Source of the DNA: a virus
Direction: 5' to 3' (one strand)
DNA: 42,126 nucleotides
Virus record (IMG/VR): IMGVR_UViG_3300008108_003243
Span: 1-42,126 of that record
In this document: positions 1-42,126 of the stretch, piece after piece
How positions within the stretch are numbered: position 1 is the stretch's first letter
Layout: the number at the start of each line of letters is the position of its first letter
Made by a program: the position numbers and the translations under genes
The notes under the pieces: generated by a model
The model's input: only the letters and a program-made list of their open reading frames with translations
The model's database searches: none
What the model was told of the DNA's origin: nothing

Positions 1-1234
1 TCTTACCACCAAATCTAGTTTCAAGTTTGAGTCCTGCTTCACCGACGTGAGATGTTTGATTAAATTCCTCAACAGTTCTGGCAGACTGAATGGAACCAGT
101 TTCGGTATAAGCGTTTCTCTTGTTGTTCCACACAGTATAACCAACGAATGGTTTAATTGCCTTATGAAGGTGCCAATATAAACGATTGGATACCCACCAC
201 TCAGAACCAGTGGTTGCTCCTTCATTATTGAAGACGCCCTCTACGGTTCTATTGTAAGTATACTTACTATCTGCGATTGCTGCATTCGTATTTAAAGTAA
301 ATGTATTGCCGTGGAACGTGTTGAAGATTCCATGAACATTTTTGTTCTGATGTGTCCTTGAATCAACACCATTAAGGTTTATGTTGACTCTATTATACTG
401 GTAACCAACGGTCCAACCTTTTGTTAAATCAAACTCAAAACCACCGCCAAAGATTTTAGAATCCGCAGTGTATCCATCAGCATTATAGGACTGAACGAAT
501 CTATTGTTCTCAAATACTCTTAATCTCTGTTTGGTTTGTGATGGTTCATGATTGAGAAGTCCGTTAATACTATCATTAATATTATCAAGAACTTCTAGTT
601 GATCTACACGACCAGAAAGTGAATCATAAGTGTGAGAAATGGTAACATCATTCCAGAGTTCATAAGTATCAACAGGTGTTCCATTGGTTACAGTTTCATT
701 TCCAGAAGCATCAGTTGTTGTGGTAACTGGTGTTGTGGTAATGGTTCTGACCATTGGAGTTGTGGTGGTCTTTGTATGATGTCTTGCGATTCTCTGAACT
801 CCACTATTTTCAGAAGCGTCGTGTTCAGTTAAAGTTACATTTACAACTGGAAGAGTTGTGGACTGAACTGATGCCTGAGCAACTGATGGTCTTGTGATTG
901 CAATAGAATCAAGTGCAGTTGCGGTCACAACAGAAGTTGGAGAACCATTTGCAGAAGAATAAGTTACAACTGGTGTTCCGTTTGTTGTTGTTGAAGTTCC
1001 GTCAGAATAGGTGGTTGTTGTAACTGGGGTTGTTGTGGTGGTTGTAGTATCAACTGGTGTTGTTGTAACTACGGTATCCGTATAAGTTCTAACTCTTGGA
1101 TTCCCGTCAGCATCAGTATCAGTTTCAGTTCTAGTTACATAAGTTGTCGCAGAAGTTGATGATGAAGAAACTGATGTTGTAACTGAATTTGTGGTTGAAG
1201 TTCCTGTGACTGTTGGTGTGGAAGGAGTTGTAGA
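1..1234 (-). CDS. C-terminal part of large exported beta-barrel-like protein (partial, runs off left edge, frame-shifted)
   Basis: The minus-strand frame ending in codon 4..2 has no stop over about 1.2 kb and continues past the left edge. It lacks its own start and reads as the continuation of the signal-peptide protein that starts at 2127, one frame away. First comes a Ser/Thr-rich stalk with two copies of a roughly 28-residue unit (TTTPVTTTT...NGTPVxTY). Next is a short helical stretch (GRVDQLEVLDNINDS). Then comes a segment alternating aromatic and polar residues (FGGGFEFDLTKGW, WWVSNRLYWHLHKA), as expected of outer-membrane barrel strands. The layout resembles an autotransporter: signal peptide, passenger, barrel. 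The barrel assignment is inferred from composition. The frame change maps to the 4-base A run at 1234-1237. Confidence 0.6.
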
Positions 1235-2127
1235 AAAGATGATGGAGTTGCACCACCTGCACCTGCTGCGACTGCACCAGAAGCAGCGGCATAAGAAGAT
1301 GGACCAAAGATATAAGCATACTGAATATTAATGATGTCCCCAGTATTAATACCAGAGAACATAAATGCAATACCGATGGTGTAGTCCCCATCACCATCAT
1401 TAACTCCATTGTAATAATCAATAGGATCACTAGTCCATCCAGCACTGATACCAGTGTTGGAGTTTGTTGCAGCAGTGAATAAACCTAATGCGTATTTTGA
1501 TGCGAGTGCTTCTGAAAGAACTACGTTAGTTGCAGGAACTCCCCCAGCATATCCTCTAACGTTAAGTGTTGATGAACTATCTCCTGCTGCTGCTCTTGCA
1601 TCTGGGTCAGTAAAACGTCCAAAGTATAATGTTGGAACGTTCATCTTAAACTCTAAACGAGTATTGATATCAACGAACTGTTGGTTATCATTAAAGCGAT
1701 AGTCATGCTCAATATCAAACTCGGTAACTGAACCAGACCATACGGCACGGTTATCAAATGTTAAACCACGATATGAAACCCCAGAATAGTCTACAAGTGT
1801 TCCCGTGATTACATTAACACTTGCATAACTAGCATTGTTATTGCCATAGTTAAACAAGACTGTGGTTCCATCAGTGTCAATACCTTTTACAGTCCATCCC
1901 TCAAAGGGAGAACCAGGAGTGAGGTAATCGTATGATGGGTTAAATGTTGCGGTTCCTGTGGAGTCATAGAGGATACCAGGAGAAGTATTACCACCAGAAC
2001 CAACGGTTCCAGCGTCATTAACTCCAATCTTTACATAGTTTCCTTCCAGGACTAATGGTGCTGCGATTGCACTGCTACCCATTAACAAAGCAGACGCCGC
2101 AGCAAGCGCCTTTGAAGCGTAAGACAT
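1135..2127 (-). CDS. N-terminal part of exported beta-barrel-like protein, with signal peptide
   Basis: The ATG at 2127 follows a good ribosome binding site (AGAGGA, 5-base spacer). The N-terminus is a typical Sec signal peptide: MSYASK, hydrophobic ALAAASALLMGSSAIA, and probable cleavage after AIAA. The mature part is rich in Gly, Asn, Thr and Asp, with beta-like segments and no lysine-rich DNA-binding character. Real coding probably leaves this frame near 1237. The tail beyond SSFLQLL turns Gln/His/Leu-rich (QLLPHQQSQELQPQ), typical of out-of-frame reading, while another frame continues for 1.2 kb. A signal peptide on a myovirus protein is unusual. It may be placed in the host outer membrane or be a host-derived structural protein. 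The family is not recognised precisely. Confidence 0.6.
   Translation of the reverse strand: MSYASKALAAASALLMGSSAIAAPLVLEGNYVKIGVNDAGTVGSGGNTSPGILYDSTGTATFNPSYDYLTPGSPFEGWTVKGIDTDGTTVLFNYGNNNASYASVNVITGTLVDYSGVSYRGLTFDNRAVWSGSVTEFDIEHDYRFNDNQQFVDINTRLEFKMNVPTLYFGRFTDPDARAAAGDSSSTLNVRGYAGGVPATNVVLSEALASKYALGLFTAATNSNTGISAGWTSDPIDYYNGVNDGDGDYTIGIAFMFSGINTGDIINIQYAYIFGPSSYAAASGAVAAGAGGATPSSFLQLLPHQQSQELQPQIQLQHQFLHHQLLRQLM
1234..1237 (-). other. Apparent one-base frameshift point in exported protein gene
   Basis: On the minus strand the run reads TCA TCT TTT CTA. One extra T would join the upstream signal-peptide frame to the downstream 1.2-kb open frame as TCT TTT TCT ACA ACT CCT. No canonical X XXY YYZ slippery heptamer is seen in the zero frame. 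A homopolymer sequencing error or a true mutation is therefore more likely than programmed frameshifting. Confidence 0.6.
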
Positions 2128-2264
2128 AAAAATCCTCTGTGACTCAGTGTGTACTAAACGAAACAAACCGAAGTTTTGTTTAAAAGTAAAGTATTCACCA
2201 AGTCCAGAGGACTCGGGTATGTAGATTCAGACCAGTTAAGATCAAGAATCAGTTATGATTGTAA

Positions 2265-2273
2265 CTATTTATC
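2265..2273 (-). promoter_or_regulatory. T4-type late promoter candidate
   Basis: The minus strand reads GATAAATAG and overlaps the lysozyme stop codon. It lies about 138 bases upstream of the exported-protein start at 2127. Nothing else gene-like lies in the gap 2128-2268. Confidence 0.45.
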
Positions 2274-2937
2274 CTTTTTTCCACGCTTCGCCTTCTGCCT
2301 TACGGCGGCGAGCAAGACCTGCTTCTACATTGGAACCAGGATTTCTGTAGAGATAAAGAGCATCGGGTACTTGGTCCCACTCCTTATTCTTCAGGCGTTT
2401 AGTAATAGTATTAAAGTTATCGCCACCGTAGAAACCAGCACCGAGATTATAAGCAAAGCTGAGCAGAGCGCCTCTTTTTCCATCTGACATTTCATTCCAA
2501 TGTGGGATTTTGCGTAATGCTGGAAGAAACTCCTTCTTGCATTGTTCAATGAGAAGAGAATCTGCTTCTGCCTGTGTGAGTGTGTCACCAAGTTTGAATG
2601 CTGAACCATCCTTCTTACGAGTGGAACCCCAACCGATTGTGATTGGAAGTCCACCAGTTAGGGGATCAGGATATGCCTTGAGATGACATCCTTCAAACTC
2701 CTTTATTAATTTGATGCCCATTTGTGGGACATCATCACCACCAGTCACAGGAGCTGCAGCAGCGGCAGGAGCTGGTGCAGCACTAGTCTTTTTTCCGCGA
2801 TAAATCTCTGCCCAATCTACATTGTCCTCAAGGAACTTAACTGGGAGATTATCTTCTAACCATTGAACTGCTTTGACGTGATTAGGATTCTTCTCGTCAT
2901 AAAACTTGAAGAAGTTGTGTAAATCGATTCTTGCCAT
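2269..2937 (-). CDS. Phage lysozyme (GH24) with N-terminal shared module
   Basis: Residues 1-47 form a module (DLHNFFKFYD...HVxAVQWLEDNLP) almost identical to the start of the peptidase gene just upstream. An Ala/Pro-rich linker (about 51-65) follows. From residue 73 there is a T4-lysozyme-like GH24 domain with catalytic residues in order: E82 (KEFEG), D91 (AYPD) and T100 (PITIGWG). The late helices include LLSFAYNLGAG. This is an N-acetylmuramidase that cuts the host peptidoglycan glycan backbone. No signal peptide is seen, so it would need a holin or act from the virion. It sits 19 bases after the peptidase gene, probably in one late transcript. Confidence 0.9.
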   Translation of the reverse strand: MARIDLHNFFKFYDEKNPNHVKAVQWLEDNLPVKFLEDNVDWAEIYRGKKTSAAPAPAAAAAPVTGGDDVPQMGIKLIKEFEGCHLKAYPDPLTGGLPITIGWGSTRKKDGSAFKLGDTLTQAEADSLLIEQCKKEFLPALRKIPHWNEMSDGKRGALLSFAYNLGAGFYGGDNFNTITKRLKNKEWDQVPDALYLYRNPGSNVEAGLARRRKAEGEAWKKG

Positions 2938-2956
2938 TGTTTTTCTCCTTTAGTAA

Positions 2957-3628
2957 TCAGTCAAAAATACGACCCCAACCATCGTTGCCACCTGGGCACC
3001 AGCGATGCTTGAGAACTGCTTTGGTGTAAATGGTCTTCTTGCCATTTGTCACTGGACCAGTATAGTTATCGTTGAGTGAACCATATGGATCATTGACATA
3101 ATATCCCTTGCCATCTGGAGTCTTGCCAATCACAACACACATGTGCCCACCAGTAGGTGCAGATAAAGAACCCCTGTGAAGGATACCAATAACGACAGGC
3201 TTCCCAGCATCGAGACTTTTATCAATATCAGCGAAAGAAAGATTGTAACTAAAGTGTGACTTAACTCCATAACCTGCCAGAACCTTCGTCTGTACCGCAT
3301 GGTCAGTAGTGTCACCAATCGCAAATACTTTCTTAACGTACTCATCGTCGCCTTTGATGCTTCCTGGCTTGAGGAACGCAAGACACATAGCGCACGATGA
3401 ACTATTGCAAGTTCTATGTGCATCTCTGTAATTGTCTACTTGATTGAAGTATGGAACTGCGAGAACTTCTGGAGTTGGAGGTTTTGTTCTGAACATTCCA
3501 ATCCAGTCAGTCTCTGAGTCATCCATAAACTCAGCAGGAAGGTTATCCTCTAACCACTGTACTGCTGCTACATGATTCGCATTACTATCATCATAAAATT
3601 TAAAAAAGTTATGAAGATCTAGGGTCAT
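2957..3628 (-). CDS. C39-like papain-fold peptidase with N-terminal shared module
   Basis: Residues 1-46 repeat the DLHNFFKFYD...AVQWLEDNLP module of the neighbouring lysozyme. The rest matches the peptidase C39-like fold: VPYFNQVDN, the likely nucleophile C74 in TCNSSS, the His H162 in GGHMCVVIG, and the Asp/Asn pair ND179-180 in YVNDPYGS. In phages this fold is usually a peptide-bond hydrolase or amidase acting on cell-wall cross-links. With a muramidase next door carrying the same N-terminus, a lytic or virion-associated wall role is the simplest reading. An exact T4 late promoter (TATAAATA) lies 26 bases upstream. Confidence 0.75.
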   Translation of the reverse strand: MTLDLHNFFKFYDDSNANHVAAVQWLEDNLPAEFMDDSETDWIGMFRTKPPTPEVLAVPYFNQVDNYRDAHRTCNSSSCAMCLAFLKPGSIKGDDEYVKKVFAIGDTTDHAVQTKVLAGYGVKSHFSYNLSFADIDKSLDAGKPVVIGILHRGSLSAPTGGHMCVVIGKTPDGKGYYVNDPYGSLNDNYTGPVTNGKKTIYTKAVLKHRWCPGGNDGWGRIFD

Positions 3629-3653
3629 TGGATATTTCTCAAAAACACTAAGA

Positions 3654-3661
3654 TATTTATA
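3654..3661 (-). promoter_or_regulatory. T4-type late promoter (TATAAATA)
   Basis: An exact TATAAATA on the minus strand ends 26 bases upstream of the peptidase start at 3628. The peptidase and lysozyme genes probably share this late transcript. Confidence 0.75.
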
Positions 3662-3679
3662 TTTTAGTGTTTGTAAAGA

Positions 3680-3880
3680 TCAATACCTTTCAATAGACAT
3701 AATCTCAATGTCCTCAATACCTAACGATTCGGCATCAATCCATTCTTCAAATTCATTTGCAATTGCCATGGCATTTTTAAATTCTTCACTATCACCACTT
3801 TTAGTTAGTGCTGGTTGAATTTTACTCATTGCCCAATCGTAAACATGAGATACAATTTGTTCAGTCGTCGCCTCTGCCAT
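3680..3880 (-). CDS. Small acidic hypothetical protein (66 aa)
   Basis: The chosen start (MAEATTEQIVSHVYDW) overlaps the 3' end of the GIY-YIG-like gene by 20 bases, as is common in this genome. The longer reading from 4057 runs out of frame through the upstream gene and is discarded. The protein is acidic with amphipathic helices and ends in a Glu/Ile/Asp-rich tail. I recognise no domain. It is probably co-transcribed with the gene upstream. Confidence 0.6.
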   Translation of the reverse strand: MAEATTEQIVSHVYDWAMSKIQPALTKSGDSEEFKNAMAIANEFEEWIDAESLGIEDIEIMSIERY

Positions 3881-4298
3881 AATAATCTTTTCGGTAGTAC
3901 CTACTGAGGATGTTGCTATTGTAGTGGGCGGGGGTTCCATCGTCAAGTCCTTCTGTAAGGACATTGTGGAAGAAGAGTTGTCGCGTCTCTTCAAAGTTTG
4001 TTTTGCCTTTTGTTTTATGTAAAGATAAAATAGTGCGCGTAAAATTCTCTCTACCATACTTTATTACATCCTCCTTGAGTTCTGGACATGATCCATAGTA
4101 TTTTTTCCAGTCAGACTCCATCTTAGTTCGTCTACTACTTGCTCCTTTCTTGCGGAAACTCCAGAAATATTTTCTACCAATATAACTGCGACCAGTTTTG
4201 TGGCAATGAATATGATATACAAAACCAAAATAATCCTGAATATCACTTGAACCAAATACTTTCCCATTATAGGTCCAAGGGTTTTCATAATCAACCAT
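3861..4298 (-). CDS. GIY-YIG-like putative endonuclease
   Basis: The N-terminal half carries a GIY-YIG-type core: FGFVYHI (about residues 25-31) followed by RSYIGRKYFWSFRKK (about 37-51). A conserved stretch SDWKKYYGS (about 63-71) follows, with KYGRENFTR and ETRQLF (E105 is a plausible metal-binding Glu). The 145-aa length fits small single-domain phage members. No separate DNA-binding repeats are seen, unlike the larger GIY-YIG gene at 40387-41067. A late-like CTAAATA lies about 22 bases upstream. It may be a homing-type nicking enzyme or a packaging/repair nuclease. Confidence 0.65.
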   Translation of the reverse strand: MVDYENPWTYNGKVFGSSDIQDYFGFVYHIHCHKTGRSYIGRKYFWSFRKKGASSRRTKMESDWKKYYGSCPELKEDVIKYGRENFTRTILSLHKTKGKTNFEETRQLFFHNVLTEGLDDGTPAHYNSNILSRYYRKDYYGRGDD

Positions 4299-4319
4299 CT
4301 AGATATAACCACTTTAAGA

Positions 4320-4326
4320 TATTTAG
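4320..4326 (-). promoter_or_regulatory. Late promoter candidate (CTAAATA)
   Basis: CTAAATA on the minus strand lies 22 bases upstream of the start at 4298 and just after the terminator of the preceding gene. Confidence 0.5.
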
Positions 4327-4327
4327 A

Positions 4328-4356
4328 TAAAAAAAGACCCCCTTGGGAGGGGGGGT
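4328..4356 (-). terminator. Rho-independent terminator
   Basis: On the minus strand a C5/G5 stem with a TCCCAA loop is followed by TCTTTTTTT. It lies directly after the stop of the 375-aa gene and runs into the late promoter of the next gene. Confidence 0.8.
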
Positions 4357-4362
4357 AATAAA

Positions 4363-5490
4363 TCAACCTTTATATTTTGATTTTGCTTTTGCTTTTGCTG
4401 CTTCACCTTCTGGATCTTTTTTATGTGCATCCAATACACTTCTGATTTTTTCATTACGGGAACTACCAGCAGCTTCACCAGTCTTATGATAAACATAATA
4501 TCTTCTATTCTGCATTTTTTGAGTTGGAAGATCTTTATGTGCTTCAAGAATTTCTTCAATATCTTCAGATGTTAATTCATTTACCATGATCCATTCTGCA
4601 TCTTCTAGAGTCTCTGCGTATCCTTCTACACAAAGATACTCAAGAACGATATCATAAGTATCCATCTCTTCACCAAGCTTTGAAGCAACTTTACCAGCAC
4701 CAGTGGCGACCTTACGTGCTGCTTTACCAACAGCACTCTTAGCACCTGCTTTTGCTGCACTTGCTGCACCACTTACCGCTCTACCAGTTCTTGCTGCAAG
4801 ATTCTTAGCACTTTGCTTTGCTCTTCCTGCAGCATCTCCTGCTGCCTGCTTAGCGGCACGACCTGCTGCATATCCAGATACTGCTGCAGATGCTGCTTTT
4901 TGCTTAACCTTACCAACTGCGGATTTAATCTTATCCTTAACTCTAGAAGCAACATGCTTCGCAACAGCAGAACGAAGTTCTCCTCTACCTTTGCTTGATT
5001 GGGTCTTAAGTCCAGCACCCTTTACAAGGTTATGCTTATTTGCATACTTGGCAACACCAACGTGTGATTGTTGCTTGAGTCCTTTTGCTGTTTTTTGGGC
5101 AGATCCTTTAGCAGCAAGAGCTTTTGATTTAACACTCTTAACTGTGCTTTTAATTGCGCCTTTAACTTTTTCTTTTGCTGCAGAAACTGCTGCTGCTCTT
5201 TCAGCGCCACGCTTAGATGCTGAAGTTGACTTTTGATATGATCTAGCATCTTTTGATCCAGCAGGAGCATATGGGTTCAACTCCATAATCACTGCCTCAA
5301 ATACATCATCAAGTTCTTCAACTTCAATGCCTTCATCTAGGACTTCATAGATAGTCTCTTCGGCAATATAACTAAAGTCATCTTCAGTTAATTCCTCAAT
5401 ACCATCATATTCCTCCGAAAGGAATTCTTCAACCAACTCGACTGGTTCGTAAATTGCTTGGTATGCTTCATTAATACTAGTAAAGTTCAT
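4363..5490 (-). CDS. Late Ala/Lys-rich basic protein, candidate internal head or DNA-binding protein (375 aa)
   Basis: There are three zones. Residues 1-70 are strongly acidic (VELVEEFLSEEYDG, EEIVEEL-like). Residues of about 75-260 are a long low-complexity, histone-H1-like stretch of Ala/Lys/Ser/Gly (AAKEKVKGAIKSTVKSVKSK). The last 110 residues mix an acidic helix (YDIVLEYLCVEGYAETLEDA) with a basic tail. The YDIVLEYL/VAEGYA theme recurs in the late protein at 41159-41665 (FDYLLEYLVAEGYANT). The composition suggests a DNA-condensing virion protein. The gene has an exact late promoter upstream and a terminator after it. The function is inferred from composition and promoter class. Confidence 0.65.
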   Translation of the reverse strand: MNFTSINEAYQAIYEPVELVEEFLSEEYDGIEELTEDDFSYIAEETIYEVLDEGIEVEELDDVFEAVIMELNPYAPAGSKDARSYQKSTSASKRGAERAAAVSAAKEKVKGAIKSTVKSVKSKALAAKGSAQKTAKGLKQQSHVGVAKYANKHNLVKGAGLKTQSSKGRGELRSAVAKHVASRVKDKIKSAVGKVKQKAASAAVSGYAAGRAAKQAAGDAAGRAKQSAKNLAARTGRAVSGAASAAKAGAKSAVGKAARKVATGAGKVASKLGEEMDTYDIVLEYLCVEGYAETLEDAEWIMVNELTSEDIEEILEAHKDLPTQKMQNRRYYVYHKTGEAAGSSRNEKIRSVLDAHKKDPEGEAAKAKAKSKYKG

Positions 5491-5515
5491 ATCCCTAGAA
5501 TTAGACGTTTATTTG

Positions 5516-5523
5516 TATTTATA
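5516..5523 (-). promoter_or_regulatory. T4-type late promoter (TATAAATA)
   Basis: An exact TATAAATA ends 26 bases upstream of the start at 5490. It begins within the T tract of the nrdB terminator, so terminator and promoter form one compact unit. Confidence 0.75.
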
Positions 5524-5548
5524 AAAAATGGGAGGTTACCCTCCCATT
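5523..5548 (-). terminator. Rho-independent terminator after nrdB
   Basis: A perfect 9-bp stem (AATGGGAGG / CCTCCCATT) with a 4-base loop is followed by TTTT on the minus strand. It lies 3 bases beyond the nrdB stop. Confidence 0.85.
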
Positions 5549-5550
5549 AA

Positions 5551-6729
5551 TCAAAGTTTAAATCCACTGAATGTATCCTTTTTAACATCCTGTTTGATTC
5601 CACCAACAACATAAGATTCAACCTCAGTCTCTTGTGGTGCCACCTGCAATCCTTTAGAAGAGATCCAATGCTGAGTCCATGGCAGTGGATTATTATTTGC
5701 AGAGATATCGTATTTTGGTTTTAATCCAATTGACTTCATTCTGCGATTTGCAATCCATTCAACATATTGGCATAAAAGTTTATCATTCAATCCAATCATC
5801 GATCCATCTTTAAACAAATACTCTGCCCACTTCTTTTCTTCATTTACAGCACGATCAAACATACTATAAACCCATTCTTCCTCTTCAATTGCAATTTGCT
5901 TCATCTCTGGATCATCACCATCACGCCACTTATTCAAAATGTTTTGCGTGATTGCTAAGTGTTGATTTTCGTCTCTTGCAATAAGAGATATAATTTTAGC
6001 TGATCCTTCCATAAGCTTAAGCTCACCAAATGCGAAAGAACAAGCAAAGCTAACGTAGAACCTAATACCTTCAAGAATATTGACGTTGGCGACTGCTCTG
6101 TAAAGTTTTCGTTTGGCATCTTTAAGTGATTCCTTTGCGGAGTGTACACCCTCTAAACGATGTATCCACGCATTAGACGAACCATATTCTTGTGCTGACT
6201 GAATAAAGTCATCATAGGACTCTGTAACGCTCTTGGCACGTTCTAGAATACGTTCGTCAGTAATGATGGCATCAAAAACTTCACTAGGGTCTGAATATAC
6301 GTTTTTGATGATGTAAGTATAAGAACGACTATGAATCATTTCCATGAATCCCCACACTTCCATACACGCTTCCAGTTCAGGAAGAGAGCAATAAGGAATG
6401 AATGCCATACCAGGACCACGACCCTGAACAGAGTCAAGCATGATCTGATACTTTAAATTGGAGGTGTAGATATGCTTCTGTTCAGGACGAAGTGTTTGAT
6501 AGTCGCCACGATCTTTTTGAAGAGAGACTTCTTCTGGTCTCCAGAAGTATCCAAGTTGCTGAGTTGTCAGTTTATCAAAAACTGGATATTTGTATGAATC
6601 ATATCTCTGGATTCCTAGCGGTTTACCAAAAAACATTGGTTGCTTTTTTAATTCTACTTGATCGGTATTAAAAACCGTCATTCCTCTTACTCTTAAATTT
6701 TTTTCAGATTCCAGAAAATTGAATTGCAT
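5551..6729 (-). CDS. nrdB: Ribonucleotide reductase class Ia small subunit (NrdB)
   Basis: This is the R2 subunit, which makes the tyrosyl radical for dNTP synthesis. Visible class Ia motifs are the metal ligand Asp in LKYQIMLDSVQGR (D99), E130xxH133 followed by SRSY with the radical tyrosine Y137, and the later ARDENQHL ligand pair. The 392-aa length fits. The start at 6729 has AGGAG 11 bases upstream. A second ATG at 6681 (MTVFNTDQV) resembles the usual T4-type start and cannot be excluded. It follows nrdA by 48 bases, forming gp61-nrdA-nrdB. Confidence 0.95.
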   Translation of the reverse strand: MQFNFLESEKNLRVRGMTVFNTDQVELKKQPMFFGKPLGIQRYDSYKYPVFDKLTTQQLGYFWRPEEVSLQKDRGDYQTLRPEQKHIYTSNLKYQIMLDSVQGRGPGMAFIPYCSLPELEACMEVWGFMEMIHSRSYTYIIKNVYSDPSEVFDAIITDERILERAKSVTESYDDFIQSAQEYGSSNAWIHRLEGVHSAKESLKDAKRKLYRAVANVNILEGIRFYVSFACSFAFGELKLMEGSAKIISLIARDENQHLAITQNILNKWRDGDDPEMKQIAIEEEEWVYSMFDRAVNEEKKWAEYLFKDGSMIGLNDKLLCQYVEWIANRRMKSIGLKPKYDISANNNPLPWTQHWISSKGLQVAPQETEVESYVVGGIKQDVKKDTFSGFKL

Positions 6730-6777
6730 ACTCTTTACGTCTCCTAAAATATTTAAACTTAAAAATTGTCACCAAAC

Positions 6778-9078
6778 TCAGATCTTACAACTCTCGCAAT
6801 CGTCCTCCTCAGAATTTGTTAAGATGTCGTCAAGAAGAGACTTGACTTTATTATCTATCTTATCTTCAATTTCATCACTCTTCATGTCATGAGTATTTTG
6901 ATAGTAAGAGGTCTTCCATCCGTATTTGTAAGTCCTTAGAAGGTCGTTTGCCATTACTGAAGTAGGAACTTCATTATCGGCATAATTCTCTGGATTATAC
7001 GACCAGTTTCCAGATATCGCTTGATCAAAGAACTTTTGCATAACTGCAACAATATTAATATAACCAGTATTGTCAGGCATATCCCAGAGCAACGTATAAT
7101 TGTTCTTAAGGGAATGATACTGAGGAACGATTTGTTTAAGGGGACCCTTCTTTGATTTCTTAACGGACAAGTATCCGCGAGGTGGTTCGATTCCATTGGT
7201 TGCGTTTGACACAACGGAACTGCTCTCCGATGGCATCTGTGCGGACAGTGTTGAGTGCCTGAGACCGTGAGCCAAGATGGATGATCTAAGAGTTTCCCAA
7301 TCATGTTCTAATCCAACAGAAGTAATTTCATCTACATCCTTCTTGTATGTATCAATGGGAAGAATCCCATCAGCATATTTTGTGCGATCAAAATAACCAC
7401 ACTTACCTTTTTCAATGGCAAGTTGATTAGAAGATTTTAATAGGTAGTATTGGAAAGATTCTGAAAGACCATGAACCGCATCCCATGCTTCTTGAGATCC
7501 ATATCCATAACCTAATTTTGCCAAATAGTGTGCTAACCCAATGAATCCCACACCAAGAGAACGACGTGCCTTGGTGGCGATTTCTGCCGCCTCTACGGGA
7601 TATTTTTGATAGTCAATCAACTCCTCCAGACCACGAACAGAAAGATCACAAAGTTCTTCAAGTTCTTCGTCCGACTTTACCTTACCAACGTTGATTGCAG
7701 AAAGAATGCATAGGGCAATTTCACCACTACCATCAATGTGTTGAAGTGGATCTGTAGGAAGAGTAATCTCCTGGCAAAGGTTACTCATATTTACCTTGTC
7801 TTTAAAAGAAGAGTGTGAATTGCAGTGGTCGATATTCATGATGTAAATACGACCAGTCTCTGCTCTCTCCTTCAGGAGGTCCAGAATGAGTTCTTGAGCG
7901 CCAATAGTTTTTCTTGGAATAGTTGTATCTCGTTCATAAGATACATATAACTCGTCAAATCGATCAGTGCCAAAAGCATCATACAGACCAGGAACGTCGT
8001 GAGGAGAGAAGAGGGAGATGTCTGCGTCTTGGATGAATCGTTCATAGAAGAGTTTGCTAATTTGGATACTGTAGTCTAACTTACGAACTCGGTTATCCTC
8101 GGTTCCTTTATTATTTTTTAAAACAATAATATCTTCTATTTCTTGGTGCCAGATTGGGAAGTGGACAGTTGCTGATCCACCTCTGATGCCATTTTGAGTG
8201 CAGCATCGGACAGTTGCTTCAAACTTTTTGAGGAATGGGATAACACCTGTGTGACTAACTTCTCCCCCTCGGATCTTACTGTTGATGCCACGGATGCGAC
8301 CTGCGTTGATACCGATTCCCGCCCTTTGTGCAACATATCTGCCAATAGCCATATCGCTAGTAAAGATACTATCGAGGGTGTCATCAACATCAACAAGCAC
8401 ACAGCTAGCGAATTGTCTAAGTGGCGTTCGCACTCCCGCCATGATAGGTGTGGGAATGTTGATTTTGTGCCTTGAGATTGCGTCATAATACCTCTTGACA
8501 TAAGAGAGTCTTGTTTCCTTTGGATACTCTGCAAAGATAGTCAGAGCAATCATCATGTACATAAACTGTGGGGTTTCATATACACCGCCACTGCTTCTAT
8601 CTTGCACGAGGTACTTATCAACGACTTGACGTAGACCCGCATAAGTGAATAAGAAGTCACGAGTATGATCAATAAAACCATTAACCTTTGCAAATTCTTC
8701 TTTACTATATCTAGAGAGAATATCACCATCATAAACACCTTTGTTAACACAAGTTTCAATATGTTCCATTAAAGTTGGAACTTCGTGGATTTTACCAAAG
8801 ATAGATTTACGAACAGAAAACAGAAGAAGTCTTGCAGCAACGTATTGGTAATTTGGATGATCCAAATCAATCAAATCAGACGCAGAACGAATAAGAATTT
8901 CTTGAATTTGTGCAGTAGTAATCCCATCGTAAAATTGAATTCCAGATTGAATCTCAACTTGTGATGCAGACACTCCAGCTAGATCTTTACATGCAAGATC
9001 AACCATTACATGCATCTTATCCAGATTGATTGGTTCCACTCGACCATTTCTTTTGATGACTTTAATACCGTTGCTCAT
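6778..9078 (-). CDS. nrdA: Ribonucleotide reductase class Ia large subunit (NrdA)
   Basis: This is the R1 subunit, which reduces ribonucleotides to deoxyribonucleotides for phage DNA synthesis. An N-terminal region is followed by the catalytic barrel. The first active-site Cys lies in LRQFASCVLVD. The Asn-x-Cys-x-Glu loop is NLCQE (about residue 430), the second redox Cys is in IALCILSAINVG, and the mobile C-terminal pair is CESC near the end. The ATG at 9078 overlaps the primase stop as ATGA, so translation is probably coupled. An in-frame upstream ATG at 9090 is less likely. Dividing cyanobacterial hosts have limited dNTPs, which explains the common presence of nrdAB in this phage group. 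Confidence 0.96.
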   Translation of the reverse strand: MSNGIKVIKRNGRVEPINLDKMHVMVDLACKDLAGVSASQVEIQSGIQFYDGITTAQIQEILIRSASDLIDLDHPNYQYVAARLLLFSVRKSIFGKIHEVPTLMEHIETCVNKGVYDGDILSRYSKEEFAKVNGFIDHTRDFLFTYAGLRQVVDKYLVQDRSSGGVYETPQFMYMMIALTIFAEYPKETRLSYVKRYYDAISRHKINIPTPIMAGVRTPLRQFASCVLVDVDDTLDSIFTSDMAIGRYVAQRAGIGINAGRIRGINSKIRGGEVSHTGVIPFLKKFEATVRCCTQNGIRGGSATVHFPIWHQEIEDIIVLKNNKGTEDNRVRKLDYSIQISKLFYERFIQDADISLFSPHDVPGLYDAFGTDRFDELYVSYERDTTIPRKTIGAQELILDLLKERAETGRIYIMNIDHCNSHSSFKDKVNMSNLCQEITLPTDPLQHIDGSGEIALCILSAINVGKVKSDEELEELCDLSVRGLEELIDYQKYPVEAAEIATKARRSLGVGFIGLAHYLAKLGYGYGSQEAWDAVHGLSESFQYYLLKSSNQLAIEKGKCGYFDRTKYADGILPIDTYKKDVDEITSVGLEHDWETLRSSILAHGLRHSTLSAQMPSESSSVVSNATNGIEPPRGYLSVKKSKKGPLKQIVPQYHSLKNNYTLLWDMPDNTGYINIVAVMQKFFDQAISGNWSYNPENYADNEVPTSVMANDLLRTYKYGWKTSYYQNTHDMKSDEIEDKIDNKVKSLLDDILTNSEEDDCESCKI

Positions 9079-10043
9079 ATTTTCTTCCAAGTAGTAAATT
9101 TAAGTTTTGCTTCTAGACCACTATAAGTATTTGATTCTATCACAGACTGAACATCCAGTCCAGACAAAACCATATCATTAATATCTTTTTCATTTATACT
9201 AGATGGCCAAATGACGATTCTTTCTCCTCTATCAATGGTACGGGCAATACGGGAGACGATTTCTTTATTGCGGGGTTCGTTATCATAGATCCACACACAA
9301 TCGCCAATACCCCACTTACCAATATCACCGTCAGCTCCGCAAAGAGCAATCGAGTTGCGAATGAAAGTTGAGTCGAAGGGACCTTCCGTAACGTAGACAG
9401 TTTGATTTTTTTGTACTTCATCGAGACCATAGATTTTTGGTGCGTCATCATTAAACATCACAGTAATATATTTAATAGACTTTGAATTTAGAGATCTTCC
9501 TTGTATACCAACAAGATCATCTTGATAGTATAGTGGTATTACAATCCTAGACTCTTCAGTATCCGTTGCTGCAAAAGTAGGTTTAATTGAGTTAACAAAC
9601 TCTTTAAATTTTTCAGCAAAATAAAATTTATCTGGATCTAATTTTCTTTTTTCCAGATATTGTTTTGCCTTAGTATCTTCTGATGATTTTGGAAGTTCTA
9701 ATCTTTTTTTAAACTTAGGTTTTTCAAATTCAAACTTTGGTTCTTCTGCTGTAAAATTTTTACCAGTATGACCTTCTTTGAATTTTTCTAAGGTATATTG
9801 TTTATGCAATTCAGAATCAACTTTTTTTAAAAAGTTATTAAACGATAAACTTACTCCACAATTATGGCATTTGTAATTTGTATTATTTTTTACTCCGTAA
9901 AGATACCCACGCGCCTTATTTTTATTCTTCTGAGAATCTCCACAGATGGGGCATCTAAAGTTATATAGATTTTGCTTTACTGCTTTAAATTTTTGAAGAC
10001 GAGGGGATATTAGGTTTACAAACCTAACGTCAACATAATCCAT
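9075..10043 (-). CDS. 61: DNA primase subunit gp61
   Basis: The primase makes RNA primers for lagging-strand synthesis with the gp41 helicase. The start MDYVDVRFVN gives 322 aa. The N-terminal zinc ribbon is CPICG (C31, C34) and KCHNCG (C59, C62). The TOPRIM-like core shows YVTEGPFDS and a later acidic motif VWIYDNEPRN. A basic linker (about 105-150) joins the two. The chosen ATG follows a near-consensus early promoter. An in-frame start further upstream (10100) would lie inside that promoter. It overlaps nrdA by 4 bases. Confidence 0.93.
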   Translation of the reverse strand: MDYVDVRFVNLISPRLQKFKAVKQNLYNFRCPICGDSQKNKNKARGYLYGVKNNTNYKCHNCGVSLSFNNFLKKVDSELHKQYTLEKFKEGHTGKNFTAEEPKFEFEKPKFKKRLELPKSSEDTKAKQYLEKRKLDPDKFYFAEKFKEFVNSIKPTFAATDTEESRIVIPLYYQDDLVGIQGRSLNSKSIKYITVMFNDDAPKIYGLDEVQKNQTVYVTEGPFDSTFIRNSIALCGADGDIGKWGIGDCVWIYDNEPRNKEIVSRIARTIDRGERIVIWPSSINEKDINDMVLSGLDVQSVIESNTYSGLEAKLKFTTWKKI

Positions 10044-10065
10044 GATAATTAATTTAGATGGCCCA

Positions 10066-10094
10066 ATACTAACATTCCCAGAATCTGCTGTCAA
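10066..10094 (-). promoter_or_regulatory. Sigma70-type early promoter for gp61-nrdA-nrdB
   Basis: On the minus strand a consensus -35 TTGACA (10094-10089) is separated by exactly 17 bases from TAGTAT (10071-10066). It lies 23 bases upstream of the primase ATG. It is the best sigma70 match noticed in the window. Confidence 0.75.
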
Positions 10095-10206
10095 CCTCAA
10101 GATCCATTAAACAAACACTGATAATACTTGTCCACTTGATAACAGTATTTGTTAATTCCTGAAGACAATAAATTGAATCAATCGTCTTATGTCTTTTTTT
10201 AATCAT
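10069..10206 (-). CDS. Possible small ORF (45 aa), doubtful
   Basis: The frame starts MIKKRHKTIDSIY and ends RFWEC, in the 197-base gap between the primase and the 134-aa gene. A late-like ATAAATA lies about 21 bases upstream. A 27-base inverted repeat (AATCATGG ... CCATGATT) covers the start codon. No homologue is recognised, and its 3' end overlaps the early promoter of gp61. It could be noncoding spacer. Confidence 0.3.
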   Translation of the reverse strand: MIKKRHKTIDSIYCLQELTNTVIKWTSIISVCLMDLEVDSRFWEC

Positions 10207-10233
10207 GGTTTTAATCCACCCATGATTATTTAT
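10199..10233. other. Inverted repeat with T-rich flank and late-like box
   Basis: Arms AATCATGG and CCATGATT flank an 11-base loop. The plus-strand 3' side is T-rich (ATTTATTTTTT), as in a terminator, but no plus-strand gene precedes it. The minus-strand complement of the flank contains ATAAATA (10227-10233). Its role is unclear. Confidence 0.35.
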
Positions 10234-10240
10234 TTTTTAA

Positions 10241-10645
10241 TTACTTGGATAATGACTGTTGGATTGTTTGTTGATTTGGTGAATTACCAACAGTTAAAAG
10301 ATTACCAAAAAAACTTGCTGATCCAATAATTAAAACGGCGGCAGTGCCTAGTCCCGTTGCAATCCACCTAAACGTTGCCAGATCATTTACTCTATTTTCT
10401 AGAGTATCTAATCTTTTATTCACACCATCTTTCATATCATCCAACATATTCACAATCAATCTATCGTTCTTATCGCTTTCATCTAAACGAGCTTCATGTC
10501 GTTCTAAAATAATTGCCACCCTGTTACTACTTTCACTAATAGATGCAACTGCTCTTTCCAGTTTATCGAGCATTTCTTTTGATAGGTCTTCATAGATACT
10601 AAGCTTACTTTCAAGGACCGCTAATTTCTCTAGACCGAATGCCAT
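10241..10645 (-). CDS. Coiled-coil protein with C-terminal membrane segment (134 aa)
   Basis: Residues 1-90 form a long charged coiled coil (KLAVLESKLSIYEDLSKEML, RLDTLENRVNDL). A single hydrophobic helix follows (about 94-115, WIATGLGTAAVLIIGSASFF), then a short polar Gln/Ser-rich tail. The layout resembles the small coiled-coil plus transmembrane phage proteins of the haemolysin-XhlA type, so a role near lysis or membrane is possible but unproven. It is the last gene of the unit 11229-10241, one base after the 68-aa gene. Confidence 0.7.
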   Translation of the reverse strand: MAFGLEKLAVLESKLSIYEDLSKEMLDKLERAVASISESSNRVAIILERHEARLDESDKNDRLIVNMLDDMKDGVNKRLDTLENRVNDLATFRWIATGLGTAAVLIIGSASFFGNLLTVGNSPNQQTIQQSLSK

Positions 10646-10646
10646 T

Positions 10647-10853
10647 TTACTTCTTTTTTTTACTGGATTGTCTTAAGAACTGACTATATGCTTTTGGCAA
10701 TCTTCTCATCACTTTTGATCTTCCATCTTGAACAGGATCAAATCCACCTGCAGTATATGGATCCCCTTTAGAAGTATATGCTCCACTTGACCCAGGTGCG
10801 TTTGCAACCATACTTTCTTTAATGATTTTAATAATCCTATCAAGTGGGGTCAT
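10647..10853 (-). CDS. Small basic hypothetical protein (68 aa)
   Basis: An N-terminal amphipathic helix (MTPLDRIIKIIKES) precedes a Gly/Ser/Pro-rich flexible middle and a strongly basic end (RSKVMRRLPKAYSQFLRQSSKKKK region). The helix ending in I-K-E resembles T4-type prohead-protease sites, so a head-associated role is possible. No domain is recognised. It overlaps the 129-aa gene by 14 bases, indicating coupled translation. Confidence 0.6.
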   Translation of the reverse strand: MTPLDRIIKIIKESMVANAPGSSGAYTSKGDPYTAGGFDPVQDGRSKVMRRLPKAYSQFLRQSSKKKK

Positions 10854-11229
10854 CTTTGTATACTTTTCTGAGTTCTGCTAAGCAATGAATGTCAACTGGA
10901 ATATCATGAATATATGTTTTGGGGTAATCTGGCATTCGATTCAAAAATATAATAAAAGTTTTCATCACATCCCACAACTCTTTTTCTATTTTGTAAAACA
11001 ACATTGGTGTTGCTGCTTCTCCAAAAATATTATAAAGAATTATAAAATGATTTATTAAAAGATGAGTTTTTAATTGACCAGAATTTTTATATCTTTTAAG
11101 TAATCTTTTGATATACTTAAAATGATTCAAATCTTTATCAAAATCATCTTTAGTGACTGCTTGAGGATTCTCATAGTTTTTTATAGCAAATAATAAAAAA
11201 TTGTCCTCGTTCAAGTCAGTAAAATACAT
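10840..11229 (-). CDS. Conserved hypothetical protein (129 aa)
   Basis: A helical protein rich in Lys, Tyr, Phe and Leu (FKYIKRLLKRYKNSGQLKTH, LINHFIILYNIFGEAATPML). The pattern resembles short T4-like phage proteins of unknown function next to virion genes. No catalytic motif is visible. It starts 14 bases after the stop of the 175-aa structural-type gene and is probably part of the same late transcript. Confidence 0.65.
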   Translation of the reverse strand: MYFTDLNEDNFLLFAIKNYENPQAVTKDDFDKDLNHFKYIKRLLKRYKNSGQLKTHLLINHFIILYNIFGEAATPMLFYKIEKELWDVMKTFIIFLNRMPDYPKTYIHDIPVDIHCLAELRKVYKDDPT

Positions 11230-11243
11230 AAGTTAAATATCTA

Positions 11244-11771
11244 TCATGCAAGTGGATTACCATCATAAATTGGAGTATTACCAGTGGTAATTCCAGACAT
11301 TGCTACAAGAGTTTCTTTTTTAACTCTTAAGTTGCCATGTTGATCAACATAAGTTGTAACACCTACCCATCCAGAATGAGTAACTGCATATTGAGTGGTT
11401 ACTGCTGCTGCTGCACCTGCTGCTCCAACACCATATACATGCTCATCAGCAGATGTCTGCGCCTTATTATAAGCAGAGTCAAATACTGTATAAACAGGTG
11501 CCTCAGTGATTTGGAATGAAGTAGAGGCAATCGCTGCTCCACTTAGACCAGAGGTTGAAGCAATAGAAAGTTGTGTTGTACTTGCGATACCAACAATTAC
11601 AGCTTCGCCAAAATATGTTCCAGAACGGTTGCCAAATCTGATTACATTACCAGTAGCAGCAGCACCAACAGCACCAAACGAAGTACCTGCTCCAGTTACT
11701 GTTAAAGTCGTATAGTTCAGGGAGACTGTTCCCCCTGCAAACTTAGCATCATTATTTCCCCAGAGTGCCAT
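11244..11771 (-). CDS. Putative virion structural protein (175 aa)
   Basis: Gly/Ala/Thr/Ser-rich, with regular short beta-like segments (TVSLNYTTLTVTGAGTSFG) and almost no Lys or Cys in the first 150 residues. This is typical of phage capsid-surface or tail-decoration proteins of cyanophages. MALWGNNDAK is a short polar start with no signal peptide. A late promoter TATAAATA lies 32 bases upstream. The exact position in the virion cannot be told from sequence. Confidence 0.6.
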   Translation of the reverse strand: MALWGNNDAKFAGGTVSLNYTTLTVTGAGTSFGAVGAAATGNVIRFGNRSGTYFGEAVIVGIASTTQLSIASTSGLSGAAIASTSFQITEAPVYTVFDSAYNKAQTSADEHVYGVGAAGAAAAVTTQYAVTHSGWVGVTTYVDQHGNLRVKKETLVAMSGITTGNTPIYDGNPLA

Positions 11772-11802
11772 GTGATTGCCTAAGATAACTATTTTCTTTT
11801 TT

Positions 11803-11810
11803 TATTTATA
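11803..11810 (-). promoter_or_regulatory. T4-type late promoter (TATAAATA)
   Basis: An exact TATAAATA lies 32 bases upstream of the 175-aa gene and 15 bases after the T tract of the preceding terminator. Confidence 0.75.
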
Positions 11811-11824
11811 AAAACACGGAGGTA

Positions 11825-11859
11825 GAAAAAAGGAGACCCTTACTTTTTAGGTCCCCTTT
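11825..11859 (-). terminator. Rho-independent terminator overlapping a coding end
   Basis: Arms AAGGGGACC and GGTCTCCTT (one mismatch) are followed by TTTTT on the minus strand. The upstream arm encodes the last residues of the 54-aa protein. Confidence 0.65.
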
Positions 11860-12004
11860 GGAGTACTACTCTTAAAAAATTAGTAGTCAAATCGAGTAAT
11901 CCATTTTCTTCAAATCTTTTTGTTTTTGCTAACCACTCAGAGGTAGTTAACAACAGACCAAGAACAATGGTTACTCCCCAGTTAGTTACAAAACAAGTAA
12001 TCAT
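11840..12004 (-). CDS. Small membrane protein (54 aa)
   Basis: Read directly from the minus strand: MITCFVTNWGVTIVLGLLLT, then a polar C-terminus ending GPKK. One hydrophobic helix spans about residues 8-22. The start overlaps the preceding 57-aa gene by ATGA, which supports translation. The 3' end lies inside the terminator stem. Size and topology would suit a small holin or antiholin-like protein, but nothing specific supports that. Confidence 0.6.
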   Translation of the reverse strand: MITCFVTNWGVTIVLGLLLTTSEWLAKTKRFEENGLLDLTTNFLRVVLQRGPKK

Positions 12005-12174
12005 GCTTGTGGTGTAAAGAGTTTATCTTTTACCAGATCATAAACTACATTGTCAATGCTGTTATCTGTGCTATCAACATACTTCTTGAGTAGGTCAAGA
12101 ACAAGATTCTTAACTGCAGGATGTGTCGCAATTTGAATCAGAAGTGGTTTTACCACTGCTACTACTGCGCCCAT
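12001..12174 (-). CDS. Small conserved-looking hypothetical protein (57 aa)
   Basis: Read from the minus strand: MGAVVAVVKPLLIQIATHPA, then VKNLVLDLLKKYVDSTDNSI and an acidic/hydrophobic end. AGGACATC precedes the ATG, and a late-like CTAAATA lies 30 bases upstream. It is probably amphipathic helical. It is coupled to the following 54-aa membrane protein by an ATGA overlap, so the two may act together. Confidence 0.6.
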   Translation of the reverse strand: MGAVVAVVKPLLIQIATHPAVKNLVLDLLKKYVDSTDNSIDNVVYDLVKDKLFTPQA

Positions 12175-12203
12175 GATGTCCTCCGTATGAGAGTATCCTG
12201 GCT

Positions 12204-12210
12204 TATTTAG
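12204..12210 (-). promoter_or_regulatory. Late promoter candidate (CTAAATA)
   Basis: CTAAATA on the minus strand lies 30 bases upstream of the 57-aa gene, directly after the end of the 752-aa gene. Confidence 0.5.
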
Positions 12211-12212
12211 TA

Positions 12213-14471
12213 TCAGTCGTATCTAGAATGCATCATGTCCTGTGCTCTTTGGGCATCAGCACGACGCTTTGCTACTTTTTGTGCTGGAGTAACGCTAGGT
12301 CCAGGTGTAGGAGCACCCTTTACCTTTTTCTTTCCTCTTTGTTGAATAGCACCACCAGCACCCATTCTACCAGCACCCATAACACTATGCATGTGTCTCA
12401 TCACTTTAGAGTGCGTGTCATTACCACCCATAGTGCCACCTTTGGTTACTGATTTACCAGTCTTAAGATCCTTGCCAGTTTGCTTCTCATAGCGATTTAG
12501 TTCATCAAGTTCAGTTTCTTCTCTATAGTCACCCTTACGTGTTGATAAGATTCTTTCTAACTTTGCTTTAGCATTTAAAGTCTGTTGTCTTTCAGTATCT
12601 TTTTGTTTTGGTGATAGTGCTGACTTTGGATCTACTGCTTCTTGTGCTTCAATTTTTTTAGCAATTTTGTGTGCCTTTGTGATAGTAGATTTCTTTAACG
12701 GTGGTTTATCACCAGTCTGGTCCATAGCAGCTGCCATACCGATTGCATATGGTTCTCTTGCTGCTTCAGGAACGCAATTTGGAACTTCACGACCATTCTT
12801 CATTTTTGTTCCTCTGGCAACTTTACCAGGCCAACACTTACTTGCGCCAACATTCTTACGTGCTTGTGCAAGACCTTCATCGACACTATCACCTTTTGGT
12901 TCAAAAGAAGAGTTTTGAAGATGTGCTGCTGCTTTATATGAAGGATGACCTGCACTAAACTTTTGCCATGCTTTAGTGTTTGCCTTTTTATCAGCAGCAG
13001 TCACGGTCATTCTTTTATCTTCTGGTTCTTTTTTTTCACCACCATAAACTGCCTCATCCATCTCATAAGAATTGTTGAGAACTTTATGTGCTGCTTTTGC
13101 AACTTTTGCTGTTGTCTTTACACCAGATGCTACACCTTTGCCAAATTCAGTTGCACCTTTCGCTGCAACTTTTACTGCTTTACTTGCAGTTGCAGTCGCT
13201 GCTCTATGACGCTCCATTCCTTGCTGATACGCCTTAACAGCACCAAGAACACCTTTGGCAATTCTATCTTTTAATGGTTTCTTAGCAGGTTGTTGCTTTT
13301 TGGCATTTGCTACTGCAGATTGTCTCTGAAGTGCTGCCTTCATTCCAGATGAATTTGAAGAAGATTTTTCAGATTGTCTTCTTGTTTCCTTTTCTTTACG
13401 GAGTCTTTTAATGGCAGCAGTTTTTGCGCCACCCTTCAATTCTCCTACAGATTTGCCACCTTTTGTTTTTGGTTCAATCCTAACTCCACCCGCTCTTGCT
13501 TCAGTTAAAGTGAATTCTTCACCAAGTTCAAATACAAACTGTGCAAACTCTTCTAAACCAAGATCTTCAATAAGAATATCAAGACCAGTAGAATTTAATC
13601 CCTGCTCATAAAAATATTCTGTTGCTATCTCAATTGATTTAAAAAAAAATTCTTCCTTTAATTCTGGATTGATTACAATTTTATTATCTACGTTTTTTTC
13701 TGAAATCTTTTTAACATCTGCATTTGTAGATTTACTAATCACTTCATGAAGATCTTGTCTCCAATCAGAAAGATATGCAGATTCTTTTTTTACACCCTTC
13801 TTTCTGGTGTCATTACCATCAGGAACGCCACCTCTTGCTTTTTGAATGGCATTATGAACTGCTCCAGCATGTTCTTTACTACCACTTTCAATCTTACCAT
13901 CACCATCAAAATCTTTCTTTGCTTTTTTACCACCTGGTTTATGCTGAAGTGCGGCAGCAGTTTGCTCTCCCTTCTTCTTTTCACCTTCATATGGATTGCC
14001 ATATGAAGTTCCAGTTACAGATTGGATTTGAGGATTAGCTCTCAACTGATGAATTTTAGTTCTAGATGCATATCTACGATATGGTTTTCCATATCCTTTT
14101 GCTGGAGTAACTAAAACTTTTTGCTTATCTTCTTCTTCAATAGAATCAACTTCTTCTTTAACTCCACCACCAAAAAGCATTGCTTTTGCAGCATCCTTGA
14201 CTGGAGCAGAAGCTTTTGAGTTTTGAAGTGTTTGTGTAAACGCTCTCTCTAGAGGAATCCCTTCCCTTCTTGCTTTGTATCTTGTGTCATAAGCAAGTTG
14301 TCTTGCTTGCTTCTTAACAGGATCTCCACCAGAATCTCCACCACCTTCAGAGGATCCACCACCAGAAGCAGCAGGTGATTCTTTTTTACCAATTTTTGGC
14401 TGAATTTTTGCTTCCATCTCGGTCAGATAAACCTGATGGAGGTCAGTGACAATATGCTGTAAATTTGCCAT
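12213..14471 (-). CDS. Large modular basic late protein, candidate internal head protein (752 aa)
   Basis: The N-terminus MANLQHIVTDLHQVYLTEME has an L-T-E site like those cut by T4-type prohead protease. The rest is a mosaic: Ser/Gly-rich linker; a KKDFDGDGKIESGSKEH module (Ca-loop-like DxDxDG); an acidic helical domain (about 245-330); a long Ala/Lys-rich histone-like stretch (about 380-480); a Cys-containing SKCWPGKVARGTKM...VPNCVP module (about 550-580); a YAIGMAAAMDQTGDKPP module; and a basic His/Met/Gly-rich end. Such modules recur in several cyanophage structural proteins. A late promoter lies just upstream. Function inferred: DNA-associated virion component. Confidence 0.6.
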   Translation of the reverse strand: MANLQHIVTDLHQVYLTEMEAKIQPKIGKKESPAASGGGSSEGGGDSGGDPVKKQARQLAYDTRYKARREGIPLERAFTQTLQNSKASAPVKDAAKAMLFGGGVKEEVDSIEEEDKQKVLVTPAKGYGKPYRRYASRTKIHQLRANPQIQSVTGTSYGNPYEGEKKKGEQTAAALQHKPGGKKAKKDFDGDGKIESGSKEHAGAVHNAIQKARGGVPDGNDTRKKGVKKESAYLSDWRQDLHEVISKSTNADVKKISEKNVDNKIVINPELKEEFFFKSIEIATEYFYEQGLNSTGLDILIEDLGLEEFAQFVFELGEEFTLTEARAGGVRIEPKTKGGKSVGELKGGAKTAAIKRLRKEKETRRQSEKSSSNSSGMKAALQRQSAVANAKKQQPAKKPLKDRIAKGVLGAVKAYQQGMERHRAATATASKAVKVAAKGATEFGKGVASGVKTTAKVAKAAHKVLNNSYEMDEAVYGGEKKEPEDKRMTVTAADKKANTKAWQKFSAGHPSYKAAAHLQNSSFEPKGDSVDEGLAQARKNVGASKCWPGKVARGTKMKNGREVPNCVPEAAREPYAIGMAAAMDQTGDKPPLKKSTITKAHKIAKKIEAQEAVDPKSALSPKQKDTERQQTLNAKAKLERILSTRKGDYREETELDELNRYEKQTGKDLKTGKSVTKGGTMGGNDTHSKVMRHMHSVMGAGRMGAGGAIQQRGKKKVKGAPTPGPSVTPAQKVAKRRADAQRAQDMMHSRYD

Positions 14472-14498
14472 TCCTCTAAGTTTTATTTTTTGCCTTGT

Positions 14499-14509
14499 AT
14501 TTATTTATG
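14499..14509 (-). promoter_or_regulatory. Late promoter candidate (overlapping ATAAATA boxes)
   Basis: The minus strand reads ATAAATAAATA: two overlapping ATAAATA boxes, 28-35 bases upstream of the 752-aa gene. Confidence 0.6.
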
Positions 14510-14515
14510 AAATTT

Positions 14516-15007
14516 CTAATCTTCTTTGTATCCGACATCTTCATGGATCCATGCTTTAAACATTTCATCATTCTCAGTAACACAAATCAAATGATTAGTC
14601 CCTTTGCGAACTATCTTACCAATCATACCATTTTTCAAACTTTCAACATATGTGCCTTCATTGAAAATTTGACCAGAGATGTATTTTTCTCTTAATTGTT
14701 TTTCTTTATCCCTATCAATATTCTCCGATGGATTAACTTTTACTTTATTTTTTCTGGCAAAACTAGGATTTTGTGTTGCAACAGGTCTTTGATTTGCTTG
14801 AGTTCTAACTTGACCTGGATCTTGTTTACCCAGAACTTGATTCTGGTTATAAAATTTTAATCTTCCAGCAACATTTTTAGCAATAAATTCCCCAGTGTTT
14901 TTATCATGGTATCCACCATGTCCATCTGGAACTAAACCGAGTCTCCTGCTTTGAATACTAGCAAGAGATCCAGTTTCTTTAATGAACTGAGAGAATGATT
15001 TCTTCAT
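14516..15007 (-). CDS. Late protein with capsid-targeting-like N-terminus (163 aa)
   Basis: The start MKKSFSQFIKETGS resembles the T4 capsid-targeting sequence (MKTYQEFIAE): a short amphipathic helix ending in I-x-E, the prohead-protease site. The middle (about 35-110) is basic and Gln/Asn-rich and looks unstructured. The last 45 residues form a small beta-like domain (GMIGKIVRKGTNHLICVTEN...FKAWIHED), resembling short beta-barrel modules of phage head proteins. A GATAAATA box lies 20 bases upstream. It is likely a packaged internal protein. The ATG at 15007 is preferred to 15025. Confidence 0.6.
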   Translation of the reverse strand: MKKSFSQFIKETGSLASIQSRRLGLVPDGHGGYHDKNTGEFIAKNVAGRLKFYNQNQVLGKQDPGQVRTQANQRPVATQNPSFARKNKVKVNPSENIDRDKEKQLREKYISGQIFNEGTYVESLKNGMIGKIVRKGTNHLICVTENDEMFKAWIHEDVGYKED

Positions 15008-15026
15008 AATTATCTTGATATACAAA

Positions 15027-15034
15027 TATTTATC
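15027..15034 (-). promoter_or_regulatory. Late promoter candidate (GATAAATA)
   Basis: GATAAATA on the minus strand lies 20 bases upstream of the ATG at 15007. Confidence 0.6.
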
Positions 15035-15037
15035 AAT

Positions 15038-15889
15038 TCAAATTTCCTTGTTTCCTCTTTTTGTGAGGTATGCACGAGACCAGACTCCTCCTCGTACACC
15101 ATATATAGACTTATTTTTAATCTTAATTCTACGAGATCTTTCACCACTACGAACACCAAGGGTTGGTTCGTAATCACCAGTAAGTAATGTCAGGTTGCCC
15201 TTTTTAACGACTTTAGAACTAAACTCCAATCTAATCGAAGTGCCCAATTTACTCAACCTTGGGGTTCCTTGAACAAAAAAATCTACACTATCATAAGCAG
15301 AACTGTTTTGAAAATTCTTACCAAACACAGCTTGTTTTTTTAATTTATTATCATTAATCTCTCTCCAAACGGATTGGTATTCTTTTTTATAGGTATCCCA
15401 GTTATCAATTATAACTTCTTTAAAATCTTCAACTTCAGAATGATTCCCTATTTCAGCACCTGCTCTTTCTGTTATCCCACCATATTGTTGGAAATCTGTA
15501 GCAGTACGTCCTTTTTTATAAGATAAAAATCCTATTTCATCTCCAGAATAATTTACAATCACAAAGTCTGCCTTTTTAGTTCCAACTCCACCAACAAATC
15601 CAGCAACATTTTCAAAATCAATATTACCTATCCTCAAAGTAACTGGAGTTCCACCTCCAAGTTTTTCTATTTCCGAATTAACTTTTTTTATAACTTCAAC
15701 TTCATTACTATCTCTAGGTGCTCTTTTTAATTCTGGATTATTAATAAAAACATATTGCAACAGGTTGTTCCACATGTAAGAACCTTTAGCATCTTTAAAT
15801 AAAAACTTATCTTTAAATTTAAAGATTATTCTTAAAACTTTTTGTTTTAAAATTGCAAATATTGTATCTGCAGTGTAATTATGCGACAT
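15038..15889 (-). CDS. Hypothetical late protein, possible PD-(D/E)XK nuclease fold (283 aa)
   Basis: The central segment KKADFVIVNYSGDEIGFLSYKKG (split here as KKADFVIVN / YSGDEIGFLSYKKG) has the spacing of a PD-(D/E)XK core: Asp on a strand, about ten residues, then hydrophobic-Ser-x-Lys. FQQYGG follows, as in several phage nuclease-like proteins. The C-terminus is rich in Arg and Lys (RSGERSRRIKIKNKS). The length fits a single-domain nuclease with a DNA-binding tail. The assignment rests only on motif spacing. A late box CTAAATA lies 22 bases upstream, and the neighbour downstream has a capsid-targeting-like start. Confidence 0.5.
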   Translation of the reverse strand: MSHNYTADTIFAILKQKVLRIIFKFKDKFLFKDAKGSYMWNNLLQYVFINNPELKRAPRDSNEVEVIKKVNSEIEKLGGGTPVTLRIGNIDFENVAGFVGGVGTKKADFVIVNYSGDEIGFLSYKKGRTATDFQQYGGITERAGAEIGNHSEVEDFKEVIIDNWDTYKKEYQSVWREINDNKLKKQAVFGKNFQNSSAYDSVDFFVQGTPRLSKLGTSIRLEFSSKVVKKGNLTLLTGDYEPTLGVRSGERSRRIKIKNKSIYGVRGGVWSRAYLTKRGNKEI

Positions 15890-15910
15890 TCCTAAGAATA
15901 TACTTTTTTA

Positions 15911-15917
15911 TATTTAG
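15911..15917 (-). promoter_or_regulatory. Late promoter candidate (CTAAATA)
   Basis: CTAAATA on the minus strand begins 2 bases after the tRNA 3' end and lies 22 bases upstream of the 283-aa gene. Confidence 0.5.
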
Positions 15918-15918
15918 A

Positions 15919-16000
15919 TACCCAGTATAGGACTTGAACCTACACACATTAAAGTAACAGGACCTAAACCTGCCGCGTCTACCAATTCCGCCAACTGGGC
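15919..16000 (-). tRNA. tRNA-Leu (anticodon UAG)
   Basis: The cloverleaf is readable: acceptor GCCCAGT/ACTGGGT with discriminator A and no encoded CCA; D-arm GCG...CGC containing GAATTGGTAGA; anticodon stem with loop TTTAGGT giving UAG; a long variable arm typical of type II tRNAs; and a T-arm loop TTCAAGT. The length is 82 bases. The UAG anticodon reads CUN leucine codons. It sits between the Asp-hydroxylase-like gene and a late gene. Confidence 0.93.
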
Positions 16001-16002
16001 AA

Positions 16003-16635
16003 TTACAAAAAGTTTTGAGTATATTCTGTGTCTGTAATATAATCTATACACAGAACAGATCTACAAGAACTCATATTATTTTCTACCCTATGTTTAGACA
16101 TGGGGTGAAAAATGTAAAACTTCTTATTCTCAAATTTTTTAGTTTCTATATTTCCAGATTCATCCATTATTTGAATAAATGAATCTTTAGTATCATTAGG
16201 ATCTATGTCTAAACCCCATATGATTCTTAGTAATTGTACTCCTGGAATGTAGTCTTTGTCAACATGCCAATCAAGAGACTGTCCAGGATCCAATGCATTA
16301 ATTGCACATGCATCGGTCAATCCAACTTGCAGTAAAACATTAGTGAGTGTTGGAAGCACTCTCGTATTAAAATCTACCTCTGCCCTTTCTGCAAACAATG
16401 GTGCAAGATGCCATCCATATTTTGTTTGATCTCGTTTCTCTGCAGAAAAATAAGAAGAATATCCAATAGGATATCCTTCTCCACGGTTATCGATAAATCT
16501 TTCTTGTTGAGCAGTAAAATCTCTAAATTCTAAGTCATTTAAATTATTTTTATATTCTTGATGTATGGCATCATAATTTTGATTTAATATATCAAGATTT
16601 GGATAAACCTCTAAATGAGATAAGAATTTAGACAT
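16003..16635 (-). CDS. Aspartyl/asparaginyl beta-hydroxylase-like 2OG-Fe(II) oxygenase
   Basis: The C-terminal half has the hydroxylase pattern: H124-V-D126 in LDWHVDKDY, then LLRIIWGLDID, a strand ending FYIFHP, H182 in SKHRVENN, and R192 in CRSVLCIDY, the usual 2-oxoglutarate-binding Arg. An H...H pair plus Arg is characteristic of the AspH family. It probably oxidises a protein side chain or small substrate using 2-oxoglutarate and O2. The 210-aa length matches short phage and bacterial members. It is separated from mazG by 6 bases, with the tRNA directly downstream. Confidence 0.75.
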   Translation of the reverse strand: MSKFLSHLEVYPNLDILNQNYDAIHQEYKNNLNDLEFRDFTAQQERFIDNRGEGYPIGYSSYFSAEKRDQTKYGWHLAPLFAERAEVDFNTRVLPTLTNVLLQVGLTDACAINALDPGQSLDWHVDKDYIPGVQLLRIIWGLDIDPNDTKDSFIQIMDESGNIETKKFENKKFYIFHPMSKHRVENNMSSCRSVLCIDYITDTEYTQNFL

Positions 16636-16641
16636 ATATTA

Positions 16642-17115
16642 TCAGAGATCGCCTTTAACTCTATTTTCAGAGCGGTAGACATCAAATGCACCTTCTGGAT
16701 AACGAGCACTTAATTTTTCATAGTTCATTTGAAGGACTTCTTCAAAGTCTGTTCCCAATGCCATAAATGCTTGGGCAAGATACCAACAAATATCTCCAAG
16801 CTCACGCTTTAGATGAAACTCATTTTCTTCAGTATATGGTTTTCCTTGAAGAATAATTTTTTTAATTACTTCAGTAAATTCTCCTGCTTCTGCAGACATT
16901 CCAAGAGCTGCAGTAAGAAGACGAGGAACGTCAGCGTCTGTAGATGCCTCCAGTTCGGTCATTCGGGACAACAAGCTTGAAATGTCACTGCTCGCTGGAC
17001 TCGTAGTTTGACGAACAAACTCAATATATTTTTTAGTATCAATAACTTTATTTTCACTCATAGTAAATTCAGTAGAACCATCAGGATGACTTTTTTTCGT
17101 AATCGTAACTGTCAT
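16642..17115 (-). CDS. mazG: MazG-type nucleotide pyrophosphohydrolase
   Basis: The all-alpha NTP-PPase fold is recognisable: LLTAALGMSAEAGEFTEVIK with the ExxE motif (E76, E79) and KRELGDICWYLAQ with ExxD (E105, D108). A basic N-terminal extension of about 25 residues precedes the domain. The family hydrolyses (d)NTPs to monophosphates. In cyanophages it is a frequent auxiliary gene, proposed to act on (d)GTP or alarmone-related metabolism. An in-frame second ATG (codon 19) is a possible start. It lies 37 bases after the dehydrogenase gene. Confidence 0.9.
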   Translation of the reverse strand: MTVTITKKSHPDGSTEFTMSENKVIDTKKYIEFVRQTTSPASSDISSLLSRMTELEASTDADVPRLLTAALGMSAEAGEFTEVIKKIILQGKPYTEENEFHLKRELGDICWYLAQAFMALGTDFEEVLQMNYEKLSARYPEGAFDVYRSENRVKGDL

Positions 17116-17152
17116 AATTTTTTTAGATACAGTTGCAGTTTACCAGATAATA

Positions 17153-18373
17153 TTAGTTTTGTCTAGTGTTTCCATAATGAATAACCTTTAAATTTTTTGA
17201 TTTAAATTTTCTCCACGGATCAACTACTACACTGCCTTCTGGAATTTCACAGTATAGTTCATCACTTTCTGGGGCATCCCAATACTTATATGTTGTAGTT
17301 GCGCTATGTGCTAACAAAAAAATTGCAGGTTTATCAGAAGTATAAACATCTCTTGTACCAGGATCAACATAAGAAACTGCTTTACCAAATTCTTTACAGT
17401 AGTGCCCTATCAACAAACTATAACTTCCATCAAGATGTTTAACTCTTGGTTTATATGATTTACCGTGAATAACAATAGGAAGATTATGTTGATTAGAAAG
17501 AGTTACTAGATACTCAGCAAGATTTTTTGCTTGAATTTCTCTAGACTTCATAACAGACTCAAACATATCATATCCCAAACCCAATTTTTGAGACAGATAT
17601 CTAAGTGCAATGTTATCTCTTGGATGACATGCGCCCCCATCACCCATACCTGCTGTCATATAGGATGAATTAATAATTCTAGTTCCAGCAGAACACAATG
17701 CATTCGTAACTACATCTACATTGATGTTGCCTTGTTTCATTGCAACATCCTGAATCATATTTACAAATCCAATTTTAGTACTAATAAAAGTATTATAAAA
17801 AACTTTTATACATTCACATTCATCCCACGTCCCTACAAAATATTTTGGATTATTCTCCATAATAGTTTTATAGAAGTTGATTAATTCTTTAGCATCTCCA
17901 GTAGTAGATCCATCTTCAGTACCAATCATAACCATTTCAGGATTGACCATATCCCACCCAACGGTCCCCATTGCAATCAAATATGGATTATAAACAAATC
18001 TTGCATTTGACATCAATGGAACAAACTGCTCTCTGGTAGTGCCAGGTAATACAGTAGATATTAATACAACTAATTGTCCTTTTGCTACGGAATTTACTTC
18101 GGTTAAACATTCCTTTACAATTGAATAATCAAAATCTTTTGGTTCTAAATGCATTGATGGAGTGCTTCCATCATAATCTGGATGATGTGGTGTTGGTACT
18201 GCAATAAAAATAATCTTGGATTTTTGAACTACCTCTTCTATTGAAGAGCAGATATTAATTAATCCACCACTGCGATATTCTACATCGTATCCATAAACGG
18301 TATGATTTTTAGTAGCAATTTCTGATGCACATGGCAATCCAAGTTTACCAAGACCAATAAATCCAATGTTCAT
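17153..18373 (-). CDS. UDP-glucose/GDP-mannose 6-dehydrogenase family protein
   Basis: The N-terminal Rossmann motif is GFIGLGKLGLP (residues 4-14). The central domain has NTFISTKIGFVN with K200. The catalytic cysteine is C249 in GDGGACHPRDN, and a C-terminal NAD-linked domain includes GKSYKPRVKHLDGS and VSYVDP. These match the nucleotide-sugar 6-dehydrogenase family, which oxidises UDP-glucose or a similar sugar to the uronic acid. The protein is 406 aa, near family length. It overlaps the amidinotransferase gene by ATGA. With five glycosyltransferases upstream it probably supplies an acidic sugar donor. The exact sugar cannot be told. Confidence 0.88.
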   Translation of the reverse strand: MNIGFIGLGKLGLPCASEIATKNHTVYGYDVEYRSGGLINICSSIEEVVQKSKIIFIAVPTPHHPDYDGSTPSMHLEPKDFDYSIVKECLTEVNSVAKGQLVVLISTVLPGTTREQFVPLMSNARFVYNPYLIAMGTVGWDMVNPEMVMIGTEDGSTTGDAKELINFYKTIMENNPKYFVGTWDECECIKVFYNTFISTKIGFVNMIQDVAMKQGNINVDVVTNALCSAGTRIINSSYMTAGMGDGGACHPRDNIALRYLSQKLGLGYDMFESVMKSREIQAKNLAEYLVTLSNQHNLPIVIHGKSYKPRVKHLDGSYSLLIGHYCKEFGKAVSYVDPGTRDVYTSDKPAIFLLAHSATTTYKYWDAPESDELYCEIPEGSVVVDPWRKFKSKNLKVIHYGNTRQN

Positions 18374-19335
18374 GCTTCTCTTTCTAGATCTAATGTTACG
18401 CAGTGGAATCCTCCACTAAGAGTTCTTTGGTGCCTCATTGGAAGCATTGCACATTCAATACCATAGGTCTCTAATATTTTTCTTGTTGGATGTTGATGCT
18501 CTTCCAATGCAACCAAATTTGGTGTAACACTAAACAAGTTCATGTTACACCACTCTGAAGCATTATTATAACCTGGATAGTATCCAATGTCTACTGGATC
18601 TGGGGCATTGATTATATCCCAAGTATTAAATGGATGTGGAAGCATATCTCTATTTTTAACTCTAGTTGGATTGACCATCATTAAACCCTCTCTTAAAAAT
18701 GCAATCGTTGTATCAATATGAACAAAAGTATAAATGTCTTTTACGATCCTTACTGTTGCTGTTGATCCAAGATGATTTTGAAGTATAGTTGCACCAGCAA
18801 CGTTTCCACTATTAGAGACCAAATACAAAACTTCATTGTTTGCACGTATTGCATTTGCCGCATCAAACGCTGGGGTAAGTTCTGTCAAAGCAAGAGTGTC
18901 TGGATCTCCAATACACTCTTCATTATAAAGATCCTCATGATATGAACATGGCATTTCAATTGGATTTGTAAGGTGATGTCTAAATGATCTCCAATTACCT
19001 CTTCTTGCTCTCAACGGTTGAGGAGTTGCAAGAGCAAGATCTCCATGTAAAAACACACAGTCTCTTGGGCAATAATTATAATACTTTGTCACTTCTCTTT
19101 TTGGTCTTAAAACGTCTACTCTTTCATTACGCAAAAAAGAACAAAAAGTCTCAAGATCTTCATTAGCTTCGTCAATAACTTGTTGTGGATATAATCCAGT
19201 TTTTACATCAGAAACGTCTTTAACTCCAGCATAATTAATTGTCCTCAAACTTTTGTCCATTACTGGAATTGTTGCATAGTCAGCAACACCAACAATTACC
19301 TTTTTTAATTTGTCCCATTCATTTTTTGCGTACAT
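18370..19335 (-). CDS. Arginine:glycine-type amidinotransferase
   Basis: The start YAKNEWDKLKKVIVG, then CPRDCVFLHGDLALATPQPLR, fits the glycine/inosamine amidinotransferase family. The catalytic triad is in place: D158 (PAFDAAN), H206 (FVHIDTT) and C312 (LSGGFHCVTLD). Family enzymes move the amidino group of arginine to an amine: glycine, giving guanidinoacetate, or an aminosugar. The length of 321 is slightly shorter than the vertebrate enzyme. Its position between a glycosyltransferase array and a nucleotide-sugar dehydrogenase makes an amino-sugar or glycan acceptor an attractive but unproven idea. Confidence 0.85.
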   Translation of the reverse strand: MYAKNEWDKLKKVIVGVADYATIPVMDKSLRTINYAGVKDVSDVKTGLYPQQVIDEANEDLETFCSFLRNERVDVLRPKREVTKYYNYCPRDCVFLHGDLALATPQPLRARRGNWRSFRHHLTNPIEMPCSYHEDLYNEECIGDPDTLALTELTPAFDAANAIRANNEVLYLVSNSGNVAGATILQNHLGSTATVRIVKDIYTFVHIDTTIAFLREGLMMVNPTRVKNRDMLPHPFNTWDIINAPDPVDIGYYPGYNNASEWCNMNLFSVTPNLVALEEHQHPTRKILETYGIECAMLPMRHQRTLSGGFHCVTLDLEREA

Positions 19336-19338
19336 AAT

Positions 19339-20142
19339 TCAACTCGTAGTTAAAACCATTTGATGATCATTATCTTTACCATATGTAAAGAACTCGTCCA
19401 AAGTAAATTTTAAATGCTCTTTCATCCACCAATAGTAATAGGCGCATCTAGATTTTTGATGGTGCAATCTATTGATTTCTATTCCATATTCAGTACTAGA
19501 TAACTTATTGTTTGTTGTGATTAATGGAATAGAATATGTTCTTCCCGTATGTCCTATAAAATAATCAACAGTGGTTGAAGATTTATTGAACTTATCTATA
19601 GCAACTGTTCTATCAAATTTATATTTTTCTCCTCGGCAGTGTAAATTCAATATCTTTTCAACATAATCCCTTGTCATCATAACAGGTCCAAAAAAACTAT
19701 GCCGCAATTTTGGATGTAAAAAGAATGGAATAAATTCTTGAGATTCAAATCCAAGTTGAATACAGTCCCAATCATATGGAAGTCTGTTCATAAGATATGT
19801 CCAATCAAAATTCCAATACTCCAATAAATTTAAATCATAATCATCTTCCATCAACAATAAGTATTCATCATCTCTAGTGTTTATCCATTTTTTCATAAAC
19901 TCTAGATGAGTTACAGCATTCCCTAATGCATATGCAGGTATTCCAGTGACCGCACCAACAACGTATTTTGATCCCCACTCATCAAGATTAGATGCTAAAA
20001 ATTTTGACGCAGAGATCCTCGTAAATTGTAACTTCCAATAATCAAACTGATCTTCCATATAAGTTCTTCGATCAGTTCTATTATCTAAATTTACATAGTG
20101 AATATGTGGAAAATTTTTAAGTTTATTTTTTAAATCCATCAT
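19339..20142 (-). CDS. GT25-like glycosyltransferase, paralogue A (intact motifs)
   Basis: The N-terminus has IHYVNLDNRTDRRTYMEDQF, the family signature for LPS-type glycosyltransferase family 25. LLMEDDYDL supplies the expected acidic metal/nucleotide motif (EDD). Shared landmarks with the other four copies are LPYDWDCIQLGFE, a FIPFFLHP stretch, VDYFIGHTGRTYSIPL and the C-terminal TLDEFFTYGKDND. It is 267 aa. The ATGATG start overlaps the preceding paralogue. Both signature motifs are intact, so it is probably active. The sugar donor and acceptor are unknown. Confidence 0.75.
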   Translation of the reverse strand: MMDLKNKLKNFPHIHYVNLDNRTDRRTYMEDQFDYWKLQFTRISASKFLASNLDEWGSKYVVGAVTGIPAYALGNAVTHLEFMKKWINTRDDEYLLLMEDDYDLNLLEYWNFDWTYLMNRLPYDWDCIQLGFESQEFIPFFLHPKLRHSFFGPVMMTRDYVEKILNLHCRGEKYKFDRTVAIDKFNKSSTTVDYFIGHTGRTYSIPLITTNNKLSSTEYGIEINRLHHQKSRCAYYYWWMKEHLKFTLDEFFTYGKDNDHQMVLTTS

Positions 20143-20945
20143 CTCAAATAATGTATAGTTTTCTTTACCATTCCCATATCATTCTGTTTTCCATATGTAA
20201 AAATCTCATCCAAATTATGTCGTTTACTATCATTCCTCCACCAATCATAATATGCTAGTCTACATGCCTTTACTATACTGTATCGTTTAGTATTCTTGCT
20301 AAAAAAGTCTGTATGATTTGGAAACATAGGTAAACAATATGTCTTGCCACAATGTCCTATAAAGTAATCAACTGTTCCCGAATTTAATCCAAAATTTTTA
20401 TTAGCAATATAATTTGTCAATTTATACCTTTCTTCTTGGCAATGTAGTTTGATTAATTTTTTAACATATCTTCTATTCAACATTGCCATACCAAAAGTAT
20501 GAGCTGGCATGATAGGGTGGAGATAAAATGGAATATAATTAATATTTTCAAATCCTAGCATTAAGCAGTCCCAATCATATGGGATTCTAGTATTAATGTA
20601 TTCCCAATCAAATTGCCAATAGATATCTAATCCAAAATCAATAGTATCTTTTGAAATAATAACTTTTTCTTCTTCAGTATTATAAAACCATTCCTTTAAA
20701 AACTCTAAAACTGTTATCGAATATGCAGCTGTTGTAACTGGCAATTTATAATTTTTTATATCAATCAATAAATTTTTCCATTCAGATACATTATCTTTAG
20801 TATATTTTGAAGTGGTTACTCTTTGATAATTTTCTACTTTTAAATTACTAAGACTTCTATCCATATGCTCATCCAAGTGAGCATTATTATCGGAATTAAA
20901 ATAATATATCGTTGGAATATTTTTTAGTTTATATTTTAAATCCAT
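20139..20945 (-). CDS. GT25-like glycosyltransferase paralogue B (degenerate motifs)
   Basis: It is clearly the same family as its neighbours (IPYDWDCLMLGFE, VDYFIGHCGKTYCLP, NLDEIFTYGKQND). The first signature has decayed to YYFNSDNNAHLDEHMDR, and the acidic EDD motif is replaced by KDT in VIISKDTIDF. The fold is probably kept, but metal-dependent transfer is doubtful unless other residues take over. It is the only copy preceded by a true gap (51 bases), which contains a late-like ATAAATA box. Confidence 0.7.
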   Translation of the reverse strand: MDLKYKLKNIPTIYYFNSDNNAHLDEHMDRSLSNLKVENYQRVTTSKYTKDNVSEWKNLLIDIKNYKLPVTTAAYSITVLEFLKEWFYNTEEEKVIISKDTIDFGLDIYWQFDWEYINTRIPYDWDCLMLGFENINYIPFYLHPIMPAHTFGMAMLNRRYVKKLIKLHCQEERYKLTNYIANKNFGLNSGTVDYFIGHCGKTYCLPMFPNHTDFFSKNTKRYSIVKACRLAYYDWWRNDSKRHNLDEIFTYGKQNDMGMVKKTIHYLR

Positions 20946-20986
20946 AATAATTTAAACTAACACATCATTAAATTTTTTCTTAAAAG

Positions 20987-20993
20987 TATTTAT
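20987..20993 (-). promoter_or_regulatory. Late-like box inside the glycosyltransferase array
   Basis: ATAAATA on the minus strand, 42 bases upstream of paralogue B. The distance is larger than for the other late promoters, so this is tentative. Confidence 0.35.
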
Positions 20994-20996
20994 GAG

Positions 20997-21899
20997 TCAT
21001 TTTCTAAAGTAATCAAGATACACTTCACCATACAATTCTGCACCCTTGTTTGTTATATCATATGTCCTAAATCTATCTGGTTTTAGAATCATTTTATCAT
21101 GTTCAATTGATCCAAATGTAAAAAATTGATCCAAGCTATAATTATCTCGTTCATGTTGCCACCAAAAATAATAGGTGTTTCTTGCCATAATATCACCCTC
21201 CTCTCTAAAAAATCTTTGGATGACACTATTATTTTCAAAACTACCAAAATTAGGATTTATTGTAATTAATGGCACACAATATGTTCTTCCAGTATGAACC
21301 ATAAAATAATCAACTGTTCCAGATCCAGCAACGTCATTTTGCCTATTCCATGCTGCATTACAGACAGTGTTGACTAACTTATATTGATCTCCAACACAAT
21401 GTAAGTCTAAAAGTTTTTCTACATAGTTCCTATTCAAAAGAACTGGACCGAAATCATGTGCATCTTCAATTGGATGTAAATGAAATCTTAATCCTGTTGG
21501 ATTCTCAAACCCCATTAAAAGACAATCCCAATCATAGGGTAATCTTTGAATCAGTTCATTCCAATCAAAATGCCAACGATCAATTAATCCAAGATCATAA
21601 TCATCTTCCATTAGAATTACATATGGATCTTTTGTATTTTTATACCAGTTCTTCAAGAAATCTAAATGAGTTACAGCATTTGCGGCGATAGGAACTAAAA
21701 GATGATAGTCTTCAATGTCAGATATCAAATGCTTCCATTTACCATTCTCAGACGCAAGGTATTTTGTTCCAGAGACTCTTGAATGCTGTATTCCATATTT
21801 TTTAAATTGCCTCTCCATCCACTTTCTTCTGTCATCTCGATTGTCAAGATTAAAAAAATAGACATGAGGCATACCTGCCAATTTATTTTCTATATCCAC
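20997..21899 (-). CDS. GT25-like glycosyltransferase, paralogue C (intact motifs, GTG start)
   Basis: Signature VYFFNLDNRDDRRKWMERQF and acidic motif VILMEDDYDL are both intact. LPYDWDCLLMGFE, VDYFMVHTGRTYCVPL and SLDQFFTFG follow. It is 300 aa, the longest of the five, with an extra 25-residue tail. Translation appears to start at a GTG (21899) overlapping the end of paralogue D by 10 bases. No in-frame ATG lies before the conserved N-terminus. It is probably active. Confidence 0.75.
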   Translation of the reverse strand: MDIENKLAGMPHVYFFNLDNRDDRRKWMERQFKKYGIQHSRVSGTKYLASENGKWKHLISDIEDYHLLVPIAANAVTHLDFLKNWYKNTKDPYVILMEDDYDLGLIDRWHFDWNELIQRLPYDWDCLLMGFENPTGLRFHLHPIEDAHDFGPVLLNRNYVEKLLDLHCVGDQYKLVNTVCNAAWNRQNDVAGSGTVDYFMVHTGRTYCVPLITINPNFGSFENNSVIQRFFREEGDIMARNTYYFWWQHERDNYSLDQFFTFGSIEHDKMILKPDRFRTYDITNKGAELYGEVYLDYFRK

Positions 21900-22771
21900 A
21901 ATAGAAGACCCTCAGATTTATCTTTAAAAACATATGGTTTTTTTGTAGATATATCAAACATCACTTCCATTCTCCACTCATCATTTTTATTATAATGAAA
22001 AAATTCAAAAGAAGAATAAGATTTGCTTCTTATTGACCACCAATAATCTATTGCCTCTGATGATAGCTTATCGACAAGATCATTAACAGTATCACTACCA
22101 ATAAACTCCTCATTTAAAGAAAATATTGGTAACGTATATGTAATTCCCAAATTATAAAAGAAGTTGTGGAGACCACCATATTCAAAATCTGGAATTGATT
22201 TATCTGGTGTATGATAGTGCAATAAAAATTTACCGTCTTTATAATGATAGTGCTTTAATCTTTTAGCAAAATATCTACTAATCATATAACAATGGCAAGA
22301 TCCACTGTCACTCTCCCATGGATGTAGATGCATTTTTATTTTTCTTTCTGCAGAACTAAAAAATTGAATGCAATCCCAATTGTATGGGAGATTTTTCATT
22401 AGTAGATTCCAGTCAAAAAGCCAATTATTAACTGCGTCAAATTTAATATTATCTTCCATAAAAATACAAATTTCAGATTCATTAGAATCATACCATTCTA
22501 TAACTGAGTTTATTGTATTTAATGTTAATGCCAGTTCTGATGGGGATTGTACTAAATTATCATCTAAAACTAAATCTTTCCACTCATTATAAGTTTCTTC
22601 TTTATACTTTTTTTCATGTCTTTTATAATCTTTAATTCCCCAACTCTTAAATTGATTTTCCATATACATCTTTTTATCAAGATGCTGATTATCATTTAAG
22701 TAAATTATTTTTGGAATTCCATCCAATTTACTTGATATAGTTTTAAAATTAATTTCTAATTCATCCATCAT
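21890..22771 (-). CDS. GT25-like glycosyltransferase paralogue D (degenerate motifs)
   Basis: An 11-residue N-terminal extension precedes IPKIIYLNDNQHLDKKMYMENQF, in which the N-L-D-x-R-x-D-R signature is lost. The acidic motif reads EDN (ICIFMEDNIKF) in place of EDD. The common frame is kept: LPYNWDCIQFF, a MHLHPWES stretch, and a SSFEFFHYNKNDE end. It is 293 aa. It overlaps paralogue E by ATGA. Activity is uncertain. Confidence 0.7.
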   Translation of the reverse strand: MMDELEINFKTISSKLDGIPKIIYLNDNQHLDKKMYMENQFKSWGIKDYKRHEKKYKEETYNEWKDLVLDDNLVQSPSELALTLNTINSVIEWYDSNESEICIFMEDNIKFDAVNNWLFDWNLLMKNLPYNWDCIQFFSSAERKIKMHLHPWESDSGSCHCYMISRYFAKRLKHYHYKDGKFLLHYHTPDKSIPDFEYGGLHNFFYNLGITYTLPIFSLNEEFIGSDTVNDLVDKLSSEAIDYWWSIRSKSYSSFEFFHYNKNDEWRMEVMFDISTKKPYVFKDKSEGLLLWI

Positions 22772-23646
22772 TTTGGCAATACCTTCTTATCATATTGTGG
22801 CAACTGAACCTGCATCATCTCATGTACAGATCCACCATAACTCAAGATATCATCAACACTATACTTATGACTATTATTTTCCCACCACTTTTTAGTGCAT
22901 GATGTTGCTAATATGTCGTAAATTTTATTATGGTATGCACTAATAATAGGATCATACTCTTCATCATTTTCTATATTTTCAATCCTATTATCTGGCGCTA
23001 TTGCTAGTTTTGGATCTAAACAAAATAATGGTAAAGTATATGATTTTCCTATTTGATACAATAAGAAGTCATCACTACTATAGGATTCCCTGGGAACTTT
23101 CATATCTCTTAGACTATTGTTAAGTTTAAAAGTTCCATCAGGTTTTAGATGTATCTTCATTAATTTCTCAACAAAAAATCTATTAACTATAAAACAAGCA
23201 GCAGAAGAACTATGCCATTCTCTTGGATGCAAATGCATTTTTAAAACATGATCATGACAATAGTAAAACTGAACAATATCCCAATTGTAAGGAAGTCTGC
23301 TCATTACAGTATTCCAATCAAAAGGCCAATATTCAACTAAATCAAAGCACAAATCATCTTGCACAATCATACAGATTTCAGATATTCCAGACTCATACCA
23401 TTCAATAAGTGTGGTAAATTCGTTCATCACAATTGATGCGTCTGATGGCGCTAACAACATAAGGTCTAACTTATGTGCCCATTCATCAATTTTAGCAGTG
23501 GAAAATCTAGATGCAGAAACTCTAGTAAAATCTGTTACTCCCCACTTTTTAAACTGACCCTCAATATGTTCCTTTCGATCGATCCTATGATCTAAATTAA
23601 GATAAAATATTGGAGGAAGACCTTTTAACTTATTATCTAAATTCAT
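22768..23646 (-). CDS. GT25-like glycosyltransferase paralogue E (partly altered acidic motif)
   Basis: The signature is well kept (IFYLNLDHRIDRKEHIEGQF). The acidic motif reads QDD (CMIVQDDLCF), and family landmarks LPYNWDIVQFY, MHLHPREW and SVDDILSYG are present. It is 292 aa. The first copy transcribed, it overlaps the aminotransferase gene by ATGA. Paralogues D and E share ESGISEICM/ESEICIF-type segments and HLHP wording, so they look like the closest pair. Confidence 0.73.
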   Translation of the reverse strand: MNLDNKLKGLPPIFYLNLDHRIDRKEHIEGQFKKWGVTDFTRVSASRFSTAKIDEWAHKLDLMLLAPSDASIVMNEFTTLIEWYESGISEICMIVQDDLCFDLVEYWPFDWNTVMSRLPYNWDIVQFYYCHDHVLKMHLHPREWHSSSAACFIVNRFFVEKLMKIHLKPDGTFKLNNSLRDMKVPRESYSSDDFLLYQIGKSYTLPLFCLDPKLAIAPDNRIENIENDEEYDPIISAYHNKIYDILATSCTKKWWENNSHKYSVDDILSYGGSVHEMMQVQLPQYDKKVLPK

Positions 23647-24239
23647 TTTTTAAATACTCTCATATCTGGCAAAAATGGATAATTCAAATAACAAAATCTT
23701 TTTGGTTCTTTTGATTTAACTTCTTCAAATTTTTGAATTCCCAGAGATGCTGTTTCTGGGGTCATATAATAATGATACCCTATGATATCTATATCCTGTT
23801 CTCCCCAAGGTTTATCATTAGTTCTACCATCATAAGACATTTTTTTAAGAGTATCATATGCATCTTTATTATCCAATAATATCATTCCACCTCGACCAAG
23901 ATTTAAATGCTTTTTAAATTGAAAACTCAAACACATATAAGTTCCAGGAATATATGTATTTTCTTCCCATAAAACAGCAGCATCAATTATATTAGTATTC
24001 CAAATATGATAATAATCGTGCCACTTATAATTTTTTTTCCAACTCCATTTTAACCCAAGTTTTTCTGCAATGAATGGTAACGATATGTAAGTTTGTTCAG
24101 GTATTTGTATTTGGTCATACTGTTCATATCTTAAGCACAACTCTATTGCGTGTGTACAACAATCAGTTGCTACAGCATAAGGAGAACCAAAATAATCTGC
24201 AATGGTTCTTTCAAATTTATCTACTATATCAAATTCCAT
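23643..24239 (-). CDS. Short DegT/DnrJ/EryC1/StrS-type aminotransferase
   Basis: Residues of about 20-40 carry PYAVATDCCTHAIELCLR, the start of the PLP fold-type I domain. CLSFQFKKHLNLGRGGMI carries the likely PLP-binding lysine, with the spacing S-F-x-x-x-K and the following G-R-G-G. Family members make amino sugars from keto-sugar nucleotides and are usually about 370-400 aa. This one has 198 and lacks most of the C-terminal small domain. It could be a compact phage form or a remnant. It overlaps the sulfotransferase by 11 bases. Confidence 0.75.
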   Translation of the reverse strand: MEFDIVDKFERTIADYFGSPYAVATDCCTHAIELCLRYEQYDQIQIPEQTYISLPFIAEKLGLKWSWKKNYKWHDYYHIWNTNIIDAAVLWEENTYIPGTYMCLSFQFKKHLNLGRGGMILLDNKDAYDTLKKMSYDGRTNDKPWGEQDIDIIGYHYYMTPETASLGIQKFEEVKSKEPKRFCYLNYPFLPDMRVFKK

Positions 24240-24960
24240 TTTCGTACATCTCAAAGTCATCTTGATAGAGAGTTTTAAATTCTGTCAAATTAGTTTCAAC
24301 ATATTCTTGATAGATCTTTTTACATATTGCAGTATAATTTGGCATAAAATATTTTGAATTTCTCAAATGTGGAATTTGTAATGATTTATATCTAATTTGC
24401 AATTCTTCAGAAATATTATTTTTTATAAAAGAATTAATTTTTTCGTTTAAATTATTATCTAATTTTATTAATGTAAGATCGCCATTATTTTCAAAACACA
24501 ATCTTAAAAAATTTTTTTGGGGAGCAGTATGTTCATCGTAAATATATTTTTTATTTTGAACTTGTTTAACAACCCATTCTATTGGTGGTTTATATCTACA
24601 CATGAATTCATTTAATCCAGATATCCATCTACTAACTGGATCTCTAGTTATTGCAAAAAATTTATGATCGGACTCTACAAAATATTGTGCTAAAAAATCT
24701 GGATCTTTTGCTCTTGGTAATTTATCTAATGGCATAAAATATTGACATTGAGTATCAAATGCAGTTGTAACAGATGTACTTCCACATTTATCAATGTGCA
24801 TATAAACTAGTTTATAGTCCTTAGACCAATAACAATTTATAAATCCTTCTTTATGTATTGCTTGTCCAGGAATTCCCTTTTGCAATTTAAATGTAAAAGT
24901 AGAGCAATATTTAGAATGTTGCTCTACAATATCATCTATTACTGCTCTTCTTTTTTGCAT
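24229..24960 (-). CDS. Sulfotransferase family protein
   Basis: The 5'-phosphosulfate loop is visible at residues 55-68 (HIDKCGSTSVTTAF). The 3'-phosphate-binding motif is at about 103-116 (AITRDPVSRWISGL, R106 and the Ser). These are the two PAPS-binding landmarks of the cytosolic/Golgi-type fold. It would move sulfate from PAPS to a hydroxyl, plausibly on a sugar. It lies in the glycan island and overlaps the 2OG-oxygenase gene by 22 bases. No membrane anchor is seen. The substrate is unknown. Confidence 0.82.
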   Translation of the reverse strand: MQKRRAVIDDIVEQHSKYCSTFTFKLQKGIPGQAIHKEGFINCYWSKDYKLVYMHIDKCGSTSVTTAFDTQCQYFMPLDKLPRAKDPDFLAQYFVESDHKFFAITRDPVSRWISGLNEFMCRYKPPIEWVVKQVQNKKYIYDEHTAPQKNFLRLCFENNGDLTLIKLDNNLNEKINSFIKNNISEELQIRYKSLQIPHLRNSKYFMPNYTAICKKIYQEYVETNLTEFKTLYQDDFEMYENGI

Positions 24961-25490
24961 AATGATAATGTTGCTGTAATTTGCATCGTATATCTATCTT
25001 CCATCCCAAGATTGGCAGCTAAATGAGAGGTGTCTCCTCTCCACCAAACATAGTTTCCCTTTTGCCATTTAACATAAGGTTCTCTATTCAATTCAAAATA
25101 ATGTCCAGTTTTCCAGTCATCTAAAAATATTAAAATCCTACAAATATTATTTACATCTGGTTCACCGTATATTTCTCTAAACCTAGGATAAGTATCCTCA
25201 TGCTCTGGCATGATTGTTCCTGGAGGCATACAATAAAGAGACAATGAGGTATCTTTTAGGAAATACCAATTGTCTCCGTCTTGAATATACTTTTTTTTAA
25301 ATACTTTTACAATATCATGGGACCATTCTGGAACACCGCGATATTCTTCTCTTAGAAGTCCAGTATAATTTACATAAAGATGTCCACGTTTTTTCCAAGA
25401 TTCTACAATCTCATCACTAGGAAATTGCCTTCTTGCTGGATATTCTATGGATTTAAAATCTCCAATTAATTCTGGATTTATTTTCTTCAT
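24939..25490 (-). CDS. 2OG-Fe(II) oxygenase-like protein (183 aa)
   Basis: A double-stranded beta-helix pattern is present: SLYCMPPGTIMPEHEDTYPR with H97-x-D99, CRILIFLDDW, a turn before GNYVWWRGDTSH with H156, and DRYTMQITATL with R166. The HxD...H triad plus Arg is the 2-oxoglutarate-dependent oxygenase signature. The ATG at 25490 lies right after the helicase stop. It is the first gene of the accessory island. A protein or small-molecule hydroxylase role is likely, with unknown substrate. Confidence 0.7.
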   Translation of the reverse strand: MKKINPELIGDFKSIEYPARRQFPSDEIVESWKKRGHLYVNYTGLLREEYRGVPEWSHDIVKVFKKKYIQDGDNWYFLKDTSLSLYCMPPGTIMPEHEDTYPRFREIYGEPDVNNICRILIFLDDWKTGHYFELNREPYVKWQKGNYVWWRGDTSHLAANLGMEDRYTMQITATLSLCKKEEQ

Positions 25491-25491
25491 A

Positions 25492-26388
25492 TTATTCAAA
25501 ATTAAAAGCACTAAATTTATTTTTTAATGAAGATTTTTTTTCTTCATACTCATACTCTTCTTCATGACCATTATTTACAATATCATTTTGAGCACTTTGT
25601 TCACAATCATACAATCTCATCTTTGCTCTGTCAATACCAAGAACAAACCGTTTATAGATTGTAGGATCATTATATCTATTCTTAAGTTGCTTCACCATAA
25701 TTTGTCCCAACTGCTCCAACTCTTCTGTACTAATAAGAGCAAACATAAGATCGGCAGTAGCAGGCAAACCAAAGGATTCAGAAGTATCAGTAAGTTCAAC
25801 ATCAGAATTGCCATAACCTGAACGAGTAGTCTGAGTGGCAGACACAATGGGTACATTAAATTCCACTGCGAGACCCCTAAGCTCTTCCGCGATTGCTTTG
25901 ACGAAAGTATAAGAGTTGATATTACTATTTCCCCTATACCTAGAGGAAGCACAAATATTGAGATAATCAATAAAAATAATATCAGGTCTAAATGACTTCT
26001 TAAGTGCAAGTTCATTAAGAAGTGCTTTAAAATGACCAGCATGTGCAGATGCAGTCGGATACTCTTTAATTATAAGATGACCCTTTGTTTTGTTAACAAG
26101 ATTGTTAATCTTTGTCTCAAACATTTGTTTTGGTAGATCAATCAATTCTTGGATTGGGACATTAAGAAGGTTGGCGTCAATTCGTTCAGCAATTCGTTCC
26201 TCCGCCATTTCAAGAGTGATGTAGAGAACGTTCCTGCTTTGCAATAAGACGGAAGCAGCAACATGGCACATAAAGAGACTTTTTCCGACACCCGTACCAG
26301 CAAGAGCGACATTGAGAGTCTTATTAGGTAAACCACCTTTTGTGATTTTGTTAAAGTATTCAAGGTCAGAAGTCATAGCGTTCTTCAT
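25492..26388 (-). CDS. 41: Replicative helicase gp41, C-terminal (motor) fragment
   Basis: This is the RecA-like motor of the DnaB/gp41 helicase: KITKGGLPNKTLNVALAGTG, Walker A GTGVGKS (31-37), IIFIDYLNI as Walker B, SATQTTR and the late KNRY/arginine region. It lacks the N-terminal domain, which lies in another frame just upstream and stops at 26366. Likely starts are the ATG at 26388 or the one at 26376. In full-length family members about ten more residues join the halves. The fragment overlaps the N-terminal part by 23 bases. It could be translated by coupling or be the product of a broken gene. Confidence 0.8.
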   Translation of the reverse strand: MKNAMTSDLEYFNKITKGGLPNKTLNVALAGTGVGKSLFMCHVAASVLLQSRNVLYITLEMAEERIAERIDANLLNVPIQELIDLPKQMFETKINNLVNKTKGHLIIKEYPTASAHAGHFKALLNELALKKSFRPDIIFIDYLNICASSRYRGNSNINSYTFVKAIAEELRGLAVEFNVPIVSATQTTRSGYGNSDVELTDTSESFGLPATADLMFALISTEELEQLGQIMVKQLKNRYNDPTIYKRFVLGIDRAKMRLYDCEQSAQNDIVNNGHEEEYEYEEKKSSLKNKFSAFNFE

Positions 26389-26848
26389 AATTTTGTAAGT
26401 AATCGTGCCCAATATTATTATCAAAAGATACTGCCAGAGCATCAGACAAAATACTTGGAATGGCATCACGATTTTTCTTTTCGTCGTTACCATCAGCAAT
26501 ATGGATAGATTCCATGAGAGCAAGATAAATGGCACGATCACGACACCACTTTTCGGTTATATCAAGTAACCATTGTTGATCTACTGGAGAGTCATTAAGA
26601 AAATTATTAATTTCCCTAATCTCCTTAACTTCAGATTCTGTAAGATCTGTTCTCTTATCAACTTCAATGTTTAGTGCTTCAATCGTTATTGATGAACCAT
26701 ACTTAACAATGAATTGAACAATTTCTTCAAAAATTGTTTTTTCTGATAGGGATTCAAAATAATTTGGTTGTATAAATGGTATGACTTTACGGGAATAATC
26801 TTCATTAAATACTAGATTTCTGAGAATAGTGGTCTCAATTCGTTCCAT
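26366..26848 (-). CDS. 41: Replicative helicase gp41, N-terminal fragment
   Basis: [20 protein letters not shown] through NYEERYDF matches the N-terminal domain of gp41/DnaB helicases: a helical domain with [23 protein letters not shown] and IPSILSDAL. The frame ends at TGA right after ERYDF, where homologues continue through a short linker into the motor domain. The motor continues at once in the next frame with [12 protein letters not shown]. The 160-aa fragment lacks any ATP site. Its start overlaps uvsX by 14 bases. An upstream in-frame M is not needed. Confidence 0.8.
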
Positions 26849-27842
26849 AAGAGAATTCTTTGTTTGCGACAGCATCAAGTTGCTGCATTACTTCTTCGGT
26901 AAAATATTGATCTGGGTTTTTCAAGATTTCCTTCCCATAAATTTTTTTGCCATTGATCTCATAACGTCCTGCTACATTCTTCCAGAGTCCACCAATCTCA
27001 CCAAGTTCCAGAAGACCATAGTAACGATCAAGGCCGCGCTCATCATAATAAAGACGGACTTCAACATCTTTGTTCTCCTTACTCAAACGCGATTTAGCAG
27101 TCTTAGCTTTGATAATATTGCCGACCACTTCTGTTCCATCTTTCTCTTTTTTCTTGCTGAGATAGATGATCGTACTTGCTGCGTACTTGAGTCCAGAACC
27201 TCCTCCCATTTCTTTAGTTGGTACGTAAGCTCCGATGACATCGTATGTATGATTTGTGACAATGAGCGGGACATTTGCTTGACCTAGTTTAAGAGTGAGC
27301 ATTCGGAATGCACCTTTGACCAGTTGAGATTTGGTCATATCACGAACTTGCTTGTCGTTCAGCGCATCAGTGATTTCTTTTTCAGTTGAGAGCATTCCCA
27401 AAGAGTCTAGCACAAACATACATGGTTTGCGTTCTTCTACGGGTTTTTTTAAGTATAGGTCTACTGCTTTGAGTGCTTTTGTACGAAACTCTTCAATAGT
27501 AACAACGTTAACAACAACCAGACGAGAAGTATCAATTCCACGGGATTCTACAAGTGATTTGGTAATAGCGGCTTCAGTATCAAAATAGAGACAATAACCA
27601 TCGGGGTGAGTATCAAGAAAATTCTTAACCACGGCGAGAGAAAAGAAAGTCTTTCCAGTACTAGACTCTCCAGCAATAGCAGTAATCTTATTCCCAGATA
27701 CACCACCAAATATGCTACCTGAAACCAGTGCATTAAAAATGTACGAACCCGTGTCAACATAAGTTTCAGTCTCATCAATATCGGATGCTAATTTAGTATA
27801 GTCATCACCGATTTCCTTTACAATATCTTTAAGAAAGTCCAT
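26835..27842 (-). CDS. uvsX: UvsX recombinase (RecA-like)
   Basis: UvsX forms filaments on ssDNA and drives strand exchange for recombination-dependent replication and repair. The Walker A motif is GESSTGKT (58-65), Walker B-like [12 protein letters not shown] (about 145), and the NHTYDVIGA and [11 protein letters not shown] loops that follow are typical of the T4 family. It is 335 aa. The ATG at 27842 shares TGATG with the preceding 43-aa gene. It is followed directly by the gp41 region. Confidence 0.94.
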
Positions 27843-27973
27843 CAATTATCTCCAATAAAAACATAATCTGGATTTTGAGATTTAAAAATCTCTACCGCTT
27901 CTTCGGTTTTAAAAAACTTAAAGAGTGTTGTGTTTGGAAACTCTTTGAGATAATAATTCAGTTTAATCATCAT
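27842..27973 (-). CDS. Tiny hypothetical protein upstream of uvsX (43 aa)
   Basis: Read from the minus strand: [20 protein letters not shown], then [20 protein letters not shown] and GDN. Both ends overlap neighbours by start/stop (GCATGATG and TGATGG), a strong sign of a translated gene. The sequence has an alternating strand/helix pattern and no known motif. It sits between gp43 and uvsX and may be a replication accessory peptide. Confidence 0.6.
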
Positions 27974-28134
27974 GCCACCATCCCGTATTGTTCACGAAGA
28001 ATTTTTTTATAAGGTAAACCCTGTTCTTTAAGTTCTTTTACAAGTTTTAGTTTATGATACAAAGCAGCATCTCCACCAAAACCAAGTGCTTTTACAATTG
28101 TATCAAGTTCTTTATCGTTGATAGGAAGATCCAT
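27970..28134 (-). CDS. Tiny hypothetical protein after gp43 (54 aa)
   Basis: Read from the minus strand: MDLPINDKELDTIVKALGFG, then GDAALYHKLKLVKELKEQGL and [14 protein letters not shown]. Its ATG shares TAATG with the gp43 stop. It is a helical, charged, cytosolic-type peptide with no domain recognised. Codon use and coupling support expression with the polymerase. Confidence 0.65.
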   Translation of the reverse strand: MDLPINDKELDTIVKALGFGGDAALYHKLKLVKELKEQGLPYKKILREQYGMVA

Positions 28135-30629
28135 TATGCAAAAAATGATTCAAGGTTTACAGTTTTTTCTACACTCCACCCAATCGCATCTAGAATTGTT
28201 CGGAGTGGTTCTACAAAACTTTTTTCAAATTGTAGGTCATAGTCAATGTATTTGTCAAGTTCAAATTCCACAGGAAAATCTTGAATAAAAGATATTACAT
28301 TTTCCCTTAGTGGATTTGGTTGTTTCAAATAACAAAATTTAATTTTTTCTCCATTATTAATTAAAGAATATTTGTTGGATAATTTTTTATCTTTAACATA
28401 ATAATTAAACAATAAAGCACCCCTGATATGAATTGGTGTTCCTTTTATATAAATTGAATTTGGACATTTATATTTTTGAACGTCAGATGCAGTTCTGGGG
28501 AATGAGATTTGTTCTGGTGGCAATGTTTTAAATGTTTTACGAGATTTATCAATAAAGTCAATTACATCATCTTCAGTAGCACTCATCATCAATTTAAGAG
28601 CATCTTTAATCATCTGACGGCAAGGTGCTGGAGTTGATGATTTGATTGCTTCTAATCCCATGATTTTAAGTTTAGGTTGTTCATATCGAACACCTTCACT
28701 GTCCCAGACATTCAAGATGTAACGCTTTTTAGCAGTCCAGATTCCACGTTCAGCAATGTTCTCGCGCTTCATCTGCATCTTCTGGTCGTAAGCATTTACA
28801 TACTCAGCCAGTTCTTGGTAGCAACCTTCAATATACTTTTCAAGTTCCACTTGACAGACCTTATCAAGGAACGAAACAACGCCTTCAGTAGTTTTCTCTC
28901 TTCCCTTGTATACACTTTCAACCAGAGGACCCATATTAAGATAAATGGAATCGGTATCAGAAGCAATGACATAATCCACCTCTTGAGTTTTTAGAATCTT
29001 ATTGAGATAGGCATTCATCTTGTTCTCAATCCAACGGATAGAAACCTGACCAGACAAGGTGATTGCCTCAGCGTTTGCTAGTTTGTAATAACGGAAATAC
29101 TGATTTCCGATAGCACCATAAGCAGAGTTAAGTTGAATCTTCCTCGCCATTTGGATGTTGTTGCATCGTGCAATCTCCTTTTCCAACTCCTTTGTCTTTT
29201 TCTTTTCATATTCTTGTTTGGCAGCAAGCATCTTCTTTTTGTAGATGGTACGATCTTTATAGATCTTTTCCATCAGTTCTGGTAGGAACCCACGCACATC
29301 TTTACGGAACATTGCTCCGTTAGCACAAACTGCATAATCAGTATATCTAGCAAAATCAATTTCCTTATTCAAAATTTTATCAACTGTAGTTGTTGGGTGC
29401 TTTTCTTCAACCAAAGTTTCTGGCGATATGTTGTACTGCATAATAAGGTGTGGATATAGTGAGTTGAGGTCAAAAGATACAACCCAATCATACTTTCCAG
29501 GAATAGGTTCCTTAACATATGCACCAGCATACTTAGAATCCTTATCTGTTCTTTCTTTAGGTGGAATAACAATATTCCTTTCTTTTAGATAGTTAAAGAT
29601 AATAGTATCCCACATTCTAACTTGATAAAAAACATCCTCATAATTTACTTTTGCGTCATATGCCATCGTAATGGCAAGTTCAATCAACTTCATCTTGTCT
29701 TCCAAACGGTCAACAAGTTCCACGTCAATGATGTTGTACTCTACAAACTTCTGCCATCCTTTGGTATAGAAGTCTTTGAATGTATCAAACTCAGAGTGGT
29801 CAAGTTTTTTCTGACCAAGTTCTACATTAGCAATGTGATCCAAACGATATGATTCTTGATTTGTATAAGTAAACTTTTTATACAAATCAAGGTAGTCTAA
29901 CTGGGAGATTCCACCAATATCATAAGAGAGTTGTTTTCTGCCAGAGATAAAAATTTCCTGTTCAGTAACTAGTCCCCAAGGAGATAATCTCTTCATCAAT
30001 TTTTCACCCAATACACGATCCAAACGACGAACAATATACGGGATATCATATAGTTTACTATTCCATCCAGTAATTACTTCTGGAGTATTGTCCATCCACC
30101 AATTAATAAAATCATTTAAGAGATCATATTCGTTATTAAATCTTTTATAGTAAAGGTTTCCCTTGTTTAATTTAAAAGGACCTTGACCCCAAGTAATAAT
30201 TTCTTTAGTTGTATAATCTTGAATCGTTATAAGCAACACTTCTTCAGCAGCATTTTGTACATCTGGAAATCCGTTCTCAGATGCAACCTCAATGTCAATG
30301 GTATACAATTTAATTTTGCTGATATCAAATTTTATTTCAGATTCATTGTATTTTTCGGAAATATATTGATAGATATATCTTTCATTACCGTAGATTTTAA
30401 ATCCATCTACTCCTTCATATTTTTTTATAAATTCTCTACACTCTCTAACAAATCCAGGTTTTATTGCTTCAACATATTCACCCGACAAAGTTTTATAATT
30501 TGTCTTTTTATTAGAAGGGACAAAAAGAGTCGGGGTAAATTTCTCTCGGGTCATGAAGTTCTTTCCGTCTTCATATCCCCTTACGAGAAATTGATCCCCG
30601 ACCATTTGGACGTTGGTATAAAACCTCAT
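28134..30629 (-). CDS. 43: DNA polymerase gp43 (family B)
   Basis: Replicative polymerase with proofreading. The exonuclease motif I is YTIDIEVAS (D112, E114), with a later VITGWNSKLYDIPY motif. Polymerase motif A is SFDLNSLYPHL (about 385), motif B is KIQLNSAYGAIGNQY (about 500) and motif C is ASDTDSIYL (about 558). The C-terminal ESFFA tail is a likely clamp-binding peptide. The length of 831 aa is slightly shorter than T4 gp43. The start shares TAATG with the upstream 85-aa gene. It is a single uninterrupted frame with no intron or homing insertion. Confidence 0.97.
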   Translation of the reverse strand: MRFYTNVQMVGDQFLVRGYEDGKNFMTREKFTPTLFVPSNKKTNYKTLSGEYVEAIKPGFVRECREFIKKYEGVDGFKIYGNERYIYQYISEKYNESEIKFDISKIKLYTIDIEVASENGFPDVQNAAEEVLLITIQDYTTKEIITWGQGPFKLNKGNLYYKRFNNEYDLLNDFINWWMDNTPEVITGWNSKLYDIPYIVRRLDRVLGEKLMKRLSPWGLVTEQEIFISGRKQLSYDIGGISQLDYLDLYKKFTYTNQESYRLDHIANVELGQKKLDHSEFDTFKDFYTKGWQKFVEYNIIDVELVDRLEDKMKLIELAITMAYDAKVNYEDVFYQVRMWDTIIFNYLKERNIVIPPKERTDKDSKYAGAYVKEPIPGKYDWVVSFDLNSLYPHLIMQYNISPETLVEEKHPTTTVDKILNKEIDFARYTDYAVCANGAMFRKDVRGFLPELMEKIYKDRTIYKKKMLAAKQEYEKKKTKELEKEIARCNNIQMARKIQLNSAYGAIGNQYFRYYKLANAEAITLSGQVSIRWIENKMNAYLNKILKTQEVDYVIASDTDSIYLNMGPLVESVYKGREKTTEGVVSFLDKVCQVELEKYIEGCYQELAEYVNAYDQKMQMKRENIAERGIWTAKKRYILNVWDSEGVRYEQPKLKIMGLEAIKSSTPAPCRQMIKDALKLMMSATEDDVIDFIDKSRKTFKTLPPEQISFPRTASDVQKYKCPNSIYIKGTPIHIRGALLFNYYVKDKKLSNKYSLINNGEKIKFCYLKQPNPLRENVISFIQDFPVEFELDKYIDYDLQFEKSFVEPLRTILDAIGWSVEKTVNLESFFA

Positions 30630-30886
30630 TACTTGGTCAAGCCATCATACAGTTCCTTGATTCTAGCAGTTGGTTCGGCAATGGTCAAGATCTTATCAGA
30701 GTGAATCATAAACTCATTTTGTTTTGTAAGTTCTCCCAACCAAGGTTGCAAAGTCCCATCACTAATAATGTTAAATGGATCCACTAACTTACAATCTGGT
30801 TCACCAATATCAGCAGATTCTACTTCTTCGATTTGAGAAATAACAGTTCCACCAGACAGAAATATAATTACTTTTGAGTCTTTCAT
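30629..30886 (-). CDS. Conserved hypothetical protein upstream of gp43 (85 aa)
   Basis: MKDSKVIIFLSGGTVISQIE starts two bases after the preceding stop. The pattern is beta strand, acidic loop (EVESADIGEPDCKL), then helix (ARIKELYDGLTK). It resembles small phage proteins that appear as pairs with the 119-aa protein just upstream (KLAVVKTGEQIVTRVEE, with a similar layout). The role is unknown. Its stop overlaps the gp43 ATG. Confidence 0.65.
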   Translation of the reverse strand: MKDSKVIIFLSGGTVISQIEEVESADIGEPDCKLVDPFNIISDGTLQPWLGELTKQNEFMIHSDKILTIAEPTARIKELYDGLTK

Positions 30887-30887
30887 A

Positions 30888-31247
30888 TCAGCAATCCTCA
30901 CATGCATCGGTTAAAACAATAGACTGATCTTGTGGTTCTTCAACTTCTTCGGTTTCTCTAAGAATGTCAACCATATACATTCTATGCAGTTCATCTACTG
31001 GATCAATAAAAGTAACAATCCAATCCAAAGGAACAGGAAATCTAATACCTTTACCAAGAGGAATCCAAGGACTCAATTTAATATCAAAAGATGCTCCACC
31101 AGTTGATTTATTAACCTTAGGTTCACTAGTTTTTACTAAGCATGGTTTGATAAAAAAGTATCCAACTACTTTATCTTCAAGTAGCATTTCTTCCACTCTT
31201 GTTACAATTTGCTCTCCTGTTTTTACAACAGCTAATTTAATTGCCAT
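30888..31247 (-). CDS. Conserved hypothetical protein (119 aa)
   Basis: An all-beta-looking N-terminus (MAIKLAVVKTGEQIVTRVEE), a strand-rich middle (YFFIKPCLVKTSEP, SPWIPLGKGIRFPVPLDWIV) and an acidic tail ending DACEDC. I recognise it as a type common in T4-like cyanophages next to gp43, but the function is unknown. A promoter-like pair lies 22-51 bases upstream. Confidence 0.65.
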   Translation of the reverse strand: MAIKLAVVKTGEQIVTRVEEMLLEDKVVGYFFIKPCLVKTSEPKVNKSTGGASFDIKLSPWIPLGKGIRFPVPLDWIVTFIDPVDELHRMYMVDILRETEEVEEPQDQSIVLTDACEDC

Positions 31248-31269
31248 AATTTTAAAATCTTTTCCTTAA

Positions 31270-31298
31270 ATACTAACACAAAAAATAAAATGGGGCAA
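31270..31298 (-). promoter_or_regulatory. Sigma70-type promoter for the gp43 unit
   Basis: TTGCCC (31298-31293) and TAGTAT (31275-31270), 17 bases apart on the minus strand. The -35 box lies in the 3' arm of the preceding terminator hairpin. The -10 equals the one before gp61. Confidence 0.5.
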
Positions 31299-31324
31299 GT
31301 GCTGATAGTTGCCAGCGATGCCCC
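31279..31324 (-). terminator. Rho-independent terminator
   Basis: GGGGCA/TGCCCC outer stem with an inner GCTG/CAGC stem, followed by ATTTTATTTTTT on the minus strand. It lies 38 bases after the stop of the 61-aa gene. Confidence 0.7.
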
Positions 31325-31361
31325 TATTGTGCCGACGATATTTGGGTGTCCCCAGATTTAT

Positions 31362-31547
31362 TTATTCACCATCTCCACCATCGCCACCGCCAGCATCACC
31401 ACCAGATGCACTAGAAGCAGATCTTTTAGGAACTGCTCTTCCAGCACCAACATTGGTTACTCTATTTTTAGAATAAACTTTATGTGGTTTTGCTCCTACA
31501 AACTTTATGGTTTTAAGTTCTAGAATAAATTGCTGAAAACTTTTCAT
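31362..31547 (-). CDS. Small late protein with capsid-targeting-like N-terminus (61 aa)
   Basis: MKSFQQFILELKTIKF is very close in form to the T4 internal-protein targeting sequence MKTYQEFIAE. The I-L-E fits the prohead-protease consensus (L/I-x-E). After that site come a short basic stretch (KPHKVYSKNRVTNVG) and a Gly/Ala/Asp tail. The gene sits among early replication genes but has its own late box (CTAAATA at 31564-31570) and terminator. It is probably a packaged internal head peptide. Inference only. Confidence 0.6.
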   Translation of the reverse strand: MKSFQQFILELKTIKFVGAKPHKVYSKNRVTNVGAGRAVPKRSASSASGGDAGGGDGGDGE

Positions 31548-31563
31548 GGAGATGTTTTTATTT

Positions 31564-31570
31564 TATTTAG
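31564..31570 (-). promoter_or_regulatory. Late promoter candidate (CTAAATA) overlapping the hsp20 stop
   Basis: CTAAATA includes the TAA stop of hsp20 and ends 17 bases upstream of the 61-aa gene. Confidence 0.55.
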
Positions 31571-32001
31571 AGATAGTCCTTACGTGCGTGATGATCAGGA
31601 ACAATTTTACCAAGTTTTACTGTTAACAATCCATCCTCAAATAAGACTTCCCGAACTTCCGTGTCGTCGGATAGTGTCCACGCTCTCTTGAAAGATCGTT
31701 GAGCCAATCCTTTATGGACGTAGTTGGTATCAGATTCTCTGTCCTCCTTCTGTCCTTCGACAAAAAGTTTTCCATACTCTGTGTATACATGTACTTCCTC
31801 CTTTTTAAATCCAGCAAGTGCAATTTCTAATCTCGATTCAACATTGCTCAGTTGAACAAGATTGTAAGGGGGATAATTAGAAGTTGTTTCATGAAGATTA
31901 AAAAGACGATCAAAGTATTCATCCATCCCAATACTGTTGCGTGTGATTCTATCCATCAGTGCAGGAAGATCCGACGCAGTATAGCGCATGAGGTTAGTCA
32001 T
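31567..32001 (-). CDS. hsp20: Hsp20-type small heat-shock protein
   Basis: The alpha-crystallin domain spans about residues 45-140: NLVQLSNVESRLEIALAGF, KLFVEGQKEDRES, then the typical AQRSFKRAWTLSDDTEV, and an end with LTVKLGKIVPD. The family holds unfolding proteins as an ATP-independent chaperone. It is a known auxiliary gene of T4-like cyanophages, thought to help virion assembly or protect proteins during infection. AGGAGC lies 7 bases before the ATG. A TATAAT box (32062-32067) upstream has no good -35. Confidence 0.93.
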   Translation of the reverse strand: MTNLMRYTASDLPALMDRITRNSIGMDEYFDRLFNLHETTSNYPPYNLVQLSNVESRLEIALAGFKKEEVHVYTEYGKLFVEGQKEDRESDTNYVHKGLAQRSFKRAWTLSDDTEVREVLFEDGLLTVKLGKIVPDHHARKDYL

Positions 32002-32078
32002 TATGGTAGCTCCTTTAAAAGCGAGTTTGTGTTTTGTGGACCCTTACGGCATCCATTACTAATTATACAAGAAAGCAT

Positions 32079-32101
32079 AAAAAAGGGAGTGTTGAACTCC
32101 C
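32079..32101 (-). terminator. Rho-independent terminator after regA
   Basis: GGGAGT/ACTCCC stem, 5-base loop, then TTTTTT on the minus strand, 8 bases beyond the regA stop. It closes the clamp-loader operon. Confidence 0.85.
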
Positions 32102-32108
32102 TACAAAA

Positions 32109-32549
32109 TCATTCGGTTTCTTCCACTTTTTTCTTTTTAGAACCAATATTGTATTTGGTTTCCAGAATCCAATCACCTTTGTCCTTATAAGCAAGAACTT
32201 TGATTTGATTCAGGGGAGCGATGTCCTGTATTTTAGTTACATCTACAATCGTAATCAGACCCCAATCAGCAAGAAGTTGGGCAATACGATTACGACGCTG
32301 AACATCATTCACTGTCAGATTAGCGTGCTTACCATCAAGGGCAAACAATTCCTTAAAGTGAACCAGATAATATCTGCCTTGCTTATGAAGAATATGGCAA
32401 GACTGATAGATTTTCTTTTCCTTCCGTGATGCGACTCCAATACGGGTCAAAGTTTCACGCACTTTCAAAAAGTCATCAGGTTCGTTAAGAACCACTTCCA
32501 CCATTTGATCGGGCGTCCACTTCACTTCAGGTTCTTGAACGACACTCAT
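32109..32549 (-). CDS. regA: RegA translational repressor
   Basis: In T4, RegA binds AU-rich sequences around start codons and represses early mRNAs, including its own and those of the clamp loader. The sequence (VEVVLNEPDDFLKVRETLTRIG, SCHILHKQGRYYLVHFKELF, VQRRNRIAQLLADWGL) matches the RegA family over its whole length. It is 146 aa with a Lys/Glu-rich tail. It overlaps gp62 by ATGA and keeps the T4 order 62-regA. Confidence 0.93.
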   Translation of the reverse strand: MSVVQEPEVKWTPDQMVEVVLNEPDDFLKVRETLTRIGVASRKEKKIYQSCHILHKQGRYYLVHFKELFALDGKHANLTVNDVQRRNRIAQLLADWGLITIVDVTKIQDIAPLNQIKVLAYKDKGDWILETKYNIGSKKKKVEETE

Positions 32550-32926
32550 TTCTTTCCTCCAGTTTCAAATTTCGATTTAATAAAAGTAAGTTGTTCTTCT
32601 GTAAGAATCCTCAAAGCTTGTTTTGCCTTTTCATTACTATAACCATAGTAACGCTTAACATAATCAAGATCTTTGATTGTATCTTTGCGGAGCCAGGGAG
32701 AAAATCTCTTCTTTTTCCTCAGACTATTTAGCATAAAGTCATATTGTAGTTTCTTGGCGAGGAAATGATACTGGTTCATTTCATTTGCAAATAGCACCGA
32801 ATCTAAATGTCCAGAGAAACAACGATTAATAATATAAGGAGGATATTCCTTCTCAAGTGAAGGATCTTCGTCAATCAGGTTCTCTTTCGTCTGATTGATA
32901 CTGTTCAACCAATCCTTCAATTCCAT
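32546..32926 (-). CDS. 62: Clamp-loader small subunit gp62
   Basis: The start MELKDWLNSINQTKENLIDE gives 126 aa, shorter than T4 gp62 (187). It has YPPYIINRCFSGHLDSVLFA, FLAKKLQYDFMLNSLRKKKR and FSPWLRK, as known in cyanophage gp62, and ends in a basic tail. With gp44 it loads the gp45 clamp. Its first 56 bases overlap the end of the Dam gene in another frame, so the longer in-frame extension upstream is a shadow. Confidence 0.88.
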   Translation of the reverse strand: MELKDWLNSINQTKENLIDEDPSLEKEYPPYIINRCFSGHLDSVLFANEMNQYHFLAKKLQYDFMLNSLRKKKRFSPWLRKDTIKDLDYVKRYYGYSNEKAKQALRILTEEQLTFIKSKFETGGKK

Positions 32927-33752
32927 AATTAAAAAGTAGTAGTTCTTTACGATTTTTTTGCTCACGCATATATTCGCCAACAGAACGCATTGTGTAAGTA
33001 AGGTCAAACTCGGCAGCGTTCCAGTTCTTAAACCGATCTTTGACAAGTTGGTCAGAATTATAACTTACCAACTGATCCATATTGTTAGCATCGCAGTCAG
33101 CAGCAAACTTATCGTGATCAAATCCTTTGTGCATTGATCCCTTACGCCCATAGAGGTTATCCTTAATATCATAAGGAGGATCGAGATACACAAAAGCACT
33201 AGTCTCTCCATCCAACAAATAGTCGTAGGAATAGTTAGTTATACGCCATTTTTCAATCAGTTTAGAATACGCAGGCAACTTTTCAATCCCTCGCATAGAG
33301 AAGTTGGAGACGCTTGCCTGTTGTGAAAATGATGAACTCTCTGTGAGACCACTGAAAGAGCACTTATTAACAACATAGAAAGCCACAGCACGATCAATGC
33401 TTGGCACATCTTGGTCATTGACTTTCTCCTTGGAGGAAAGGAATAAATCTTTTGCCAACTCTGGAGTATTATTTGCCGTCTTTAACTCTACCAACTTATC
33501 TTTCATATCAACCCCAAACATCTGCAGTTGCTGCCAGAAGTTTACAAGGGGTTCGTATAAATCATTCACCCAAATATCTAGGTTAGGATATTTCTTGGTG
33601 ATATAAATCGCAACACTTCCTCCTCCAAGAAAGGGTTCACGAAACTCATCATAGTTGCGAAGGTCTGGAAAGTAAGGATCCATCTTGACGCAAGCACGGG
33701 ACTTACCGCCAGGATACCTTAAGGCAGTTTTAAGACTCTTTTGACTGGTCAT
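32871..33752 (-). CDS. dam: DNA adenine methylase (Dam/D12 class)
   Basis: The PGGK motif (14-17) and FREPFLGGGSVAIY (38-50) form the AdoMet-binding region. DPPYDI (191-196) is the catalytic N6-adenine motif IV. The order fits the D12 class, and 293 aa is a normal length. It probably methylates GATC-like sites, perhaps to escape host restriction. The gene is inserted between gp44 and gp62, which are adjacent in T4, and overlaps both neighbours (22-base end, 56-base start of gp62). Confidence 0.9.
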   Translation of the reverse strand: MTSQKSLKTALRYPGGKSRACVKMDPYFPDLRNYDEFREPFLGGGSVAIYITKKYPNLDIWVNDLYEPLVNFWQQLQMFGVDMKDKLVELKTANNTPELAKDLFLSSKEKVNDQDVPSIDRAVAFYVVNKCSFSGLTESSSFSQQASVSNFSMRGIEKLPAYSKLIEKWRITNYSYDYLLDGETSAFVYLDPPYDIKDNLYGRKGSMHKGFDHDKFAADCDANNMDQLVSYNSDQLVKDRFKNWNAAEFDLTYTMRSVGEYMREQKNRKELLLFNYGIEGLVEQYQSDEREPD

Positions 33753-33948
33753 AATCTTTTGGGTGATACTTCAAATATTCAAAGAAGGTGAGTTTCATTT
33801 CCTTCTGGGTCATACCACAATGTTTTGCGGCAGCAGGTAGAGTCATTTTAGCACGAAACAATGCTTCGTTTGCTTCTTGGACATTTTCGGGTGTAGTCTT
33901 CACTCTTTCTTCTACCAACTTACTCTTATCAATTTTAAGGAGTCCCAT
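33730..33948 (-). CDS. Small HTH-like hypothetical protein (72 aa)
   Basis: The ATG at 33948 follows the preceding stop as TGATG. A charged helix (SKLVEERVKTTPENVQEANE) is followed by AKMTLPAAAKHCGMTQKEMKLTF, a helix-turn-helix-like pair, and a polar tail. It could be a small DNA-binding regulator or clamp-loader accessory. No precise family is recognised. It overlaps dam by 19 bases. Confidence 0.6.
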   Translation of the reverse strand: MGLLKIDKSKLVEERVKTTPENVQEANEALFRAKMTLPAAAKHCGMTQKEMKLTFFEYLKYHPKDYDQSKES

Positions 33949-34160
33949 CACTCAAACTCCCTAGAAGCATTAAACTTTTTTGCGGGTGGTGTATAAGGAG
34001 GAATTACTTCACAAGTCACACGAATATCCGTGCTTTTGGTTGCTTCTGCCATTTCACGGTAACCAGACCCAACATAAATCTGACCACCAACTACGGCAAC
34101 TGCCATAGCACCCCAGAAAATATAATACCACTTGGACTTTACTTGATGTTGATTTTTCAT
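33948..34160 (-). CDS. Small membrane-anchored protein (70 aa)
   Basis: After a short basic start (MKNQHQVKSKWYY) there is one transmembrane helix (IFWGAMAVAVVGGQIYVG). A polar tail with one Cys and Pro-rich end (PPYTPPAKKFN) follows. The positive N-terminus suggests an N-in orientation. It overlaps gp44 by ATGA, so it is made with the clamp loader. The role is unknown. Confidence 0.65.
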   Translation of the reverse strand: MKNQHQVKSKWYYIFWGAMAVAVVGGQIYVGSGYREMAEATKSTDIRVTCEVIPPYTPPAKKFNASREFE

Positions 34161-35101
34161 TTGAACTCACACTCACACATAATTTCAGTTAGTGCTGCTA
34201 GGAGGTTAATTTCTTGGTCAGCCACGAACGCACATTGGTATTGATACTTAGCAATAACAAGAACGGCAGCAGGGATAGTTGCGGGAGAAAGGCAACTATA
34301 ACAGGAGTCATAAATCCTGCGAAGTAGACTAGAAGCATCGTTGTCCAGGTTGGAGACCACCCACTTGCGGACTTCGGTGAAATTCTTTTCCTTGAGATGT
34401 TTAATGAGGTCATTTACAGAGATGTCAGAGAAAGAAGCAAGAATGCCAGAGTCGATTTCTCCCCCCACAGAGTACCTTTGGCATTCGTTGAGGACTCGTC
34501 GCCAGTCGGGGAAGTGTTTATTGATAAGCTCCGCAAGTACTCTTTGATCGAATCGGACGCCTTCCGCATCCAGGATGTCTTGTAGACGCTTGAAGAAGGA
34601 TCCTGCCAGTGCGGTTTTTTCTTTCCCTTTGATTGAGAAGTCAACAACGGCACATCTGCTATGAAGGGGCTCGATGATCTTGTTCTTGTAGTTACAGGTG
34701 AAGATGAAGCGGCAGTTACCAGCAAACTCCTCAATAAACGCCCGTAGCAGGAGTTGTACATCGTTCCCCGTGTTATCTGCCTCATCAATGATGACGACTT
34801 TGTGTTTAGCATCTGACGAAAGCGATACGGTCGAAGCGAAGTTCTTCGCATTGTTTCTGACAGTATCGAGGAATCTACCCTCGTCGGATCCATTGATGAC
34901 ATAAACATCTACCCCCAGTTCGTTACAAAGTGCTTTAGCAACAGTGGTCTTGCCGATACCAGGAGGACCAGCAAGAAGCATATTAGGAATTTCGCCTTTA
35001 TTTAGAAACTCCCTAAACATAGTCTTGGTAGACTCTGGGAGAATACAATCTTCAATCGTTTTGGGTCGATACTTTTCAACCCAAATAAAATCACTATTCA
35101 T
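34157..35101 (-). CDS. 44: Clamp-loader large subunit gp44 (AAA+)
   Basis: The AAA+ ATPase loads the gp45 clamp onto DNA. Walker A GPPGIGKT (45-52), Walker B VIIDEADN (103-110) and the sensor/arginine finger motif HSRC (147-150) are all in place. It starts MNSDFIWVEKYRPKTIEDCI, and the length of 314 aa is close to T4 gp44 (319). The ATG at 35101 fits family length better than the TTG at 35113. It sits two bases after a 40-aa gene. Confidence 0.95.
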   Translation of the reverse strand: MNSDFIWVEKYRPKTIEDCILPESTKTMFREFLNKGEIPNMLLAGPPGIGKTTVAKALCNELGVDVYVINGSDEGRFLDTVRNNAKNFASTVSLSSDAKHKVVIIDEADNTGNDVQLLLRAFIEEFAGNCRFIFTCNYKNKIIEPLHSRCAVVDFSIKGKEKTALAGSFFKRLQDILDAEGVRFDQRVLAELINKHFPDWRRVLNECQRYSVGGEIDSGILASFSDISVNDLIKHLKEKNFTEVRKWVVSNLDNDASSLLRRIYDSCYSCLSPATIPAAVLVIAKYQYQCAFVADQEINLLAALTEIMCECEFK

Positions 35102-35103
35102 AA

Positions 35104-35226
35104 TTAAGTCCAATCGGGTTTTTTCAAATAAGAACTAGGGACAATCTCCCACCATTCCTTTCCATCAAAAATATACAACTTGTGTGTATCTTTGTCAAGG
35201 AAAACATCACCTTTGTTATATGTCAT
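35104..35226 (-). CDS. Tiny hypothetical protein (40 aa)
   Basis: Read from the minus strand: MTYNKGDVFLDKDTHKLYIF, then DGKEWWEIVPSSYLKKPDWT. The ATG overlaps the stop of the 169-aa gene by ATGA, and its stop lies two bases before gp44, so it sits in an unbroken operon. The pattern GDVFLD...LYIFDGKEWWEI resembles a single-sheet module found in phage-encoded tail or decoration domains. No function known. Confidence 0.65.
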   Translation of the reverse strand: MTYNKGDVFLDKDTHKLYIFDGKEWWEIVPSSYLKKPDWT

Positions 35227-35732
35227 ACCCATTCAGGTTTACGCTCTGGCATACGCAAATAGTTATCAGCAACCCAAGGTTTGGATGCGATATACATTTT
35301 GTAAGCAGTGAATGTATCAATGCTGTCGTCATATTTCCATTCTTCAGGCATGGCACGAGCGAATGGAGTTACTTCTGTAATCTTCCCTCTTGGAAACAAA
35401 TAGTATGCTTCCAAAAGTGTATTATAACACGAATGTGGTTTTCCATAACGAAGTTGAAATTCGTCACAGATATTCATGCCGTGCTTAATCAACCAGTAGG
35501 CATTGTCAATAGTTTTTGCTGCCCACTGTGTGCAGGGATGATTTCTAAATGCACCTTTTGATGTTGCATAAGGCATTCCATCTTTTTTGTGAAGTTCCCC
35601 ATAGTTATGATACCAAGGAGAAGCAACAATAGAAAGCATTTGGCAACATTCAAGGGCCATCTTCGTTATATGACGGTCAGGAAGTACGATGGCACTCTCG
35701 GCGGGAAATGGGGAAGTTGCAAAGATGTTGAT
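35223..35732 (-). CDS. Conserved phage protein, probable non-AUG (ATC) start (169 aa)
   Basis: The first ATG in frame (35660) would drop conserved N-terminal residues: (I/M)NIFATSPFPAESAIVLPDRH followed by KMALECCQML, the usual start of this phage family (MNIF...P..A..L.DKH..KM.LE..Q.L). Going upstream, the codon at the expected Met is ATC (35732-35730), preceded by GAGG at 8 bases. No ATG, GTG or TTG lies between it and the upstream stop. The rest carries HPCTQWAAKTIDNAYWLIKH. I recall the family only as hypothetical. An enzyme role is not shown. Confidence 0.65.
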   Translation of the reverse strand: MNIFATSPFPAESAIVLPDRHITKMALECCQMLSIVASPWYHNYGELHKKDGMPYATSKGAFRNHPCTQWAAKTIDNAYWLIKHGMNICDEFQLRYGKPHSCYNTLLEAYYLFPRGKITEVTPFARAMPEEWKYDDSIDTFTAYKMYIASKPWVADNYLRMPERKPEWV

Positions 35733-35761
35733 TGTAGGTTCCTCAACTCAATAATATCATA

Positions 35762-36436
35762 TCACCCAAAGGTGCTGTCTGGTTCCAACGCGATGTAGTA
35801 CTTAAGGTTGTAGCGAGTATTAGTGAACTGTGACAAAAGTTTAGAAGACACAACTACATCATAGGCACCAGGAATGATTTTGATGTTTTCCACTTTGAAG
35901 TTGAAAGTAAACTCTTGGTCGGTTTCACCAACAACAATGGCATATTCGTTAGAAGTATCGTTCTTCTTGTCACGCACAACCAGTTTGATTACACCTGCTT
36001 CACCAATCGCAGAAAGGTCTGGGAGTTGATAAACTGCTGCTGCCTTCACCAGTTTCTCCAAAGAAGCACTGTCAAGTTGGAAACAAACATCCTGTGAAGG
36101 GAGTTGAATATCTTTCTCGGGGGGAGAGATAATCACATTAGGATCGGCAAAGAAATACTTCACACGACGCTTACCTTCTTTGATGGAAAGATAAGAATCC
36201 TCTTTGAAATCAAGGTCAGGGTCCTGGTGAAGACTCAAACCATTAAGAAACTGATTGAGATCATAGATGGCAAAGTCACGGGGGAACTCTTCTGTGATAT
36301 CTGCTTCGGCAAGAATATTCTTGGCAACAGAGATGGTGCGAAGACGAGTGCCCTGCTTCACAAGAATAGAGTTGTTAATACCTGCGAAGTTCTTAAGAAT
36401 AGTCAGGGTGTTGTCAGAGAGTTTCATGTTGTTCAT
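35762..36436 (-). CDS. 45: Sliding clamp gp45
   Basis: The T4-type clamp is a trimeric ring that tethers gp43 and other proteins to DNA. MKLSDNTLTILKNFAGINNS, FAIYDLNQFLNGLSLHQDPD and the ending YYIALEPDSTFG match T4 gp45 (KLSKDTTALLKNFATINSG, VALEADSTHDF) in order. It is 224 aa, near the T4 length (228). Starts at 36436 (overlapping the upstream gene as ATGA) and 36427 are both possible. It lies in the operon from 36816. Confidence 0.95.
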   Translation of the reverse strand: MNNMKLSDNTLTILKNFAGINNSILVKQGTRLRTISVAKNILAEADITEEFPRDFAIYDLNQFLNGLSLHQDPDLDFKEDSYLSIKEGKRRVKYFFADPNVIISPPEKDIQLPSQDVCFQLDSASLEKLVKAAAVYQLPDLSAIGEAGVIKLVVRDKKNDTSNEYAIVVGETDQEFTFNFKVENIKIIPGAYDVVVSSKLLSQFTNTRYNLKYYIALEPDSTFG

Positions 36437-36816
36437 TGATTGTAGGTTTCACGGACGGCATTCTTATCATTAAAGTTCAAAAGAAGAACAGCATAATGAA
36501 GGATCTTCATAATGTCACGGCGGGCACTGCCCTTCTTGTCATAACGGGAAGCATACTTAAGGATGTTACTACGGCAGAATGCTTCACCATCACCACATGC
36601 TTCAATTAGGTCAAGCGTTTGAATCTTTTGATCTCCAGCAGAATAGTGTTGAGTATAAGTTCCACGGATATACTCAAGGAGTTCTTTTACGATTTCTTCT
36701 TCGTTATACTTCCAAGGAGTAGCGGGGGAATTGGGAATCATAGATTTTTTTTCAATTTCAATCATGTTATCAGAGTTCATAGTCATAGTGAACTCACTGT
36801 AAGGATATTCGTCCAT
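36433..36816 (-). CDS. Conserved hypothetical protein upstream of gp45 (127 aa)
   Basis: MDEYPYSEFTMTMNSDNMIE is the likely start, after a short hairpin-containing leader. Middle: PWKYNEEEIVKELLEYIRGT, then LIEACGDGEAFCRSNILKYA and a helical end (DIMKILHYAVLLLNFND). It is always next to the clamp in related cyanophages as I recall them. The IL-x-Y-x-x-R-x-x-x-K pattern resembles short nucleotide-kinase-like or regulatory phage proteins, but this is not firm. Confidence 0.7.
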   Translation of the reverse strand: MDEYPYSEFTMTMNSDNMIEIEKKSMIPNSPATPWKYNEEEIVKELLEYIRGTYTQHYSAGDQKIQTLDLIEACGDGEAFCRSNILKYASRYDKKGSARRDIMKILHYAVLLLNFNDKNAVRETYNQ

Positions 36817-36843
36817 AATAAGGGAAGGCACTTTTTTACCTTC
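36816..36843 (-). promoter_or_regulatory. Leader hairpin overlapping the ribosome binding site
   Basis: GGGAAGG and CCTTCCC arms with a 10-base loop, on the minus strand, followed by TTATTATGG. The only Shine-Dalgarno-like GGAAGG of the leader lies in the arm, so start access may be controlled. Transcription from the -10 just upstream would begin at or in this hairpin. Confidence 0.45.
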
Positions 36844-36847
36844 CCCA

Positions 36848-36876
36848 ATTATATCAGAAAGGTGCTTCGTGGTCAA
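36848..36876 (-). promoter_or_regulatory. Sigma70-type early promoter for the clamp operon
   Basis: TTGACC (36876-36871) and TATAAT (36853-36848), exactly 17 bases apart on the minus strand. It overlaps the 3' end of the CobS-like gene and feeds gp45, gp44, gp62 and regA. Confidence 0.72.
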
Positions 36877-37942
36877 CGGGCATTTGGAAATCAGCATCCA
36901 CTTTATCATAGAGTTCAAGGAATGCTTGCTTGGTTTCGTCATCAAAACGATTCACGCAAACTTGGATTGCCTTTGCCTTATCTTGGAAGATGCTGTAGGC
37001 ACGGATGATGTGAACCAGGCGGCGGGTACTGATGATTTCCTCAATACCACCATCGTAGAAGGTCTTACGGATGATATCTGCCCAGTCCACCAGACGCTTA
37101 CAGAACTGACGATCTTCCATACCCAGATCCAAAGCAATACCTTCAAGGATCTTCTGTTCAGTCGCAGGAGCAGGATAAGACTGCTCAAAGGTCACAGGGA
37201 AACGCTCAAGGAATGCTTCGTTAAGAACATTGGTGCCGATGAAGCGACCATCATCACTACCCTTGCCTTTGGTATTGGCAGTGGCAATCACATTGAAACC
37301 AGCAGCAGGTTTGACCCAGCGACCGATCTTCTTAAGGAATACACCCTTACCTTCAAGGATGGACTGGAGACACAGAATCTTGTTAGAAGCAAGATCAATC
37401 TCATCCAGCAGAAGAATGGCACCACGCTCAAGTGCCTCAATCACAGGACCATTGTGCCAGGCAGTGTTACCATCAACAAGACGAAAACCACCAATCAGGT
37501 CATCCTCATCAGTTTCAATCGTAATATTTACACGAATCAGTTCACGCTTGAGTTGGGCACACGCTTGCTCAACAGAGAAAGTTTTACCATTACCAGAGAG
37601 TCCCGTAATGAAAGTAGGATAGAAAAGACGGGACTCAATAATCTTGCGAACATCACCAAAGTTACCAAACTTGACGAAGGTATCATCTTTTTCAGGGATA
37701 AGATTTTGTTCAATAGCAGGAATAGCGGCAGGTGCCTTTACAACTTGTTCAAACTGCTCTCGTGCTTCTTGGATAGTCAGGTTCCACTTACCACGACTAG
37801 TCTTGTAATCGTTGAGTTTATTAGTGACGGTCTGGTAGTTAGCACCGTTCATAGCACACCAGGCACGAATATCAGCAGCAGTCACGGACTCCCCATACAC
37901 TGCTTGGAGAGAAGTGCGGATGTAGTCAGCGGAAATGGTCAT
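36854..37942 (-). CDS. cobS: CobS-like MoxR-type AAA+ ATPase
   Basis: An N-terminal DNA-binding-looking region (SADYIRTSLQAVYG) is followed by an AAA+ module with Walker A GLSGNGKT (114-121) and Walker B ILLLDEID (176-183). It then has NVIATANTKGKG, and FIGTNVLNEAFLERF with the sensor/arginine region. This is the form annotated as CobS in many T4-like cyanophages. CobS proper is the ATPase subunit of aerobic cobaltochelatase. Here it sits beside a VWA protein, a pair seen in MoxR/VWA chaperone systems. A cobalamin role is not proved. Confidence 0.85.
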   Translation of the reverse strand: MTISADYIRTSLQAVYGESVTAADIRAWCAMNGANYQTVTNKLNDYKTSRGKWNLTIQEAREQFEQVVKAPAAIPAIEQNLIPEKDDTFVKFGNFGDVRKIIESRLFYPTFITGLSGNGKTFSVEQACAQLKRELIRVNITIETDEDDLIGGFRLVDGNTAWHNGPVIEALERGAILLLDEIDLASNKILCLQSILEGKGVFLKKIGRWVKPAAGFNVIATANTKGKGSDDGRFIGTNVLNEAFLERFPVTFEQSYPAPATEQKILEGIALDLGMEDRQFCKRLVDWADIIRKTFYDGGIEEIISTRRLVHIIRAYSIFQDKAKAIQVCVNRFDDETKQAFLELYDKVDADFQMPVDHEAPF

Positions 37943-37977
37943 TGAGTGGTTTTGTTTAACTGAAGTTATTATATACG

Positions 37978-38001
37978 AAAAAAGGGGTCACAAGGACCCC
38001 C
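37978..38001 (-). terminator. Rho-independent terminator
   Basis: GGGGTC/GACCCC stem with a 5-base loop, then TTTTTT on the minus strand, about 26 bases after the stop of the 47-aa gene. Confidence 0.85.
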
Positions 38002-38004
38002 AGT

Positions 38005-38023
38005 GGACAGTTTGGAAAGTGGT
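38005..38023 (-). repeat. Conserved 17-base element, copy 1
   Basis: ACCACTTTCCAAACTGTCC on the minus strand, between a stop codon and a terminator. The same 16-17 bases recur at 41141-41158 in the same position relative to another terminator. A related form lies at 41809-41825. Confidence 0.6.
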
Positions 38024-38026
38024 CTA

Positions 38027-38170
38027 TCACTCCATAGTGAATTTTTTCTTCTTTGAAGCCTTGGTAATAGGAACTACCTTTTCTTCAACAACTTCCTTTA
38101 CAGGTTCTGGTGCTGGTGCTGATTCGGCAACTGGTTCTGGTTGCTGAAACAAGTCGGTAAATCTACTCAT
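38027..38170 (-). CDS. Small Pro/Ala/Glu-rich linker-like protein (47 aa)
   Basis: Read from the minus strand: MSRFTDLFQQPEPVAESAPA, then PEPVKEVVEEKVVPITKASK and KKKFTME. The start has a short hydrophobic motif (FTDLFQ) that could be a clamp- or partner-binding peptide. The middle is disordered and the end basic. It lies between the CobT-like and CobS-like genes and might link them. That is only inference. The start lies 30 bases after the CobT-like stop. Confidence 0.6.
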   Translation of the reverse strand: MSRFTDLFQQPEPVAESAPAPEPVKEVVEEKVVPITKASKKKKFTME

Positions 38171-38200
38171 TAGACTTATTAGAATTCTTTCAAATATTTA

Positions 38201-40336
38201 TCAGGCAACGAGTTCCACAAACTCCCCAAGGATACGCTTGTTCATTTTTTTAGTTTTAAGACTCTTCACAAATGCAGATTTGATTTGAGTTTTGGTAGCA
38301 TCTTCGGCAACTTCAAATTCAGCATCTTGTGCCAGAGCATTTGCCGAAAGTCCAAAGTAAGCATTATACCCAGACTTCTTAATAGTAAATGCTTTTTCTT
38401 TCTTCCAAATACTCATGGTCTTCTCAAACTCTGGGCCATAATATCCACAATAACGGCGGATAAAAGAACCAGCATCACGGGAAGCAAGCACACGAATACC
38501 AATGAAATTCATGTCCTTAAACTTATCCCGCAGATTTTGAAGAAGAACATCAGTAAATTCATACCACTCACAATCAAGCGAATAAGTGATTCCAGTCTTA
38601 CGATCCCGCAGGAAGGCATTAGGACCAATATATCCAGTGCCCAGAAAAGGATCTTCCTCCCAGCGGCGTTGGACTTCACGGTGATACTTTGGCATTGCTG
38701 CTTCACCATCAGTCAAAATCACACATTGAACCTTTTGAAGTTTGTTTTCTTGCTGGAACTTGGGAAGAATCTGGTGAAGAGCAATCAAGGTCTCATTCAG
38801 CGGAGTGCCAGAAAGACTCAAACCATAAGGAATGTTATAACGGACAAAAGAGTTGTAACGGAAAGCAGAAGCAAGACGGAAGATATTTTTCATCTGCTCC
38901 TCCAAAGTTTTAGCATTGGTTTTGCTGGTGAGCATATTCATCAGCGAGAACCATTCACCAACCTGAACCAAACCATCTTTCTTGGTATAGGCAAGTTCAC
39001 GGATATTTGCCTTGTTGTCCTCATCATACTTTACAAGAGGATAGTCACTGGTAAAGGCATAAACCTCAAACGGAATCGCAACTTTCTTACAGAACCAAAC
39101 CAGGTTAAAAAGTTGCTTGACGGTATCCAGCATCACATCACTCATTGAACCAGACCAGTCAAGGATGAAAACCAGACCGTGATTCTTACCATCGGCAAGA
39201 GTGGTTACCTTACGAAACAGGTCTTCATTGTACTTATAAGTGTGAAGTTTGGTACAGTCCAGCACACCAGTGCGAGCAGTGGTGGCACGGGCATAGGAGT
39301 CTGCTGCCTTGCGGCACTCAAACTCTTTCACCAGATAATTGACTTCTTTCTGTGCCGAACGCTTGAACTCTACAAAGTTTTTATCAACTTCACCAAAAAT
39401 TTCTTCGGTGGAAACTTCCCGTTCCTCAACCCAAGCATTCCAGTATTGCTTACACTTATCATGGATTTCGGTATTAGGAACAATGACTTTATCCAGGTCA
39501 AGTTTGGGCAACTCAAGGTAAACATTCTCCTGCCCGTTTTGTTCAACGAGGTCTTTAAGTGCTTCCTCAAGTGAATCCATAGTTTTCACTTCGGGTTCTT
39601 CATTTTGCTCACCACCCATAGAAGTAGTTTGCTGCTCTTGTTCGGCAGTGCCACCATAAGAATCAGTCTCACCAGGTTGCTCCTGCTGATCATTCTCACC
39701 TTCCATCTGGTCAGAGAAGTCAGAAGCAGGTTGGTTACCACCACTCTGTTGGGACTCAAGTGAATCAATCGGGGTCTTCACTTCTTCTTGCTGCTTTTCC
39801 TTACAGAACCTATAGAGTTTCCAAGCAGCAGCAAGTACATCAGCAAAGGTTTCAGTCTCTCCAATCAGGGAGACAAGTTCTTTCTCATCATCCTCAAAAG
39901 GAATGTCTACAAAATTACCAATCTTATAATAGAGATTAACTTTATCAGCAAGATTATAGGTGCTGATATCTTCATCTTCAATTTGAAAGAAGTCTTGCTC
40001 GGCAAGTTCTCCATAACCTTTGTAGAATGTCTTGGAAAGACCAGCATAACGACGCTTCATCAGTTTCTCAATGCGAGCATCCTCAACCACATTAACAAAC
40101 TGTGGAGGAATCTTATGCTCCTTCAACCAGTCAATATTAGGGGTTTCTCTTGAGTGCCCAACTTCGTGTGCTACAAGGAGATCTACAACAGTGCTACTCG
40201 CCTTCCACATAGGAAGAGTCAATACACGAGTATGGACATTAAAGCAAGCAGTATCTACTTTTTTATGTTCAACAACAATGTCTTCTTCCGCCAAAAGTTT
40301 GGCGAGCATTCCCTTGATTTCGTAATTAACAGTCAT
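38201..40336 (-). CDS. cobT: CobT-like VWA protein with zinc-peptidase-like N-terminus
   Basis: The N-terminal part has HEVGH (residues 57-61, a HExxH zinc motif). NVVEDARIE (about 82-90) follows at the spacing of a third ligand. A long acidic Gln/Glu-rich linker (about 190-260) leads to a VWA domain with MIDAS-type FILDWSGSMSD (about 390) and VQCVILTDGEA. CobT proteins have the acidic linker and VWA part, whereas the HEVGH part points to a separate peptidase fold. With CobS it forms a MoxR/VWA pair. A TATAAT box (40360-40365) precedes it, with a weak -35. Confidence 0.75.
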   Translation of the reverse strand: MTVNYEIKGMLAKLLAEEDIVVEHKKVDTACFNVHTRVLTLPMWKASSTVVDLLVAHEVGHSRETPNIDWLKEHKIPPQFVNVVEDARIEKLMKRRYAGLSKTFYKGYGELAEQDFFQIEDEDISTYNLADKVNLYYKIGNFVDIPFEDDEKELVSLIGETETFADVLAAAWKLYRFCKEKQQEEVKTPIDSLESQQSGGNQPASDFSDQMEGENDQQEQPGETDSYGGTAEQEQQTTSMGGEQNEEPEVKTMDSLEEALKDLVEQNGQENVYLELPKLDLDKVIVPNTEIHDKCKQYWNAWVEEREVSTEEIFGEVDKNFVEFKRSAQKEVNYLVKEFECRKAADSYARATTARTGVLDCTKLHTYKYNEDLFRKVTTLADGKNHGLVFILDWSGSMSDVMLDTVKQLFNLVWFCKKVAIPFEVYAFTSDYPLVKYDEDNKANIRELAYTKKDGLVQVGEWFSLMNMLTSKTNAKTLEEQMKNIFRLASAFRYNSFVRYNIPYGLSLSGTPLNETLIALHQILPKFQQENKLQKVQCVILTDGEAAMPKYHREVQRRWEEDPFLGTGYIGPNAFLRDRKTGITYSLDCEWYEFTDVLLQNLRDKFKDMNFIGIRVLASRDAGSFIRRYCGYYGPEFEKTMSIWKKEKAFTIKKSGYNAYFGLSANALAQDAEFEVAEDATKTQIKSAFVKSLKTKKMNKRILGEFVELVA

Positions 40337-40386
40337 TAGGAGTTGTGCGATATGTGAGTATTATACCCACTCCAATATCAGTTAAG

Positions 40387-41067
40387 TCAGGTAGTGGGAC
40401 ACTTCAACAAGTGTCCTGGTCTCCCAACGACCCACCCATCACCAGGACACTCATACGAAAGTTTTGTTTTAATACCATTATTCCACCATTTTCTACCTTT
40501 TCTTATTTCACTTTGTTTTTTCCTGGTTTCATCACTAACAACTTTACCCAAGTTGTTTTTTCTTGATTTTTCAGCAAACTCTTTTGTTTTATATTTTTTA
40601 CATTCTTTGGTAAATAATCTACCCAATACCCAACCATCACCAGGACATTCAATAGTGTGTTTATCTACCTCACCATTATTCCACCACCTCCTTTGTGATA
40701 CTTGTTGCGAAACTTTTTTCTTATGTTCTTCCGTAAGAGTTTTTCCTGTATTAACTTCTTTTGTCCTTTGAATACAGTATTCACTTGTTTTTCTACCTGA
40801 AGTTCCTTCTCCACCATAAGACATATTGATTAATATACCACCTTCACTTTTCAAACCTAAAATAGTGATAATATAGTTTTCGTGTTTATAAGCGTCAAAC
40901 TCTTTTAGATTTTTCTTTAAAAAAAGCACCCTATCTCTTGGTGGAGAAGACATATAAGTATCACCTCTTCTATGAGAACGATATGCCCTATTATTAATAC
41001 CCTTACCAACATAATAAGGGGTCATATCTTCTCTCAACCAGGCATAGGTATAATAAGTATTTTTCAT
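40387..41067 (-). CDS. GIY-YIG homing-type endonuclease with duplicated WWNNG modules
   Basis: N-terminal YYTYAWLRED...PYYVGKG is the GIY-YIG core (about residues 4-23). GKTLTEEHKKKVSQ (about 108-121) is a NUMOD3-type DNA-binding motif. Two copies of WWNNG...ECPGDGWVxGR (about 126-150 and 192-217) follow, the second in the tail. This is the form of free-standing phage homing endonucleases. It has a late-like TATAAATA just upstream. The ATG at 41067 is the first with a fitting N-terminus. A 20-base inverted repeat (GGACACTT...AAGTGTCC, 40397-40416) overlaps its 3' end. Confidence 0.8.
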   Translation of the reverse strand: MKNTYYTYAWLREDMTPYYVGKGINNRAYRSHRRGDTYMSSPPRDRVLFLKKNLKEFDAYKHENYIITILGLKSEGGILINMSYGGEGTSGRKTSEYCIQRTKEVNTGKTLTEEHKKKVSQQVSQRRWWNNGEVDKHTIECPGDGWVLGRLFTKECKKYKTKEFAEKSRKNNLGKVVSDETRKKQSEIRKGRKWWNNGIKTKLSYECPGDGWVVGRPGHLLKCPTT

Positions 41068-41090
41068 TAGGGACACGCACTATACACTAT

Positions 41091-41098
41091 TATTTATA
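41091..41098 (-). promoter_or_regulatory. T4-type late promoter (TATAAATA)
   Basis: Exact TATAAATA on the minus strand, 24 bases upstream of the endonuclease ATG at 41067. Confidence 0.7.
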
Positions 41099-41108
41099 CA
41101 AGTTTATA

Positions 41109-41137
41109 CAAAAAAAGAGGGTGGTGAGACCCTCTTG
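41109..41137 (-). terminator. Rho-independent terminator
   Basis: AGAGGGT/ACCCTCT stem with a 6-base loop, then TTTTTT on the minus strand. The late promoter of the next gene follows 11 bases on. Confidence 0.85.
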
Positions 41138-41140
41138 TGT

Positions 41141-41158
41141 GCCAGTTTGGAAAGTGGT
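41141..41158 (-). repeat. Conserved 17-base element, copy 2
   Basis: ACCACTTTCCAAACTGGC on the minus strand, directly after the stop of the 168-aa gene and just before its terminator. It shares 16 bases with the copy at 38005-38023. Confidence 0.6.
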
Positions 41159-41665
41159 TTAGTCTTCTTTATAAGTTCCTGCTCTTCTTGCTGCTCTGTT
41201 TCCACTTCCCCTATCACCTGCACCAAAATCACTTTCACCACCTCTACCACCTCTTGTAGCCCTCTTTGCTGGGTCTGCACTTACCCTACGACTATATGCA
41301 GTTCCACCTGGTTTATTCATTACTTTCTTGTAACGCTCACCAGTTAGTGCTTCATCAAAAACTTCCTCAACAATACTCTCTCTCCACTCTTCACTCATAT
41401 TTGCCATAATAGCAAGAGCTGCCTTGTTGGTGTTGGCATAACCTTCAGCGACTAGGTATTCTAGCAGATAATCAAAGAGGTCAACCCCTTCTTTCATCTC
41501 ATCTTCTTTTTCTTCTTTCTCCTTTTTTTCTTTCTTTTTACCGTTCATTTTAGGAGTTTCTTCCTCTTCAGACTCCTCCTCATCTCCACACTCAGCTTCG
41601 GCAATAACTTGTGAGTACATAGAAGCATAGGCTTCCATTATCTCTCTAACTTCTTTTGCTTCCAT
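41159..41665 (-). CDS. Late acidic/basic protein, candidate internal head protein (168 aa)
   Basis: MEAKEVREIMEAYASMYSQV is an amphipathic helix ending in I-A-E-A-E, a fit to the prohead-protease site. A very acidic and then Lys/Glu-rich zone (about 27-60) follows, then DYLLEYLVAEGYANTNKAA (related to the 375-aa late protein), and a basic Gly/Arg-rich tail (DPAKRATRGGRGG, NRAARRAG). A late promoter TATAAATA lies 21 bases upstream and a terminator follows. The architecture suits a scaffold/internal head protein. No enzyme motif is visible. Confidence 0.6.
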   Translation of the reverse strand: MEAKEVREIMEAYASMYSQVIAEAECGDEEESEEEETPKMNGKKKEKKEKEEKEDEMKEGVDLFDYLLEYLVAEGYANTNKAALAIMANMSEEWRESIVEEVFDEALTGERYKKVMNKPGGTAYSRRVSADPAKRATRGGRGGESDFGAGDRGSGNRAARRAGTYKED

Positions 41666-41685
41666 TTTTACAAAGACTTTTTAGG

Positions 41686-41693
41686 TATTTATA
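41686..41693 (-). promoter_or_regulatory. T4-type late promoter (TATAAATA)
   Basis: Exact TATAAATA on the minus strand, 21 bases upstream of the 168-aa gene. It starts at the T tract of the terminator and contains the stop of the 45-aa ORF. Confidence 0.75.
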
Positions 41694-41826
41694 AAAACGA
41701 AGAACCGCCTCGTGAAAGGCGGTTCTTGAGTGCTTGGCGGCGTGCCTTTGCTTGTCGGAGTGCTTGCGGTTTTAGTTTTCGCTTCTGTTCCTTCTTACTG
41801 TGATGTTGCCAGTTTGGAGTGGTCAT
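41689..41826 (-). CDS. Tiny very basic protein (45 aa)
   Basis: Read from the minus strand: MTTPNWQHHSKKEQKRKLKP, then QALRQAKARRQALKNRLSRG and GSSFL. The ATG overlaps the gp46 stop as ATGA. About a third of the residues are Lys or Arg, in a helical pattern like a nucleic-acid-binding peptide. Its last ten codons are the terminator stem and T tract. The reading is supported by coupling to gp46 but could be chance. Confidence 0.5.
   Translation of the reverse strand: MTTPNWQHHSKKEQKRKLKPQALRQAKARRQALKNRLSRGGSSFL
41694..41727 (-). terminator. Rho-independent terminator after gp46/45-aa ORF
   Basis: Perfect 11-bp stem AAGAACCGCCT/AGGCGGTTCTT with a 6-base loop, then CGTTTTT on the minus strand. 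It is one of the strongest hairpins in the window and overlaps the coding end of the 45-aa ORF. Confidence 0.85.
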
Positions 41827-42126
41827 TTTCCTGGTGATTCTTGGGATATCATACGGGAGAAACCCTTGACTTTCTCAAAGCGTAGGACACTTTCAAATTT
41901 GTCATGGAGGTCTGCCTTATGAGAGATCACAAAGATATTAGCATCCTTAATGACGTAACGAATGATCTTAAGGAACTCATCGGTGCCGAATCCATCAAGT
42001 GAGGAATCAAACACCTCATCCATAATCAGCAGATTGGTATTGACGGAGTTTTTGACTCGGGCGACTTCTCTCCAAGTGAAGAGAAGGGCAAGGTCGATTC
42101 TCATTTTCTCACCCTCACTGAAGGAA
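41823..42126 (-). CDS. 46: Recombination endonuclease subunit gp46, 3' end (partial)
   Basis: The frame continues past the right edge, as codons before the first internal Met read SFSEGEK. That is the SMC/Rad50 ABC signature (S-F-S-E-G-E-K-M-R-I-D). LLIMDEVFDSSLD follows as Walker B, and VISHKADLHDKFESV as the D-loop/His-switch region. gp46 with gp47 resects DNA ends for recombination-dependent replication. Only the last 100 residues of the ATPase are in the window. It ends at 41823 with an ATGA overlap. Confidence 0.92.
   Translation of the reverse strand, partial: SFSEGEKMRIDLALLFTWREVARVKNSVNTNLLIMDEVFDSSLDGFGTDEFLKIIRYVIKDANIFVISHKADLHDKFESVLRFEKVKGFSRMISQESPGK

Follow-up and report, generated by a model that had tools for sequence, protein, structure and literature searches.

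An ordered, long-conserved array of GT25-like glycosyltransferase paralogues in a cyanophage gene cassette

Introduction

Why should a virus of marine cyanobacteria keep five related glycosyltransferase genes in a row, three of them with altered donor-site motifs, and what might such a set of enzymes build? The question is raised by IMG/VR record IMGVR_UViG_3300008108_003243, analysed here as a single stretch of 42,126 nucleotides (the window), in which a preliminary description had seen a tandem array of five GT25-like paralogues with decay in three copies. Single GT25 genes of cyanophages have been catalogued, so far without explanation, and in one lineage they have multiplied into an ordered set conserved over a long time. 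The system is real and well conserved, and new in its arrangement though not in its enzyme family; no description of such an array was found in searches of the open-licence literature. As a natural series, the array lends itself to study of the role of pseudo-glycosyltransferases: at least one member, under strong selection, has a basic triplet fixed in place of its metal-site residues. From the aminotransferase, amidinotransferase and hydroxylase-like genes linked to the array, a specific and unusual chemistry would be expected.

The DNA polymerase encoded in the window is 83% identical to its homologue in Synechococcus phage S-SRM01, so the 42 kb record is a fragment of a T4-like cyanomyovirus, with relatives of 140-250 kb, and not the small genome that had been assumed. 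With a GC content of 0.31-0.32, the array region ranks among the stretches of the window richest in AT; elsewhere the range is 0.32 to 0.43.

Organization and family of the array

Positions 19339-23646 hold five intact open reading frames, consecutive and nearly overlapping. All lie on the minus strand, and the order of transcription is therefore E-D-C-B-A:

22768..23646, minus strand: glycosyltransferase copy E, first gene of the array, 292 aa; NLDHRxDR kept, a fixed QDD in place of EDD
21890..22771, minus strand: glycosyltransferase copy D, 293 aa; degenerate donor motifs, fastest evolving
20997..21899, minus strand: glycosyltransferase copy C, 300 aa from a GTG start; neither donor motif altered
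20139..20945, minus strand: glycosyltransferase copy B, 268 aa; EDD replaced by Lys/Arg-Asp-X, no first motif, conserved second half
19339..20142, minus strand: glycosyltransferase copy A, last gene of the array, 267 aa; both donor motifs intact

All five proteins match the 'glucosyltransferase' family phrog_2835 along the length of the profile (E = 1e-25 to 5e-48). With the Pfam GT25 model (PF01755), A and C score 17.6 bits, under the gathering cut-off of 24, and B, D and E give no match. The preliminary description had proposed aligning the five proteins and modelling them against GT25 structures. The alignment confirmed paralogy, B to E aligning with A over their whole length at 26-45% identity, far beyond chance, and the two AlphaFold2 models, both confident (pLDDT 93.3 for A, 93.2 for B), match GT25 or closely related GT-A enzymes first. 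The best PDB matches of the A model in Foldseek are mimivirus R655, human COLGALT1 and bacterial beta-1,4-galactosyltransferases (E 1e-9 to 2e-6), and those of B are R655 (E 6e-7) and the same bacterial enzymes. TM-scores for A and B are moderate, at about 0.5, so roles for donor and acceptor pockets are assigned below by analogy with the GT-A family. A profile built from 74 relatives of the A, C and E types also matches R655 (E 1e-4), with NLDxRxDR and EDD aligned to the same motifs there. Altogether, the array consists of five paralogues with a GT25-like (GT-A) fold, as modelled for A and B, and the family assignment first made is borne out by reading frames, phrog_2835 matches, mutual alignment, Foldseek and the R655 profile match.

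The motifs had also been read correctly in all five copies: NLDNRTDR/EDD in A, NLDNRDDR/EDD in C, NSDNNAHL/KDT in B, NDNQHLDK/EDN in D and NLDHRIDR/QDD in E. The layout said to be common to all copies holds overall, but B reads IPYDWD and YLHP rather than LPY(D/N)WD and HLHP/FLHP, and the FFTYG-like C-terminal end, clear in A to C, is loose in D (EFFHYNK) and E (DILSYGG).

Age and conservation of the array

A search of IMG/VR gave 76 loci. The order E-D-C-(F)-B-A is found in 41 loci, the window included, and a sixth copy, F, is present in 18 of these 41 syntenic loci as E-D-C-F-B-A. Locus counts take in near-identical contigs, the number of distinct sequences being 29-32 per copy. In a tree of 152 proteins each of the copies A, B, C, D and E falls on one side of a branch (SH-aLRT 93, 90, 97, 99 and 100, respectively), and the single-copy GT25 proteins of other cyanophages form a separate group (SH-aLRT 99). 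One clade per copy across phages means that the duplications are older than the divergence of these phages, and the recent local duplication implied by the preliminary description is rejected on this ground. Several array phages carry an ordinary single GT25 gene elsewhere as well. Recent acquisition from a bacterial host was also rejected, one scan of genome contigs having returned just a distant relative in Cucumibacter marinus (28% identity). The copy number had been called unexpected, which holds among isolates, where one array phage was found, but not in IMG/VR, where arrays are common.

Genes linked to the array

The neighbours of the array in the window include the following genes:

16003..16635, minus strand: another putative Asp/Asn beta-hydroxylase, lying a few genes further downstream and in looser association (PF05118, E 8e-11; 19 loci)
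17153..18373, minus strand: UDP-glucose dehydrogenase, following the amidinotransferase in the window's lineage (Pfam; phrog_9148, E 2e-96; 42 loci)
18370..19335, minus strand: StrB1-like amidinotransferase of the inosamine-phosphate type, immediately downstream of the array (profile against 1bwd; HC, HxD and FDAAN motifs conserved)
23643..24260, minus strand: short DegT/StrS-type aminotransferase, 205 aa, overlapping the start of E (PF01041, E 1.6e-16; PDB sugar aminotransferases)
24229..24960, minus strand: sulfotransferase, a cassette member in the window's lineage (PF03567, E 8e-8; 42 loci)
24939..25511, minus strand: putative 2-oxoglutarate/Fe(II) oxygenase of the Asp/Asn beta-hydroxylase type (invariant HxD...H...R)

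The amidinotransferase is closest to the inosamine-phosphate amidinotransferase of streptomycin biosynthesis (1bwd; E 9e-73 over 317 positions), and its catalytic residues D158, H206-x-D208 and H311-C312 are conserved in at least 97% of sequences. The DegT aminotransferase conserves the PLP lysine K117 and D93, and at about 200 aa, against the usual 370 or so, it is without the usual C-terminal part. In the oxygenase, the iron triad and the 2-oxoglutarate arginine are conserved (H104, D106, H163 and R173); PF05118 matches 15 of 18 members, and the window's own copy has no Pfam match.

Clustering of neighbours across 78 loci placed the array with the short DegT aminotransferase in 71, the amidinotransferase in 69 and the oxygenase in 69. 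Several loci missing cassette partners lie on contigs too short to tell. A reciprocal search from the amidinotransferase gave 80 loci, 65 of them with at least 7 kb upstream, on many contigs shared with the first search. Glycosyltransferase copies occur in 64 of these 65 loci (three or more in 63), and the aminotransferase and the oxygenase in 63 each. Two settings were seen: in the window's lineage the array comes after a gp41-like helicase gene, and in a second lineage (L048, L053-L081) the cassette, which may carry a carbamoyltransferase, is preceded by genes related to cyanophage tail-fibre proteins. The late-promoter-like sequence TATAAATA occurs at five sites against 3.7 expected, none of them near the cassette, and late promoters are uninformative as evidence for a role in the virion.

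Proposed product and target of the cassette

With somewhat better than even confidence, the array is read as the set of glycosyltransferases at the centre of a conserved cyanophage cassette for the synthesis and attachment of a decorated glycan. The presence of an aminotransferase and an amidinotransferase points to a sugar bearing amino or guanidino groups, and these two enzymes may supply or finish such a sugar or cyclitol. The acceptor would most likely be a phage fibre protein, possibly at a residue hydroxylated by the oxygenase, with a host surface glycan as second choice. A fibre target is preferred because of where the cassette lies in the second lineage, the kinship of GT25 enzymes to collagen glycosyltransferases and the hydroxylase-like gene; counted against it are the adjacency to fibre genes in the second lineage only and, in the window's lineage, the place of the array after the helicase gene with no TATAAATA nearby.

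The cassette could instead remodel host LPS or another surface glycan during infection, for superinfection exclusion or receptor masking, and leave virions unmodified. The genes for UDP-glucose dehydrogenase, sulfotransferase and aminotransferase are of types usual for surface glycans, and most single GT25 genes of cyanophages, those of isolates among them, terminate sugar or LPS-type gene clusters, which favours a cell-surface or LPS-like target. However, a lipid-carrier transferase, flippase or polymerase was not seen among the annotated cassette genes, the second-lineage cassette adjoins fibre-like genes, and the nearest solved structures include protein (collagen) glycosyltransferases. Remodelling of the host surface is considered possible, but the host glycan is the less probable of the two targets. 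Glucosylation of DNA, suggested by the phrog_2835 name and the T4-like phage, appears unlikely: a partner for hydroxylating bases was not recognised, and around the array lie sugar genes and genes like those of protein hydroxylases.

Catalytic state of the copies

For a decorated glycan attached to a fibre or another acceptor, A, C and E would act in turn, each adding a single sugar taken from a nucleotide-sugar donor. NLDxRxDR and EDD are present in 59 of 59 distinct orthologues of A and C (30 of 30 for C), and both copies are probably catalytic. In E, the N, D, R and R of the first motif are kept in all 29 distinct orthologues and QDD replaces EDD in the same 29. Its relatives in the second lineage carry EDD, which indicates that the glutamine is derived; because both aspartates stay, E is probably active too.

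Copy B differs. The glutamate of EDD is replaced by arginine (17) or lysine (13) in 30 of 30 distinct orthologues, the third aspartate is never present, and R22 and D24 of the first motif are kept in none and about one of the 30, respectively. Other positions are invariant, namely D100, D103, Y123, D124, W125, D126, G131, E133, H143, K163 and H168, together with D193, Y194, F195, G200, T202, Y203, P206, W238, W239 and G255. Of the positions conserved in A and C, B keeps 28 of 43 after residue 105 and 8 of 26 before it (Fisher p 0.007), a bias towards the second half that is shared as a tendency by D and F and absent in E. By analogy with GT-A enzymes, the first half is presumed to form the donor side and the second the acceptor side. 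B is most likely a maintained non-catalytic paralogue, a pseudo-glycosyltransferase. It would no longer bind the metal and UDP-sugar while keeping an acceptor-side pocket, and could assist A or C without catalysis, in the manner of a partner or chaperone, or be a subunit that binds glycan or protein. Among the options raised in the preliminary description, non-catalytic binding forms fit B best.

B, and perhaps D, might still be catalytic in a metal-independent manner, the lysine or arginine that replaces the glutamate of EDD taking over the charge of Mn2+. Basic residues replace the metal charge in some metal-independent GT-A enzymes, and the fixation of a basic residue in every B orthologue, the retention of D100, D103 and most conserved second-half residues, and weak Foldseek matches that include the metal-independent GT-A enzyme 4ayl and its relative 4cj8 are all in keeping with this. 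On the other side, the separate NLDxRxDR signature, which is thought to hold the nucleotide, is lost as well, and GT25 enzymes are not known to include a metal-independent one. Catalysis of this kind by B is considered unlikely.

In copy D most of the conserved first-half positions are gone, as are many in the second half. D is possibly a second pseudo-glycosyltransferase, which may act like B under weaker constraint.

Taken further, the reading of B as a pseudo-glycosyltransferase would have B, and perhaps D, bind the acceptor and guide A, C and E within a multi-enzyme complex, placing a glycan that bears a guanidino sugar on hydroxylated fibre residues. This fuller picture is speculative and rather improbable as a whole; if true, guided fibre glycosylation would be a bacteriophage analogue of collagen hydroxylation followed by GT25 glycosylation.

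Selection and reading frames

At low dS, all five copies are under purifying selection: for pairs with dS of 0.05-0.5, median dN/dS is 0.07 in A, 0.08 in B, 0.15 in C, 0.12 in D and 0.125 in E, with 0.27 in F. Over all measurable pairs, where synonymous sites are near saturation, the medians are 0.24 (A), 0.28 (B), 0.24 (C), 0.49 (D) and 0.21 (E). No extra relaxation of the first half of B was seen in dN/dS (ratio 1.26, against 1.22 in A itself). The frames of A, B, C and E are intact across the 41 syntenic loci. That of D is broken in two, by a stop in L025 and a one-base gap in L032, either real or due to sequencing error, which together with its overall dN/dS is compatible with partial relaxation.

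The decay first ascribed to three copies was mostly a misreading, as each copy has a clade of its own across many phages, purifying selection acts on all copies, frames are intact except in two D copies and the altered site of B is fixed. E in particular should not be called degenerate, since the first signature and both aspartates are kept and the first residue of EDD alone has changed, identically in all orthologues; the loss of donor-site motifs noted in B and D is supported by their sequences. Relaxed selection, broken frames and a lack of long-term conservation, by which an array of decaying pseudogenes would be recognised, were not found for the set, D alone showing signs of relaxation. 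A gradual death of B, D and E in the wake of duplication is very improbable: donor-motif loss, the dN/dS and interrupted frames of D and a badly interrupted copy in a sister contig (L078/L132) speak for it, but the array persists in 41 loci with four frames intact, no copy has a high dN/dS at low dS, and the altered residues have stayed fixed throughout the divergence of the orthologues, so decay is rejected for B and E and is weak for D.

Comparison with known systems

The closest relatives by family are the single-copy GT25 proteins of cyanophages (T4-GC 266; P-SSM2, S-SM2, S-SSM7 and others), which belong to the same phrog_2835 family, are of similar length and have EDD; GT25 genes of this type are present in 97 cyanophage or marine-virus records. 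Their genes, unlike those of the array, normally occur singly and close a sugar/LPS cluster in the vicinity of hli, psbA or pstS genes, and the proteins form their own clade. R655, COLGALT1/GLT25D1 and bacterial beta-1,4-galactosyltransferases share the GT-A fold with the array proteins, and R655 also the aligned NLxxRxDR and EDD motifs. Identity to these enzymes is 15-19%, the array falls under the Pfam gathering score, and it has conserved motif-dead members. Human GT25 enzymes are two-domain proteins.

Among cyanophage isolates, multiple copies in an array were found in S-SCSM2R (PQ898602) only. This cultured phage, which grows on Synechococcus WH7803, has four array-type glycosyltransferase genes with the same short DegT aminotransferase, amidinotransferase and oxygenase. 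Its copy set is different (no A-E order, one copy very divergent) and its cassette is without the sulfotransferase and UDP-glucose dehydrogenase. The cassette oxygenase was found in no other isolate phage, and no further cyanophage isolate was found with the aminotransferase and amidinotransferase.

The streptomycin-type aminocyclitol pathway likewise pairs a DegT-type aminotransferase with an inosamine-phosphate-type amidinotransferase (StrB1), a likeness in the way the two may work; the cassette departs from it in its aminotransferase of about 200 aa, and other genes of the streptidine pathway were not seen.

For B, the nearest parallel in kind is human CEECAM1 (CERCAM), a conserved GT25 paralogue with an incomplete DXD that was inactive in a collagen galactosyltransferase assay (PMC3244457). 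Like B, it is a kept homologue of an active GT25 enzyme, a parallel in behaviour. CEECAM1 is not an orthologue of B, and its second DXD was lost through a change of Asp to Ser, whereas in B the change is of Glu to Lys or Arg. With an assay-inactive GT25 paralogue maintained in animals, B is not without parallel.

Further features of the window and of related loci

Three features of the window lie outside the cassette:

2269-2937 and 2957-3628, minus strand: ORF pair matching phrog_3617, one half of the family per ORF
15917-16001, minus strand: tRNA-Leu gene, a short way downstream of the cassette
40387-41076, minus strand: ORF that matches homing/HNH endonucleases

tRNA genes are common insertion spots of mobile islands. 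Phrog_3617 is an endolysin-like family of 405 aa, and the neighbouring ORFs that match its halves separately are either pieces of a single gene that a stop or a frameshift has divided, or the product of faulty assembly. In a relative, L132 (the contig to which L078 belongs), one glycosyltransferase copy contains numerous internal stops and the amidinotransferase is broken into two ORFs; either this cassette has genuinely been lost, or the sequence contains errors. In the second lineage, paired radical SAM/SPASM-type genes are found upstream of the cassette and adjoin fibre-like genes (locus L059, 375-4195), and additional protein modification is a possible role for them.

The short DegT aminotransferase in other phages

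The short DegT aminotransferase of the cassette has also been detected in a very large uncultured phage of 642 kb (LR756502, locus L133):

8001-8591: short DegT aminotransferase, 53% identity

It is surrounded there by sugar genes, among them a UDP-glucose-dehydrogenase-like ORF, and no GT array was detected alongside it at this locus. In Flavobacterium phage immuto (L134), a short DegT gene (31% identity) is flanked by mannosyltransferase and "pilin glycosylation protein" genes. The short DegT form may be a more widespread component of phage glycosylation.
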